Shown here one piece after another: positions 1 to 34,505 of a DNA stretch of 34,505 bases (its first letter is position 1; every line of letters starts with the position of its first letter). Made by a program: the position numbers and the translations under genes. The DNA is taken from the IMG/VR virus record IMGVR_UViG_3300045136_000873, positions 1 through 34,505 of that record. One strand, written 5' to 3'. The notes below the pieces were generated by a model. The model saw only the letters and a list, made by a program, of their open reading frames with translations, was not told where the DNA came from and did no database searches. This DNA comes from a virus.

Positions 1-32
1 GGTGGGTTCTTCAGGCATGGGGTCTCCAGCAA

Positions 33-57
33 TGAGAACGCAGGAAAGTCGTGCAAA
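33..57 (+). repeat. Left terminal inverted repeat (attL-type end)
   Basis: This 25-bp segment begins with TG and matches the reverse complement of 34479-34503 at 19 of 25 positions without gaps, counted by eye. Both ends carry AACGC at positions 5-9 of the repeat and AAAGTCGTG at positions 13-21, at identical distance from the TG. TG...CA termini and inverted transposase sites are typical of Mu-family elements. The last bases of the window (GC) match positions 29-30, so a short target duplication is possible but cannot be resolved. Confidence 0.8.
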
Positions 58-104
58 TTGAGGGTCGGTTTTAGAAGGTGCTTTTGCGGAAGTGGATATG
101 CAGA

Positions 105-122
105 AAAACGACCCGACTTTGC
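105..122 (-). repeat. Second left subterminal GTCG-type motif
   Basis: Read on the minus strand this stretch contains AAAGTCGGGTCGTTTT, a relative of the AAAGTCGTG core at the left and right ends but in opposite orientation to the terminal copy. It may be a second transposase-binding site. In Mu the internal L sites also vary in orientation and spacing. This is inference from motif similarity only. Confidence 0.4.
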
Positions 123-288
123 ATTATTTTTTGCACGGGACAAAAAGGGTGCTCGAAAAGGGTTGGATGACAAACCTGGGCATGACGAAAAGGGTAATCA
201 GCGGGGGGGGACAAATAAGAGCGGACAGCAGGCCAAAATTCGGGCTGACGAGCGCCGCGGCGTGGGCGGCTCAATTGAGCCTGGCTAA

Positions 289-633
289 TTACCTGGCGTT
301 GGGTGGCGGGGCGTCTTGCAGGCGGGCCAGGGCCGCCCAGAAATCATGATACGCGGGCAGCTTGGGGGCTTGATCGGGGAGGGCGCCGATGGCGGCCTTG
401 AAGTTGGGGTAGTCCACGGTCCGGGCCAGGGCGAGCATCAACTCCGGCCATTCCTCGGCGCGGAGCAGGAGGCGCCAGCGGTAGTCGCCCGGGGTTTCGA
501 GGAGGCGCCGCGGCGGCCAGCTCATGAACCGGCAAAGACGGTCGAGGTCCGCCCGCGCCCGGGCGCGCACCTGCCAGGTGCCGCGGGGTTTTTGGACGAT
601 GCTGAAGAATCCCAGGCGGGTGCAAAGCCACAT
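289..633 (-). CDS. Small conserved-looking protein, last gene of the leftward operon
   Basis: The gene encodes 114 residues, starting at ATG 633 and ending in TAA. It begins one base after the stop of the upstream gene, so it is probably coupled to it. The protein is soluble, with no signal or membrane segment. It has an N-terminal beta-rich stretch (LGFFSIVQKPRGTWQVRAR), an Arg-rich middle, and a C-terminal part with the motif DYPNFK followed by YHDFWAAL. It looks like a genuine folded protein of a hypothetical family, but I cannot assign a function. Its position behind the multidomain MuF gene and next to the element end makes it a candidate second immunity or cargo gene, which is inference from context. 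Confidence 0.75.
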   Translation of the reverse strand: MWLCTRLGFFSIVQKPRGTWQVRARARADLDRLCRFMSWPPRRLLETPGDYRWRLLLRAEEWPELMLALARTVDYPNFKAAIGALPDQAPKLPAYHDFWAALARLQDAPPPNAR

Positions 634-634
634 C

Positions 635-1009
635 TCACCGTTCCCCCAACAGCCAGGCCGCTTCTTCCTCGAAAAAACCCCGCCAACGCCGGCCGATTTG
701 CGGGTCGTCCAGTTCTTGACGCCACGCCTCCCAGTGGCATTGCGCGGCCTCCTCGGCGTCCATGCGCTCGAGGGTGCCGTAGAGGGAGCCGTCCGGGAGG
801 CGCCAGTTGATCACGTCCTGGGAGAGCGGCTCGAGTGTGATATCGTCCACGCGATGGACATGATGCTGATCCAGCGCCCATTGTTCAGCAAAGACGATGG
901 ACCGCCCGCGCACCAAGATGTCTCCCACCGGGATAGCCGTGCCAAAAGCCCAGAGCTTGGCCCCGGCGCGGACCAGGGCTTCGAGTTGCGGGACGTGTTT
1001 TGGATTCAT
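635..1009 (-). CDS. Small acidic protein coupled to the MuF effector; candidate immunity protein
   Basis: The gene encodes 124 residues. Its ATG at 1009 overlaps the stop of the MuF-type gene by ATGA. No signal peptide or membrane segment is seen. The middle contains GDILVRGRSIVFAEQW and VDDITLEPLS, and the C-terminus is acidic and Trp-rich. I do not recognise a named family. A small cytoplasmic acidic protein directly coupled behind a large putative effector is the usual position of an immunity protein in polymorphic toxin systems. It could equally be an unrelated chaperone or accessory gene. The coding call is firm and the role is inference. Confidence 0.78.
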   Translation of the reverse strand: MNPKHVPQLEALVRAGAKLWAFGTAIPVGDILVRGRSIVFAEQWALDQHHVHRVDDITLEPLSQDVINWRLPDGSLYGTLERMDAEEAAQCHWEAWRQELDDPQIGRRWRGFFEEEAAWLLGER

Positions 1010-4000
1010 CGGACCATTTGGACCACTTGCTCGATGGGGCGGCCATCCGGCAGCCGAGTGTACCCGTGGTCCCGGAAGGCCGCCAGCACCGCCTCGCGCT
1101 CCGCGGCAGTACGCACGCGGATAGCCTCCACATCATCGAGCAGATGGAACCCGTTTTTGAAAAAGGTTTCGTTGCTCTCGCGCTGGGCGAACTGCCGGTA
1201 CTCCTCGAGCGTCACTCCGCGCGTCTTCCCGGGGTCCCGCACGTGCTCGTTGAGCCCCGGAGGGCGGACATCCCCATAATAATCGCCGGGGTAACTGTAC
1301 GCATCAAGCCGCGCCAAATTGCCGATCTTGAAGGTGATCCCGGGTCGCCCGCGAGCCTTGGCCTGGGGGATGATGCGGGTGAAGAAATAAGACCCCCCGC
1401 CAGTGCGCAGGTCCTCCAAAGGCAACTCGCCGCTGGTGATGGGTATGCCCTGGCGCAACCGCTCGGTGGTCGGGGTCACCTGTCCCCCACCCTCCAACAC
1501 CGAGCGGATGAACTGGGCCAAACCGGCCTTCCGCTCATCCACCCGGTGATGCAACGTCAAATCCGCCAGCTCCCGTTCCACCGTCGCCCGCGGCAGATCA
1601 AACCGGTCCCAGCGCAGGAACCCGTAGCCGAAGCTGTTGGGCCGCCCCTCCGGCTGCCACACCGCCGGGTCATCCACCGCCACGCCCAGGCGCCGCTGCA
1701 CCCAGGCGCGCAACTTGGCGGCCTTCTCGGCCTCGGGCAACTCCGCCTCGTAGAGCGCCCGCCACTCTCGCACCTGCATCGGGGAGAGTCGCTTTTGCAG
1801 CAGCCACAGGTGGCGCGCGATATAGGTGATCTCGCGCCGGGCCGGGCTGGCCTCCTCGAGTGGCACGCCCAGGTCGCTAGCCGCCTTGGCAATCGCGCGC
1901 ACGGCCGCCGCCCCCTCGCCCGGGAACCATACCTCGACCCACCCCCGCAGCGCATACGGCGCCTCCGTCCCCTCATTCGGAATCAGGCGCACCTCGGCCC
2001 CGCTGGCATGGCTCAAGCGCAGCGCCTCGGGCACCTCGAAGATCACCTCCTCCTGACGCCGGGCATGACCGCGCGTCCGTTCGGCCCGGGTAAAACGCCA
2101 CGGCTCCCGCCGCACCGCCGCCCAGGTCGCGCCCGGTTTCCCGCGGGCCGGCGGGGGGGCCCACGGGCTGATGCCGGCGCGGGTGGGCCGGCGGGCGGCC
2201 ACGGCCTGCTCGATCTCGGCGATGATTTCGAGGTAATAGCGGGCCATCGCGCGCCGGGCCGGCGGCGCGGTGGTCAGGGCCTGTTTGACCGCCGCCAACT
2301 CCCGCAGCGTGGCGGCATTGTAGGCGCCGTCCCCGGCATGTTTGTTGGCGGTCTTGATGGCCGCCAAGATTTTCGGCCAGAACTCATCGCGCTCGAGCGC
2401 CGGCCAGGCCTCGCCCAGGGCCGCGCGCACCGCCTCACCGCCGGGGCCGGTCAACTTCCACCGCGCGACCACCCCGCGCCGCTCGCCGCGCGTTTCCTGG
2501 GAGAAGAGCACCTGCAAATCCTCGACCTTGTCCGCGTCGCCGCGGTGCGCCAGGCCCAGGATGCGGGCGTCAGCCAGGCGGCGCAGGAACTCCGGGGCTT
2601 CCAGCCCTTCTGGCGGCACCAGGCGCTGCCGGAGGTCCTCGAGCCGCGCCGCCAGCACCTCGCGCAACGGGGCCGGCGCAGCGCGCAGGATTGCCTCGCG
2701 CCGGGCTTCCAGCGCCTGCCGCTGGGCATCGAGCTCCTCGCGGGTCAGGCCGGCGAAGAGCCGGGCCGCCGCGGGGTTCACCCGGGCCTCGCGCAGGCTC
2801 TCGAGCTCGAGCACCCGCGGCCCAAATTCCCCCGGCGCCTTGCGCGCGCCCCGGGCGCGGAAGCGCAGGCTGGCGCCCACATCCACGCGCCAGGGCGTCC
2901 CCGCCGCGTCCACCACCAGGTTGTCCAGCGCCAACCCCGCCACATCCCGGTTGCCCAGCAGCGCGTCCACGGCGAACCCGGCCCGCACGCGCGCCAGCAC
3001 CGCGGCCTGCTGCTCGGCGCTGGCCGTGGCGAGGAACTCGCCCAGCGTCGGGCCCTCGATGAAGCGCGCCAGCTTCACCGGTTGCGGCCCGGCGTACAGG
3101 CGCGACTCCGGCACGGCCACGCCGGCCGCGCGATACAGGGCCTCGGCGGCCGCCTCCTCGCGCAGATGCTCTGGCGAGACCCCCAGCTTGCGCACCCAGA
3201 GCGTGCCGCGGCTGTCCCGCACCAGGTCCGCGCCGGTGCTGCCGCCCAGCGGCCGCACCACGCGCAACCCCTCGAGCCCCGCCGGAAACGCCGCCTCCCC
3301 GCCCGCCGCGGCCCCGGCCTCGCGCCCCAGCGCCAGGGCGCGCGAGCCGCGGCGGCCGCGCCACCAGGCCGCGCCATAGCGGATCACGAGGCTCTCGCCC
3401 AACTGCTCGCGCAGCCAGTCCTGCAAATCCGGGTCCAGGCCGGTCACCGAGGCGCGCAGCTTCTCGTTGAAGGACAGCTCGGGGGCCTCGACCGCCTGGC
3501 CGGGTTGCAGCAAGCCCAGGCGCTCGGCCTCGGCGCGGTCCACATCCTCCACCCCGTGGCCGCAGCCCCAACCCCACGGTCCCCACGGCACGCCGAAATC
3601 CCGGTTCAACGCGGTCCAGAATCCCAGGTCACTCTTCAACCGCACCTCCCCCTCATGCATCCGGTGCAGGTCGCGCGGCTCGCGCACCGGCACCTCCCGG
3701 ATGAACCGTTGGGCCGGGAACGCCTCGAGCACCTCGGGATCATTGCCCTGCTTCCAGCCGCCGTATTCATAGGCAGCGGTGGTTTGCACCTGCCAGATCA
3801 ACGCCAGCCGCCGCTCGGCGCGGATGTCCTTGAGCGTGCGGGCATCCTTCGGGTCCAGCGGCCCCATACCCTGGGCCAGGGCAAAGCGCCGGGCCTGCTC
3901 GATGAACCGCGCCCGCCCCCCCACCGCCAGCGCGCTGACCGTCGTGCCATCCGGCCGCGTCACGGTCTCCCGGGCGCCTTCCAGGAAATCCCGCAGCCAA

Positions 4001-4176
4001 TCCCGGGTCCGTTGCAGAAATCTCACGTTCTCGATCTGCGCGCTGAAAAAGGCGCGCTCGCGCAAGGCCAGGGGCACGCGCGCCCAATCCGCCGAGGCCA
4101 GCCGGCTGCCGATGGGCGAGCGCTCGCCAAGGCGCGCCACGGCTTCCTTGAATGGGATGGGTCTGACGAACTTCAC
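1006..4176 (-). CDS. MuF-type head morphogenesis protein fused to kinase-like and C-terminal effector-like domains
   Basis: The gene encodes 1056 residues from a GTG start that overlaps the upstream stop (GTGA). Residues 1-225 resemble the Mu gpF/SPP1 gp7 minor head family: a helical N-terminus, then a segment with ERRLALIWQVQTT, a HRMHEGE motif, FWTALNRDFGVPWG and a terminal CGHGV. Residues about 303-445 look like a kinase fold: a Gly-rich loop (PLGGSTGADLV), Lys330, Glu340/341, then GNRDVAGLALDNLVV and VDVGASL, which read as catalytic Asp411/Asn419 and metal-binding Asp432. Residues 660-1056 hold at least one further domain with TGGGSYFFTRI, LDAYSYPGDYYGD and NETFFKNG. MuF proteins with toxin C-termini are a known class in temperate phages. 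Unusually, this gene lies at the end of the early operon, opposite the other head genes. The MuF part is fairly sure, the kinase part probable, and the C-terminal activity unknown. Confidence 0.8.
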   Translation of the reverse strand: MKFVRPIPFKEAVARLGERSPIGSRLASADWARVPLALRERAFFSAQIENVRFLQRTRDWLRDFLEGARETVTRPDGTTVSALAVGGRARFIEQARRFALAQGMGPLDPKDARTLKDIRAERRLALIWQVQTTAAYEYGGWKQGNDPEVLEAFPAQRFIREVPVREPRDLHRMHEGEVRLKSDLGFWTALNRDFGVPWGPWGWGCGHGVEDVDRAEAERLGLLQPGQAVEAPELSFNEKLRASVTGLDPDLQDWLREQLGESLVIRYGAAWWRGRRGSRALALGREAGAAAGGEAAFPAGLEGLRVVRPLGGSTGADLVRDSRGTLWVRKLGVSPEHLREEAAAEALYRAAGVAVPESRLYAGPQPVKLARFIEGPTLGEFLATASAEQQAAVLARVRAGFAVDALLGNRDVAGLALDNLVVDAAGTPWRVDVGASLRFRARGARKAPGEFGPRVLELESLREARVNPAAARLFAGLTREELDAQRQALEARREAILRAAPAPLREVLAARLEDLRQRLVPPEGLEAPEFLRRLADARILGLAHRGDADKVEDLQVLFSQETRGERRGVVARWKLTGPGGEAVRAALGEAWPALERDEFWPKILAAIKTANKHAGDGAYNAATLRELAAVKQALTTAPPARRAMARYYLEIIAEIEQAVAARRPTRAGISPWAPPPARGKPGATWAAVRREPWRFTRAERTRGHARRQEEVIFEVPEALRLSHASGAEVRLIPNEGTEAPYALRGWVEVWFPGEGAAAVRAIAKAASDLGVPLEEASPARREITYIARHLWLLQKRLSPMQVREWRALYEAELPEAEKAAKLRAWVQRRLGVAVDDPAVWQPEGRPNSFGYGFLRWDRFDLPRATVERELADLTLHHRVDERKAGLAQFIRSVLEGGGQVTPTTERLRQGIPITSGELPLEDLRTGGGSYFFTRIIPQAKARGRPGITFKIGNLARLDAYSYPGDYYGDVRPPGLNEHVRDPGKTRGVTLEEYRQFAQRESNETFFKNGFHLLDDVEAIRVRTAAEREAVLAAFRDHGYTRLPDGRPIEQVVQMVR

Positions 4177-4754
4177 GGGGTCGGAGCGGGGGCGGGTGCG
4201 GGCTCGGGCGCGGGCGCGGGCGCGGCGGCCGCGGCGTCAGCCGCCCGGCGCGCGGCCTCGAGCCGCCGCCGGCGCAAGCGCAGGGTGAGCGCCGCCTGGC
4301 GCAACTGGTCATCGCGCAGGACCTCGAGCTGCGAGCGGCCGAATTTGTCGCGCAGCACCTCGCGCGCATACGGCGCGGGCATCGCCGTGCGGGCCACGTG
4401 CAACTGGCGGCGGCGCTCGCCGCGCTCAGGATGTTCCCATTCCAGGCGCGCCGTCAGATCGAGCGGATCGGCCAGGAGCCGGAACAACGCCCACACGCGG
4501 TCCAGGTCCCGATTCGAGAGGGCCTGGCTGCTGGCCGCGCGGCCCAGGGCCAGTTGATGCGCCGCGTGGCGCAAATCCGTGTCGCTTACGGCCCGCACCG
4601 CCGCGGCGGCGCGGGCTTGCGCCAAACGCTCGACCTCGATGGCCAGGGGATCGGGGCTCACGCGCCGCCAGGCCCCGCCGGGCGTGCGTTGGAAAGCGCG
4701 CCGCCGGGCGGCGGACCAGAGCCGCCAGTAGATGCGCCGTTGGGCAGGGGTCAT
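4173..4754 (-). CDS. GemA/gp16-like (DUF1018-like) candidate
   Basis: The gene encodes 193 residues, with ATG at 4754 directly after a 7-nt repeat array and a GTGA overlap with the MuF gene. The N-terminus (MTPAQRRIYWRLWSAARR) and the later stretch YAREVLRDKFGRSQLEVLRDDQL followed by a basic helix recall the GemA/Mu gp16 family of early regulatory proteins. The match is by eye and weak. The middle is helical and Arg-rich. The C-terminus is low complexity, Ala-rich then Pro-Ala repeats (PAPAPEPAPAPAPTP), probably disordered. GemA normally lies downstream of the transposition genes in the early region, which fits. It might instead be an unrelated DNA-binding protein. Confidence 0.65.
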   Translation of the reverse strand: MTPAQRRIYWRLWSAARRRAFQRTPGGAWRRVSPDPLAIEVERLAQARAAAAVRAVSDTDLRHAAHQLALGRAASSQALSNRDLDRVWALFRLLADPLDLTARLEWEHPERGERRRQLHVARTAMPAPYAREVLRDKFGRSQLEVLRDDQLRQAALTLRLRRRRLEAARRAADAAAAAPAPAPEPAPAPAPTP

Positions 4755-4763
4755 GGGGAAGTG

Positions 4764-5033
<270 letters not shown>

Positions 5034-5037
<4 letters not shown>

Positions 5038-5156
5038 ACGGAGAGGTAGAGCCAGAGCAGCCCCAGGGGCAGCGCCCACAACACCGCGCGGCCAAGGGGA
5101 TCGAACACGCTGGGCCGACGCAAAACTGCGGTCCGGGTTGCGGTGGACGGATTCAT
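5034..5156 (-). CDS. Short single-span membrane peptide (40 aa)
   Basis: The ATG at 5156 overlaps the upstream stop by ATGA, and the TGA stop overlaps the next ATG by ATGA, so both ends are fixed by coupling. The N-terminus is polar and basic (MNPSTATRTAVLRRP). The C-terminal half is one hydrophobic helix (AVLWALPLGLLWLYLSV). It could be a small holin-like or inner-membrane accessory protein of the early region, but nothing in the sequence proves a role. Confidence 0.6.
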
Positions 5157-5353
5157 GGGCGTGAATGGTTTGACGGCGGCCGCGGCGCGGTGGTCGCCGC
5201 GGGTGGCCCGGCGGGCGTCTCGGGCGGCACCCGTTGCACCAGCGACCCCAGGTCGAGCCGGTGGACGATGACGATTTCCAGGCGGCTCGAATGCGCGAGC
5301 CAGGCCAGGAGTAAGAGCGTGACGCACCAGAAGGCCGTGGAGAGCGGGTTCAT
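5153..5353 (-). CDS. Small membrane-anchored protein with Pro-rich tail (66 aa)
   Basis: The ATG at 5353 overlaps the stop of the nucleotidyltransferase gene (ATGA), and the stop overlaps the next start. The N-terminus carries one hydrophobic segment (TAFWCVTLLLLAWLAH). The rest is a short amphipathic stretch and a Pro/Ala/Thr-rich, probably disordered tail. It is followed directly by another single-span peptide. Two adjacent tiny membrane proteins may form a pair (holin/antiholin or spanin-like), but the first lacks a clear periplasmic domain and the second lacks a lipobox. Function unknown. Confidence 0.62.
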   Translation of the reverse strand: MNPLSTAFWCVTLLLLAWLAHSSRLEIVIVHRLDLGSLVQRVPPETPAGPPAATTAPRPPSNHSRP

Positions 5354-6141
5354 GGGGAGTTCGAGAGTCGAGGGTCGAAGGTCGAGGGGCGAGGGTCGAA
5401 GGTCGAGGGGCGAGGGTCGAGCGTCGAGGGTTGGGAGGGAGCAGCGAGCCGTGAGCCTTGAGAATCGAGGCGCGCGCGCGCGGCGGCGAAAATTGCGCGG
5501 GCGCGCTCCGGGTCCGCCGGCGCTGGCGGCTGAGGGGTGACGTCCCTGGCCGCGGCGCGGACGCCGCCAAGGCCGCCATCGCCCACCAGCTCATAATCCC
5601 GCCAATCCAGCGTGCCTTCCCGGAACCCCGGCGGAATCCACTGCAATCCCAGGGCGTCGAAAATGGACTCTTCGGTCTCGGCCGCGACCAGCTCACGCCC
5701 GCGAAACAGGCCCTGGTGCGGCTGCCAATGCAGGCCTCGGGTGGCGGCGCGCTGGGCGAGGCGGATGTTGTGCTCCTTCGAGCCGGTGCGGCACAGCAGC
5801 AGCGTGCCCCAGTTGCCGGGCCGCGCGCCCAGGAGGTCCGCCTCGGCCGGCCGGGCGAACCACAGGTCCAGTTGCAGCACCCCGCCGGGATGTTGCCAGC
5901 GCGCCGGCAGCACCATCTCGCACACCAGGGTCTGCTCGCCTTCGCTTACCAGCCGCGCGCGTTGCAGGCACCGGGCGCGGATGGCTTCCCGCGCGCCCGG
6001 CTTGGGCAAGAGCACCAGGTCAATGTCTCCCACCGTCGGGCGGCCCCGGCGAATGGAGCCGGCAACCTCGATGCGCTCACACATCGGGCGCAACGCCTCG
6101 AGGATGATCTGCGAGAGTTGCCAGGCTTGGTGAGCGTTCAT
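5350..6141 (-). CDS. DNA polymerase X-type nucleotidyltransferase
   Basis: The gene encodes 263 residues, starting at ATG 6141 just after another 7-nt array. Residues 27-47 carry the pol-beta palm signature: AGSIRRGRPTVGDIDLVLLPK, with Asp39 and Asp41 as metal ligands. A third Asp (Asp92, in LQLDLWFA) follows at the expected place. RTGSKEHN (118-125) matches the dNTP-binding loop of polymerase X enzymes. There is no 8-kDa lyase domain, so it is a minimal catalytic core. A DNA gap-filling role after transposition is attractive but unproven. The last 26 residues are repeat-encoded: PSTLDPR, PSTFDPR, PSTFDPR. It overlaps the next gene by ATGA. Family assignment is confident. Confidence 0.88.
   Translation of the reverse strand: MNAHQAWQLSQIILEALRPMCERIEVAGSIRRGRPTVGDIDLVLLPKPGAREAIRARCLQRARLVSEGEQTLVCEMVLPARWQHPGGVLQLDLWFARPAEADLLGARPGNWGTLLLCRTGSKEHNIRLAQRAATRGLHWQPHQGLFRGRELVAAETEESIFDALGLQWIPPGFREGTLDWRDYELVGDGGLGGVRAAARDVTPQPPAPADPERARAIFAAARARLDSQGSRLAAPSQPSTLDPRPSTFDPRPSTFDPRLSNSP
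5355..5470. repeat. Degenerate 7-nt repeat array, unit near GGTCGAG
   Basis: On the plus strand this is a run of GGTCGAA, GGTCGAG, GGGCGAG and similar 7-mers from about 5361 to 5432, fading into less regular GAG-spaced heptads to about 5470. It lies inside the 3' end of the nucleotidyltransferase gene and is translated there as a seven-residue repeat. It touches the start codon of the next gene. Confidence 0.88.
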
Positions 6142-6143
6142 GG

Positions 6144-6180
6144 GGAGGTCGAGGGTCGAGCGTCGAGGGTCGAGGGTCAG
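6144..6180. repeat. 7-nt repeat array, unit GTCGAGG
   Basis: About five 7-mers (GGTCGAG and CGTCGAG variants) fill the space between the tandem-HTH gene and the nucleotidyltransferase gene. The stop codon of the upstream gene (6177-6179) lies in the repeat. The downstream ATG at 6141 follows a CTCCCC edge identical to the one in front of 5353. Confidence 0.85.
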
Positions 6181-6758
6181 GAGGGGCAGCGAGCCTTGGG
6201 CCCCGGGAATTGAGCCTCGAGGGCCGCCTCTTTCCTCGACTCTGGCCCCTCGTCGCTCGGCTCATTTTCCTTCCGTCGCCTCTCGACTTGCTGCTTGAAG
6301 CGCCGCAATTCCCCGGCACTCCAAGCGATGCCGTAGCGGGGGATCAGGCGCCAGGGCACCGCCGCGCGCAATTCGGCCTCCGTCACGCCCACCAGGGCGG
6401 CGGCCCGCTTCGCGCCAAACACCAGCGCGTCGTCATCGTCTGGGAGTTGCCCTTGCCGCTGCTGCACCAGGCCCCGCAAATCTCCCGCGCGCCAGGCCTT
6501 GAGCTGCCGGCCCACCCGCTGGCCGGGCAACATGGCCCGCAGCATCGGCACGCTCACGCCCACCAGGGCCGCCGCCTGCTTGGAGCCATAGACCAGGGCG
6601 TCATCATTCGGGGGCAGGGCTTCGGGCCTGGGCAGGCGCATCGGGGAGGGCGGCGGCGGCGTCACCCAGCCCAGGGCGATGGCCCGTTGCACCACCGGCC
6701 GTGGATCGAAGCCCAGTTTCTCGGCCACGGCCTGCACAAAGGCCTCGGGATTTTTCAT
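6177..6758 (-). CDS. Protein with two tandem excisionase-like HTH domains
   Basis: The gene encodes 193 residues, with the ATG at 6758 overlapping the upstream stop (ATGA). Residues 51-100 and 108-157 are an internal duplication. Each unit has DDALV(Y/F)G(S/A)K(Q/R)AAALVGV, then a second helix, then AWRAGDLR or AWSAGELR. This is the pattern of MerR/excisionase-type winged helix domains (HTH_17-like). The N-terminal 45 residues form another small helical unit (VVQRAIALGWVTPP). The C-terminus is charged and disordered. It probably binds DNA at a doubled site, for example as an early regulator or transposition accessory factor. The exact role is unknown. Confidence 0.78.
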   Translation of the reverse strand: MKNPEAFVQAVAEKLGFDPRPVVQRAIALGWVTPPPPSPMRLPRPEALPPNDDALVYGSKQAAALVGVSVPMLRAMLPGQRVGRQLKAWRAGDLRGLVQQRQGQLPDDDDALVFGAKRAAALVGVTEAELRAAVPWRLIPRYGIAWSAGELRRFKQQVERRRKENEPSDEGPESRKEAALEAQFPGPKARCPS

Positions 6759-7159
6759 GCGGGGACTCCTTGGGGGGCTTGGGGGTTCAAGGCGTGGAAA
6801 AACAGCCCGCGCGCCTCGAGCGCCACTGGCACGAAGGCCGGCTCGGTCTCTAGCCGCGCGATGACGGCCGCCACGGCGTGGCGGGCGCTGCCCTTGCTCC
6901 GGCCGCGGGCTCGGTCAATCGCGGCGTGCGGCCAGGCGCATACATCGGCCAGGAGCCAGTCGGCCAGCATATTCATCCAGGCGATGGGGGCCGAGCGGTC
7001 GGCCCGGACCAGGGCGCTCCGGGGCAGCTTCAGGGCCCAGGCCGCCGCCAGCAGGGCCAGCCCGGGCAGGGCATCTCCGGGCACCTGCCCCGCCGGCACG
7101 GGCACGCGCCACCAGGCGGCGGGGCGAATGGGGGATCGGGTAGATCGAGTGAGTTTCAT
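6755..7159 (-). CDS. Unknown early protein (134 aa)
   Basis: The ATG at 7159 and the stop are both fixed by ATGA overlaps with the neighbouring genes. The protein is helical, with a moderately hydrophobic stretch (ALPGLALLAAAWAL) that is too broken to call a membrane span with confidence. A central WMNMLADWLLADVCAWPHAAIDRARGRS is rich in Trp and Arg. No family recognised. Its place in the early operon suggests a replication or host-takeover function, which is inference only. Confidence 0.7.
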   Translation of the reverse strand: MKLTRSTRSPIRPAAWWRVPVPAGQVPGDALPGLALLAAAWALKLPRSALVRADRSAPIAWMNMLADWLLADVCAWPHAAIDRARGRSKGSARHAVAAVIARLETEPAFVPVALEARGLFFHALNPQAPQGVPA

Positions 7160-7365
7160 GGCAGGGATTCCTTCGGGGCGCTTTCGGCCTCGAGCTCCGC
7201 TTCTTGTTCCAGGCCGATCTGGTTCAGATCGGCCAGCTCACGGATGAGCAGGCCGCTCAACTCGAGCACACTCAGGTCATAATCCCTGGCCAGGCGCACC
7301 AGGGCCTGGGCCAGGTCGTTCTGGGCGCGCTCGAGCAAGAGCGCTCTTACTGGTTGTGGCGCCAT
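7156..7365 (-). CDS. Small helical acidic protein (69 aa)
   Basis: The gene starts at ATG 7365, within the 3' end of the upstream HTH gene (19-nt overlap), and ends with an ATGA overlap. The sequence is almost all helix, Leu- and Glu-rich (ERAQNDLAQALVRLARDYDLSVLELSGLLIREL), and could form a coiled coil or small four-helix dimer. No known family. Coupling on both sides supports it as a real gene. Confidence 0.6.
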   Translation of the reverse strand: MAPQPVRALLLERAQNDLAQALVRLARDYDLSVLELSGLLIRELADLNQIGLEQEAELEAESAPKESLP

Positions 7366-7562
7366 AGCGGTTCCAGGTCGCGGCGCAGCCGGCCCAGGGC
7401 GCGGGTCTCCTCCGAGGCCACCTGCTCCTCCGTCAGGCCCAGGAGCAGGGCCACGTGGCGGCGGCTGAGCACCGCCAGCGAGGCCAGCCCGCGCGCCGCG
7501 CGCCCCTTGGTGCCGGGCGCGGCCAGGCGGCGCCGGCGCCGGTAGTATTCGGCCAGGGTCAT
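7347..7562 (-). CDS. Small HTH protein, sigma-70 region 4-like
   Basis: The gene encodes 71 residues. The start is taken at ATG 7562 because it overlaps the upstream stop by ATGA; a longer frame upstream is a shadow. The N-terminus is basic (EYYRRRRRL). Residues 34-62 read LSRRHVALLLGLTEEQVASEETRALGRLR, the helix-turn-helix pattern of sigma-70 region 4 and small activators. In Mu the late activators Mor and C are also HTH proteins, but similarity beyond the fold is not visible. A transcription role for the virion block is possible. Confidence 0.62.
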   Translation of the reverse strand: MTLAEYYRRRRRLAAPGTKGRAARGLASLAVLSRRHVALLLGLTEEQVASEETRALGRLRRDLEPLWRHNQ

Positions 7563-8005
7563 GACTCGGGTTTGGTCTCGAACTCGATGCGCGGCGCGGA
7601 CTCGGTCTCGCAGGCCCGGATCAAGCGCGCCGCGGCGCGGCCCAGCAATTGCCGGGCGCGCTCCCGGAAGTCCTCGACCGGCCGGTAGATCACATCCGTG
7701 GTGAAGAGAGCGGCGCGGGCCTGGCCGCACAGCCCCAGGATGCGCTGGCCGGCGCTGGTGGCCGGGTTCACCTGCGCCCGCAGCTTGGGCGCTGGAAAGA
7801 CCACCCGGCAGAGCGAGCCGTCCAGGCCCTGGGCGCACCATTTGGTGCCGCCGCCCTCGGCCACGGGCTCGTGTTCCTCCGCGCGCGAGCGCGCCTCGGC
7901 CAGGATGGCCGCCTTGGCTTCCGCCAGGGCGTCGTGCAACTCGGCGATCTGCCTGTCCAGGGCCACGGCCCGGCTGATCAATGCTCTCAATTTCGTGTCG
8001 TTCAT
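7559..8005 (-). CDS. Unknown early protein with N-terminal coiled coil (148 aa)
   Basis: The start is taken at ATG 8005 (MNDTKLRALISRAV); the upstream extension is Pro/Arg-rich shadow sequence. Residues 1-45 form an Ala/Glu-rich helix, likely a coiled coil. The rest is a compact domain with GTKWCAQGLDGSLCRVVFPAPKLRAQVNP and a C-terminal helix. Two Cys residues (in KWCAQ and SLCRV) are close but do not form a clear metal site. No family assigned. It is coupled to the downstream HTH gene. Confidence 0.68.
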   Translation of the reverse strand: MNDTKLRALISRAVALDRQIAELHDALAEAKAAILAEARSRAEEHEPVAEGGGTKWCAQGLDGSLCRVVFPAPKLRAQVNPATSAGQRILGLCGQARAALFTTDVIYRPVEDFRERARQLLGRAAARLIRACETESAPRIEFETKPES

Positions 8006-8010
8006 GGCAT

Positions 8011-8196
8011 TCAGAGCGGGGGGTTGGAGGACCGGCGCGGGGCTCCCGCTCGTGGCGCGCCCGCGCGGTCTTCGCCCTCCAGCCCGGGCGATGGGGCAGG
8101 GCCGCGCGCCAGCAGATCGCCCCGGCGCGCGGCGAGGCAGAGGGACCAGGCGCCCAGCGCCAGGCCACCCCAAAGCAGGATCAGCATCCAGGTCAT
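8011..8196 (-). CDS. Small membrane protein (61 aa)
   Basis: Starts at ATG 8196. One hydrophobic segment lies at the N-terminus (WMLILLWGGLALGAWSLCLA), followed by a basic and Pro-rich tail of about 40 residues. It ends five bases before the next start. It may be a membrane-anchored accessory protein of the early region. No family recognised. Confidence is moderate because the gene is short and rests on position and spacing. Confidence 0.5.
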   Translation of the reverse strand: MTWMLILLWGGLALGAWSLCLAARRGDLLARGPAPSPGLEGEDRAGAPRAGAPRRSSNPPL

Positions 8197-8203
8197 GGCC
8201 GGT

Positions 8204-8410
8204 TCAGTTGCGGCCGGGCGGGCCGCCGGAGGCCAGCGGCAGGCAGCTCAACAGGCCCGTGTCCGGGCAATACGCCAGGGCGGCGCGCCCCTCGAGCCAG
8301 CGACGCAGCAGCCGCTCTTTGTCCGGGTTGCAGAAAAAGTCCTCGAGCCGCTTCAACGCCCAGGCGGCTTCGTTGGACAGATTGCCGATTTCGAGTTTGA
8401 CGACGTTCAT
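8204..8410 (-). CDS. Small helical protein (68 aa)
   Basis: Starts at ATG 8410, two bases upstream of the edge of the preceding gene's stop. The N-terminal two thirds are helical (NEAAWALKRLEDFFCNPDKERLLRRWLEGR), then a short apolar segment with CPDTGLLSCLPLAS. It is soluble, with no known motif. The codon pattern agrees with neighbouring genes. Function unknown. Confidence 0.58.
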   Translation of the reverse strand: MNVVKLEIGNLSNEAAWALKRLEDFFCNPDKERLLRRWLEGRAALAYCPDTGLLSCLPLASGGPPGRN

Positions 8411-8411
8411 A

Positions 8412-8657
8412 TCAGGCCCGGGTGGCAGGTTCCAGAGTCCGCGGCGCGGCCGCCCGGCAGCGCGGGCAGGGCCGCACCCCGACGATCCAGGCGCGCTCGG
8501 CGCGCCGCCCTTCCGGCCGGTCGGCCCGGTGCACCCGGCCGCATTCCGGGCAACGCCAGGCGTCCGGCCGGTACAACGGCGCCAGGGTCCAGGCGACCAG
8601 GCCCAGGCTCAGCACGGCCAGGCCCAGGAGGCCGAAGGCTTCGGTGTATTCATTCAT
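8412..8657 (-). CDS. Membrane-anchored zinc-ribbon protein (81 aa)
   Basis: Starts at ATG 8657. An N-terminal hydrophobic helix (FGLLGLAVLSLGLVAWTLAPL) is followed by CPECG and, about 30 residues later, CPRC. The two CxxC knuckles make a likely zinc ribbon. It lies between the ATPase gene and a short helical gene. It may contact nucleic acid or protein near the membrane. No named family. Confidence 0.62.
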   Translation of the reverse strand: MNEYTEAFGLLGLAVLSLGLVAWTLAPLYRPDAWRCPECGRVHRADRPEGRRAERAWIVGVRPCPRCRAAAPRTLEPATRA

Positions 8658-8678
8658 GGCAGCAGGGGGTGGGGAGGG

Positions 8679-9662
8679 TTAGACCGCGCAGCCGCACATC
8701 TCGCGCACCACGCCGAGCACGGCCGCCGCGTCCAGGTCCTGCTCGGCGGTTTCCGCTCGCTGGCGCGCCTCGGCGATGGCGTCGTCCAGCAGCCGCAGGT
8801 TGTAATTCTTGCGCAGCAGGGGCAGCATCTCGCGGGCGACTACGGCCAGCTCGCCCCGCAGCCCGCCGGCCCGGCGCAGATAGGTGATTACGTCCGGCTC
8901 CCGAGTGCCGGAGGCGTAGGTGTCGAAGACGGGCTTCATGCAGCGCCCCAGGAACTGTTGGGCCTCGATCAAGGCCCCCACCGTGGCCGAGCGCACGCGG
9001 TCGAATTCCGTGCCGTAGGCCAGGTACACCGCGCGCGATTCGGTCTCGTCCACCAGCACCTTGAGGATGCGCATGAGCGCCACGCCGCCCTCGTGCGCCT
9101 CGTCAATCAGCAAGGTCTTGGGCTCGACCCGCAGCTTGGCAATGAGATGGTCCAGGGCGGCCTTTTTGCCGGCGCTGACCGGCGTCTCGCCCATGCGGTC
9201 GAGGATGCCGTGGCAGATGTGCACCAGGTTCTCGCGCCAGCTCGGGTTGGCGCGCACGTACAACCGGGTGGCGCGGTTTTCGTGGGCCGCCCGGCGCGCC
9301 CAGACCGTCTTGCCCACGCCCGTGGGCGCCAGGCAGACCAGGATGCGCCGGTCGGTGCGCTGGCCCTCGAGCCGGGCCAGCTTCAGGCTCATGGCGGCGG
9401 CGAAGCCCAAATCCTCGAGGTACTGGTCCACCGGCGTGCCGCCATCGAGCACCTGGGCCAGCTCGCCCAAGCGCGCCGCCAGGCGGCGGAGGTTGAGGCC
9501 CTCGAGCGTGCCGGTGAGCATCCGCTCGCGCCACGACTTGGCGCTGCCCAACTGGGGGTAGCGCGCCACCAGCTCGCGGTCAGACAACCGCAGCGTGTCC
9601 TGGATTTCCCGCACGCGCTGGACCACCGCCAGCACCTGCGCCCGTAGTTCTTTGTCTTCCAT
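8679..9662 (-). CDS. MuB-like AAA+ transposition ATPase
   Basis: The gene encodes 327 residues, starting at ATG 9662, 27 bases after the transposase stop, with GGGAG ahead of the start. The Walker A motif APTGVGKT is at 112-119 and the Walker B motif LLIDEAH at 184-190. The N-terminal 70 residues form a helical DNA-binding-like domain (LSDRELVARYPQLGSAKSWRERMLTG), as in MuB. MuB-type ATPases bind target DNA, stimulate the transposase and give target immunity. Adjacency to the DDE transposase makes the assignment secure. The C-terminal region is helical, as expected for the AAA+ lid. Confidence 0.92.
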   Translation of the reverse strand: MEDKELRAQVLAVVQRVREIQDTLRLSDRELVARYPQLGSAKSWRERMLTGTLEGLNLRRLAARLGELAQVLDGGTPVDQYLEDLGFAAAMSLKLARLEGQRTDRRILVCLAPTGVGKTVWARRAAHENRATRLYVRANPSWRENLVHICHGILDRMGETPVSAGKKAALDHLIAKLRVEPKTLLIDEAHEGGVALMRILKVLVDETESRAVYLAYGTEFDRVRSATVGALIEAQQFLGRCMKPVFDTYASGTREPDVITYLRRAGGLRGELAVVAREMLPLLRKNYNLRLLDDAIAEARQRAETAEQDLDAAAVLGVVREMCGCAV

Positions 9663-9689
9663 GCTCCCGTTTGGGTTGTGGTTGGTCTT

Positions 9690-11717
9690 TCAACGCAGCG
9701 CGTCCTCGAACGCGCTCACGAATCCCGGCGTCGGCCGGGAAAGGGCTCCTGGAAGCGGGGTGAGCCGGTGTGTTTCACCAGGTCCTTCGCCGGGCGCGAA
9801 GTCACACAGCGACGTCTCGCGGCGCCGCCCCGGACCGGGTTCTCCCCGGCCACCATGCACCGGCTCACGCGCCCCCTCCACCCGGGCCCGGCGGCCCGTC
9901 CCGTCATCGGTGGTCGAGGTGCGCCGGCCCAGCCACGTCCAGGCTTCCGTGCGCACGGCCCGGGCCATCGCCTGGCGCACCGCCAAATGCTCGCGCGCGG
10001 CCGAGGCCGCGCCCCACTCCTCCGCCAGCACCAGCGCCGGCGGCAGCTCGAGCGCGGGCACCTCCCGCGCCACCACCTGACCCGGGCGCTCGTCCCGCCA
10101 GGGCTCATCCAGCACCAGCGTCCCCCGCACGTCCTCCGCGTAGGGATCGAAGTACACGCGCAACCGCACCCCCTCATACGCGGCCAGCTCCGGCGGCTGG
10201 AAATACACCGGCACGCGCAACCACGGCCCGGTCACCACCCCGCCCACCAGCCCGCCGCGCACCGTCCACCGACGCTGCTCGCGCGCGAAGAACAGGCTCA
10301 ACCCCTCATCCAGCCGCTCGAGCGGCGCCGCCGCCAGCCGCTCGGCCCACAGCTCCCGGGGCACCCACCGCCCCCAGGCCCGCGACTCGAGCGGCTCCCC
10401 GTTGGCAAACTCGACCGCCTGCACCAGCCGCGGCATCACCGACCCGAGACTCTCGAAATGCTCCCGCGGGTCCACCGCCCCCGCCTGAGCCTTGAGCGCC
10501 AGGTCCGTGACCGCCTCGAACCCGCCCCGCACGCGCCCCGCGTGGCCGGTCACCAGCGACAGCGGCGTCCAGAGCCGGTGGAAGGCGTTTTCCACCGCCG
10601 CCTTTTGCCGGGCGGACCACGCATTGACCACCGGCACGCGCGCCAGCTCGAGGGCGTCCCGCACGATCCGGCTCTCCCACGAGCCGCGCTCGAGCCGGAG
10701 CGCGCCCCGGGGCATCCCCACCTGCCGGAACGTGTCCCCCAGCAGCGCCAGCACGTCTTCGCCCCGGTACGAGGACTTGCCGCGGGCCACGACGTGGAAG
10801 GCGATGATGCAGCGCGAGCGCACGTCCACCACCGGCAGCAACTGCCAGCGGCCCAGCCGCACGCCGTAACGATCCGCGCAGGGATCGCCGCCCCAGGGCC
10901 AGGGCACCCAGGAGTAGAAGTTGAGCGTCCCGTCATCCGCCTCGAACACATCCCCCGCCTCGAGCACCCGCTCGCGGCCCGCCGCGTCCACCCACGTCAA
11001 CCGCCGCGGCGTCACCAGGGCCGGGGTCCGCCCCGGCTGCCGCACCGCGCGCAACACCAGCTCCGTCTGGTCCAGCAGCCGCAGCCAGCTCTCCGGCAGG
11101 CGGCGCGAGCGCCGCGCGCCCACCCACCGCCGCAGCGCCTCGCTCACGCGCGGATCCTCACTCGCCGCCGCCAGCCGCCAGGCCGCGGTGCGGCTCGACC
11201 CACCGTTGGGGCCGCCCAACGCCCCGGCGTCCAGCCGCGCGTAGATTTCCCGCGCCACCGCCACCTCCGCCTCCGTGGGCCGGTACGCCACCGGCCGGCC
11301 CGGGCGCGGCCGCGGCGCCAGGCCCGCCTCGCCCGCCGCCGCCACGCGGCGGCGCCACCGCGAGAGCGTGGCCGCGCTCACCCCCGCGGTCCGCGCCGCC
11401 GCGCTCGCCGGCACCCCCGCCGCCCGCAACGCCTGGTACTGCCGCCACACCGCCCGCCGCCGCGCCACCTCCGCTGCGTCCCGCGCGCGCACCCGCTCCG
11501 GCGCGCCGCGCGGGACGGGCTCGGGTCCGGGCACGGGGGCGTCAGACCTCGAGGTGGCGGGCACGGCGGGGGAATCTTCCGGCCCGGCAAGGCGGGGCCA
11601 GGTGGTGGCGGGCGGACACGCCGGCGCGAGCATGGGCCCATCATGCACAACCGGCGCGGTGAAATCGGCCCGCTCCGCGTGATTCCGGCCCCCTGGGTCC
11701 CTGGCCGTGCTCGCCAT
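9690..11717 (-). CDS. MuA-like DDE transposase
   Basis: The gene encodes 675 residues, with AGGGGAGG as ribosome-binding site before ATG 11717. The first 75 residues are low complexity. Residues 104-125 (ASAAARTAGVSAATLSRWRRR) are an HTH domain, followed by a long helical DNA-binding part. The catalytic RNase H core lies at about 250-385: EADDGTLN (Asp262), VVDVRSRCIIAF, LRLERGSWES (Glu343) and KAAVENAFHRLW (Glu376). By eye these align with MuA Asp269, Asp336 and Glu392, so the second acid is Glu instead of Asp. A beta-barrel-like domain follows (500-570, VYFDPYAEDVRG). The C-terminal 75 residues are disordered. It should catalyse replicative transposition and integration. Length is close to MuA (663). 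Confidence 0.92.
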   Translation of the reverse strand: MASTARDPGGRNHAERADFTAPVVHDGPMLAPACPPATTWPRLAGPEDSPAVPATSRSDAPVPGPEPVPRGAPERVRARDAAEVARRRAVWRQYQALRAAGVPASAAARTAGVSAATLSRWRRRVAAAGEAGLAPRPRPGRPVAYRPTEAEVAVAREIYARLDAGALGGPNGGSSRTAAWRLAAASEDPRVSEALRRWVGARRSRRLPESWLRLLDQTELVLRAVRQPGRTPALVTPRRLTWVDAAGRERVLEAGDVFEADDGTLNFYSWVPWPWGGDPCADRYGVRLGRWQLLPVVDVRSRCIIAFHVVARGKSSYRGEDVLALLGDTFRQVGMPRGALRLERGSWESRIVRDALELARVPVVNAWSARQKAAVENAFHRLWTPLSLVTGHAGRVRGGFEAVTDLALKAQAGAVDPREHFESLGSVMPRLVQAVEFANGEPLESRAWGRWVPRELWAERLAAAPLERLDEGLSLFFAREQRRWTVRGGLVGGVVTGPWLRVPVYFQPPELAAYEGVRLRVYFDPYAEDVRGTLVLDEPWRDERPGQVVAREVPALELPPALVLAEEWGAASAAREHLAVRQAMARAVRTEAWTWLGRRTSTTDDGTGRRARVEGAREPVHGGRGEPGPGRRRETSLCDFAPGEGPGETHRLTPLPGALSRPTPGFVSAFEDALR

Positions 11718-11729
11718 GCGCCCCTCCCC

Positions 11730-12644
11730 TCAAATCTCCTTCCAGTGGCCGTAGAGCTCCGGCTGCAAGGCCTTGAGCCGCTTGCGCGCGATGTGGTCCA
11801 TCTCCCGCCCCAGATGCACCAGGCGCCCCAGCGTCTCGGCGTCCTCGAGCGCCTCGATGGCCTGGTCCATCTGCTCGATCAACTGATGCGTCTCCTCGAG
11901 ACTCACCCGCCCCGTCATCCGCAGCCAGCGCTCGAACCCGCCCCACCACAGCACCGCCGGCGTGCGCGCCGCGGGCCGCGGCACGCCCCGCGTGGCCTTC
12001 CAACCCGCGTACCCGGCTATCGCCGCCCCCAGGCCCACCGCCCGGTCCGGCTCATCCAACACCCGCGGCTCCATCATCGCCTTGTACTCGGGCGAGTCCT
12101 GGAAAATCTTCCGCAACTCCCGCGCCTGCTCGATGAGCCGCGGCGAGACGCCCAGCCAATGAGCCAGGATTTCCGCTTTCTTGCCGTGGGGCTTCAGCCC
12201 GGCCAGGCGGGCCTCCAAGAGCGGCAGGGCCAGATACGCCAGTTGCCCGCGGCTGTAATGCTTGCGCGCCAGCAGCGTGTGCAGGATCACCTCCGCCGCC
12301 TCCTCCTCCGGCCGGATTTCCACCGGCACCGCATCGAGGCCCACCCGGCGCGCCGCCCGCCAGCGGTGCACCCCGTCCAGGATGCGCCGCTGTGAATCGC
12401 AGATCAGCGGCACCTGCACCCCGCACTCTTGCACGCTGGCGCACAAGGCCAGAAAGCGCGGGTCCTCCTCCGCCCAGCCCGGCAGCCGGTTCAACGGATG
12501 CGGCGCCAGCTCGGCCACGGGACACTCGATCACCCGCCGCTCGCCGCTCACCGCTCGCCCCTCGTCCCTCGCCCCTGGACCCTCGATCCTCGCCCCTGGA
12601 CCCTCGCCCATCGTCCCGGGACCCTCGACCCTCATTTTTGGCAT
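11730..12644 (-). CDS. ParB-like nuclease-domain protein
   Basis: About 304 residues from ATG 12644. Other possible starts are TTG 12659, ATG 12635, or a GTG further in, because the first 35 residues are encoded by 7-nt repeats (EGPGARIEGPGARDEG). From residue 38 the ParB/Srx fold is clear: VIECPVAELAPHPLNRLPG, then LCASVQECGVQVPLICD and the motif DGVHRWRAAR. A helical segment with HTH character (LAHWLGVSPRLIEQARELRKIF) follows. It ends 12 bases before the transposase start. ParB-like proteins next to the transposase occur in several Mu-like phages. A DNA-binding or nuclease role in replication or regulation is likely. Confidence 0.85.
   Translation of the reverse strand: MPKMRVEGPGTMGEGPGARIEGPGARDEGRAVSGERRVIECPVAELAPHPLNRLPGWAEEDPRFLALCASVQECGVQVPLICDSQRRILDGVHRWRAARRVGLDAVPVEIRPEEEAAEVILHTLLARKHYSRGQLAYLALPLLEARLAGLKPHGKKAEILAHWLGVSPRLIEQARELRKIFQDSPEYKAMMEPRVLDEPDRAVGLGAAIAGYAGWKATRGVPRPAARTPAVLWWGGFERWLRMTGRVSLEETHQLIEQMDQAIEALEDAETLGRLVHLGREMDHIARKRLKALQPELYGHWKEI
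12537..12640. repeat. Degenerate 7-nt repeat array at the ParB start
   Basis: The plus strand shows CGCTCGC, CCCTCGT, CCCTCGC, CCCTGGA, CCCTCGA and similar heptads. On the coding (minus) strand they read GAG-rich. The array lies at the 5' end of the ParB-like gene and makes its true start uncertain. Either the repeats are translated or translation begins at a GTG inside them. Confidence 0.85.
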
Positions 12645-12749
12645 GGCGTTAGCTATCAAAGCGCATTTTAGCTAGAACTGGCGTGACTTGGCCTCGATCG
12701 CACTCAGTGCGCTCGGCCCTCTTTTCGGGGCCATCTTCAGGCGCAGGCG
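12640..12749. repeat. First copy of a ~110-bp direct repeat with AT-rich dyad
   Basis: This stretch matches 13389-13498 at a constant offset of 749 bases, with 29 bases unbroken (starting at GCTAGAACTGG) and only scattered changes elsewhere. It covers the 3' end of the 86-aa gene and the short gap to the ParB-like gene. Just after the stop codon lies an imperfect dyad: AGCTA, AAA, then TTT, TAGCT around a GCGCA centre. A perfect small palindrome CGCACT-C-AGTGCG also sits in the coding part. It may be an operator. Confidence 0.75.
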
Positions 12750-12932
12750 ACGGCCCGGCCGGTCATCCGGGTTCACCAGCCGCACCAGCTCCGCCAGCGC
12801 GGCCTCGGTCCCCGCGGGTGCCTCCGTGTGGTCGGAGGCCGTCACCCGGTACACCGCCGGCCTCACCCCCCACTCATCGGCTGCCCCGTACCTCAGAAAT
12901 TCAACCGTGATCTGTTTTTCTGGTGTCGTCAT
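12672..12932 (-). CDS. Small unknown early protein (86 aa)
   Basis: The start is taken at ATG 12932 (MTTPEKQITVEFLRYG), inside the 3' end of the RHH gene (32-nt overlap); the longer frame upstream is a shadow of that gene. The N-terminal half looks beta-rich (ITVEFLRYGAADEWGVRPAVYRVTA), followed by a helix and a basic tail ending RRLRLKMAPKRGPSALSAIEAKSRQF. A truncated second copy of this tail is found at 13421-13510. Function unknown. As second gene of the early operon it may be regulatory. Confidence 0.68.
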   Translation of the reverse strand: MTTPEKQITVEFLRYGAADEWGVRPAVYRVTASDHTEAPAGTEAALAELVRLVNPDDRPGRRLRLKMAPKRGPSALSAIEAKSRQF

Positions 12933-13122
12933 GGATGCCTCCAAGTTGCGGGCGCTCCCCAAGCCCCATCTGTGCGAGCTGATTTCGGATGGCATTACGA
13001 ATGAACTTCGAGCGGTCGCTGTCTTGGATTTGCACCGCTTGTTCCAGCCGAGGCAGCAGGTCAATGGGCACCCATAGGGTGATCATTTTGGCCTGACGCT
13101 TGGTGACAATTCCGCGGTTCAC
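12901..13122 (-). CDS. Ribbon-helix-helix (CopG/Arc-type) DNA-binding protein
   Basis: The gene encodes 73 residues from GTG 13122; an internal ATG at 13086 is the alternative. Residues 13-52 fit the RHH fold: the strand MITLWVPIDLL, helix 1 PRLEQAVQIQ, a turn with DSDRSKF, and helix 2 IRNAIRNQLAQMG. RHH dimers bind short inverted repeats and often repress their own promoter. It is the first gene of the leftward operon and faces the virion block, the place where Mu encodes c and ner, so it is the best visible candidate for the lysogeny or early-operon regulator. Fold call good, role inferred. Confidence 0.8.
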   Translation of the reverse strand: MNRGIVTKRQAKMITLWVPIDLLPRLEQAVQIQDSDRSKFIRNAIRNQLAQMGLGERPQLGGIHDDTRKTDHG

Positions 13123-13132
13123 GAGGGATACG

Positions 13133-13181
13133 GTAATACTCAGGGGGATACCGAGTCAACACAAAAATTGAAAAAATTTTT
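13133..13181 (-). promoter_or_regulatory. Candidate early promoter with A-tract
   Basis: On the minus strand TTGACT (13159-13154) is followed after 15 bases by TATTAC (13138-13133). Upstream of the -35 box lies an A/T tract (13163-13181, AAAAATTGAAAAAATTTTT on the plus strand) that stands out in GC-rich DNA and resembles an UP element or bent DNA. The predicted transcript start would lie only a few bases before the GTG at 13122, which may make the first mRNA nearly leaderless. The 15-base spacing is short. Confidence 0.45.
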
Positions 13182-13293
13182 CGGCCCGGATTTGCTCTCG
13201 CCAATGCATCGCTCGCATACCACCCGCCAGCCTGCCCCAGGGGGTCGGCCAAAAACCGTCCGAGCCCCAGGAACCGAGTTGGGCACCGGGAAT

Positions 13294-13388
13294 TGAGCAG
13301 GGAGGGCCGCCCCCCGCCCCTCAATTCTCAATTCACGCTTCACGCTTCTCGCCCCCGCCCCTCGCCTCTCGACTCTCGGCCTTTTTCT
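13294..13388. repeat. 7-nt repeat array in the central intergenic region
   Basis: The plus strand shows CAATTCT, CAATTCA, CGCTTCA, CGCTTCT, CGCCCCC and CTCTCGA heptads. The stretch CGCCCCTCAATTCTCAATTC recurs exactly at about 13515. No gene is supported in 13123-13655 beyond the remnant at 13421-13510. The rest of this interval holds the promoter candidates and repeats. Confidence 0.85.
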
Positions 13389-13498
13389 GGCACGCCACTA
13401 GCTGCAAAAGTGCATTTTGGCTAGAACTGGCGTGACTTGGCCTCGATCGCACTGAGTGCGCCCGACGCCCTTTTCGGGGCCATCTTCAGGCGCAGCCG
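13389..13498. repeat. Second copy of the ~110-bp direct repeat with dyad
   Basis: This is the partner of 12640-12749. The dyad has diverged in sequence but keeps its symmetry: CTAGC, CAAAA, then TTTTG, GCTAG around GTGCA. The small palindrome CGCACT-G-AGTGCG also keeps perfect arms although its central base changed. Preserved symmetry with changed sequence hints at function, for example as an operator between the two divergent blocks. Confidence 0.7.
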
Positions 13499-13510
13499 CC
13501 GCCTCTGCGG
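13421..13510 (-). pseudogene. Truncated second copy of the 86-aa protein's C-terminus
   Basis: The minus strand encodes RRRLRLKMAPKRASGALSAIEAKSRQF then TAG, against RRLRLKMAPKRGPSALSAIEAKSRQF then TAG in the intact gene. Upstream of this tail the similarity stops and 7-nt repeats begin, so the gene body and start are missing. It is most simply a remnant of duplication or of recombination between repeat arrays. Confidence 0.7.
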
Positions 13511-13600
13511 CCGCCCTCGCCCCTCAATTCTCAATTCACGCTTCTCGCTTCACGCTTCACGCTTCTCGCCCCCACGCCCCCACGCCCCCTCGCCGCACTT
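13508..13600. repeat. 7-nt repeat array before the virion operon
   Basis: The plus strand shows CCCCTCA, ATTCTCA, ATTCACG, CTTCTCG, CTTCACG, CCCCCACG and related units. It shares a 20-base block with the array at 13294-13388, so the gene remnant at 13421-13510 is bracketed by two related arrays. It ends about 15 bases before the candidate rightward promoter. Confidence 0.85.
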
Positions 13601-13624
13601 TCACCCTCTTGGGTCTGCTACACT
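13600..13624 (+). promoter_or_regulatory. Candidate rightward (virion operon) promoter
   Basis: TGCTACACT at 13616-13624 has the form of an extended -10 box (TGnTAnnnT). A weak -35 (CACTTT, about 17 bases upstream) precedes it. A start near 13631 would give a leader of about 25 bases before ATG 13656. Mu-type late promoters often lack a good -35 and need an activator, which would fit. Confidence 0.4.
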
Positions 13625-13655
13625 GGCGCGGAGCCGCCGCGGGCGGCCTGCATCC

Positions 13656-14084
13656 ATGACCGGACCCCTCCTTGCCCAGGCCGGCCAGGTGGACCCCACC
13701 TGGCTGCACAATGCTTGGATCGTGGCGGTGATCGTGGTCAGTCTGGCCGCCGGGCCGCTGACCACCTGGCTGACCGCGCGCCGCACGCAGAAACGGGAAG
13801 TGCAGCGGGCCGAGACCTATGTGACGAGCGAAACCTGCGGCCTCCTGCGGCAGGAAATCGGCACGCGCCTCCAGACCGCCCAGGACGAGCTGGGGCGGCA
13901 CCGCGCGCGCCTGGACGCGCTCGAGAGCGGCCTGCCCCAAAAACTGGACGCCCTGCGCCTCGAGCTGCGGCAGGAAATCGCCGGCGTGCGGGCGGATACG
14001 CAGCAACTGATCCGCGCCCTGGGCCGGATGCAGGGCCAGATGGACGCCCGGCACCGGGGCGGCTACTCGGATGACGCCGGATAA
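13656..14084 (+). CDS. Membrane-anchored coiled-coil protein (DUF2730/Mu gp25-like)
   Basis: The gene encodes 142 residues; ATG 13656 is chosen because the upstream extension is repeat-derived. One transmembrane helix (IVAVIVVSLAAGPLTTWLTA, about residues 19-38) is followed by a long coiled coil (EIGTRLQTAQDELGRHRARLDALES through RQEIAGVRADTQQLIRALGRMQGQM). This architecture and the position just before the gp26/gp27/terminase genes match DUF2730 of Mu-like phages. Function of that family is not established; a lysis-related or structural role is possible. Confidence 0.72.
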   Translation: MTGPLLAQAGQVDPTWLHNAWIVAVIVVSLAAGPLTTWLTARRTQKREVQRAETYVTSETCGLLRQEIGTRLQTAQDELGRHRARLDALESGLPQKLDALRLELRQEIAGVRADTQQLIRALGRMQGQMDARHRGGYSDDAG

Positions 14085-14087
14085 GCC

Positions 14088-14366
14088 ATGCACGAAGAGC
14101 GCGCCGAACACCTCCTGCTCGCCCTGCTCGATAGCCTGGCCGCGGCGCAACCCACGGCCATGAGCGAAGGCCTGCTGCACCATGCCATGAACCTGCGCCT
14201 TGCCAATCGCGGCCAGCCCCAGGCCCTGCTCAGCGAGTTCGAGCAGGCGCGCGACCTGGCCGAGCGCCGCCGCTGGACCGCCGGCGCCCGCGGCCCCACC
14301 GGGCGCGTGCGCTGGGCCCTCACCCCGGCCGGCGCGGCGGCCCTGGCCGACCTGGCCGCCCCCTGA
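14088..14366 (+). CDS. Small winged-helix-like protein (Mu gp26 position)
   Basis: The gene encodes 92 residues, starting three bases after the previous stop. The pattern is helical with a middle like a winged helix: AMSEGLLHHAMNLRLANRGQPQALLSEFEQARDLAERRRWTAGARGPTGRVRWALTPAGAAALADL. RWALTPAGAAAL resembles the wing and final helix of PadR/ArsR-like domains. In Mu-like phages a small protein of this kind lies between gp25 and gp27. It may bind DNA near the terminase complex. The fold call is by eye. Confidence 0.65.
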   Translation: MHEERAEHLLLALLDSLAAAQPTAMSEGLLHHAMNLRLANRGQPQALLSEFEQARDLAERRRWTAGARGPTGRVRWALTPAGAAALADLAAP

Positions 14367-14369
14367 GCC

Positions 14370-14975
14370 ATGAAACTGCGCCTGAGCATCCCCAAAAAAC
14401 GCGCGTACACGCGCACGCAGTTGCTGCGCGCCCCGCGCAAGCCCGCCCCGCACCGGCGCCCCTCGCCCTCGATGCAGCAACTCCGGGCCCTGCCCCGCGA
14501 CGTGCTGGCCCGCCTCTTCGAGCTCACCAACGAGCTCAGCGCCCGCGACTGGCGCGCCCGCCTCGCCCAGGAGCACGGCATCCACCTCAGCTCCGACAGC
14601 CAGGTCACCACCTTCCGCGACTGGTGGTGGACCCAGCACAAGCTCGAGGAACGCAACCGGCGCGTCGAGCAATTCGAGGACTGGTTCAAAAGCCGCTATC
14701 CGGCCACCAGCCCGGAAGACCTGCGCGCCGCCGTGCTGGCCTTCAGCCTGGCCGAGGCGGCCCTCGAGGGCGACCGCCGCGGCGTGGTCCAGGTGGCCCG
14801 CACGCAGATCGCCGATGAATCCGAACGCCGCGCCCGTGAGGAATTCGAGTTCAACGCGGCCGAGGCGTGCCTCAAACACCTGGCCGCGCTGCGCGCCATC
14901 GCCGCCGACCCCGCGCTGGACGAATCGGCCAAGCTGGCCGAAGTGCGCAAACGGCTCTTCGGCGCCGCCCCCTGA
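14370..14975 (+). CDS. Small terminase subunit candidate (DUF3486/Mu gp27-like)
   Basis: The gene encodes 201 residues. The N-terminus is basic, with a segment (LPRDVLARLFELTNELSARDWRARLAQEHGIHLSSDSQVTTFRDWWWTQHKLEERN) that reads as an HTH with a following helix, typical of DUF3486. The C-terminal half is helical and acidic. Its place two genes upstream of the large terminase matches Mu gp27. It would recognise phage DNA and load it on the packaging motor. Confidence 0.75.
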   Translation: MKLRLSIPKKRAYTRTQLLRAPRKPAPHRRPSPSMQQLRALPRDVLARLFELTNELSARDWRARLAQEHGIHLSSDSQVTTFRDWWWTQHKLEERNRRVEQFEDWFKSRYPATSPEDLRAAVLAFSLAEAALEGDRRGVVQVARTQIADESERRAREEFEFNAAEACLKHLAALRAIAADPALDESAKLAEVRKRLFGAAP

Positions 14976-14978
14976 CCC

Positions 14979-15338
14979 ATGAAACACGCCCTGCCCCTGG
15001 CCCCCCTGGCCGCCGCGCTGGGCGCGCGCCTGCGCGGCCGCAAGACCTACCTCATCGCCGCGCTCGGCCTGCTCTACCTCTTCGGCGGCGACCAGGGCTG
15101 GTGGCGCGTCTCCGCCGAGGGGCTCGCTCTCCTGAACCTGTTGGGCCTGGCGGCGCTGCGCCACGGCCTGGCGGCCCGGACGGGCAGCGAGGGAGAAAGT
15201 CGAGAGTCGAGGGACGAGGGTCGAGAGGCGAGGGACGAGGGGCGGGAGGCGAGAAGCGAGAAGCGAGAAGCGAGAATTGAGAAGCGAGGGGCGAAGGCGG
15301 CCTTGAATGCTCAGTGCTCGCTTCCCAATGCCCCCTAA
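14979..15338 (+). CDS. Small membrane protein with repeat-encoded charged tail
   Basis: The gene encodes 119 residues, starting three bases after the previous stop. Residues 21-38 (RKTYLIAALGLLYLFGGD) and 45-62 (SAEGLALLNLLGLAALRH) form two short hydrophobic segments, a pattern of small phage membrane proteins near lysis or packaging genes. From residue 70 the sequence is encoded by a 7-nt repeat and reads as heptads of Arg and Glu: RESRDEG, REARDEG, REARSEK, REARIEK. Three 7-nt units give one seven-residue unit, so the tail could be an uninterrupted helix. Function unknown; holin-like is possible. Confidence 0.6.
   Translation: MKHALPLAPLAAALGARLRGRKTYLIAALGLLYLFGGDQGWWRVSAEGLALLNLLGLAALRHGLAARTGSEGESRESRDEGREARDEGREARSEKREARIEKRGAKAALNAQCSLPNAP
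15187..15300. repeat. 7-nt repeat array inside a gene, unit near GCGAGAA
   Basis: Units include GTCGAGA, GTCGAGG, GACGAGG, GGCGAGG and three exact GCGAGAA copies, followed by GAATTGA and weaker heptads. The array lies fully within the 3' part of the small membrane protein gene and keeps its frame. Confidence 0.9.
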
Positions 15339-15341
15339 ACC

Positions 15342-16829
15342 ATGCCTGCCGCCGCGCCTCCCCCAGCCGGCCGCCCGGATCGCCACGGCCGCGAGGCCCT
15401 CATCCGCTTCCTGCCCTACCAGCGCGAGGCCTTCGCGGACCGTCATCACGGCGTCGCCATCTGGTTCTGGGGCCGCCAATGCCGCAAATCCAGCACCGGC
15501 GCGGCCTGGGCGGTGGACCGGCTGCTGACCCAGGTGCCCAAACATGGCCGCTGGCTGGTGACCGTGCTCTCGAACTCGAAGGACAACGGCGCCGAGTTCA
15601 ACCTCAAAGTGGGCGAAATCTGCGAGCTGCTCGGCCAGGCCTATGAGGCCGCGGACCTCAGCCCCGACGGCCTCTACGAGCACATGGTGTACGAGACGCG
15701 CGTCCACGTGGGCGGCGGCGTGGGGCGCATCAAGGTCCTGGCCGCCAACCCCCGCACCGCGCGCGGCTTCTCCGGCGACCTCATCCTCGACGAATTCGCC
15801 TTCCACGAAGACAGCCAGCGCATCTGGGAAGCGGCGGAGCCGATCCTGGCGGCGCACCCGGAGTATCTGTGCCGGATCATGAGCACGGGCAACGGCCGCC
15901 AGAACATGTTTTACCGCATGGTCACCAGCGGCCGGTACCCGGTCTCGAACATCCGCCGCTCCGACGCCTGGCGCCAGGGCCTGCCGGTGTACCATCCGGT
16001 CACCCGCGAGCCCATCACCCCGGACCAGGCCCGCGAGCTGGCCCTGGACAAGCGCGCCTACGACCAGAATTACGAGAACGTCCTGAGCGATGAAAGCATG
16101 GCGCTGCTCACCTACGAGCTGATCGGCGCCGCCGAAGACCCGGACGTGGGCGAAATCTGCGAACAGGACTGGTCCGCCGCCGCGCTGGCGCGCCTCCACG
16201 CGGCCCGGGGCGACCTCTACGCCGGCGTGGACGTGGGCCGGAGCCGCGACCTCACCGTCCTCAGCGTCTTCGAGCGCCTGGGCGGGCAATGGCTCTGCCG
16301 CGCCCTGCTGCGCTGCGCCGGGATGCGCCTGCCCGAGCAACAGCGCCGCCTGCGCGCCGTCTGCGAAGCCCCGCGCTTCCATCGCGCGGCCATTGACATG
16401 ACCGGCCTGGGCCTGGGGCTGGTCGAATACGCCCAGGAACAATTCGGGCGGGGCCGCATCCTGGGCGTCAATTTCGCCACCAGCGTGCCCCTCACCCGCC
16501 GCCTGGCCGCCAGCGGCCGCGCCGCCGACCGCGTGCGCGTGACCGAGGCGATGGCCACGGAACTGCTCGCCGCCTACGAAGACCGCCGCATCAAACACCC
16601 CGTGGACGAACTCTTGCGCGAAGACCTCCGCAAACCCGAGCGCCTCACCACCCCGGGCGGCCGGGTCAGCATCGCCGCCGCCGCCGACGCCTCCGGGCAC
16701 GCGGACCATTTCTGGTCGTTCGCCCTGGCCATCGAGGCCGGGCACCTGGCCGCCGAAGGCGCCATCCGCGACGCCGGCGGCATCACCCTGCAAACCCCGC
16801 GTTACCGCCCTCGCTGGTACTGGCGCTGA
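15342..16829 (+). CDS. Large terminase subunit (Mu gp28-like)
   Basis: The gene encodes 495 residues. A variant Walker A (GRQCRKSS, 44-51) follows FLPYQREAF, which acts like a Q-motif. Walker B is DLILDEFA (146-153) and the coupling motif STGNG is at 181-185. The nuclease domain begins with YAGVDVGRSRDLTV (Asp297) and continues with AAIDMTGLGLG and SGHADHFW. This is the ATPase-nuclease order of packaging motors and fits the Mu gp28 type. It cuts and pumps DNA into the prohead. Mu-type terminases package headful from the left end with some host DNA. Confidence 0.93.
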   Translation: MPAAAPPPAGRPDRHGREALIRFLPYQREAFADRHHGVAIWFWGRQCRKSSTGAAWAVDRLLTQVPKHGRWLVTVLSNSKDNGAEFNLKVGEICELLGQAYEAADLSPDGLYEHMVYETRVHVGGGVGRIKVLAANPRTARGFSGDLILDEFAFHEDSQRIWEAAEPILAAHPEYLCRIMSTGNGRQNMFYRMVTSGRYPVSNIRRSDAWRQGLPVYHPVTREPITPDQARELALDKRAYDQNYENVLSDESMALLTYELIGAAEDPDVGEICEQDWSAAALARLHAARGDLYAGVDVGRSRDLTVLSVFERLGGQWLCRALLRCAGMRLPEQQRRLRAVCEAPRFHRAAIDMTGLGLGLVEYAQEQFGRGRILGVNFATSVPLTRRLAASGRAADRVRVTEAMATELLAAYEDRRIKHPVDELLREDLRKPERLTTPGGRVSIAAAADASGHADHFWSFALAIEAGHLAAEGAIRDAGGITLQTPRYRPRWYWR

Positions 16830-16844
16830 CTCCGGCCCCCGCGC

Positions 16845-16967
16845 ATGACCCCGCTCCGCCCAGAAACCGCCTGGAAACCCCGGAACCCCCGGCGCCGCTA
16901 TCCGGACACTCGCCGCGCGCAAAAGCCGCTCCTGGCCAAACCGCGCAAAACCGCAGCACCTTTCTGA
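16845..16967 (+). CDS. Possible very small basic protein (40 aa)
   Basis: A short open frame fills the 150-base gap between terminase and portal: ATG 16845 to TGA 16967. The product is rich in Arg, Lys and Pro (PRNPRRRYPDTRRAQKPLLAKPRKT). It begins 15 bases after the terminase stop and ends 12 bases before the portal start, which suits operon spacing. No family is known to me; it may be a nucleic-acid-binding peptide or no gene at all. Confidence 0.35.
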   Translation: MTPLRPETAWKPRNPRRRYPDTRRAQKPLLAKPRKTAAPF

Positions 16968-16979
16968 AAGACACGAGCC

Positions 16980-18734
16980 ATGTGGAACCCCTGGCCATTG
17001 ACCGCCGCCGCCCGCCCTGCGCCCGAACCCCCCCTCAAGACCGTGGTCGTGCCCGCCGCGCGCGACCGCTGGCTGGCCGCCGGCCTGACCGACCTCACCC
17101 CCGAGCAAATCTACAGCACCCTGCGCGGCGCGCTCTCCGGCGACCTGCTGCAGGTCTGGCGGCTGTTCGATGTCATGGAAGACACCTGGCCGCGCCTGGC
17201 GGTCAACCTGGCCAAGGTGCGCGCCGCGGTCAAACGCCACGACTGGACGCTCCAAGCCTGGGCGCCGCTCGGCGGCCGGCCCTCCGCGGAGGCCATGCGG
17301 CGCGCGCGCATGCTCGGCGACGCCATCTGGTCCATGCGGCCCGCGCCCGACCTGGACGAGTTGGGCTGGGAGGGCACGCTCGATGCCCTGATGGACGCCT
17401 GGGGCAAGGGCGTGAGCGTGATCGAGCTGGACTGGGAGCTGCGGGACACCGCCGAGGGCGCCTTCATCGCCCCGCGCTGCACGCACTGGGTCCACCCGCG
17501 CTACTATGGCTGGCCCAGCGAGGACCGCCCCGATGGCGACCGCCTCATGCTGCGCGCCAGCGAGGTGCTCCCCCGCAGCCAGGCGCTCGGGCCCGCGCCC
17601 CAAGACTGGCTGCCCTTCCCCCCGCGCAAATTCATCTTGGGCGTCTGCAAGGCCCGCACCACCCACGCCGCCGCGGCCGCGCGCCTGCGCCAGCTCGCCT
17701 GGTGGTGGTGCGTCTCGAACTTCTCCGGCCAGTGGCTGGTCAATTACGCCCAGCTCTTCGGCGTGCCGATCCGCTGGGCCACGTACGACCCCGCCCGGCC
17801 CGACCTGCGCCCCGTGCTCGAACAAATGCTCGAGCGCATGGGCTCGGCCGGCTGGGCCGTGATGCCCGAGGGCACCAGCCTCACCCTCCACGCCGCGCCC
17901 GGCGGCGCCGCGGAAAACCCCCAACTGGCGCTGCTGCAACTGGCGGACCGCATTTGCGACGTGGCCATCCTGGGCCAGACGCTTACCACCGACGTGGGCG
18001 CCAGCGGCAGCCGCGCCCTTGGCGAGGTACACAAGGAAGTGCAGGATGAAATAGTGCAGGCCGCCATTCGCTGGCTGGCCAGCACGCTCAACGAGCAGCT
18101 CCTGCCCTCTTGGTGCGAACTGAACTGGGGCGACCGCCGCGAATGCCCGTACTTCCTGGACCGCGCCCCGGCCGAGCGCGACACCCGCGCCACCGCCGAG
18201 ACCTTCGAGGTGGTGCTCCGCTCCGGCGTGCCCATCCCGCGCGATTTCTACTACGAACAACTCGGCATCCCTCAACCCGAACCCGACCAGCCCGTCATCA
18301 TGCCCCCGTCCACGGCCGTCCTCCCGCCCTCCCCACTGCCGGACCCCGCCCAGGCCCGCCGCCCGGGCGCCCCCCCGGCCCCGCCCCCCGCCGCGCTCGG
18401 AGCGGCGTACTTCGCCCGGCAAATCCAAAACCAGGCCCTCGCGGACCACGTGCTCGAGGATTTGACCGGCATCGAGGCCGCCTGGCTGGGCGGGGCGCGG
18501 CCCTGGCTGGCCCGCCTGGTCGAGGCCGCGCAGGACCCGAAGGTCAGCGATGCTGAATTCCTCGAACTGCTCGAGCGCGCGCGCCGCAACGTCCCCTCCG
18601 AGCTGGCCCCCTTGCTCCACCCGGAAGCCGTCAGCGAAGCGCTGGAACGCGCCCTGGGCGCGGCCTGCGTGAATGGCGCCCTCGAGGGGTTCCGCCGCCG
18701 GCGCCTCCCCGCCCCCGGCGACCCGGCCGCATGA
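16980..18734 (+). CDS. Portal protein (DUF935, Mu gp29-like)
   Basis: The gene encodes 584 residues. LTPEQIYSTLRGALSGDLLQVWRLFDVMEDTWPRLAVNLAKVRAAVKRHDW is the typical start of DUF935 portals, and KGVSVIELDWEL plus WVHPRYYGWPSE continue it. A long region with LLQLADRICDVAILGQTLTTDVGASGSRALGEVHKEV matches the conserved core. The C-terminus is helical. Twelve copies would form the ring through which DNA enters the head. The stop overlaps the next gene by ATGA. Longer than Mu gp29 by a modest amount. Confidence 0.92.
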   Translation: MWNPWPLTAAARPAPEPPLKTVVVPAARDRWLAAGLTDLTPEQIYSTLRGALSGDLLQVWRLFDVMEDTWPRLAVNLAKVRAAVKRHDWTLQAWAPLGGRPSAEAMRRARMLGDAIWSMRPAPDLDELGWEGTLDALMDAWGKGVSVIELDWELRDTAEGAFIAPRCTHWVHPRYYGWPSEDRPDGDRLMLRASEVLPRSQALGPAPQDWLPFPPRKFILGVCKARTTHAAAAARLRQLAWWWCVSNFSGQWLVNYAQLFGVPIRWATYDPARPDLRPVLEQMLERMGSAGWAVMPEGTSLTLHAAPGGAAENPQLALLQLADRICDVAILGQTLTTDVGASGSRALGEVHKEVQDEIVQAAIRWLASTLNEQLLPSWCELNWGDRRECPYFLDRAPAERDTRATAETFEVVLRSGVPIPRDFYYEQLGIPQPEPDQPVIMPPSTAVLPPSPLPDPAQARRPGAPPAPPPAALGAAYFARQIQNQALADHVLEDLTGIEAAWLGGARPWLARLVEAAQDPKVSDAEFLELLERARRNVPSELAPLLHPEAVSEALERALGAACVNGALEGFRRRRLPAPGDPAA

Positions 18735-19309
18735 TCACCCTGCATTTCTCCGAAGCCTCCTGGCGCCTGTGGACCGAGCGCGCCCGCGCCCTGGGCCGGC
18801 TCCCGGGCCTGCTGGCCGTGCTCGGCCGCGAGCTGCGCCAGCGGCTGCGCACCCATTTCCTGGCGCGCGACCAAACGCCGAATGCGCGCGGCGGCGCGCG
18901 CACGCACTTCTGGCGCGAGGTCGCGCACAGCGTGCAATCCCCGCGCCTCGAAAACGCGCAGACCGTGGTGGTCGGCATCGCGCATCCGGCCATCCGCCAA
19001 AAAGTCTTTGGCGGCGCCATCACGCCCAAGCGCGCCCGCGCCCTCACCATTCCACTGAGCGCCGAGGCGCACGGGCGCACGGCGGACACCCTCGAGCATG
19101 AGCTGGGCGTCCAGCTCTTCTTGGTGCCGCGCGATTTCGGCAGCGGCTGGCTGGCGGCAGCCCTGCCGGACGGCCGCATTCGCGTGCATTACCTCCTGCG
19201 CACGGCCGTGACGCAAGAGCCGGACCCCGCGGCGCTGCCGCCGCGGGAGGAACTCGCCGCCCGCCTGCTCGAACGCGCGCGGATCGAGGTCCTGCGCTGG
19301 ACCGCCTGA
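18731..19309 (+). CDS. Virion morphogenesis protein candidate (gpG-like)
   Basis: The gene encodes 192 residues, coupled to the portal by ATGA. Central motifs FGGAITPKRARALTIPLSAEA and the earlier RGGARTHFWREVAHSV resemble the phage virion morphogenesis family (Mu gpG type), in which a GGxIxPKxAKALxIPL block is common. In Mu the gene order is portal, gpF, gpG. Here gpF is absent and this gene follows portal directly. A head completion or neck role is likely. Confidence 0.65.
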   Translation: MITLHFSEASWRLWTERARALGRLPGLLAVLGRELRQRLRTHFLARDQTPNARGGARTHFWREVAHSVQSPRLENAQTVVVGIAHPAIRQKVFGGAITPKRARALTIPLSAEAHGRTADTLEHELGVQLFLVPRDFGSGWLAAALPDGRIRVHYLLRTAVTQEPDPAALPPREELAARLLERARIEVLRWTA

Positions 19310-19352
19310 CCCGCCCGGTTTCACTGCGGGATTTATGGCAACATGACGCCCG

Positions 19353-20261
19353 ATGCCGGAGCCGATCCTCGCCCGCTATGATGGACGTCCCGCCGCCCTC
19401 GAGGTGGCCGCGGATGGCTCGGCCCCCAGCGACATCCAATACATGCCGCCGGGCCGCCAAACCATCACCCCCCTGCGCGACGGCCAGCCGGTCCAGGTCA
19501 CCATCGTGGTGGATGAAGCCACCGCGCAAACCCTCGAAGCCTCCTTGCTACAGGCTTTAGCCCGGGGCGACCGCCCCTGGTTCGATTACAACCACGAAGA
19601 CGGCGCCGCCAGCGGGCACCCCCTCCGTTTCTACTGGGCCGGCGAGGACCCCAAGAAGGGCGGCGTCCGCTGCGAGGTCCAATGGACCCCCACCGCCGCC
19701 CAGGCCATCGTCCAACGCGAGTACCGGCACCTCTCCCCCGTCTTTTTTGCCGACGAAAAGGGTCGGATCACCGGCGCGCCGCTGAACATGGGCGGGTTGG
19801 TGAACGCCAGCGCCTTCCGCAACCGCGAACCCTTCTGGAACAAAGCGACCATGAACGAACCCGAACTGCAGGCCCTCCAGGCCAAATTGACCGCCGCGGA
19901 GGCCGAACTGACCAAACTGCGCGCGCGGCTGACCGAGCTCGAGGCCAAAGAGCGCGAGCTGACCGCGCTCCAAACCCGCTACACCGACCTCGAAGGCCGG
20001 CTCAAAGCCGCCCGCCAGGAACAGGCCCGCGCCTGCGTGGCGGAAGCCGTGCGCGCCGGGCGCCTGCCGCCCCAGGCGGCCGAGCTGCACGCCAAATGGC
20101 AGGCCTTGATCGAGGAACACCCCGAGCACGCCGCCCTCCTGGCCGCGCTCCCGACCGTGCTGCCCGCCGGCCAAACCGTGCCGCCGGGCGGCAAACCGGC
20201 CCCGGCCGCCGGGAATGAACCCGTCCCCACGGCCAAACGCTGGTCCGCCCCAAACGCCTGA
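19353..20261 (+). CDS. Prohead protease/scaffold (Mu gpI-like)
   Basis: The gene encodes 302 residues. The N-terminal protease part shows WFDYNHEDGAASGH (His81) and YRHLSPVFFADEKGRITG (Ser128), the His and Ser blocks of the Mu I family. The C-terminal half from about residue 167 is a coiled-coil scaffold (ELQALQAKLTAAEAELTKLR and onward), ending in a Pro-rich tail. The fused protein cleaves the scaffold during head maturation. It lies directly before the major capsid gene. Confidence 0.87.
   Translation: MPEPILARYDGRPAALEVAADGSAPSDIQYMPPGRQTITPLRDGQPVQVTIVVDEATAQTLEASLLQALARGDRPWFDYNHEDGAASGHPLRFYWAGEDPKKGGVRCEVQWTPTAAQAIVQREYRHLSPVFFADEKGRITGAPLNMGGLVNASAFRNREPFWNKATMNEPELQALQAKLTAAEAELTKLRARLTELEAKERELTALQTRYTDLEGRLKAARQEQARACVAEAVRAGRLPPQAAELHAKWQALIEEHPEHAALLAALPTVLPAGQTVPPGGKPAPAAGNEPVPTAKRWSAPNA
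19851..20261 (+). CDS. Possible nested scaffold product (Mu gpZ-like)
   Basis: An in-frame ATG at 19851 (residue 167 of the protease-scaffold) lies exactly at the border between protease and coiled coil: MNEPELQALQAK. Starting here would give a 136-residue scaffold alone, as Mu gpZ does inside gpI. No strong Shine-Dalgarno sequence is visible, so this is a proposal from domain layout. Confidence 0.4.
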   Translation: MNEPELQALQAKLTAAEAELTKLRARLTELEAKERELTALQTRYTDLEGRLKAARQEQARACVAEAVRAGRLPPQAAELHAKWQALIEEHPEHAALLAALPTVLPAGQTVPPGGKPAPAAGNEPVPTAKRWSAPNA

Positions 20262-20296
20262 TTTCCGCCGACACCCTCTCATCCCCCCCCTGACCT

Positions 20297-21217
20297 ATGG
20301 CCACCACCGGACCCCTCACCCTGCTCGACCTGGTCAAGCTCAACGCCGGCGCCGGCTTCGAGATTGTCAACGAAGTGGGCAAACTCAAACCCGAGCTATC
20401 GGTGCTGCCAGTGGACACGATCACGGGCACCGAGATGGAACTGACCGTCCTCAAGACCCTTCCCACGGTCAGCGCCCGCAAGATCAACCAGGGCACCAGC
20501 GCCGCCAAAGGCGAATGGGAAAACCGCATCTACCAATGCGCCACCTACGACGTGCCGGTGGATGTGGACCGCGCCGTGTACGACCGCGCCAAGGACAAAG
20601 GCCGCCTGCTCATGCAGATGACCGAGCCGGTCATGGAAGCCACGCTCTTCGCCCTCTGCCGCCAAATCTACTACGGCATCGGGGCCGATCCCCTGAGCTT
20701 CCCCGGCCTCCTGGCCCAAACCGAGACCGGCCCCACGCACGTCGTGGACGCCACCGCCACCAGCGCCAAGACCAGTGTCTGGTTCCTGGCCACGGGCGTG
20801 AACAAGGTCTGCTGGCTGATCGGCCAGGACGGCGCCGGCGCCCCCGCCATGCTCGATATCTGGCGGGACGTGGACCTGGTGGACGCCAACGGCAAGGTCT
20901 TCCCCGGCCTGCGCAACTACATCAAGGCCCGCCCCGGCTTGCGCGTGGCCAACAAAAACGCCGTCGTCCGCATCAAAAACATCGGCACCGCCAACGGCAA
21001 AACCCTCACCGACGCGCTCATGTTCCAGGCTTTGCGGCTCATGAACGACCTGGGCCAGGAGCCGACCGCGATCTTCATGAACGCCCGCTCGCGCGAGCAA
21101 CTGCGCGCCAGCCGCACCGCGACCAACGCCGCGGGCGCCCCCGCCCCGCTGCCCCGCGACTTCGAGGGCATCCCCATCTACGTGACCAACGCCATCTCGA
21201 ACGACGAGACCGCCTAA
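20297..21217 (+). CDS. Major capsid protein
   Basis: The gene encodes 306 residues. N-terminal TLLDLVKLNAGAGFEIVNEVGKLKPELSVLPVDTITGTEMELTVLKTLPTV and the later QIYYGIGADPLSFPGL, SVWFLATGVNKVCWLIGQDG and FMNARSREQLRAS fit HK97-fold capsid proteins of the kind that encode a short N-arm and no large delta domain. Position behind the protease-scaffold gene agrees. It differs from Mu gpT in sequence, so the head may be of mixed descent. Confidence 0.87.
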   Translation: MATTGPLTLLDLVKLNAGAGFEIVNEVGKLKPELSVLPVDTITGTEMELTVLKTLPTVSARKINQGTSAAKGEWENRIYQCATYDVPVDVDRAVYDRAKDKGRLLMQMTEPVMEATLFALCRQIYYGIGADPLSFPGLLAQTETGPTHVVDATATSAKTSVWFLATGVNKVCWLIGQDGAGAPAMLDIWRDVDLVDANGKVFPGLRNYIKARPGLRVANKNAVVRIKNIGTANGKTLTDALMFQALRLMNDLGQEPTAIFMNARSREQLRASRTATNAAGAPAPLPRDFEGIPIYVTNAISNDETA

Positions 21218-21229
21218 CCCTCCCCTGAC

Positions 21230-21643
21230 ATGAGCACCACCCCCTGGATTCGCGACGCGCAATTCGAGACCGCCAAGGCCCTGCCCGCCGCCGGCGCCTC
21301 GAACCAAACCAACCCTTGGGACCTGGGCGCCGCCGCCGACGGCAACGACCCGCGCCAATATGTCGTGGCCATTACCGTGCCCGCCCTGCCCAACCACACG
21401 GACCCCTCCAAGACCATCACCCTCACCGCCCAGCACAGCCCGGATGGCTCGACCTGGGCCGACGTCAGCCCGCAGATTCAGGCCCGCATCCCCGGCGTCG
21501 CCGGCACCGGCAGCGCCGCGGCCGAGTTCCGTTTCTACCTGCCGCCGAGCGTGGACAAGTACGTGCGCTTCCAGCAGAGCGTCCCCGCGGCGGGCGGCGA
21601 TCACACCGCGCAATCCGTGGCCTACGCCCTCCTCTTCCACTGA
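21230..21643 (+). CDS. Capsid decoration (cement) protein candidate
   Basis: The gene encodes 137 residues, starting 12 bases after the capsid gene. It is beta-rich (QYVVAITVPALP, KTITLTAQHSPDGSTWADVSP, AEFRFYLPPSVDKYVRFQQSV), like Bbp16-type cement proteins that sit on siphophage heads. Position after the major capsid gene is the usual one. The stop shares TGATG with the next start. Confidence 0.65.
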   Translation: MSTTPWIRDAQFETAKALPAAGASNQTNPWDLGAAADGNDPRQYVVAITVPALPNHTDPSKTITLTAQHSPDGSTWADVSPQIQARIPGVAGTGSAAAEFRFYLPPSVDKYVRFQQSVPAAGGDHTAQSVAYALLFH

Positions 21644-22050
21644 TGCGCCGCGACGCTCCATCGAACCCCCGCGCCCCCGGCCTCCTGGCGGGGCTCCTGG
21701 CGCTGTGCCTGCTGGCCGCGTGCCGCGCTCCCGCCCCCGGCCAGGATGCCCTGACGCTGCGCGCCCAGCAGATGCTGGCCGCCAGCTTCGCCGTGGTGGA
21801 TGCGTTTTTGGCCTGGGAATACGCCGCGCGCCCGGAGGAGCCGGAGGTGCGCGCCGCCGCCGAGCTGCTGCGGCGCGAATTCACGCCCACGCACCGCCTG
21901 GCGGCGCAATTGCTCCGCGCCTGGCAGACCGCCGGCGCCTCGGACACCCGGGACGCCCTCGAGCGCACCTTGAAACGCCTCGAGGCCCTCGAGGACGTCG
22001 CCCGCGAACATTTGCGCCAGATCACCACACCCCCCGTCCCGGCCCGATGA
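21643..22050 (+). CDS. Small phage lipoprotein
   Basis: The gene encodes 135 residues; ATG 21643 overlaps the previous stop (TGATG). A signal peptide with lipobox is clear: APGLLAGLLALCLLAACRAP, with LLAAC as cleavage site. The mature part is helical (ALTLRAQQMLAASFAVVDAFLAWEYAAR, EHLRQITTPP). Possible roles are an outer-membrane spanin-like lysis protein or superinfection exclusion. A lipoprotein inside the head-tail gene block is unusual. Confidence 0.68.
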   Translation: MRRDAPSNPRAPGLLAGLLALCLLAACRAPAPGQDALTLRAQQMLAASFAVVDAFLAWEYAARPEEPEVRAAAELLRREFTPTHRLAAQLLRAWQTAGASDTRDALERTLKRLEALEDVAREHLRQITTPPVPAR

Positions 22051-22271
22051 ACCCCACCCTGCTCCTGGCCATCATCGAGGTCTTGCGCCTGGCCGGACGC
22101 CTGCTGTCCGAAGCCCGACGCACGGAAGTCTGGACCCCCGAGCAAGAGGCGGCCGTGCGCGCGGCCTGGGAACAAGCCTTCCAAGCCCCGCACTGGCAAC
22201 CTCGGCCGGCCGCGGCCCCCGGCGCTCCCGAAGCGGCCCGCGAACCCGCGCCTGACGCGGTGCACGACTGA
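22047..22271 (+). CDS. Small unknown protein (74 aa)
   Basis: ATG 22047 overlaps the lipoprotein stop by ATGA, and its last base is the first base of the next start codon. The N-terminus is a helix with moderately apolar face (PTLLLAIIEVLRLAGRLL), followed by a Trp/Glu-rich helix (WTPEQEAAVRAAWEQAFQ) and a Pro/Ala tail. It may act with the preceding lipoprotein, given coupling. No family recognised. Confidence 0.6.
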   Translation: MNPTLLLAIIEVLRLAGRLLSEARRTEVWTPEQEAAVRAAWEQAFQAPHWQPRPAAAPGAPEAAREPAPDAVHD

Positions 22272-22648
22272 TGCCCTTCACCAAGGACCATTTGCTCCTG
22301 ACCGACGAACGCCGGGCGCAGCTCGAGGCCGCCCTGGCCAACACCGGCGTGCCCGACCCCCTCGCCCTGGCCATCACCGAGGCCGAGGCCGAGGTCGAGC
22401 GCCTCACCCTGGGCTACGTCGTGGCCGAGCCGGTCCGGTTCGGCTGGATTCGCAGCGTGGCCCTCTATCGCGCCTGGGCCATCACCGGCGCGGTCCCGGA
22501 GGACGTACGCCGCGATTACGAGGCCACCTGGCGCGAGTTGACCGCCATCTCGGCCGCCGAGCGCAAAAACCTGCCGCGCGCCGAAGCCCCGGCCCTGGCC
22601 GCGCCCGCGCGCGGCGCCTGGGGCGCGCGCGCTAACATCTTCGCCTGA
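22271..22648 (+). CDS. Head-tail connector candidate (DUF1320/Mu gp36-like)
   Basis: The gene encodes 125 residues. DPLALAITEAEAEVERLTLGYV, then IRSVALYRAWAITGAVPEDVRRDYEATWRELTAIS, follow the helical pattern of DUF1320 (gp36) connector proteins. It is followed by a gp37-position gene, again as in Mu-like phages. Expected to form part of the head-tail joining ring. Confidence 0.65.
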   Translation: MPFTKDHLLLTDERRAQLEAALANTGVPDPLALAITEAEAEVERLTLGYVVAEPVRFGWIRSVALYRAWAITGAVPEDVRRDYEATWRELTAISAAERKNLPRAEAPALAAPARGAWGARANIFA

Positions 22649-22660
22649 CCACCGCAGTGA

Positions 22661-23203
22661 ATGGCCACTCTCAACGCACGCCCGCTGGCCGAGATCATGC
22701 AGGCCCTCGAAACGCGCCTGACCGCGCTGCTCTGGAACGGGCAGCCGGCCTTTGCGGAGGTGCGGCGCTTTGCGGCGGACGATCTCCTGGCCGCTTTTCG
22801 GGCCCTCATCGCCGTCCAGCGCCGGGTCTGCATTACCCTGTGCGCGGGCGTCGAGTGGCCCTCGCCCGGCCCCGGCTACGAACAACCCTGGCTGCACCAC
22901 CGCCGCGTGGCGCGCATCACCCTCTTGTGCTCGGACCAGGTGCTTTCCCGCGAGACGCATGCGCTCTGGGGCACGGCCAGCACCCCGGGCGCCTGGCGCC
23001 TGGCGGAGTTGGCGGTCGAGGCCTGCTGCGGGCTGCTCCTGCCCAACCCAGGCGGCGTCCTGGTGCGCCCCAGCGCCATGCTGCCGCTTTCCGTGGTGGA
23101 CCTGCGCCAGAATCAGCCTGGCCGCGCCGTCGTGAGCGCGGACCTCGAGGCCATCGGCGGCACGCTCACCGAACCCCTCGCTTCGCCCGGACCCATCGCC
23201 TGA
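22661..23203 (+). CDS. Tail completion/terminator candidate (gp37/DUF1834 position)
   Basis: The gene encodes 180 residues. An N-terminal helix (LAEIMQALETRLTALL) is followed by alternating strands (RRVCITLCAGVEWPS, HHRRVARITLLCSD) and a helix with the pair WRLAELAVEACCGLLLPN. The alpha-beta pattern and position between connector and tail-tube genes suggest the tail terminator that caps the tube. Family match is weak by eye. Confidence 0.6.
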   Translation: MATLNARPLAEIMQALETRLTALLWNGQPAFAEVRRFAADDLLAAFRALIAVQRRVCITLCAGVEWPSPGPGYEQPWLHHRRVARITLLCSDQVLSRETHALWGTASTPGAWRLAELAVEACCGLLLPNPGGVLVRPSAMLPLSVVDLRQNQPGRAVVSADLEAIGGTLTEPLASPGPIA

Positions 23204-23216
23204 CCACACTCTGCGC

Positions 23217-23753
23217 ATGAACAACACCTCGCTCATCCTTGGCGCTCAACTCTGGTTCGCCCGCGAAGGCGAATCCTACACCCTGCCCGCCCCCGGCACC
23301 GTGGCCCGCGACAGCCTGCCCGGCGCCGCGGACACCGTGTGGGCCTATCTCGGCATCATCGGCGAACTCTCGGTCGAGGGCGACGCCGAGGAGGTCGAGG
23401 TCTGGCGGCCCGCCCCCGGCCGCCTGGTGCTGGACGATGTGCTCCACACCAAGGGCGCGATCAAATACAGCTTCACCTGCCGCCAGCTCGGCCCCAGCGG
23501 CCTCGAATTCCTCTTCCGCACCGTCAAGCTCACCCCCGGCTCGAACAGCTTCACGCCCCTGGCCGTGCCCCAGATCAAAGGCTGGCTCAAGGCTCAATGG
23601 TACGACCAAACCAACTCCCAGCGCCTCATCACCGACAACTGGGTGGTCCTCAAACCCAACGGCGCCCTCAAGGCCGACGCCCAGAGCCTGGCCGAGGTCC
23701 AGTTCGAGGCCCGGCTCCTCTTCAGCACGCTCAACCTGGGCGGCATCAGCTAA
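23217..23753 (+). CDS. Major tail tube protein
   Basis: The gene encodes 178 residues, mostly beta structure. LHTKGAIKYSFTCRQLGPSGLEFLFRTVKL and the C-terminal QFEARLLFSTLNLGGIS fit siphophage tube proteins, which form stacked hexamers around the tape measure. The gene lies directly ahead of the chaperone and tape-measure genes with one small gene between. Assigned from size, fold pattern and context. Confidence 0.68.
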   Translation: MNNTSLILGAQLWFAREGESYTLPAPGTVARDSLPGAADTVWAYLGIIGELSVEGDAEEVEVWRPAPGRLVLDDVLHTKGAIKYSFTCRQLGPSGLEFLFRTVKLTPGSNSFTPLAVPQIKGWLKAQWYDQTNSQRLITDNWVVLKPNGALKADAQSLAEVQFEARLLFSTLNLGGIS

Positions 23754-23765
23754 GCCCCACTCCCT

Positions 23766-24170
23766 ATGCCCGACGCCATCACCGTCCCCGAGCCCACCCT
23801 CCCCACCTGGGGCGGCCAGGCCGTCACCGTGGTCAAGGCCTTCAACGAAGACGTGCAGGCGACCGTCACCGCCGGATTGGCCGCCGGTCAAACGGCCTAC
23901 GGCTACACCATGCAAGAAAATGACGTCGTGCTCGCCTTGACGCCCCACCCGCACGTGCACAGTGGCATCTACGTGGTCGGCGCCGCCAGCGGCTCGCGCC
24001 ATCCGCAAGCGGACCAGACCGCCGAGTTCCCGCGCCACCTGCGCGTGCCGATCTCCGGGACCGGCCCCTTCGCCGGCCGCACCGCCCGCTACAGTGGCAA
24101 GGCCAACCCGGTCATCGGCACCGACGGCCTGCCATTCACCTTCGACCCCGTGCCCATCACGCCGCCATGA
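23766..24170 (+). CDS. Unknown tail-region structural protein (134 aa)
   Basis: Starts at ATG 23766, 12 bases after the tube gene; the stop overlaps the next ATG by ATGA. The protein looks beta-rich (AVTVVKAFNEDVQATVTAG, NDVVLALTPHPHVHSGIYVVG, RHLRVPISGTG). It has no membrane segment. It could be a second tube-like or tube-decorating protein. No family recognised. Confidence 0.62.
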   Translation: MPDAITVPEPTLPTWGGQAVTVVKAFNEDVQATVTAGLAAGQTAYGYTMQENDVVLALTPHPHVHSGIYVVGAASGSRHPQADQTAEFPRHLRVPISGTGPFAGRTARYSGKANPVIGTDGLPFTFDPVPITPP

Positions 24171-24508
24171 TCGCCCTCAGCCTCGAACGTCACGACGGCG
24201 CCCCCGCGGACAACGTGACCGTGCGCGCGCTCAAGCTCGCGCAGTACGCGGAGGCCGGGGCGGCCCTCGAACGCGGCGATGAATTCCGGCTGGTCGAGCT
24301 GGCCTGCGACCGCCAGGCCGGCTGGGCGCTCACCCTGACCCCCGCCGCCTACGAGCAGGCCGCCGCCGCGGTCTATCAGGTGAACACCGCTTTTTTCGCC
24401 TGGTACGGCAGGCGGCAGAGCCTCAAGCAACTCGCGGCCCTGGCCCTGCAGCTCAACGGCTCACTCTCGACGCCCACGTCGCCCGCCTCGCCGCGTTCCT
24501 CGGCCTGA
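24167..24508 (+). CDS. Tail assembly chaperone, upstream frame (gpG analogue of lambda)
   Basis: The gene encodes 113 residues. The fold is helical from residue 60 (AAYEQAAAAVYQVNTAFFAWYGRRQSLKQLAALALQLNG). The last residues (STPTSPASPRSSA) look out of frame. It contains T-TTT-TTC at 24391-24397 in the right phase for -1 slippage. Sitting directly before the tape measure, it matches the lambda G/GT arrangement, in which the two products guide tape measure and tube assembly. Confidence 0.7.
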   Translation: MIALSLERHDGAPADNVTVRALKLAQYAEAGAALERGDEFRLVELACDRQAGWALTLTPAAYEQAAAAVYQVNTAFFAWYGRRQSLKQLAALALQLNGSLSTPTSPASPRSSA

Positions 24509-24681
24509 GCCTCCATGAAGCCCGGGAGCACAGCCTCGAAGACCTCGAAGCCCTGGCCGCCGCGCGCGCCCGGCTCGAAGCCGAACGCCTCCGCGCCCTG
24601 GCCTGCGCCCTCCGCGCCGCCTTCCATGCGGACCGCGCGGCCTTTGACCGCTTCCTGCGCGCCTGCGAGCCCTCCGAGTAG
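24391..24681 (+). CDS. Tail assembly chaperone, -1 frame extension (T-like)
   Basis: A -1 frame stays open through the end of the upstream gene to TAG 24679-24681 and has no start codon of its own. It reads LTLDAHVARLAAFLGLSL, then HEAREHSLEDLEALAAARARLEAERLR, clearly protein-like and helical, and ends six bases before the tape-measure ATG. Joined by slippage at the T-TTT-TTC heptamer, or nearer 24460 where the protein sense of the two frames best meets (ALQLNG then LTLDAHV), it would give a GT-type fusion. The exact slip site is uncertain. Confidence 0.62.
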   Translation, partial: FFRLVRQAAEPQATRGPGPAAQRLTLDAHVARLAAFLGLSLHEAREHSLEDLEALAAARARLEAERLRALACALRAAFHADRAAFDRFLRACEPSE

Positions 24682-24687
24682 CGCCCC

Positions 24688-27060
24688 ATGCCCGAACTGA
24701 AAGTCCGCATCATCACCGAGGCCCAGACGGCCGGCCTGCGGCAGATGCAGGCCGCCCTCGAGCAGTTTCGCGGCTCCCTCGGCGGCTTGCAGGGCATGTT
24801 GGCCAGCCTGCGCGGGACCCTCACCGCCGCCTTCGGCGGTCTGGCCCTCACCGCCCTCACCCGCGCCGCCGTGGCCGGCGCCCAGCAAAGCGCCGTGGCC
24901 CAGGCGCAACTCCGCCAGGCCCTGCTCTCCACCGGCCAGGCCTCGGAGCAGGCCGCCGCCGCGCTCGTCCGGCAGGCCCAGGCCCTCGAACGCCTCACCG
25001 GCCAGGACGATGCCACCGTCCACGCCGTCCAGCGCATCCTCTTATCCCTGGGCGCCACCATCGAGCAAACCCAGCGCCTCACCCCGCTGGTGCTCGACCT
25101 GGCCGCCGCGATGGGCACCGATGCCACCACCGCCGCGCGCCTGCTCGGCCAGGCCCTCGATGGCCAGGCGACCGGCCTGGCCCGGTACAACATCACCGCC
25201 CGCAATTTCGACACGCTCACCGATCAATTGACCCGCGCCTTCGGCGGGCAGGCCCGCGCCCTCCAGGCCGCCCGCGGGCCGCTCGGGGAACTGGCCATCC
25301 TGCAGGACCAGGCCCTCAAAGGCCTGGGCCAGGCCCTCCTCCAAACCGCCGCGCCCGCGCTGCGCTCGCTCAACGGCGCCCTCGAGGCCCTGGCCCGCAC
25401 CCTCGCCGCGCCGGGCTTCGCCGAAGGCCTGCGCGCCACGTGGCACCTGCTCGGTTCGGCTGCCCTCACGGCGGGCATCCTCGCCCTGGGCACGGCCCTG
25501 GGCCGCGTCTATCCACAACTTGCCGCTTTCCTCAGCCTCTGGCGCCAATTCGGCGCCGCCTCCCTCGCCGCCGCCTTCACTGAGGCCCAACTCGCCGCCG
25601 CCGGCCTGGCCGCCCGCCTGGCCGCCCTGGTCGCGGCCGTGGACACCCTCCGCAATGCCTGGGGCGCCTGGCAGGCCGAAATGGCCGCCCGCGGCGCCCG
25701 CGCCGCCGCCGGCGACACGTTGACCGAGTCGCGCCGGGTCCTCGAGCGCGAGATTGCCGCCGCCGAGGCCGCCCAACGCCTCTCCACCGCGCGCGCTGCC
25801 GAGATGCGCGCCCGCCTGGACACGGCCTTTGCCGGCCGCCAGGAGACGGTGCAACGCTCGGTCAGCGCCGGCACCGGCGGCGCCACGCTCCTGCCCCCCC
25901 AGACCACCCGGGTGCGCGACCTGGCCGCCGAACACGAGGCCTTGACCGCGATCAGCCGCGAGCTGCGGCAGATCCACACCACCCAGGACGAAATCGAGCG
26001 CCGCCAACTGGGCGAATGGCTCACCGGCCAGATGACCCGCGGCGTGGGCGCCCTCGAGGAGGCCTTCCGGCGCGCCGGCGAGCGCGTCCTGGCCCTGGCC
26101 GAATGGCGCCGCGCCCTGATCGAACAAGTGCGCGGGTTCAGCGAGATCGCCGAACGCATGGACCAGGCCGAGGCCGAGCGCGAGGCCACCCGTCAGCGGG
26201 CCCTGGCCGAATACTACCGCGGCGTGAGCCAAATCCTAGAAATAGAAGAGCGCCGCGAGGAAACCGCCCGACGCCGCGCCGAGGCGGAGGCGACGCTGCA
26301 ATCCTTCCCCGGCCAGCTCGGCCTCCAACTGCAACAGGAATTCGGCGTGGTGGTGGACGCGCAGGGGCGCATCCAAAACCTCGTCGCCGCCGCCCGCGAT
26401 GCCGCCAGCACCATCGCCCAGACCATCGGCAACGCCTTCCGCGTCATCGGCGACCAGATCACCAAACTCATCCTTGGCACCGTGACCTGGGGGCAGGCCC
26501 TCGCCAACATCGGCCGCACCATCCTCGCCCAACTCGTCGCCTCCATCGTGAATTTCTTCGTCACCCTGGCCGTGCGCGCCCTGCTCACGGCCCTGTTGGG
26601 CACAGCCATCACTGAGGCCGCCGCCGCCTCCGCCGCCAGCGCCTGGGCCGGCCCGGCCATCCTCGCCAGCACCGCGACCTACGGCACGGCTCCCGCCGTC
26701 GGCACCGCCGCCCTGGGCGCCGCCCTGGCCGCCGCCCCCGCCATCGCCGCCGCCGCCTCCTTCGCCGGTGGCTTCGCCCGCGGCGGCTTGGTGACCGGCC
26801 CGGGCGGCCCCGCCGAGGACCGCGTGCTGGCCCGGCTCAGCCCGGGCGAATTCGTGATCCCGGCTACCGCCGTGCGCCGCGCCGGCCTGCCGGCGCTCGA
26901 GGCCATCCGCCAGGGCCTGCCGCCCTGGCCCCTGCGCGCCCCCGCGCGCGAGGAATCCCAGGAATCGGCGCCCCTGCGCGTGGTGATCGTGGACCAGCGG
27001 CGCGAAGCCGAGGAACTCCTGCGCGATCCCCGCTGGCGCAGCGCCCTGGTGAACCTCTGA
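24688..27060 (+). CDS. Tail tape measure protein
   Basis: The gene encodes 790 residues. Long Ala-rich helices run through most of it. Residues 90-220 resemble the tape-measure core (ATVHAVQRILLSLGATIEQTQRLTPLVLDLAAAMGTDATTAARLLGQALDG). Hydrophobic stretches lie around 630-660 and 680-715. The C-terminus shows the common FARGGLVTGPGGPAEDRVLARLSPGEFVIPATAVRRAG block. It sets tail length; by the usual rule of about 1.5 angstrom per residue this implies a tail near 110-120 nm. A non-contractile tail is likely since no sheath gene is seen. Confidence 0.92.
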   Translation: MPELKVRIITEAQTAGLRQMQAALEQFRGSLGGLQGMLASLRGTLTAAFGGLALTALTRAAVAGAQQSAVAQAQLRQALLSTGQASEQAAAALVRQAQALERLTGQDDATVHAVQRILLSLGATIEQTQRLTPLVLDLAAAMGTDATTAARLLGQALDGQATGLARYNITARNFDTLTDQLTRAFGGQARALQAARGPLGELAILQDQALKGLGQALLQTAAPALRSLNGALEALARTLAAPGFAEGLRATWHLLGSAALTAGILALGTALGRVYPQLAAFLSLWRQFGAASLAAAFTEAQLAAAGLAARLAALVAAVDTLRNAWGAWQAEMAARGARAAAGDTLTESRRVLEREIAAAEAAQRLSTARAAEMRARLDTAFAGRQETVQRSVSAGTGGATLLPPQTTRVRDLAAEHEALTAISRELRQIHTTQDEIERRQLGEWLTGQMTRGVGALEEAFRRAGERVLALAEWRRALIEQVRGFSEIAERMDQAEAEREATRQRALAEYYRGVSQILEIEERREETARRRAEAEATLQSFPGQLGLQLQQEFGVVVDAQGRIQNLVAAARDAASTIAQTIGNAFRVIGDQITKLILGTVTWGQALANIGRTILAQLVASIVNFFVTLAVRALLTALLGTAITEAAAASAASAWAGPAILASTATYGTAPAVGTAALGAALAAAPAIAAAASFAGGFARGGLVTGPGGPAEDRVLARLSPGEFVIPATAVRRAGLPALEAIRQGLPPWPLRAPAREESQESAPLRVVIVDQRREAEELLRDPRWRSALVNL

Positions 27061-27077
27061 CCCCCAAGAAACGCCGC

Positions 27078-27239
27078 ATGAAGCCCCCCGCGACATTTTC
27101 CAGCCCGGCGGTCGTCAGGACCGCCGACCGGCCTGCCTGGTTGGCAAGCGTCCCGTCCGCTGACGCCCCACCCCGGCGGCGGGTGCCTTCGGCCTCCACC
27201 TGCCCGCCCGCCGCCGGGTTCACTTTCAACTTGGAGTGA
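27078..27239 (+). CDS. Possible small protein after the tape measure (53 aa)
   Basis: ATG 27078 to TGA 27239 fills most of the 182-base gap between tape measure and the next gene. The product is Pro/Ala/Arg-rich with little predicted fold and ends FTFNLE. Its 3' end also forms the GGAG ribosome-binding site of the next gene (ATG 27243). It may be chance open frame in GC-rich DNA. Confidence 0.3.
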   Translation: MKPPATFSSPAVVRTADRPAWLASVPSADAPPRRRVPSASTCPPAAGFTFNLE

Positions 27240-27242
27240 CGT

Positions 27243-28181
27243 ATGGCGCTGCAACTCTACGAGCACACTGACGCCGGAGCACCTGCGGCCAACGCGCGCG
27301 TGATAAGCGTGCTTCGCGCGTGTCTGGTCAACGGCTACGGTTCAAAAGCTGCGGCCGGATGGTCGGAGGCTTTCACCGGTGCAAACAAAGCGGTGTTCAA
27401 GATGCCCGCGACAGCCCCACGGCCACTTCACTTACGACTTGAAGTGTACAACGGCAACGCAACACGCTGGAACGGTTACGTGGGCATGTCGGACATAGAC
27501 ACCGGCACTTTCAGGTTCTTCAACGGTGACTATAGCTGCTACGACCAGACCACAGCCACAGGTTGGAAAGTGCTCGCGGATGACAAGACGGTTATTTGGA
27601 TTCCACGTCATACTGATAATACTTGGCGGCTTTTCTATTTCGGTTACTTGCGAGATGAAGCGCCGGGTGACTTAAATCACGCTTGGTGTGGAGGCAATCA
27701 AGGTCTGGCGGGCTATCCGTCCACGGTAGGTGCATTCTGGCCGACAAATCCGACCGCCAACCCGTGGGGCAGTCCTGTCTATGGGCAACTGCTCGGGCCT
27801 TACGGCGAGTCGCTGGGTTCTACGGTCTATGCCATTGGGACGACGATGATGGGAACGACCCGAGACACCCAGAGAAACAATCAAGAAAACACACGCGTTC
27901 CAGGGGCTCCCCCCAGCAATGGCGTCTATCAATTCGCGCGAATGCCAATTACCGAAGCTGGCGACAATAACACGCCTTGTGTGCTGCGCGGCAACTTGCG
28001 CGGATTGGTATGGCCTTGTCACCGCTACTCGACCTTAACTGACGATTTGACCATCTCTGGTGTCGGCCAATACAGCGGGTTTACTATTAAGATTTTGAAA
28101 GAAGTGAAAGCCTGTGACCACGTCTACCACACATCCGAAAGCAGTACGTTTGCTTTGGGTTTGGTAATCGGAGACACTTGA
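27243..28181 (+). CDS. Tail-associated structural protein with distinct base composition
   Basis: The gene encodes 312 residues, preceded by GGAG. It begins MALQLYEHTDAGAPAANARVISVLRACLVNGYGSKAAAGWSEAF, a start seen in accessory virion proteins of many phages, in which GYGSKxAAGW is common. The rest is rich in aromatic residues, Gly, Asn and Thr, as in surface-exposed beta proteins. It is plainly less GC-rich than its neighbours and uses more A/T-ending codons, so it was probably acquired by recombination. It may act in host recognition. Function not established. Confidence 0.75.
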   Translation: MALQLYEHTDAGAPAANARVISVLRACLVNGYGSKAAAGWSEAFTGANKAVFKMPATAPRPLHLRLEVYNGNATRWNGYVGMSDIDTGTFRFFNGDYSCYDQTTATGWKVLADDKTVIWIPRHTDNTWRLFYFGYLRDEAPGDLNHAWCGGNQGLAGYPSTVGAFWPTNPTANPWGSPVYGQLLGPYGESLGSTVYAIGTTMMGTTRDTQRNNQENTRVPGAPPSNGVYQFARMPITEAGDNNTPCVLRGNLRGLVWPCHRYSTLTDDLTISGVGQYSGFTIKILKEVKACDHVYHTSESSTFALGLVIGDT

Positions 28182-28182
28182 A

Positions 28183-28611
28183 ATGCCTGATGCCGCCAAC
28201 GACCGCTGTCCGGTTCTGGGTTTTGTCCCCAAGAAACCTTGGATTGCGTTTCAAATCAACAGCGAGCCGTTTGCTTTAGGCAGCTTGGACGCGACGGTGG
28301 GCAATCCGGCTCCCAGCTTGAAACTGAAAGCCGGACGCTGGCCGGTGCGCCTCGCCGTCAAGTCGGGCGCGCGGACGGTGAAGGTGGACCTGCGCCAACC
28401 CGACGCCACGGCAGCGAGGCCGGTGTTGCGCGTGAAGGCCAACCCGGACATCGGGCTGGCCGCCGACGTGTCGGCCACGGCGGGCGCGGCGACGAACTGG
28501 CAAACGGTGACGCTCAATTTCACCGCCACGGCGGACGGTGGGGTGCGCGTGGAATTGGAGAACCCCGACCCGGAAAAGCCGTGCTGGTTTGACAATCTGG
28601 TGCTGACATGA
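28183..28611 (+). CDS. Beta-sandwich (galactose-binding-like) virion protein
   Basis: The gene encodes 142 residues. The C-terminal 90 residues (RPVLRVKANPDIGLAADVSATAG, TNWQTVTLNFTATADGGVRVELENPDPEKPCWFDNLVLT) have the strand pattern of carbohydrate-binding jelly rolls, with a final WFDNLVLT strand typical of the fold. The N-terminus (FVPKKPWIAFQINSEPFALG) may join to a tail structure. Probable role in binding the cell surface. It is coupled to the next gene by ATGA. Confidence 0.68.
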   Translation: MPDAANDRCPVLGFVPKKPWIAFQINSEPFALGSLDATVGNPAPSLKLKAGRWPVRLAVKSGARTVKVDLRQPDATAARPVLRVKANPDIGLAADVSATAGAATNWQTVTLNFTATADGGVRVELENPDPEKPCWFDNLVLT

Positions 28612-28880
28612 GCCGGCCCGTCCCACGCCCCGATTGGCGCGCCCTGGCCGCCGAACTGGCGGCCGCCCTTGAACGGCTCGACCGCGCCTATGTGAGCGAC
28701 AATCTGGACCCCTCGACGCACTCGCCGCGGCGGCCCGATTGGATCGCGGGGCCGCTCGCCCGGTTCCGGGCCGCGCGGGCGGCCGACCGCCGGGGCCGCG
28801 CGGGTCCATCGTTTTCCGCAAACGCCGACGACACGCGCCGGCGGCGCCTTGAGCCATGCCTGATTTCAGCCAGCAGTTGA
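28608..28880 (+). CDS. Small unknown protein (90 aa)
   Basis: ATG 28608 overlaps the previous stop by ATGA. The gene overlaps the tail-tip gene start by 25 bases. A helical N-terminus (DWRALAAELAAALERLDRAYV) is followed by an Arg-rich segment (RFRAARAADRRGRAG) and a disordered end. The coupling supports it. It might be a short assembly factor for the tail tip. Confidence 0.5.
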   Translation: MSRPVPRPDWRALAAELAAALERLDRAYVSDNLDPSTHSPRRPDWIAGPLARFRAARAADRRGRAGPSFSANADDTRRRRLEPCLISASS

Positions 28881-30988
28881 GCGGCGCGCCCGTCTGGGGC
28901 CGGCGGGTGAGTTTCACCTTCTGGCTGCACGGCGCGCCGGTGGTCGAGCTGGACCCGCCCAATCCCCTGGCCGGGTACGTGCTCCTCGCTGTGCCGCCGG
29001 ATTGGCAGCGCGCCCTCGAGCTGCGCCTGGAACTGCCCGTGCCCGTCACCGCCGGCCTGACCGCGCGCGAGACCCGCGCGCCGCGCGCGGAGACCCTGCG
29101 CGCCGAGCTGCTCTATGACGCGGTGCTGGGCGGACGCGCCTGGAATACCTTGCGCGACCAGCTCCAACACCTGGCCGACCAGGCGGTCATCCTGCCCGCC
29201 TGGCCCCTGGCCGTGCCCGGGGCCGCATTCAATCCGGCCGTGCATTGTTCGGGCGGCATTCTGTGCGGCTGGAAGGATGACGGCTCGGGCCTGACGGCGC
29301 TGCCCGCCGAGCAATTTGAGGCGTCCGCCCACGATTGGGTGGCCCCCGGGCTCATGGGGACCCTCGAGATCGAACGGGCCAGCCTGATCGGGGCGGACGC
29401 CACGCGCCTCCGCCTCCGCCTCACCGAGGACAGCCCGGCCGAATACGCGCTGCGGCCGCCCGCGCTCCCCTGGGACACCGGCCCGGCGCTCAACGACACG
29501 ACCACCCCGCGCCTCTTCCCGCTGGCGCTGGAATTCGGCCGCCGCCTCGAGCCGGAATTGCCCGAGGTGGAAATCACCCGCCGCACCTACGGCCCCGGCC
29601 GCCGCCGCGCCCTCGAGTACTATCCGCAATGGCCCCGGCGCGGCCTGGCCGCCGAGGTGGTGCTCTCCTCGCCCGTCGAGCTGGCCCGCCTGATCGCCTG
29701 GTGGCAAGCCGCCGCCGGCCCGGCCGAGCCGCACTACGTGCCCTGGCCGCCCCAGGTCACGCACCTGGCGGCGGATGCGGCCAGCGGGGCCACGCAACTG
29801 ACCCTGGCCGATCCCGAGGCCCTGGGCGAGTTCCGCTGGCTGGCGCTGATGCGCCCGGAGCGCACGGAGATCGTCCGGGTGCTCTCGCTCTCCGGGCCCA
29901 CGGCCACACTCAACGACCCCCTCGCCCAAGCCTGGCCCGCCGCCTGGACGGTCGTGGCGCTGGCCCTCCTGGCGCGGCATCGGGATACCGAACTGCGCCT
30001 CCGGTGCGAGGCCCCGGGCCTGGCCCGGGCGGCGCTGGCCTGGACCGAAGTCCCCGAGGAATACCAGCCCGCCAGCGTCGAGACGCGCCAGGTCACCCTC
30101 GGCCGCGCGCCGGTCACGGCCTGGCTCTACACCTTCACGCGCGACGCCTTCGGGCAGCAGCAGGCCGAGCGCTTCACCAGCTACGAGCGCGATTTGACCG
30201 TGGCCGGCATGGATTACCGCGCGCACCCCATCGCGCACACGGAGTTTCGCGCCTCGCTCGAGATGCAGAGCGACGAGATCACCCTGCGCGCGCGGCGGCT
30301 CGAATGTTTCGAGGCCTTTTTGCCCGGGCGCTTGACCCACCGGTTGTACCTCGAGATCGCCGAATGCACCGTCACCGGCGGCGGCCAGGGCGCGAATGCG
30401 CAGCCGCGCTGGCGCGGCGAGGTGGTGCGGGTCGAGTTCGAGGGGCCGTTTGCCCAGGTGACCTGCCGCGGGCAATGGGCCCTGCTGGACCGCCCCGTTC
30501 CGCGCTTGCTCATCCAACCGCAGTGCAATCACACCGTTTTCGACGCCCGCTGCGGCTTGAACCGGCTGGACTGGACCTTCAGCGCCACCTGGGTCAGCGC
30601 GTCCGGCGCCACGGTCACGGCCGGCAACTGGTCGCGCGCCGGCGGCCTGCCGGCCGGGTTCGGGGCCGCCCATTACTTCGCCCTGGGCTACCTCGAACGC
30701 CCCTCCGGCGAGCGCTTGCCCATCCTCGACAGCACCGCGCTCGCCTCGGGGCAAATCACGCTCACGCTCGACCGCGCTCCGGCCTCGGCATGGAGCAGCG
30801 CCGAGCCGCTCCAAGTGGTGCCCGGGTGCGACGGCCGCCGGGAAACCTGCCAGGCCTGGCACGCCACCAATAATCCCGAGGGCAAATTCGACAACTGGGC
30901 GCGCTTCGGCGGCTTCCCCTGGGTGCCCGCCAAGAACCCCGCCTTCACGCCGCCCAAACGCACCAATCTCCCCCAGGGCAAAAAATGA
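28856..30988 (+). CDS. Tail-tip/baseplate hub protein (DUF2163/phage_BR0599-like)
   Basis: The gene encodes 710 residues. The C-terminal third has the hallmarks of the BR0599 family: IQPQCNHTVFDARCGLN, then GFGAAHYFALGYLERPSGE, and the end motif VVPGCDGRRETCQAWHATNNPEGKFDNWARFGGFPWVPAKNPA with its paired Cys residues. The N-terminal part is a longer structural region with beta domains. In lambda-like tails this gene precedes the NlpC/P60 peptidase and the tip protein, as here. Position and motifs together make the assignment strong. Confidence 0.85.
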   Translation: MPDFSQQLSGAPVWGRRVSFTFWLHGAPVVELDPPNPLAGYVLLAVPPDWQRALELRLELPVPVTAGLTARETRAPRAETLRAELLYDAVLGGRAWNTLRDQLQHLADQAVILPAWPLAVPGAAFNPAVHCSGGILCGWKDDGSGLTALPAEQFEASAHDWVAPGLMGTLEIERASLIGADATRLRLRLTEDSPAEYALRPPALPWDTGPALNDTTTPRLFPLALEFGRRLEPELPEVEITRRTYGPGRRRALEYYPQWPRRGLAAEVVLSSPVELARLIAWWQAAAGPAEPHYVPWPPQVTHLAADAASGATQLTLADPEALGEFRWLALMRPERTEIVRVLSLSGPTATLNDPLAQAWPAAWTVVALALLARHRDTELRLRCEAPGLARAALAWTEVPEEYQPASVETRQVTLGRAPVTAWLYTFTRDAFGQQQAERFTSYERDLTVAGMDYRAHPIAHTEFRASLEMQSDEITLRARRLECFEAFLPGRLTHRLYLEIAECTVTGGGQGANAQPRWRGEVVRVEFEGPFAQVTCRGQWALLDRPVPRLLIQPQCNHTVFDARCGLNRLDWTFSATWVSASGATVTAGNWSRAGGLPAGFGAAHYFALGYLERPSGERLPILDSTALASGQITLTLDRAPASAWSSAEPLQVVPGCDGRRETCQAWHATNNPEGKFDNWARFGGFPWVPAKNPAFTPPKRTNLPQGKK

Positions 30989-31500
30989 ACCCGACCGCTC
31001 CCGCCGCTCCCGCCGCTCCCCGGTGCGACCCGGAGGCGCTCGCCCGCGCCGCCGAGGCCTGGGCCGGCACGCCCTTTGCCCCCAATTCCTGCCGTCGCGG
31101 CGCCGGCGTGTGTTGTCACCAGCTCCTTGGCTCGATCTACCGCGAAGCGGGATGGCTGCCGGACCTGCCGCCCTTGCCGCCCGGCTCCCCGGCGCACGCC
31201 CGCGCCGGCCAATCCAGCCCGATGCTCGATTGGCTGCTGGGCCCGGGCCTGCGATGGTTCCTCCCCCTGGCCCGCCCCGACGATTTACGTGCCGGCGACC
31301 TCTTGCTGGTCCGCCACGGTCACGTGCCGCACCACCTGGCCCTCGTGCTCCCGGAGGGCCGGGTGGTGCATGTGTCTCCCCATCACGGCGTCGTCCTCCT
31401 GCCCGTCTTGCCCCGGCGATGGCGCGCCGCCATCTCCCACGCCTTCCGACCGCGCGCGGCCGTCCCGGAGGGCGTCCACCTGGCCGCCGCCCTGGCATGA
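30985..31500 (+). CDS. NlpC/P60-type tail peptidase
   Basis: The gene encodes 171 residues, with ATGA overlap on both sides. Catalytic Cys lies in RRGAGVCCHQLLGSIYREAGW and the His in VVHVSPHHGV; the layout DLRAGDLLLV between them is the conserved core (usually DLxPGDLLLF). Such tail enzymes cut peptidoglycan crosslinks during DNA injection. It is the only cell-wall enzyme I can recognise in the window. Confidence 0.85.
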   Translation: MNPTAPAAPAAPRCDPEALARAAEAWAGTPFAPNSCRRGAGVCCHQLLGSIYREAGWLPDLPPLPPGSPAHARAGQSSPMLDWLLGPGLRWFLPLARPDDLRAGDLLLVRHGHVPHHLALVLPEGRVVHVSPHHGVVLLPVLPRRWRAAISHAFRPRAAVPEGVHLAAALA

Positions 31501-31688
31501 GCAAATCCAGCATCAAACCCGAAACGCTGGACGAGACCACGCTCGAAGCCGAGGAGCTGGCCACGCACCAGGAGAATGTGCCCCTGCCCTGGTTGGCCGG
31601 CACCCGCAAGATCGCCGTGCGCTGGCTCGATAACGCCCTCGACCAGCGCACCGAGCAAGCCCCCGACGACCGCCCGCAGAAGAAGTGA
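31497..31688 (+). CDS. Small tail-tip companion protein (63 aa)
   Basis: The start ATG 31497 overlaps the peptidase stop by ATGA. The sequence contains HQENVPLPWLAGTRKIAVRWLDN, a PxLAGTRKIAVxW block often seen at or before the tip protein of lambda-like tails. The start and end are charged and disordered. It may help in assembly of the tip or be a split N-terminus of it. Confidence 0.65.
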   Translation: MSKSSIKPETLDETTLEAEELATHQENVPLPWLAGTRKIAVRWLDNALDQRTEQAPDDRPQKK

Positions 31689-31693
31689 CCCCT

Positions 31694-34216
31694 ATGGGCA
31701 AATCCGAGTCCGGCGCCAAATCCTACAATTACTACGGCACCCTCGTGGCCGCCATCTGCGCCGGGCCCGTGGACCAGTTGCACGCGGTGATTGTGGACGG
31801 CAAGTCCATCGTGGACTGCGATCCGCCGGTCACCCGCGGCGCCCAGCCCTACACCGTGCTGACCGGGTTGGTCGAAGCCAAATACCTCCATCGGCGCGGC
31901 CAAATGCTCATCTACTGGGGCACCGACGACCAGACGCCGCCCGCCCAATTCACCAGCGGCGTCATCGCCCATCACCCCAACTACCGCGGCGTCGCCCTGT
32001 GGATCGCCAGCGGTCTGCTCTTCGGCCGCGAACGCACCACCGCGCCCAACGTCGAGATCATCGTCAGCCGCAAGCCCGTGGCGCCGGTCTCCCTCGTGCC
32101 GGCCGCCCACAACACCCTCGAGGACGGCCAGTGTAACCCGGTCGCCGCCCTGGCCGAGCTGATGACCCATTGGCACGGCTTGGGCCTTCCGGAAAGCGCC
32201 TTTGCCGCGGCCGATTGGCAGGCCGCCGCGGCCTGGTGCGCTGCCAACCCGGCGCGCTATTATTGCTCGCCGTTGCTCCATGTACAGGGCGAGGCCCGGC
32301 GTGCCTGTCGCGAGCTGCTCGCGCTCTTTGACGGCGCCCTGTACTGGACCGCGGACGGCAAGATCGGACTGCGCTTGCTCAAGCCGGGCGACGCCCCGCC
32401 CGACTTGCCCACGCTCGACGCCCCCTTGCTGGCCGAGCGCGCCCGCATCGAATGCGGCGGATGGCCCGAGGTCCCCACCAGCCTGACCCTCCGCTACCCG
32501 GACCGCGCGGCGCAGTACAAATCGCGCGAAATCCGCCTCGCCCATCCCCTGGCCTGGCGCGCCCGCGACGGCGTCCCCCGGGAAGAGGCTCAGGAAACCC
32601 CGCATGTCACCCGCGCCGATCAGGCGGCCGCCCTGGCCGCCGATTGGCTCCGCCGCGCCCACCGCCCGGCCGGCCGCATCCAAATCTCCGTCCGCCGCCC
32701 CCACGCGCTCCACCTGACCCCCGGGAGTAAATGCTGGGTGGATATTGACCCGGAGCCGGGCGGGACCGGTCTCGCGCAACTCTGCCTCATCCAGGAGCGC
32801 CGCGAGGAAGACCAGGGGCCGGTCAAATTGAACTTGATCCCGGACACCACCGTCGCCGCAGTCCCCTACGCCCCGCAATTCCTTTCCCCGCCGCCCCAGG
32901 CGCCCTCTTGCCCCGGCCTCGACGCCGCCCGCGCCCTCGCCATCCCGTTGTCCCCCAAATTCACCGTCCGCCCCAGCATCGCCATCCTCGCCCCGCGACC
33001 GGACGAATCCGTGATCGGCTTCCGCGCCTTCTTCGCCCTCGATACGGACCACGACGGAAACCTCGACGAGGAAGACTGGGCGGACCTGGGCGCGAGCATC
33101 GGCTTCGCCTGCCGGCTCACCCTGGATACGGATGCCGCCGAAGACGCCACCACCCTCCGTCTCACCCTCACCGACGGACCGGACAGCCCCGATGCCTACC
33201 TGGCCGGGCGCCTGCCCGATAACGCGCGCGACGCGGAACAGGATCGGTTGCTGCTGATCCTGGCCAACCGCGATGCCCAAGGCAGGGTCAAGATCACCAG
33301 CGGCCTGCCGGAGCTGGAAATCCTCAGCGTCGTCACCCGTACCGCCGTGGACGCGGACACCCACGACTACACCTGCTTGCGTGGGCGCTGGGGCACCACG
33401 CCGCGATCCTGGACGGCCGCCCAACCGCCCGCCGCCTATATCCTGCCCGCCGACAACCTCAAAGCCTGGACACACCCCCTGCTGACCGAGCTGATGATGA
33501 CCGGGGGCGCCGGCTACTTGCGGCTGGTGGCCTACAATGCCCTGGCGGAAGACACCGGCCCGCGCCCGCAAATCAGCTTCCTTTACCCGACGGCCTACAA
33601 CGTAGCCCCGGTGATCGTCTGGACCAGCCCCAGCGACGGCCCCCCGGACAACGGCCAGGGCACCGCGGACCCGACCACCGGCCTCTATACCCCGAACCTC
33701 ACGATCACCGACTCGAACGGCGATCTGGTGCAGGTGCGCATCGTCAGCCAGCTCAGCAACGGGTCCGGTTACACCGAGCGCCACAGAGTGGACCTCGCGC
33801 CCGCCTCCTCCTACACCTTCTCGGCCGCCCTGACCTTCGCCCTGGGCAGCCACAGCCTCATTGTCACCGCCCGGGACCGGGCCGGCTACACCACCGTCTC
33901 CCAGCGCACCATCGCGCGCACCGCGCCCGGAGGCATTGCCCCGCCCACCTTCAATCCCCCCTCGGGGGCCGACTTCACCAGCCAGCGATTGGTCACCCTC
34001 ACGGTATCCGCTCCGGCTGACCAGGTCCAATGGGCCGTCACCCCCTTGGGATCGAACGAGCCCACGTCCTGGCCCAATACCTCCTCCCCGGGCACCACCC
34101 AGGTCCAGATCACCCTCACCAGCACCAAGCGCATCTGGGCCCGCGGCCGTGACAGCACCACCAGCACCACCGGCCCCTCCGCCTACGCAGACTACGAAAA
34201 ACTCGACAACCGCTGA
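31694..34216 (+). CDS. Tail tip attachment protein (TipJ/gpJ-like)
   Basis: About 840 residues from ATG 31694; GTG 31685, overlapping the upstream stop by GTGA, is the alternative. KSYNYYGTLVAAICAGPVDQLHAVIVDGK is the standard opening of these proteins. A middle hub domain follows. Residues near 450-462 read DTDHDGNLDEED, an EF-hand-like calcium loop. The C-terminal third consists of two or three Ig-like domains (IVWTSPSDGPPDN..., PPTFNPPSGADF...) that should contact the host receptor. It is the last gene before the right end. Confidence 0.87.
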   Translation: MGKSESGAKSYNYYGTLVAAICAGPVDQLHAVIVDGKSIVDCDPPVTRGAQPYTVLTGLVEAKYLHRRGQMLIYWGTDDQTPPAQFTSGVIAHHPNYRGVALWIASGLLFGRERTTAPNVEIIVSRKPVAPVSLVPAAHNTLEDGQCNPVAALAELMTHWHGLGLPESAFAAADWQAAAAWCAANPARYYCSPLLHVQGEARRACRELLALFDGALYWTADGKIGLRLLKPGDAPPDLPTLDAPLLAERARIECGGWPEVPTSLTLRYPDRAAQYKSREIRLAHPLAWRARDGVPREEAQETPHVTRADQAAALAADWLRRAHRPAGRIQISVRRPHALHLTPGSKCWVDIDPEPGGTGLAQLCLIQERREEDQGPVKLNLIPDTTVAAVPYAPQFLSPPPQAPSCPGLDAARALAIPLSPKFTVRPSIAILAPRPDESVIGFRAFFALDTDHDGNLDEEDWADLGASIGFACRLTLDTDAAEDATTLRLTLTDGPDSPDAYLAGRLPDNARDAEQDRLLLILANRDAQGRVKITSGLPELEILSVVTRTAVDADTHDYTCLRGRWGTTPRSWTAAQPPAAYILPADNLKAWTHPLLTELMMTGGAGYLRLVAYNALAEDTGPRPQISFLYPTAYNVAPVIVWTSPSDGPPDNGQGTADPTTGLYTPNLTITDSNGDLVQVRIVSQLSNGSGYTERHRVDLAPASSYTFSAALTFALGSHSLIVTARDRAGYTTVSQRTIARTAPGGIAPPTFNPPSGADFTSQRLVTLTVSAPADQVQWAVTPLGSNEPTSWPNTSSPGTTQVQITLTSTKRIWARGRDSTTSTTGPSAYADYEKLDNR

Positions 34217-34478
34217 CCCGGCGGCAAAGCGGCGGCCGCAGTGACGCCGCCCCGCCGCCGCCACATCGCGGGCCAGATTAGCGAGCTGTTTTTTTGTGAG
34301 TGGGGCTGCCCCCCCCAGCCTGCCAATCAATGCCCCCTGCCCGAATCGGTCCGCTGGCCGTGTTACAATTAGCTGCACAAATACCCAACGCCCCCGCCTC
34401 AACCCATCGCGTGGCAACCCATCCCCCGATCTACTTTCCCGCCGCTTCCCTACCCATTTCACGACTTCGGCACGACCC
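34217..34478. other. Right non-coding end
   Basis: No gene is supported here. A 6-bp GC stem (GGCGGC at 34231, GCCGCC at 34246) is followed 38 bases later by seven T (34289-34295), at best a weak terminator for the virion operon. Another small hairpin (GGCTG, CAGCC) with a C-run lies at 34304-34320. TTAGCTGCACAAAT at 34369-34382 recalls the dyad half-site of the central repeats. The remainder leads to the transposase-type motifs. Confidence 0.5.
34452..34468 (-). repeat. Second right subterminal GTCGTG motif
   Basis: On the minus strand it reads GAAGTCGTGAAATGGGT, close to the AAAGTCGTGAAAAGGG of the terminal copy and in the same orientation. A partial third copy (AAAAGGGTCGTG) spans the gap between the two. 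Tandem sites of this kind at the right end match the R1-R3 arrangement of Mu transposase sites. Confidence 0.55.
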
Positions 34479-34503
34479 TTTTCACGACTTTTGCGCGTTT
34501 ACA
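34479..34503 (-). repeat. Right terminal inverted repeat (attR-type end)
   Basis: The reverse complement begins TGTAAACGC and carries AAAAGTCGTG at the same spacing as the left end. Only two bases (GC) follow in the window, so the junction with host DNA cannot be examined. The pairing with 33-57 defines the proposed element ends. Confidence 0.8.
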
Positions 34504-34505
34504 GC

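Follow-up and report, generated by a model that had tools for sequence, protein, structure and literature searches.

Our analyses indicate that P0001, encoded on a virus contig that was analyzed over its whole length of 34,505 bases (the window; record IMGVR_UViG_3300045136_000873), is a Mu-like phage transposase (A protein) that most likely works as MuA does and belongs to a branch characterized by Asp261, Glu343 and Glu376, with a further conserved Asp262. We place the probability of this reading at roughly 0.84. The second catalytic acid of the Mu-like enzyme group is almost always an aspartate. P0001 departs from the D-D-E catalytic triad of Mu-type transposases, having Glu at the second place, and its branch is a real variant of these enzymes, of the form D(D)-E-E and probably active.

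The P0001 gene (675 amino acids; 9690..11717, minus strand) lies in a phage. The whole element is contained in the window, at 33-34503, and the contig is of probable Verrucomicrobiota origin. Gene order on the minus strand is ParB-like protein, transposase, MuB-like ATPase. The ParB-like gene (11730..12659, minus strand; PF02195 at the cut-off; phrog_8071, E 4.1e-11) is directly upstream of P0001; in RcapMu, too, a ParB-like gene precedes the transposase gene, with one gene in between. The AAA+ ATPase (327 amino acids; 8679..9662, minus strand) matches PF13401 AAA_22 (E 1.6e-10) and phrog_296, DNA transposition protein (E 1.1e-9), and is likely the target-delivery partner of P0001. A MuB-type ATPase gene adjoins the transposase gene in Mu as well, and the same A-B gene pair is found in those of B3, D3112, RcapMu, HS6, Bise and BalMu-1 that are annotated so. 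The plus strand carries terminase, portal, protease, tape-measure and tail genes, among them the terminase large subunit (15342..16829; phrog_2, E 2.1e-23) and the portal protein (16980..18734; phrog_113, E 5.2e-73), for which Akkermansia phage Chantilly gives the best match of any named phage, at 30% identity. Mu-like prophage remnants are reported for a Verrucomicrobia genome (PMC6920513). Two types of repeat were also observed in the window: a 125-nt direct repeat (12635-12759 versus 13384-13508, 84% alike) and, in the stretch that separates the early region from the structural genes, 42-nt CCCTCGCCCCTCAATTC-type repeats.

Residues 86-526 of P0001 match phrog_310 (phage transposases) at E 9.5e-9, as the transposases of B3, D3112 and HS6 also match it; this score is weak compared with 1e-108 to 1e-224 in four classical members. 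Unlike MuA, P0001 has no Pfam DDE_2 match, and its N-terminal part is recognized above the Pfam cut-off by generic HTH models (HTH_29/HTH_28); HTH_Tnp_Mu_1/2 did not match this part. DDE_2, rve and Mu-transpos_C gave no match in P0001 up to E 0.1, and Mu-transpos_C gave weak, sub-cut-off matches in three relatives. Nothing was found by tblastn of P0001 in phages or plasmids, by tblastn of two of its relatives (L128 and L124) or of the window's MuB-like protein in phages, by phmmer of P0001 against PDB sequences, by exact-peptide queries of viral contigs with the full-length protein or its core, or by a DNA-level search with a degenerate version of the LRLERG-x-W motif. Genome contigs searched with a MuB alignment gave 594 stretches and 0 relatives.

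The sequence-only reading had proposed a D-E-E set within residues 262-376 (10590-10934, minus strand), and alignment to MuA bears this out with one shift. It had set Asp262 against MuA Asp269; by MAFFT, hhalign and structural alignment, the counterpart is Asp261 (10935..10937), one residue earlier, and Asp262 (10932..10934), which replaces MuA Gly270, is an additional acidic residue. The other two assignments hold by both MAFFT and hhalign: Glu343 (GAG; 10689..10691), in the LRLERG block, falls on Asp336 of the MuA ITIDN block, and Glu376 (GAA; 10590..10592) falls on MuA Glu392. The set is D261/E343/E376, Asp262 being extra. Glu343 stands in the motif R-L-E-R-G-x-W, whose Trp347 (10677..10679) is invariant in the alignment of branch members; all four sites and this Trp are on the minus strand. 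The comparison of a 12-row branch profile with six classical Mu-like transposases by hhalign reached a probability of 99.4 (E 1.4e-21), and a 5-row branch profile returned the same residue correspondences.

P0001 and MuA share just ~12-16% identity, and at this distance the block could be misaligned, with another Asp being the true second residue. We consider this scarcely credible, as the two alignment methods concur, the predicted structure has the MuA fold, and the E-[RGNKM]-G motif of the branch copies the classical D-N-G. A search of the branch rows for other invariant Asp residues between positions 299 and 375 gave none besides D321, which is invariant across 12 rows but, once 18 rows are aligned, no longer counts among the columns that are invariant or almost so; thus, no Asp is better placed. 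D261, D262, E343 and E376 are the only invariant acidic columns in the 18 aligned rows.

The sequence-only reading had called for a structure model, and an AlphaFold2 model of P0001, built from a 5-row alignment, has an RNase H-like catalytic core whose topology is that of MuA. Overall quality is modest (mean pLDDT 59.3, pTM 0.48): ten-residue blocks average 61-86 over residues 251-370 and 51-56 over 371-390, with 62 for the E343 block and 51 for the E376 block. The order of elements is strand 257-260 followed by D261, strand 339-342 followed by E343, and helix 369-390, which carries E376. The top structural match is the MuA core of Escherichia phage Mu, 1bcm_A (Z 18.4 over 269 residues, rmsd 3.5). 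Its residues 257..560 superpose on 249..555 of the model with an offset of 8 at the start, which leads to Asp261; P0001 resembles MuA in the fold of this core, in the first Asp and in the third Glu. Foldseek returned a second MuA structure, 4fcy_B (E 7.3e-11). The fold also resembles that of TnsB of Tn7 and type V-K CAST (8ea3_X, Z 17.8), from which P0001 differs in its second-place Glu and in its phage setting, with a MuB-like gene as neighbor. TnsB has a D-D-E set and a likeness to MuA according to PMC9527255.

Relatives of P0001 share the Glu. Four of them, 26-36% identical, come from further viral contigs (L118, L120, L008 and L006). With a profile of these and P0001, five proteins that are all E members, 19 of the 387 genomes in the phylum to which an Opitutaceae genome belongs (Verrucomicrobiota) gave a match at E 1e-5 or better, and the catalytic region is covered in 17 of these (L123-L139). 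The branch as counted here consists of 22 readable proteins including P0001, 17 of them from Verrucomicrobiota genomes. Every one has D-D at the first site, E-[RGNKM]-G with a W close behind at the second, and E at the third; the E343 codon is GAG or GAA. Conservation of the Glu in all 22 members with the site region marks a real variant branch, the outcome that the sequence-only reading had named for this comparison. Left out of the counts were matches confined to the HTH part (L140 and L141), an HTH match that reads VDN, with Asp (L122), the C-terminal half of the divided gene L132 and a second entry for that gene (L142), two sequences that end ahead of the site (L191 and the fragment L212), and an Asp-type Planctomycetota protein (L197).

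Phylum-wide profile searches covered Verrucomicrobiota (A5 profile) and Planctomycetota and Chloroflexota (A7 profile). In the latter two phyla, an 18-row profile found matches in 15 of the 294 Planctomycetota genomes and in 25 of the 301 from Chloroflexota, nearly all confined to the HTH part. The sole Planctomycetota match to the core is L197, of the Asp type; L212, a Chloroflexota contig fragment, is branch-like and ends ahead of the site. The A6 profile had no match in seven genomes of other groups. Among the loci tested, 13 have a MuB-like match next to their branch transposase, and an AAA_22 gene comes after the transposase in five long branch members. The neighbor of L118 is absent from the MuB-like matches; an ATPase-like frame follows L118 nonetheless. 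In one genome (L233 4940-8646, G025:C11), a PEP-CTERM gene comes directly after a branch transposase and AAA_22 ATPase, and this locus may be an A-B transposon without a phage.

The ends of the element resemble those of Mu: the termini are TG...CA, the end sites are related to each other, and the flanking DNA varies. The left end (33..60, plus strand) begins with TG and forms a 28-bp imperfect terminal inverted repeat with the right end (34476..34503, minus strand; 20 of 28 positions match), which closes with CA at 34503 and has more GTCGTG copies inward. The end pattern occurs at two places in the window, exactly the ends, with 0 expected from 100 shuffles. When viral contigs were scanned for this pattern, the only find was a twin contig of the same phage (L002, IMG/VR), which is 99.5% identical to the window over 15,169 aligned bases and 100% (rounded) identical over the last 2,004 element bases, up to 34503. 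Past this point, its 163 bases are unlike the window. The differing flanks are most simply read as the result of Mu-like insertion at different sites, and such flanks are expected if P0001 inserts at varied sites. Less probably, the junction at 34503 in the twin contig is a chimeric contig end. A reading frame opens in the 163-bp flank (twin contig, L165 3505-3667); the flank had no match in Pfam, NCBIfam or 230 Verrucomicrobiota genomes. Target-site duplication in Mu is 5 bp. The left flank of the window ends in GCAA and the right flank is GC, which fits a 4-bp duplication, but the right flank comprises just 2 bases. Comparison of three related prophages (L125, L126 and L127, in genomes G293, G096 and G290; ~92-95% alike at the transposase) yielded no target-site duplication, these prophages having diverged and the comparison having given no clear ends for them.

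A transposase that lacks the second catalytic Asp of its classical relatives could be a decaying, inactive copy, and one branch relative is in fact split by a stop (L132, G186:C152; 362 + 332 amino acids, with the Glu kept). We regard decay of P0001 as highly improbable. The sequence-only reading had taken relatives with Asp as the sign of an inactive copy; the relatives, at ~17-36% identity, all have Glu. That the Glu is common to the whole family argues for a working variant over a broken copy, and the open reading frame is undivided in 21 of the 22 members. Four close branch pairs are under purifying selection, with dN/dS of 0.18-0.23 among the three related prophages and 0.15 for L129 versus L130 (551-579 codons in each comparison); the value of 0.87 for P0001 versus L118 rests on saturated sites of a distant pair and is not informative. 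The presence of the same phage with different flanks also suggests transposition.

The sequence-only reading had called Glu rare at this place among active RNase H transposases. Within the sampled Mu/integrase group this stands: Asp occupies the second place in all eight phage comparators (Mu, D3112, B3, RcapMu, HS6, Bise, BalMu-1 and the fecal phage record MT835475). Of these, B3, D3112, RcapMu, HS6, Bise and BalMu-1 also differ from P0001 in having no Asp after the first Asp. The phrog_310 profile matched 178 of 374 Verrucomicrobiota genomes, and among the 30 best loci, 28 have Asp, one has Glu (L192) and one ends ahead of the site, a frequency of Glu of 1 in 29 readable matches; ordinary rve insertion-sequence transposases probably account for many of the 178. 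For RNase H-like enzymes as a whole, however, a superfamily review (PMC3985635) describes each of D, E and H as relatively common where strand 4 ends. The same text gives Glu on strand 4 for clades A, B, C and E and Asp for clade D, which is contrary to MuA Asp336, and this statement was set aside.

RuvC resolvases and the DEDD transposases of IS110 also have Glu at the end of strand 4, with an Asp pair on a reversed helix as the third site. Membership of P0001 in this IS110/RuvC type was rejected, its third site being E376 in [VI]-E-x-x-F.

The additional Asp262 accompanies the Glu. It is present in 23 of 23 E rows and in none of 36 D-type Mu/rve rows. How sequences were found bears on this tally: the genome D rows and L192 came from phrog_310, and L006 and L008 came from their MuB gene; one of two search patterns contained the first-site DD, and the Asp262 of L118 and L120 therefore does not count as independent evidence. 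In a tree of the 23 E and 36 D rows with the columns of the second site and of Asp262 omitted, the 22 branch members cluster (91/88), as does an inner group of 15 that includes the window (100/97). The remaining E row, L192 (G201:C78:94199-96358, minus strand), is a lone transposase with D-D at the first site and Glu at the second (RFERG). It is unique among the 374 Verrucomicrobiota genomes, its matches among named phages are D3112-like transposases at ~25%, and it sits among the D rows on a long branch of unsure place. L192 may represent a second origin of the Glu and Asp262 pair, or may share a single origin of the Glu with the branch. With one or two evolutionary events at most, the coupling of Glu and Asp262 is suggestive and falls short of proof.

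The same coupling admits another explanation, in which Asp262, beside Asp261, gives the second carboxylate, and E343 merely shapes a loop without being a catalytic ligand. Asp262 is as invariant as E343 and missing from the D rows, and an acidic residue adjoins the first Asp in RNase H2 and some transposases, as described in PMC3985635. We find this explanation improbable. The same source places the second canonical residue of this part of the superfamily at the C-terminal end of strand 4; in the model, E343 comes right after strand 339-342, and an invariant Glu is not expected if selection on the place had been lost.

In our preferred reading, with Glu343 as the second catalytic residue, P0001 would bind the GTCGTG-type sites that recur at both ends of the phage and would pair these ends. 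Three carboxylates would then hold two metal ions, and the enzyme would nick the 3' ends at CA and join them to target DNA that the MuB-like ATPase brings in. Glu343 would take the place of MuA Asp336 with one more carbon in its side chain; the E-x-G-x-W loop and Asp262 appear to have changed along with it, and have probably re-fitted the pocket. More tentatively, at somewhat below even odds, coupled changes may have produced a four-carboxylate site (D261-D262/E343/E376) that is active with altered metal geometry in a whole branch of the Mu/integrase group.

The sites of transposases and retroviral integrases are described as D-D-E/D, and the second Asp is treated as fixed. We found no description of a D-E-E transposase in openly licensed PMC literature. 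Since strand-4 Glu is known from other parts of the RNase H superfamily, the novelty lies within the Mu/integrase group: each feature has a precedent and, as far as we have seen, the combination is undescribed in the Mu group. Being natural and conserved, and having a covarying neighbor, the D-E-E branch offers a ready set of enzymes with which to ask why most transposases retain the Asp, for what the additional acid compensates, and whether metal preference shifts. The rve and DDE_2 models miss the transposases of these phages, and transposable phages of Verrucomicrobiota are therefore probably under-annotated.
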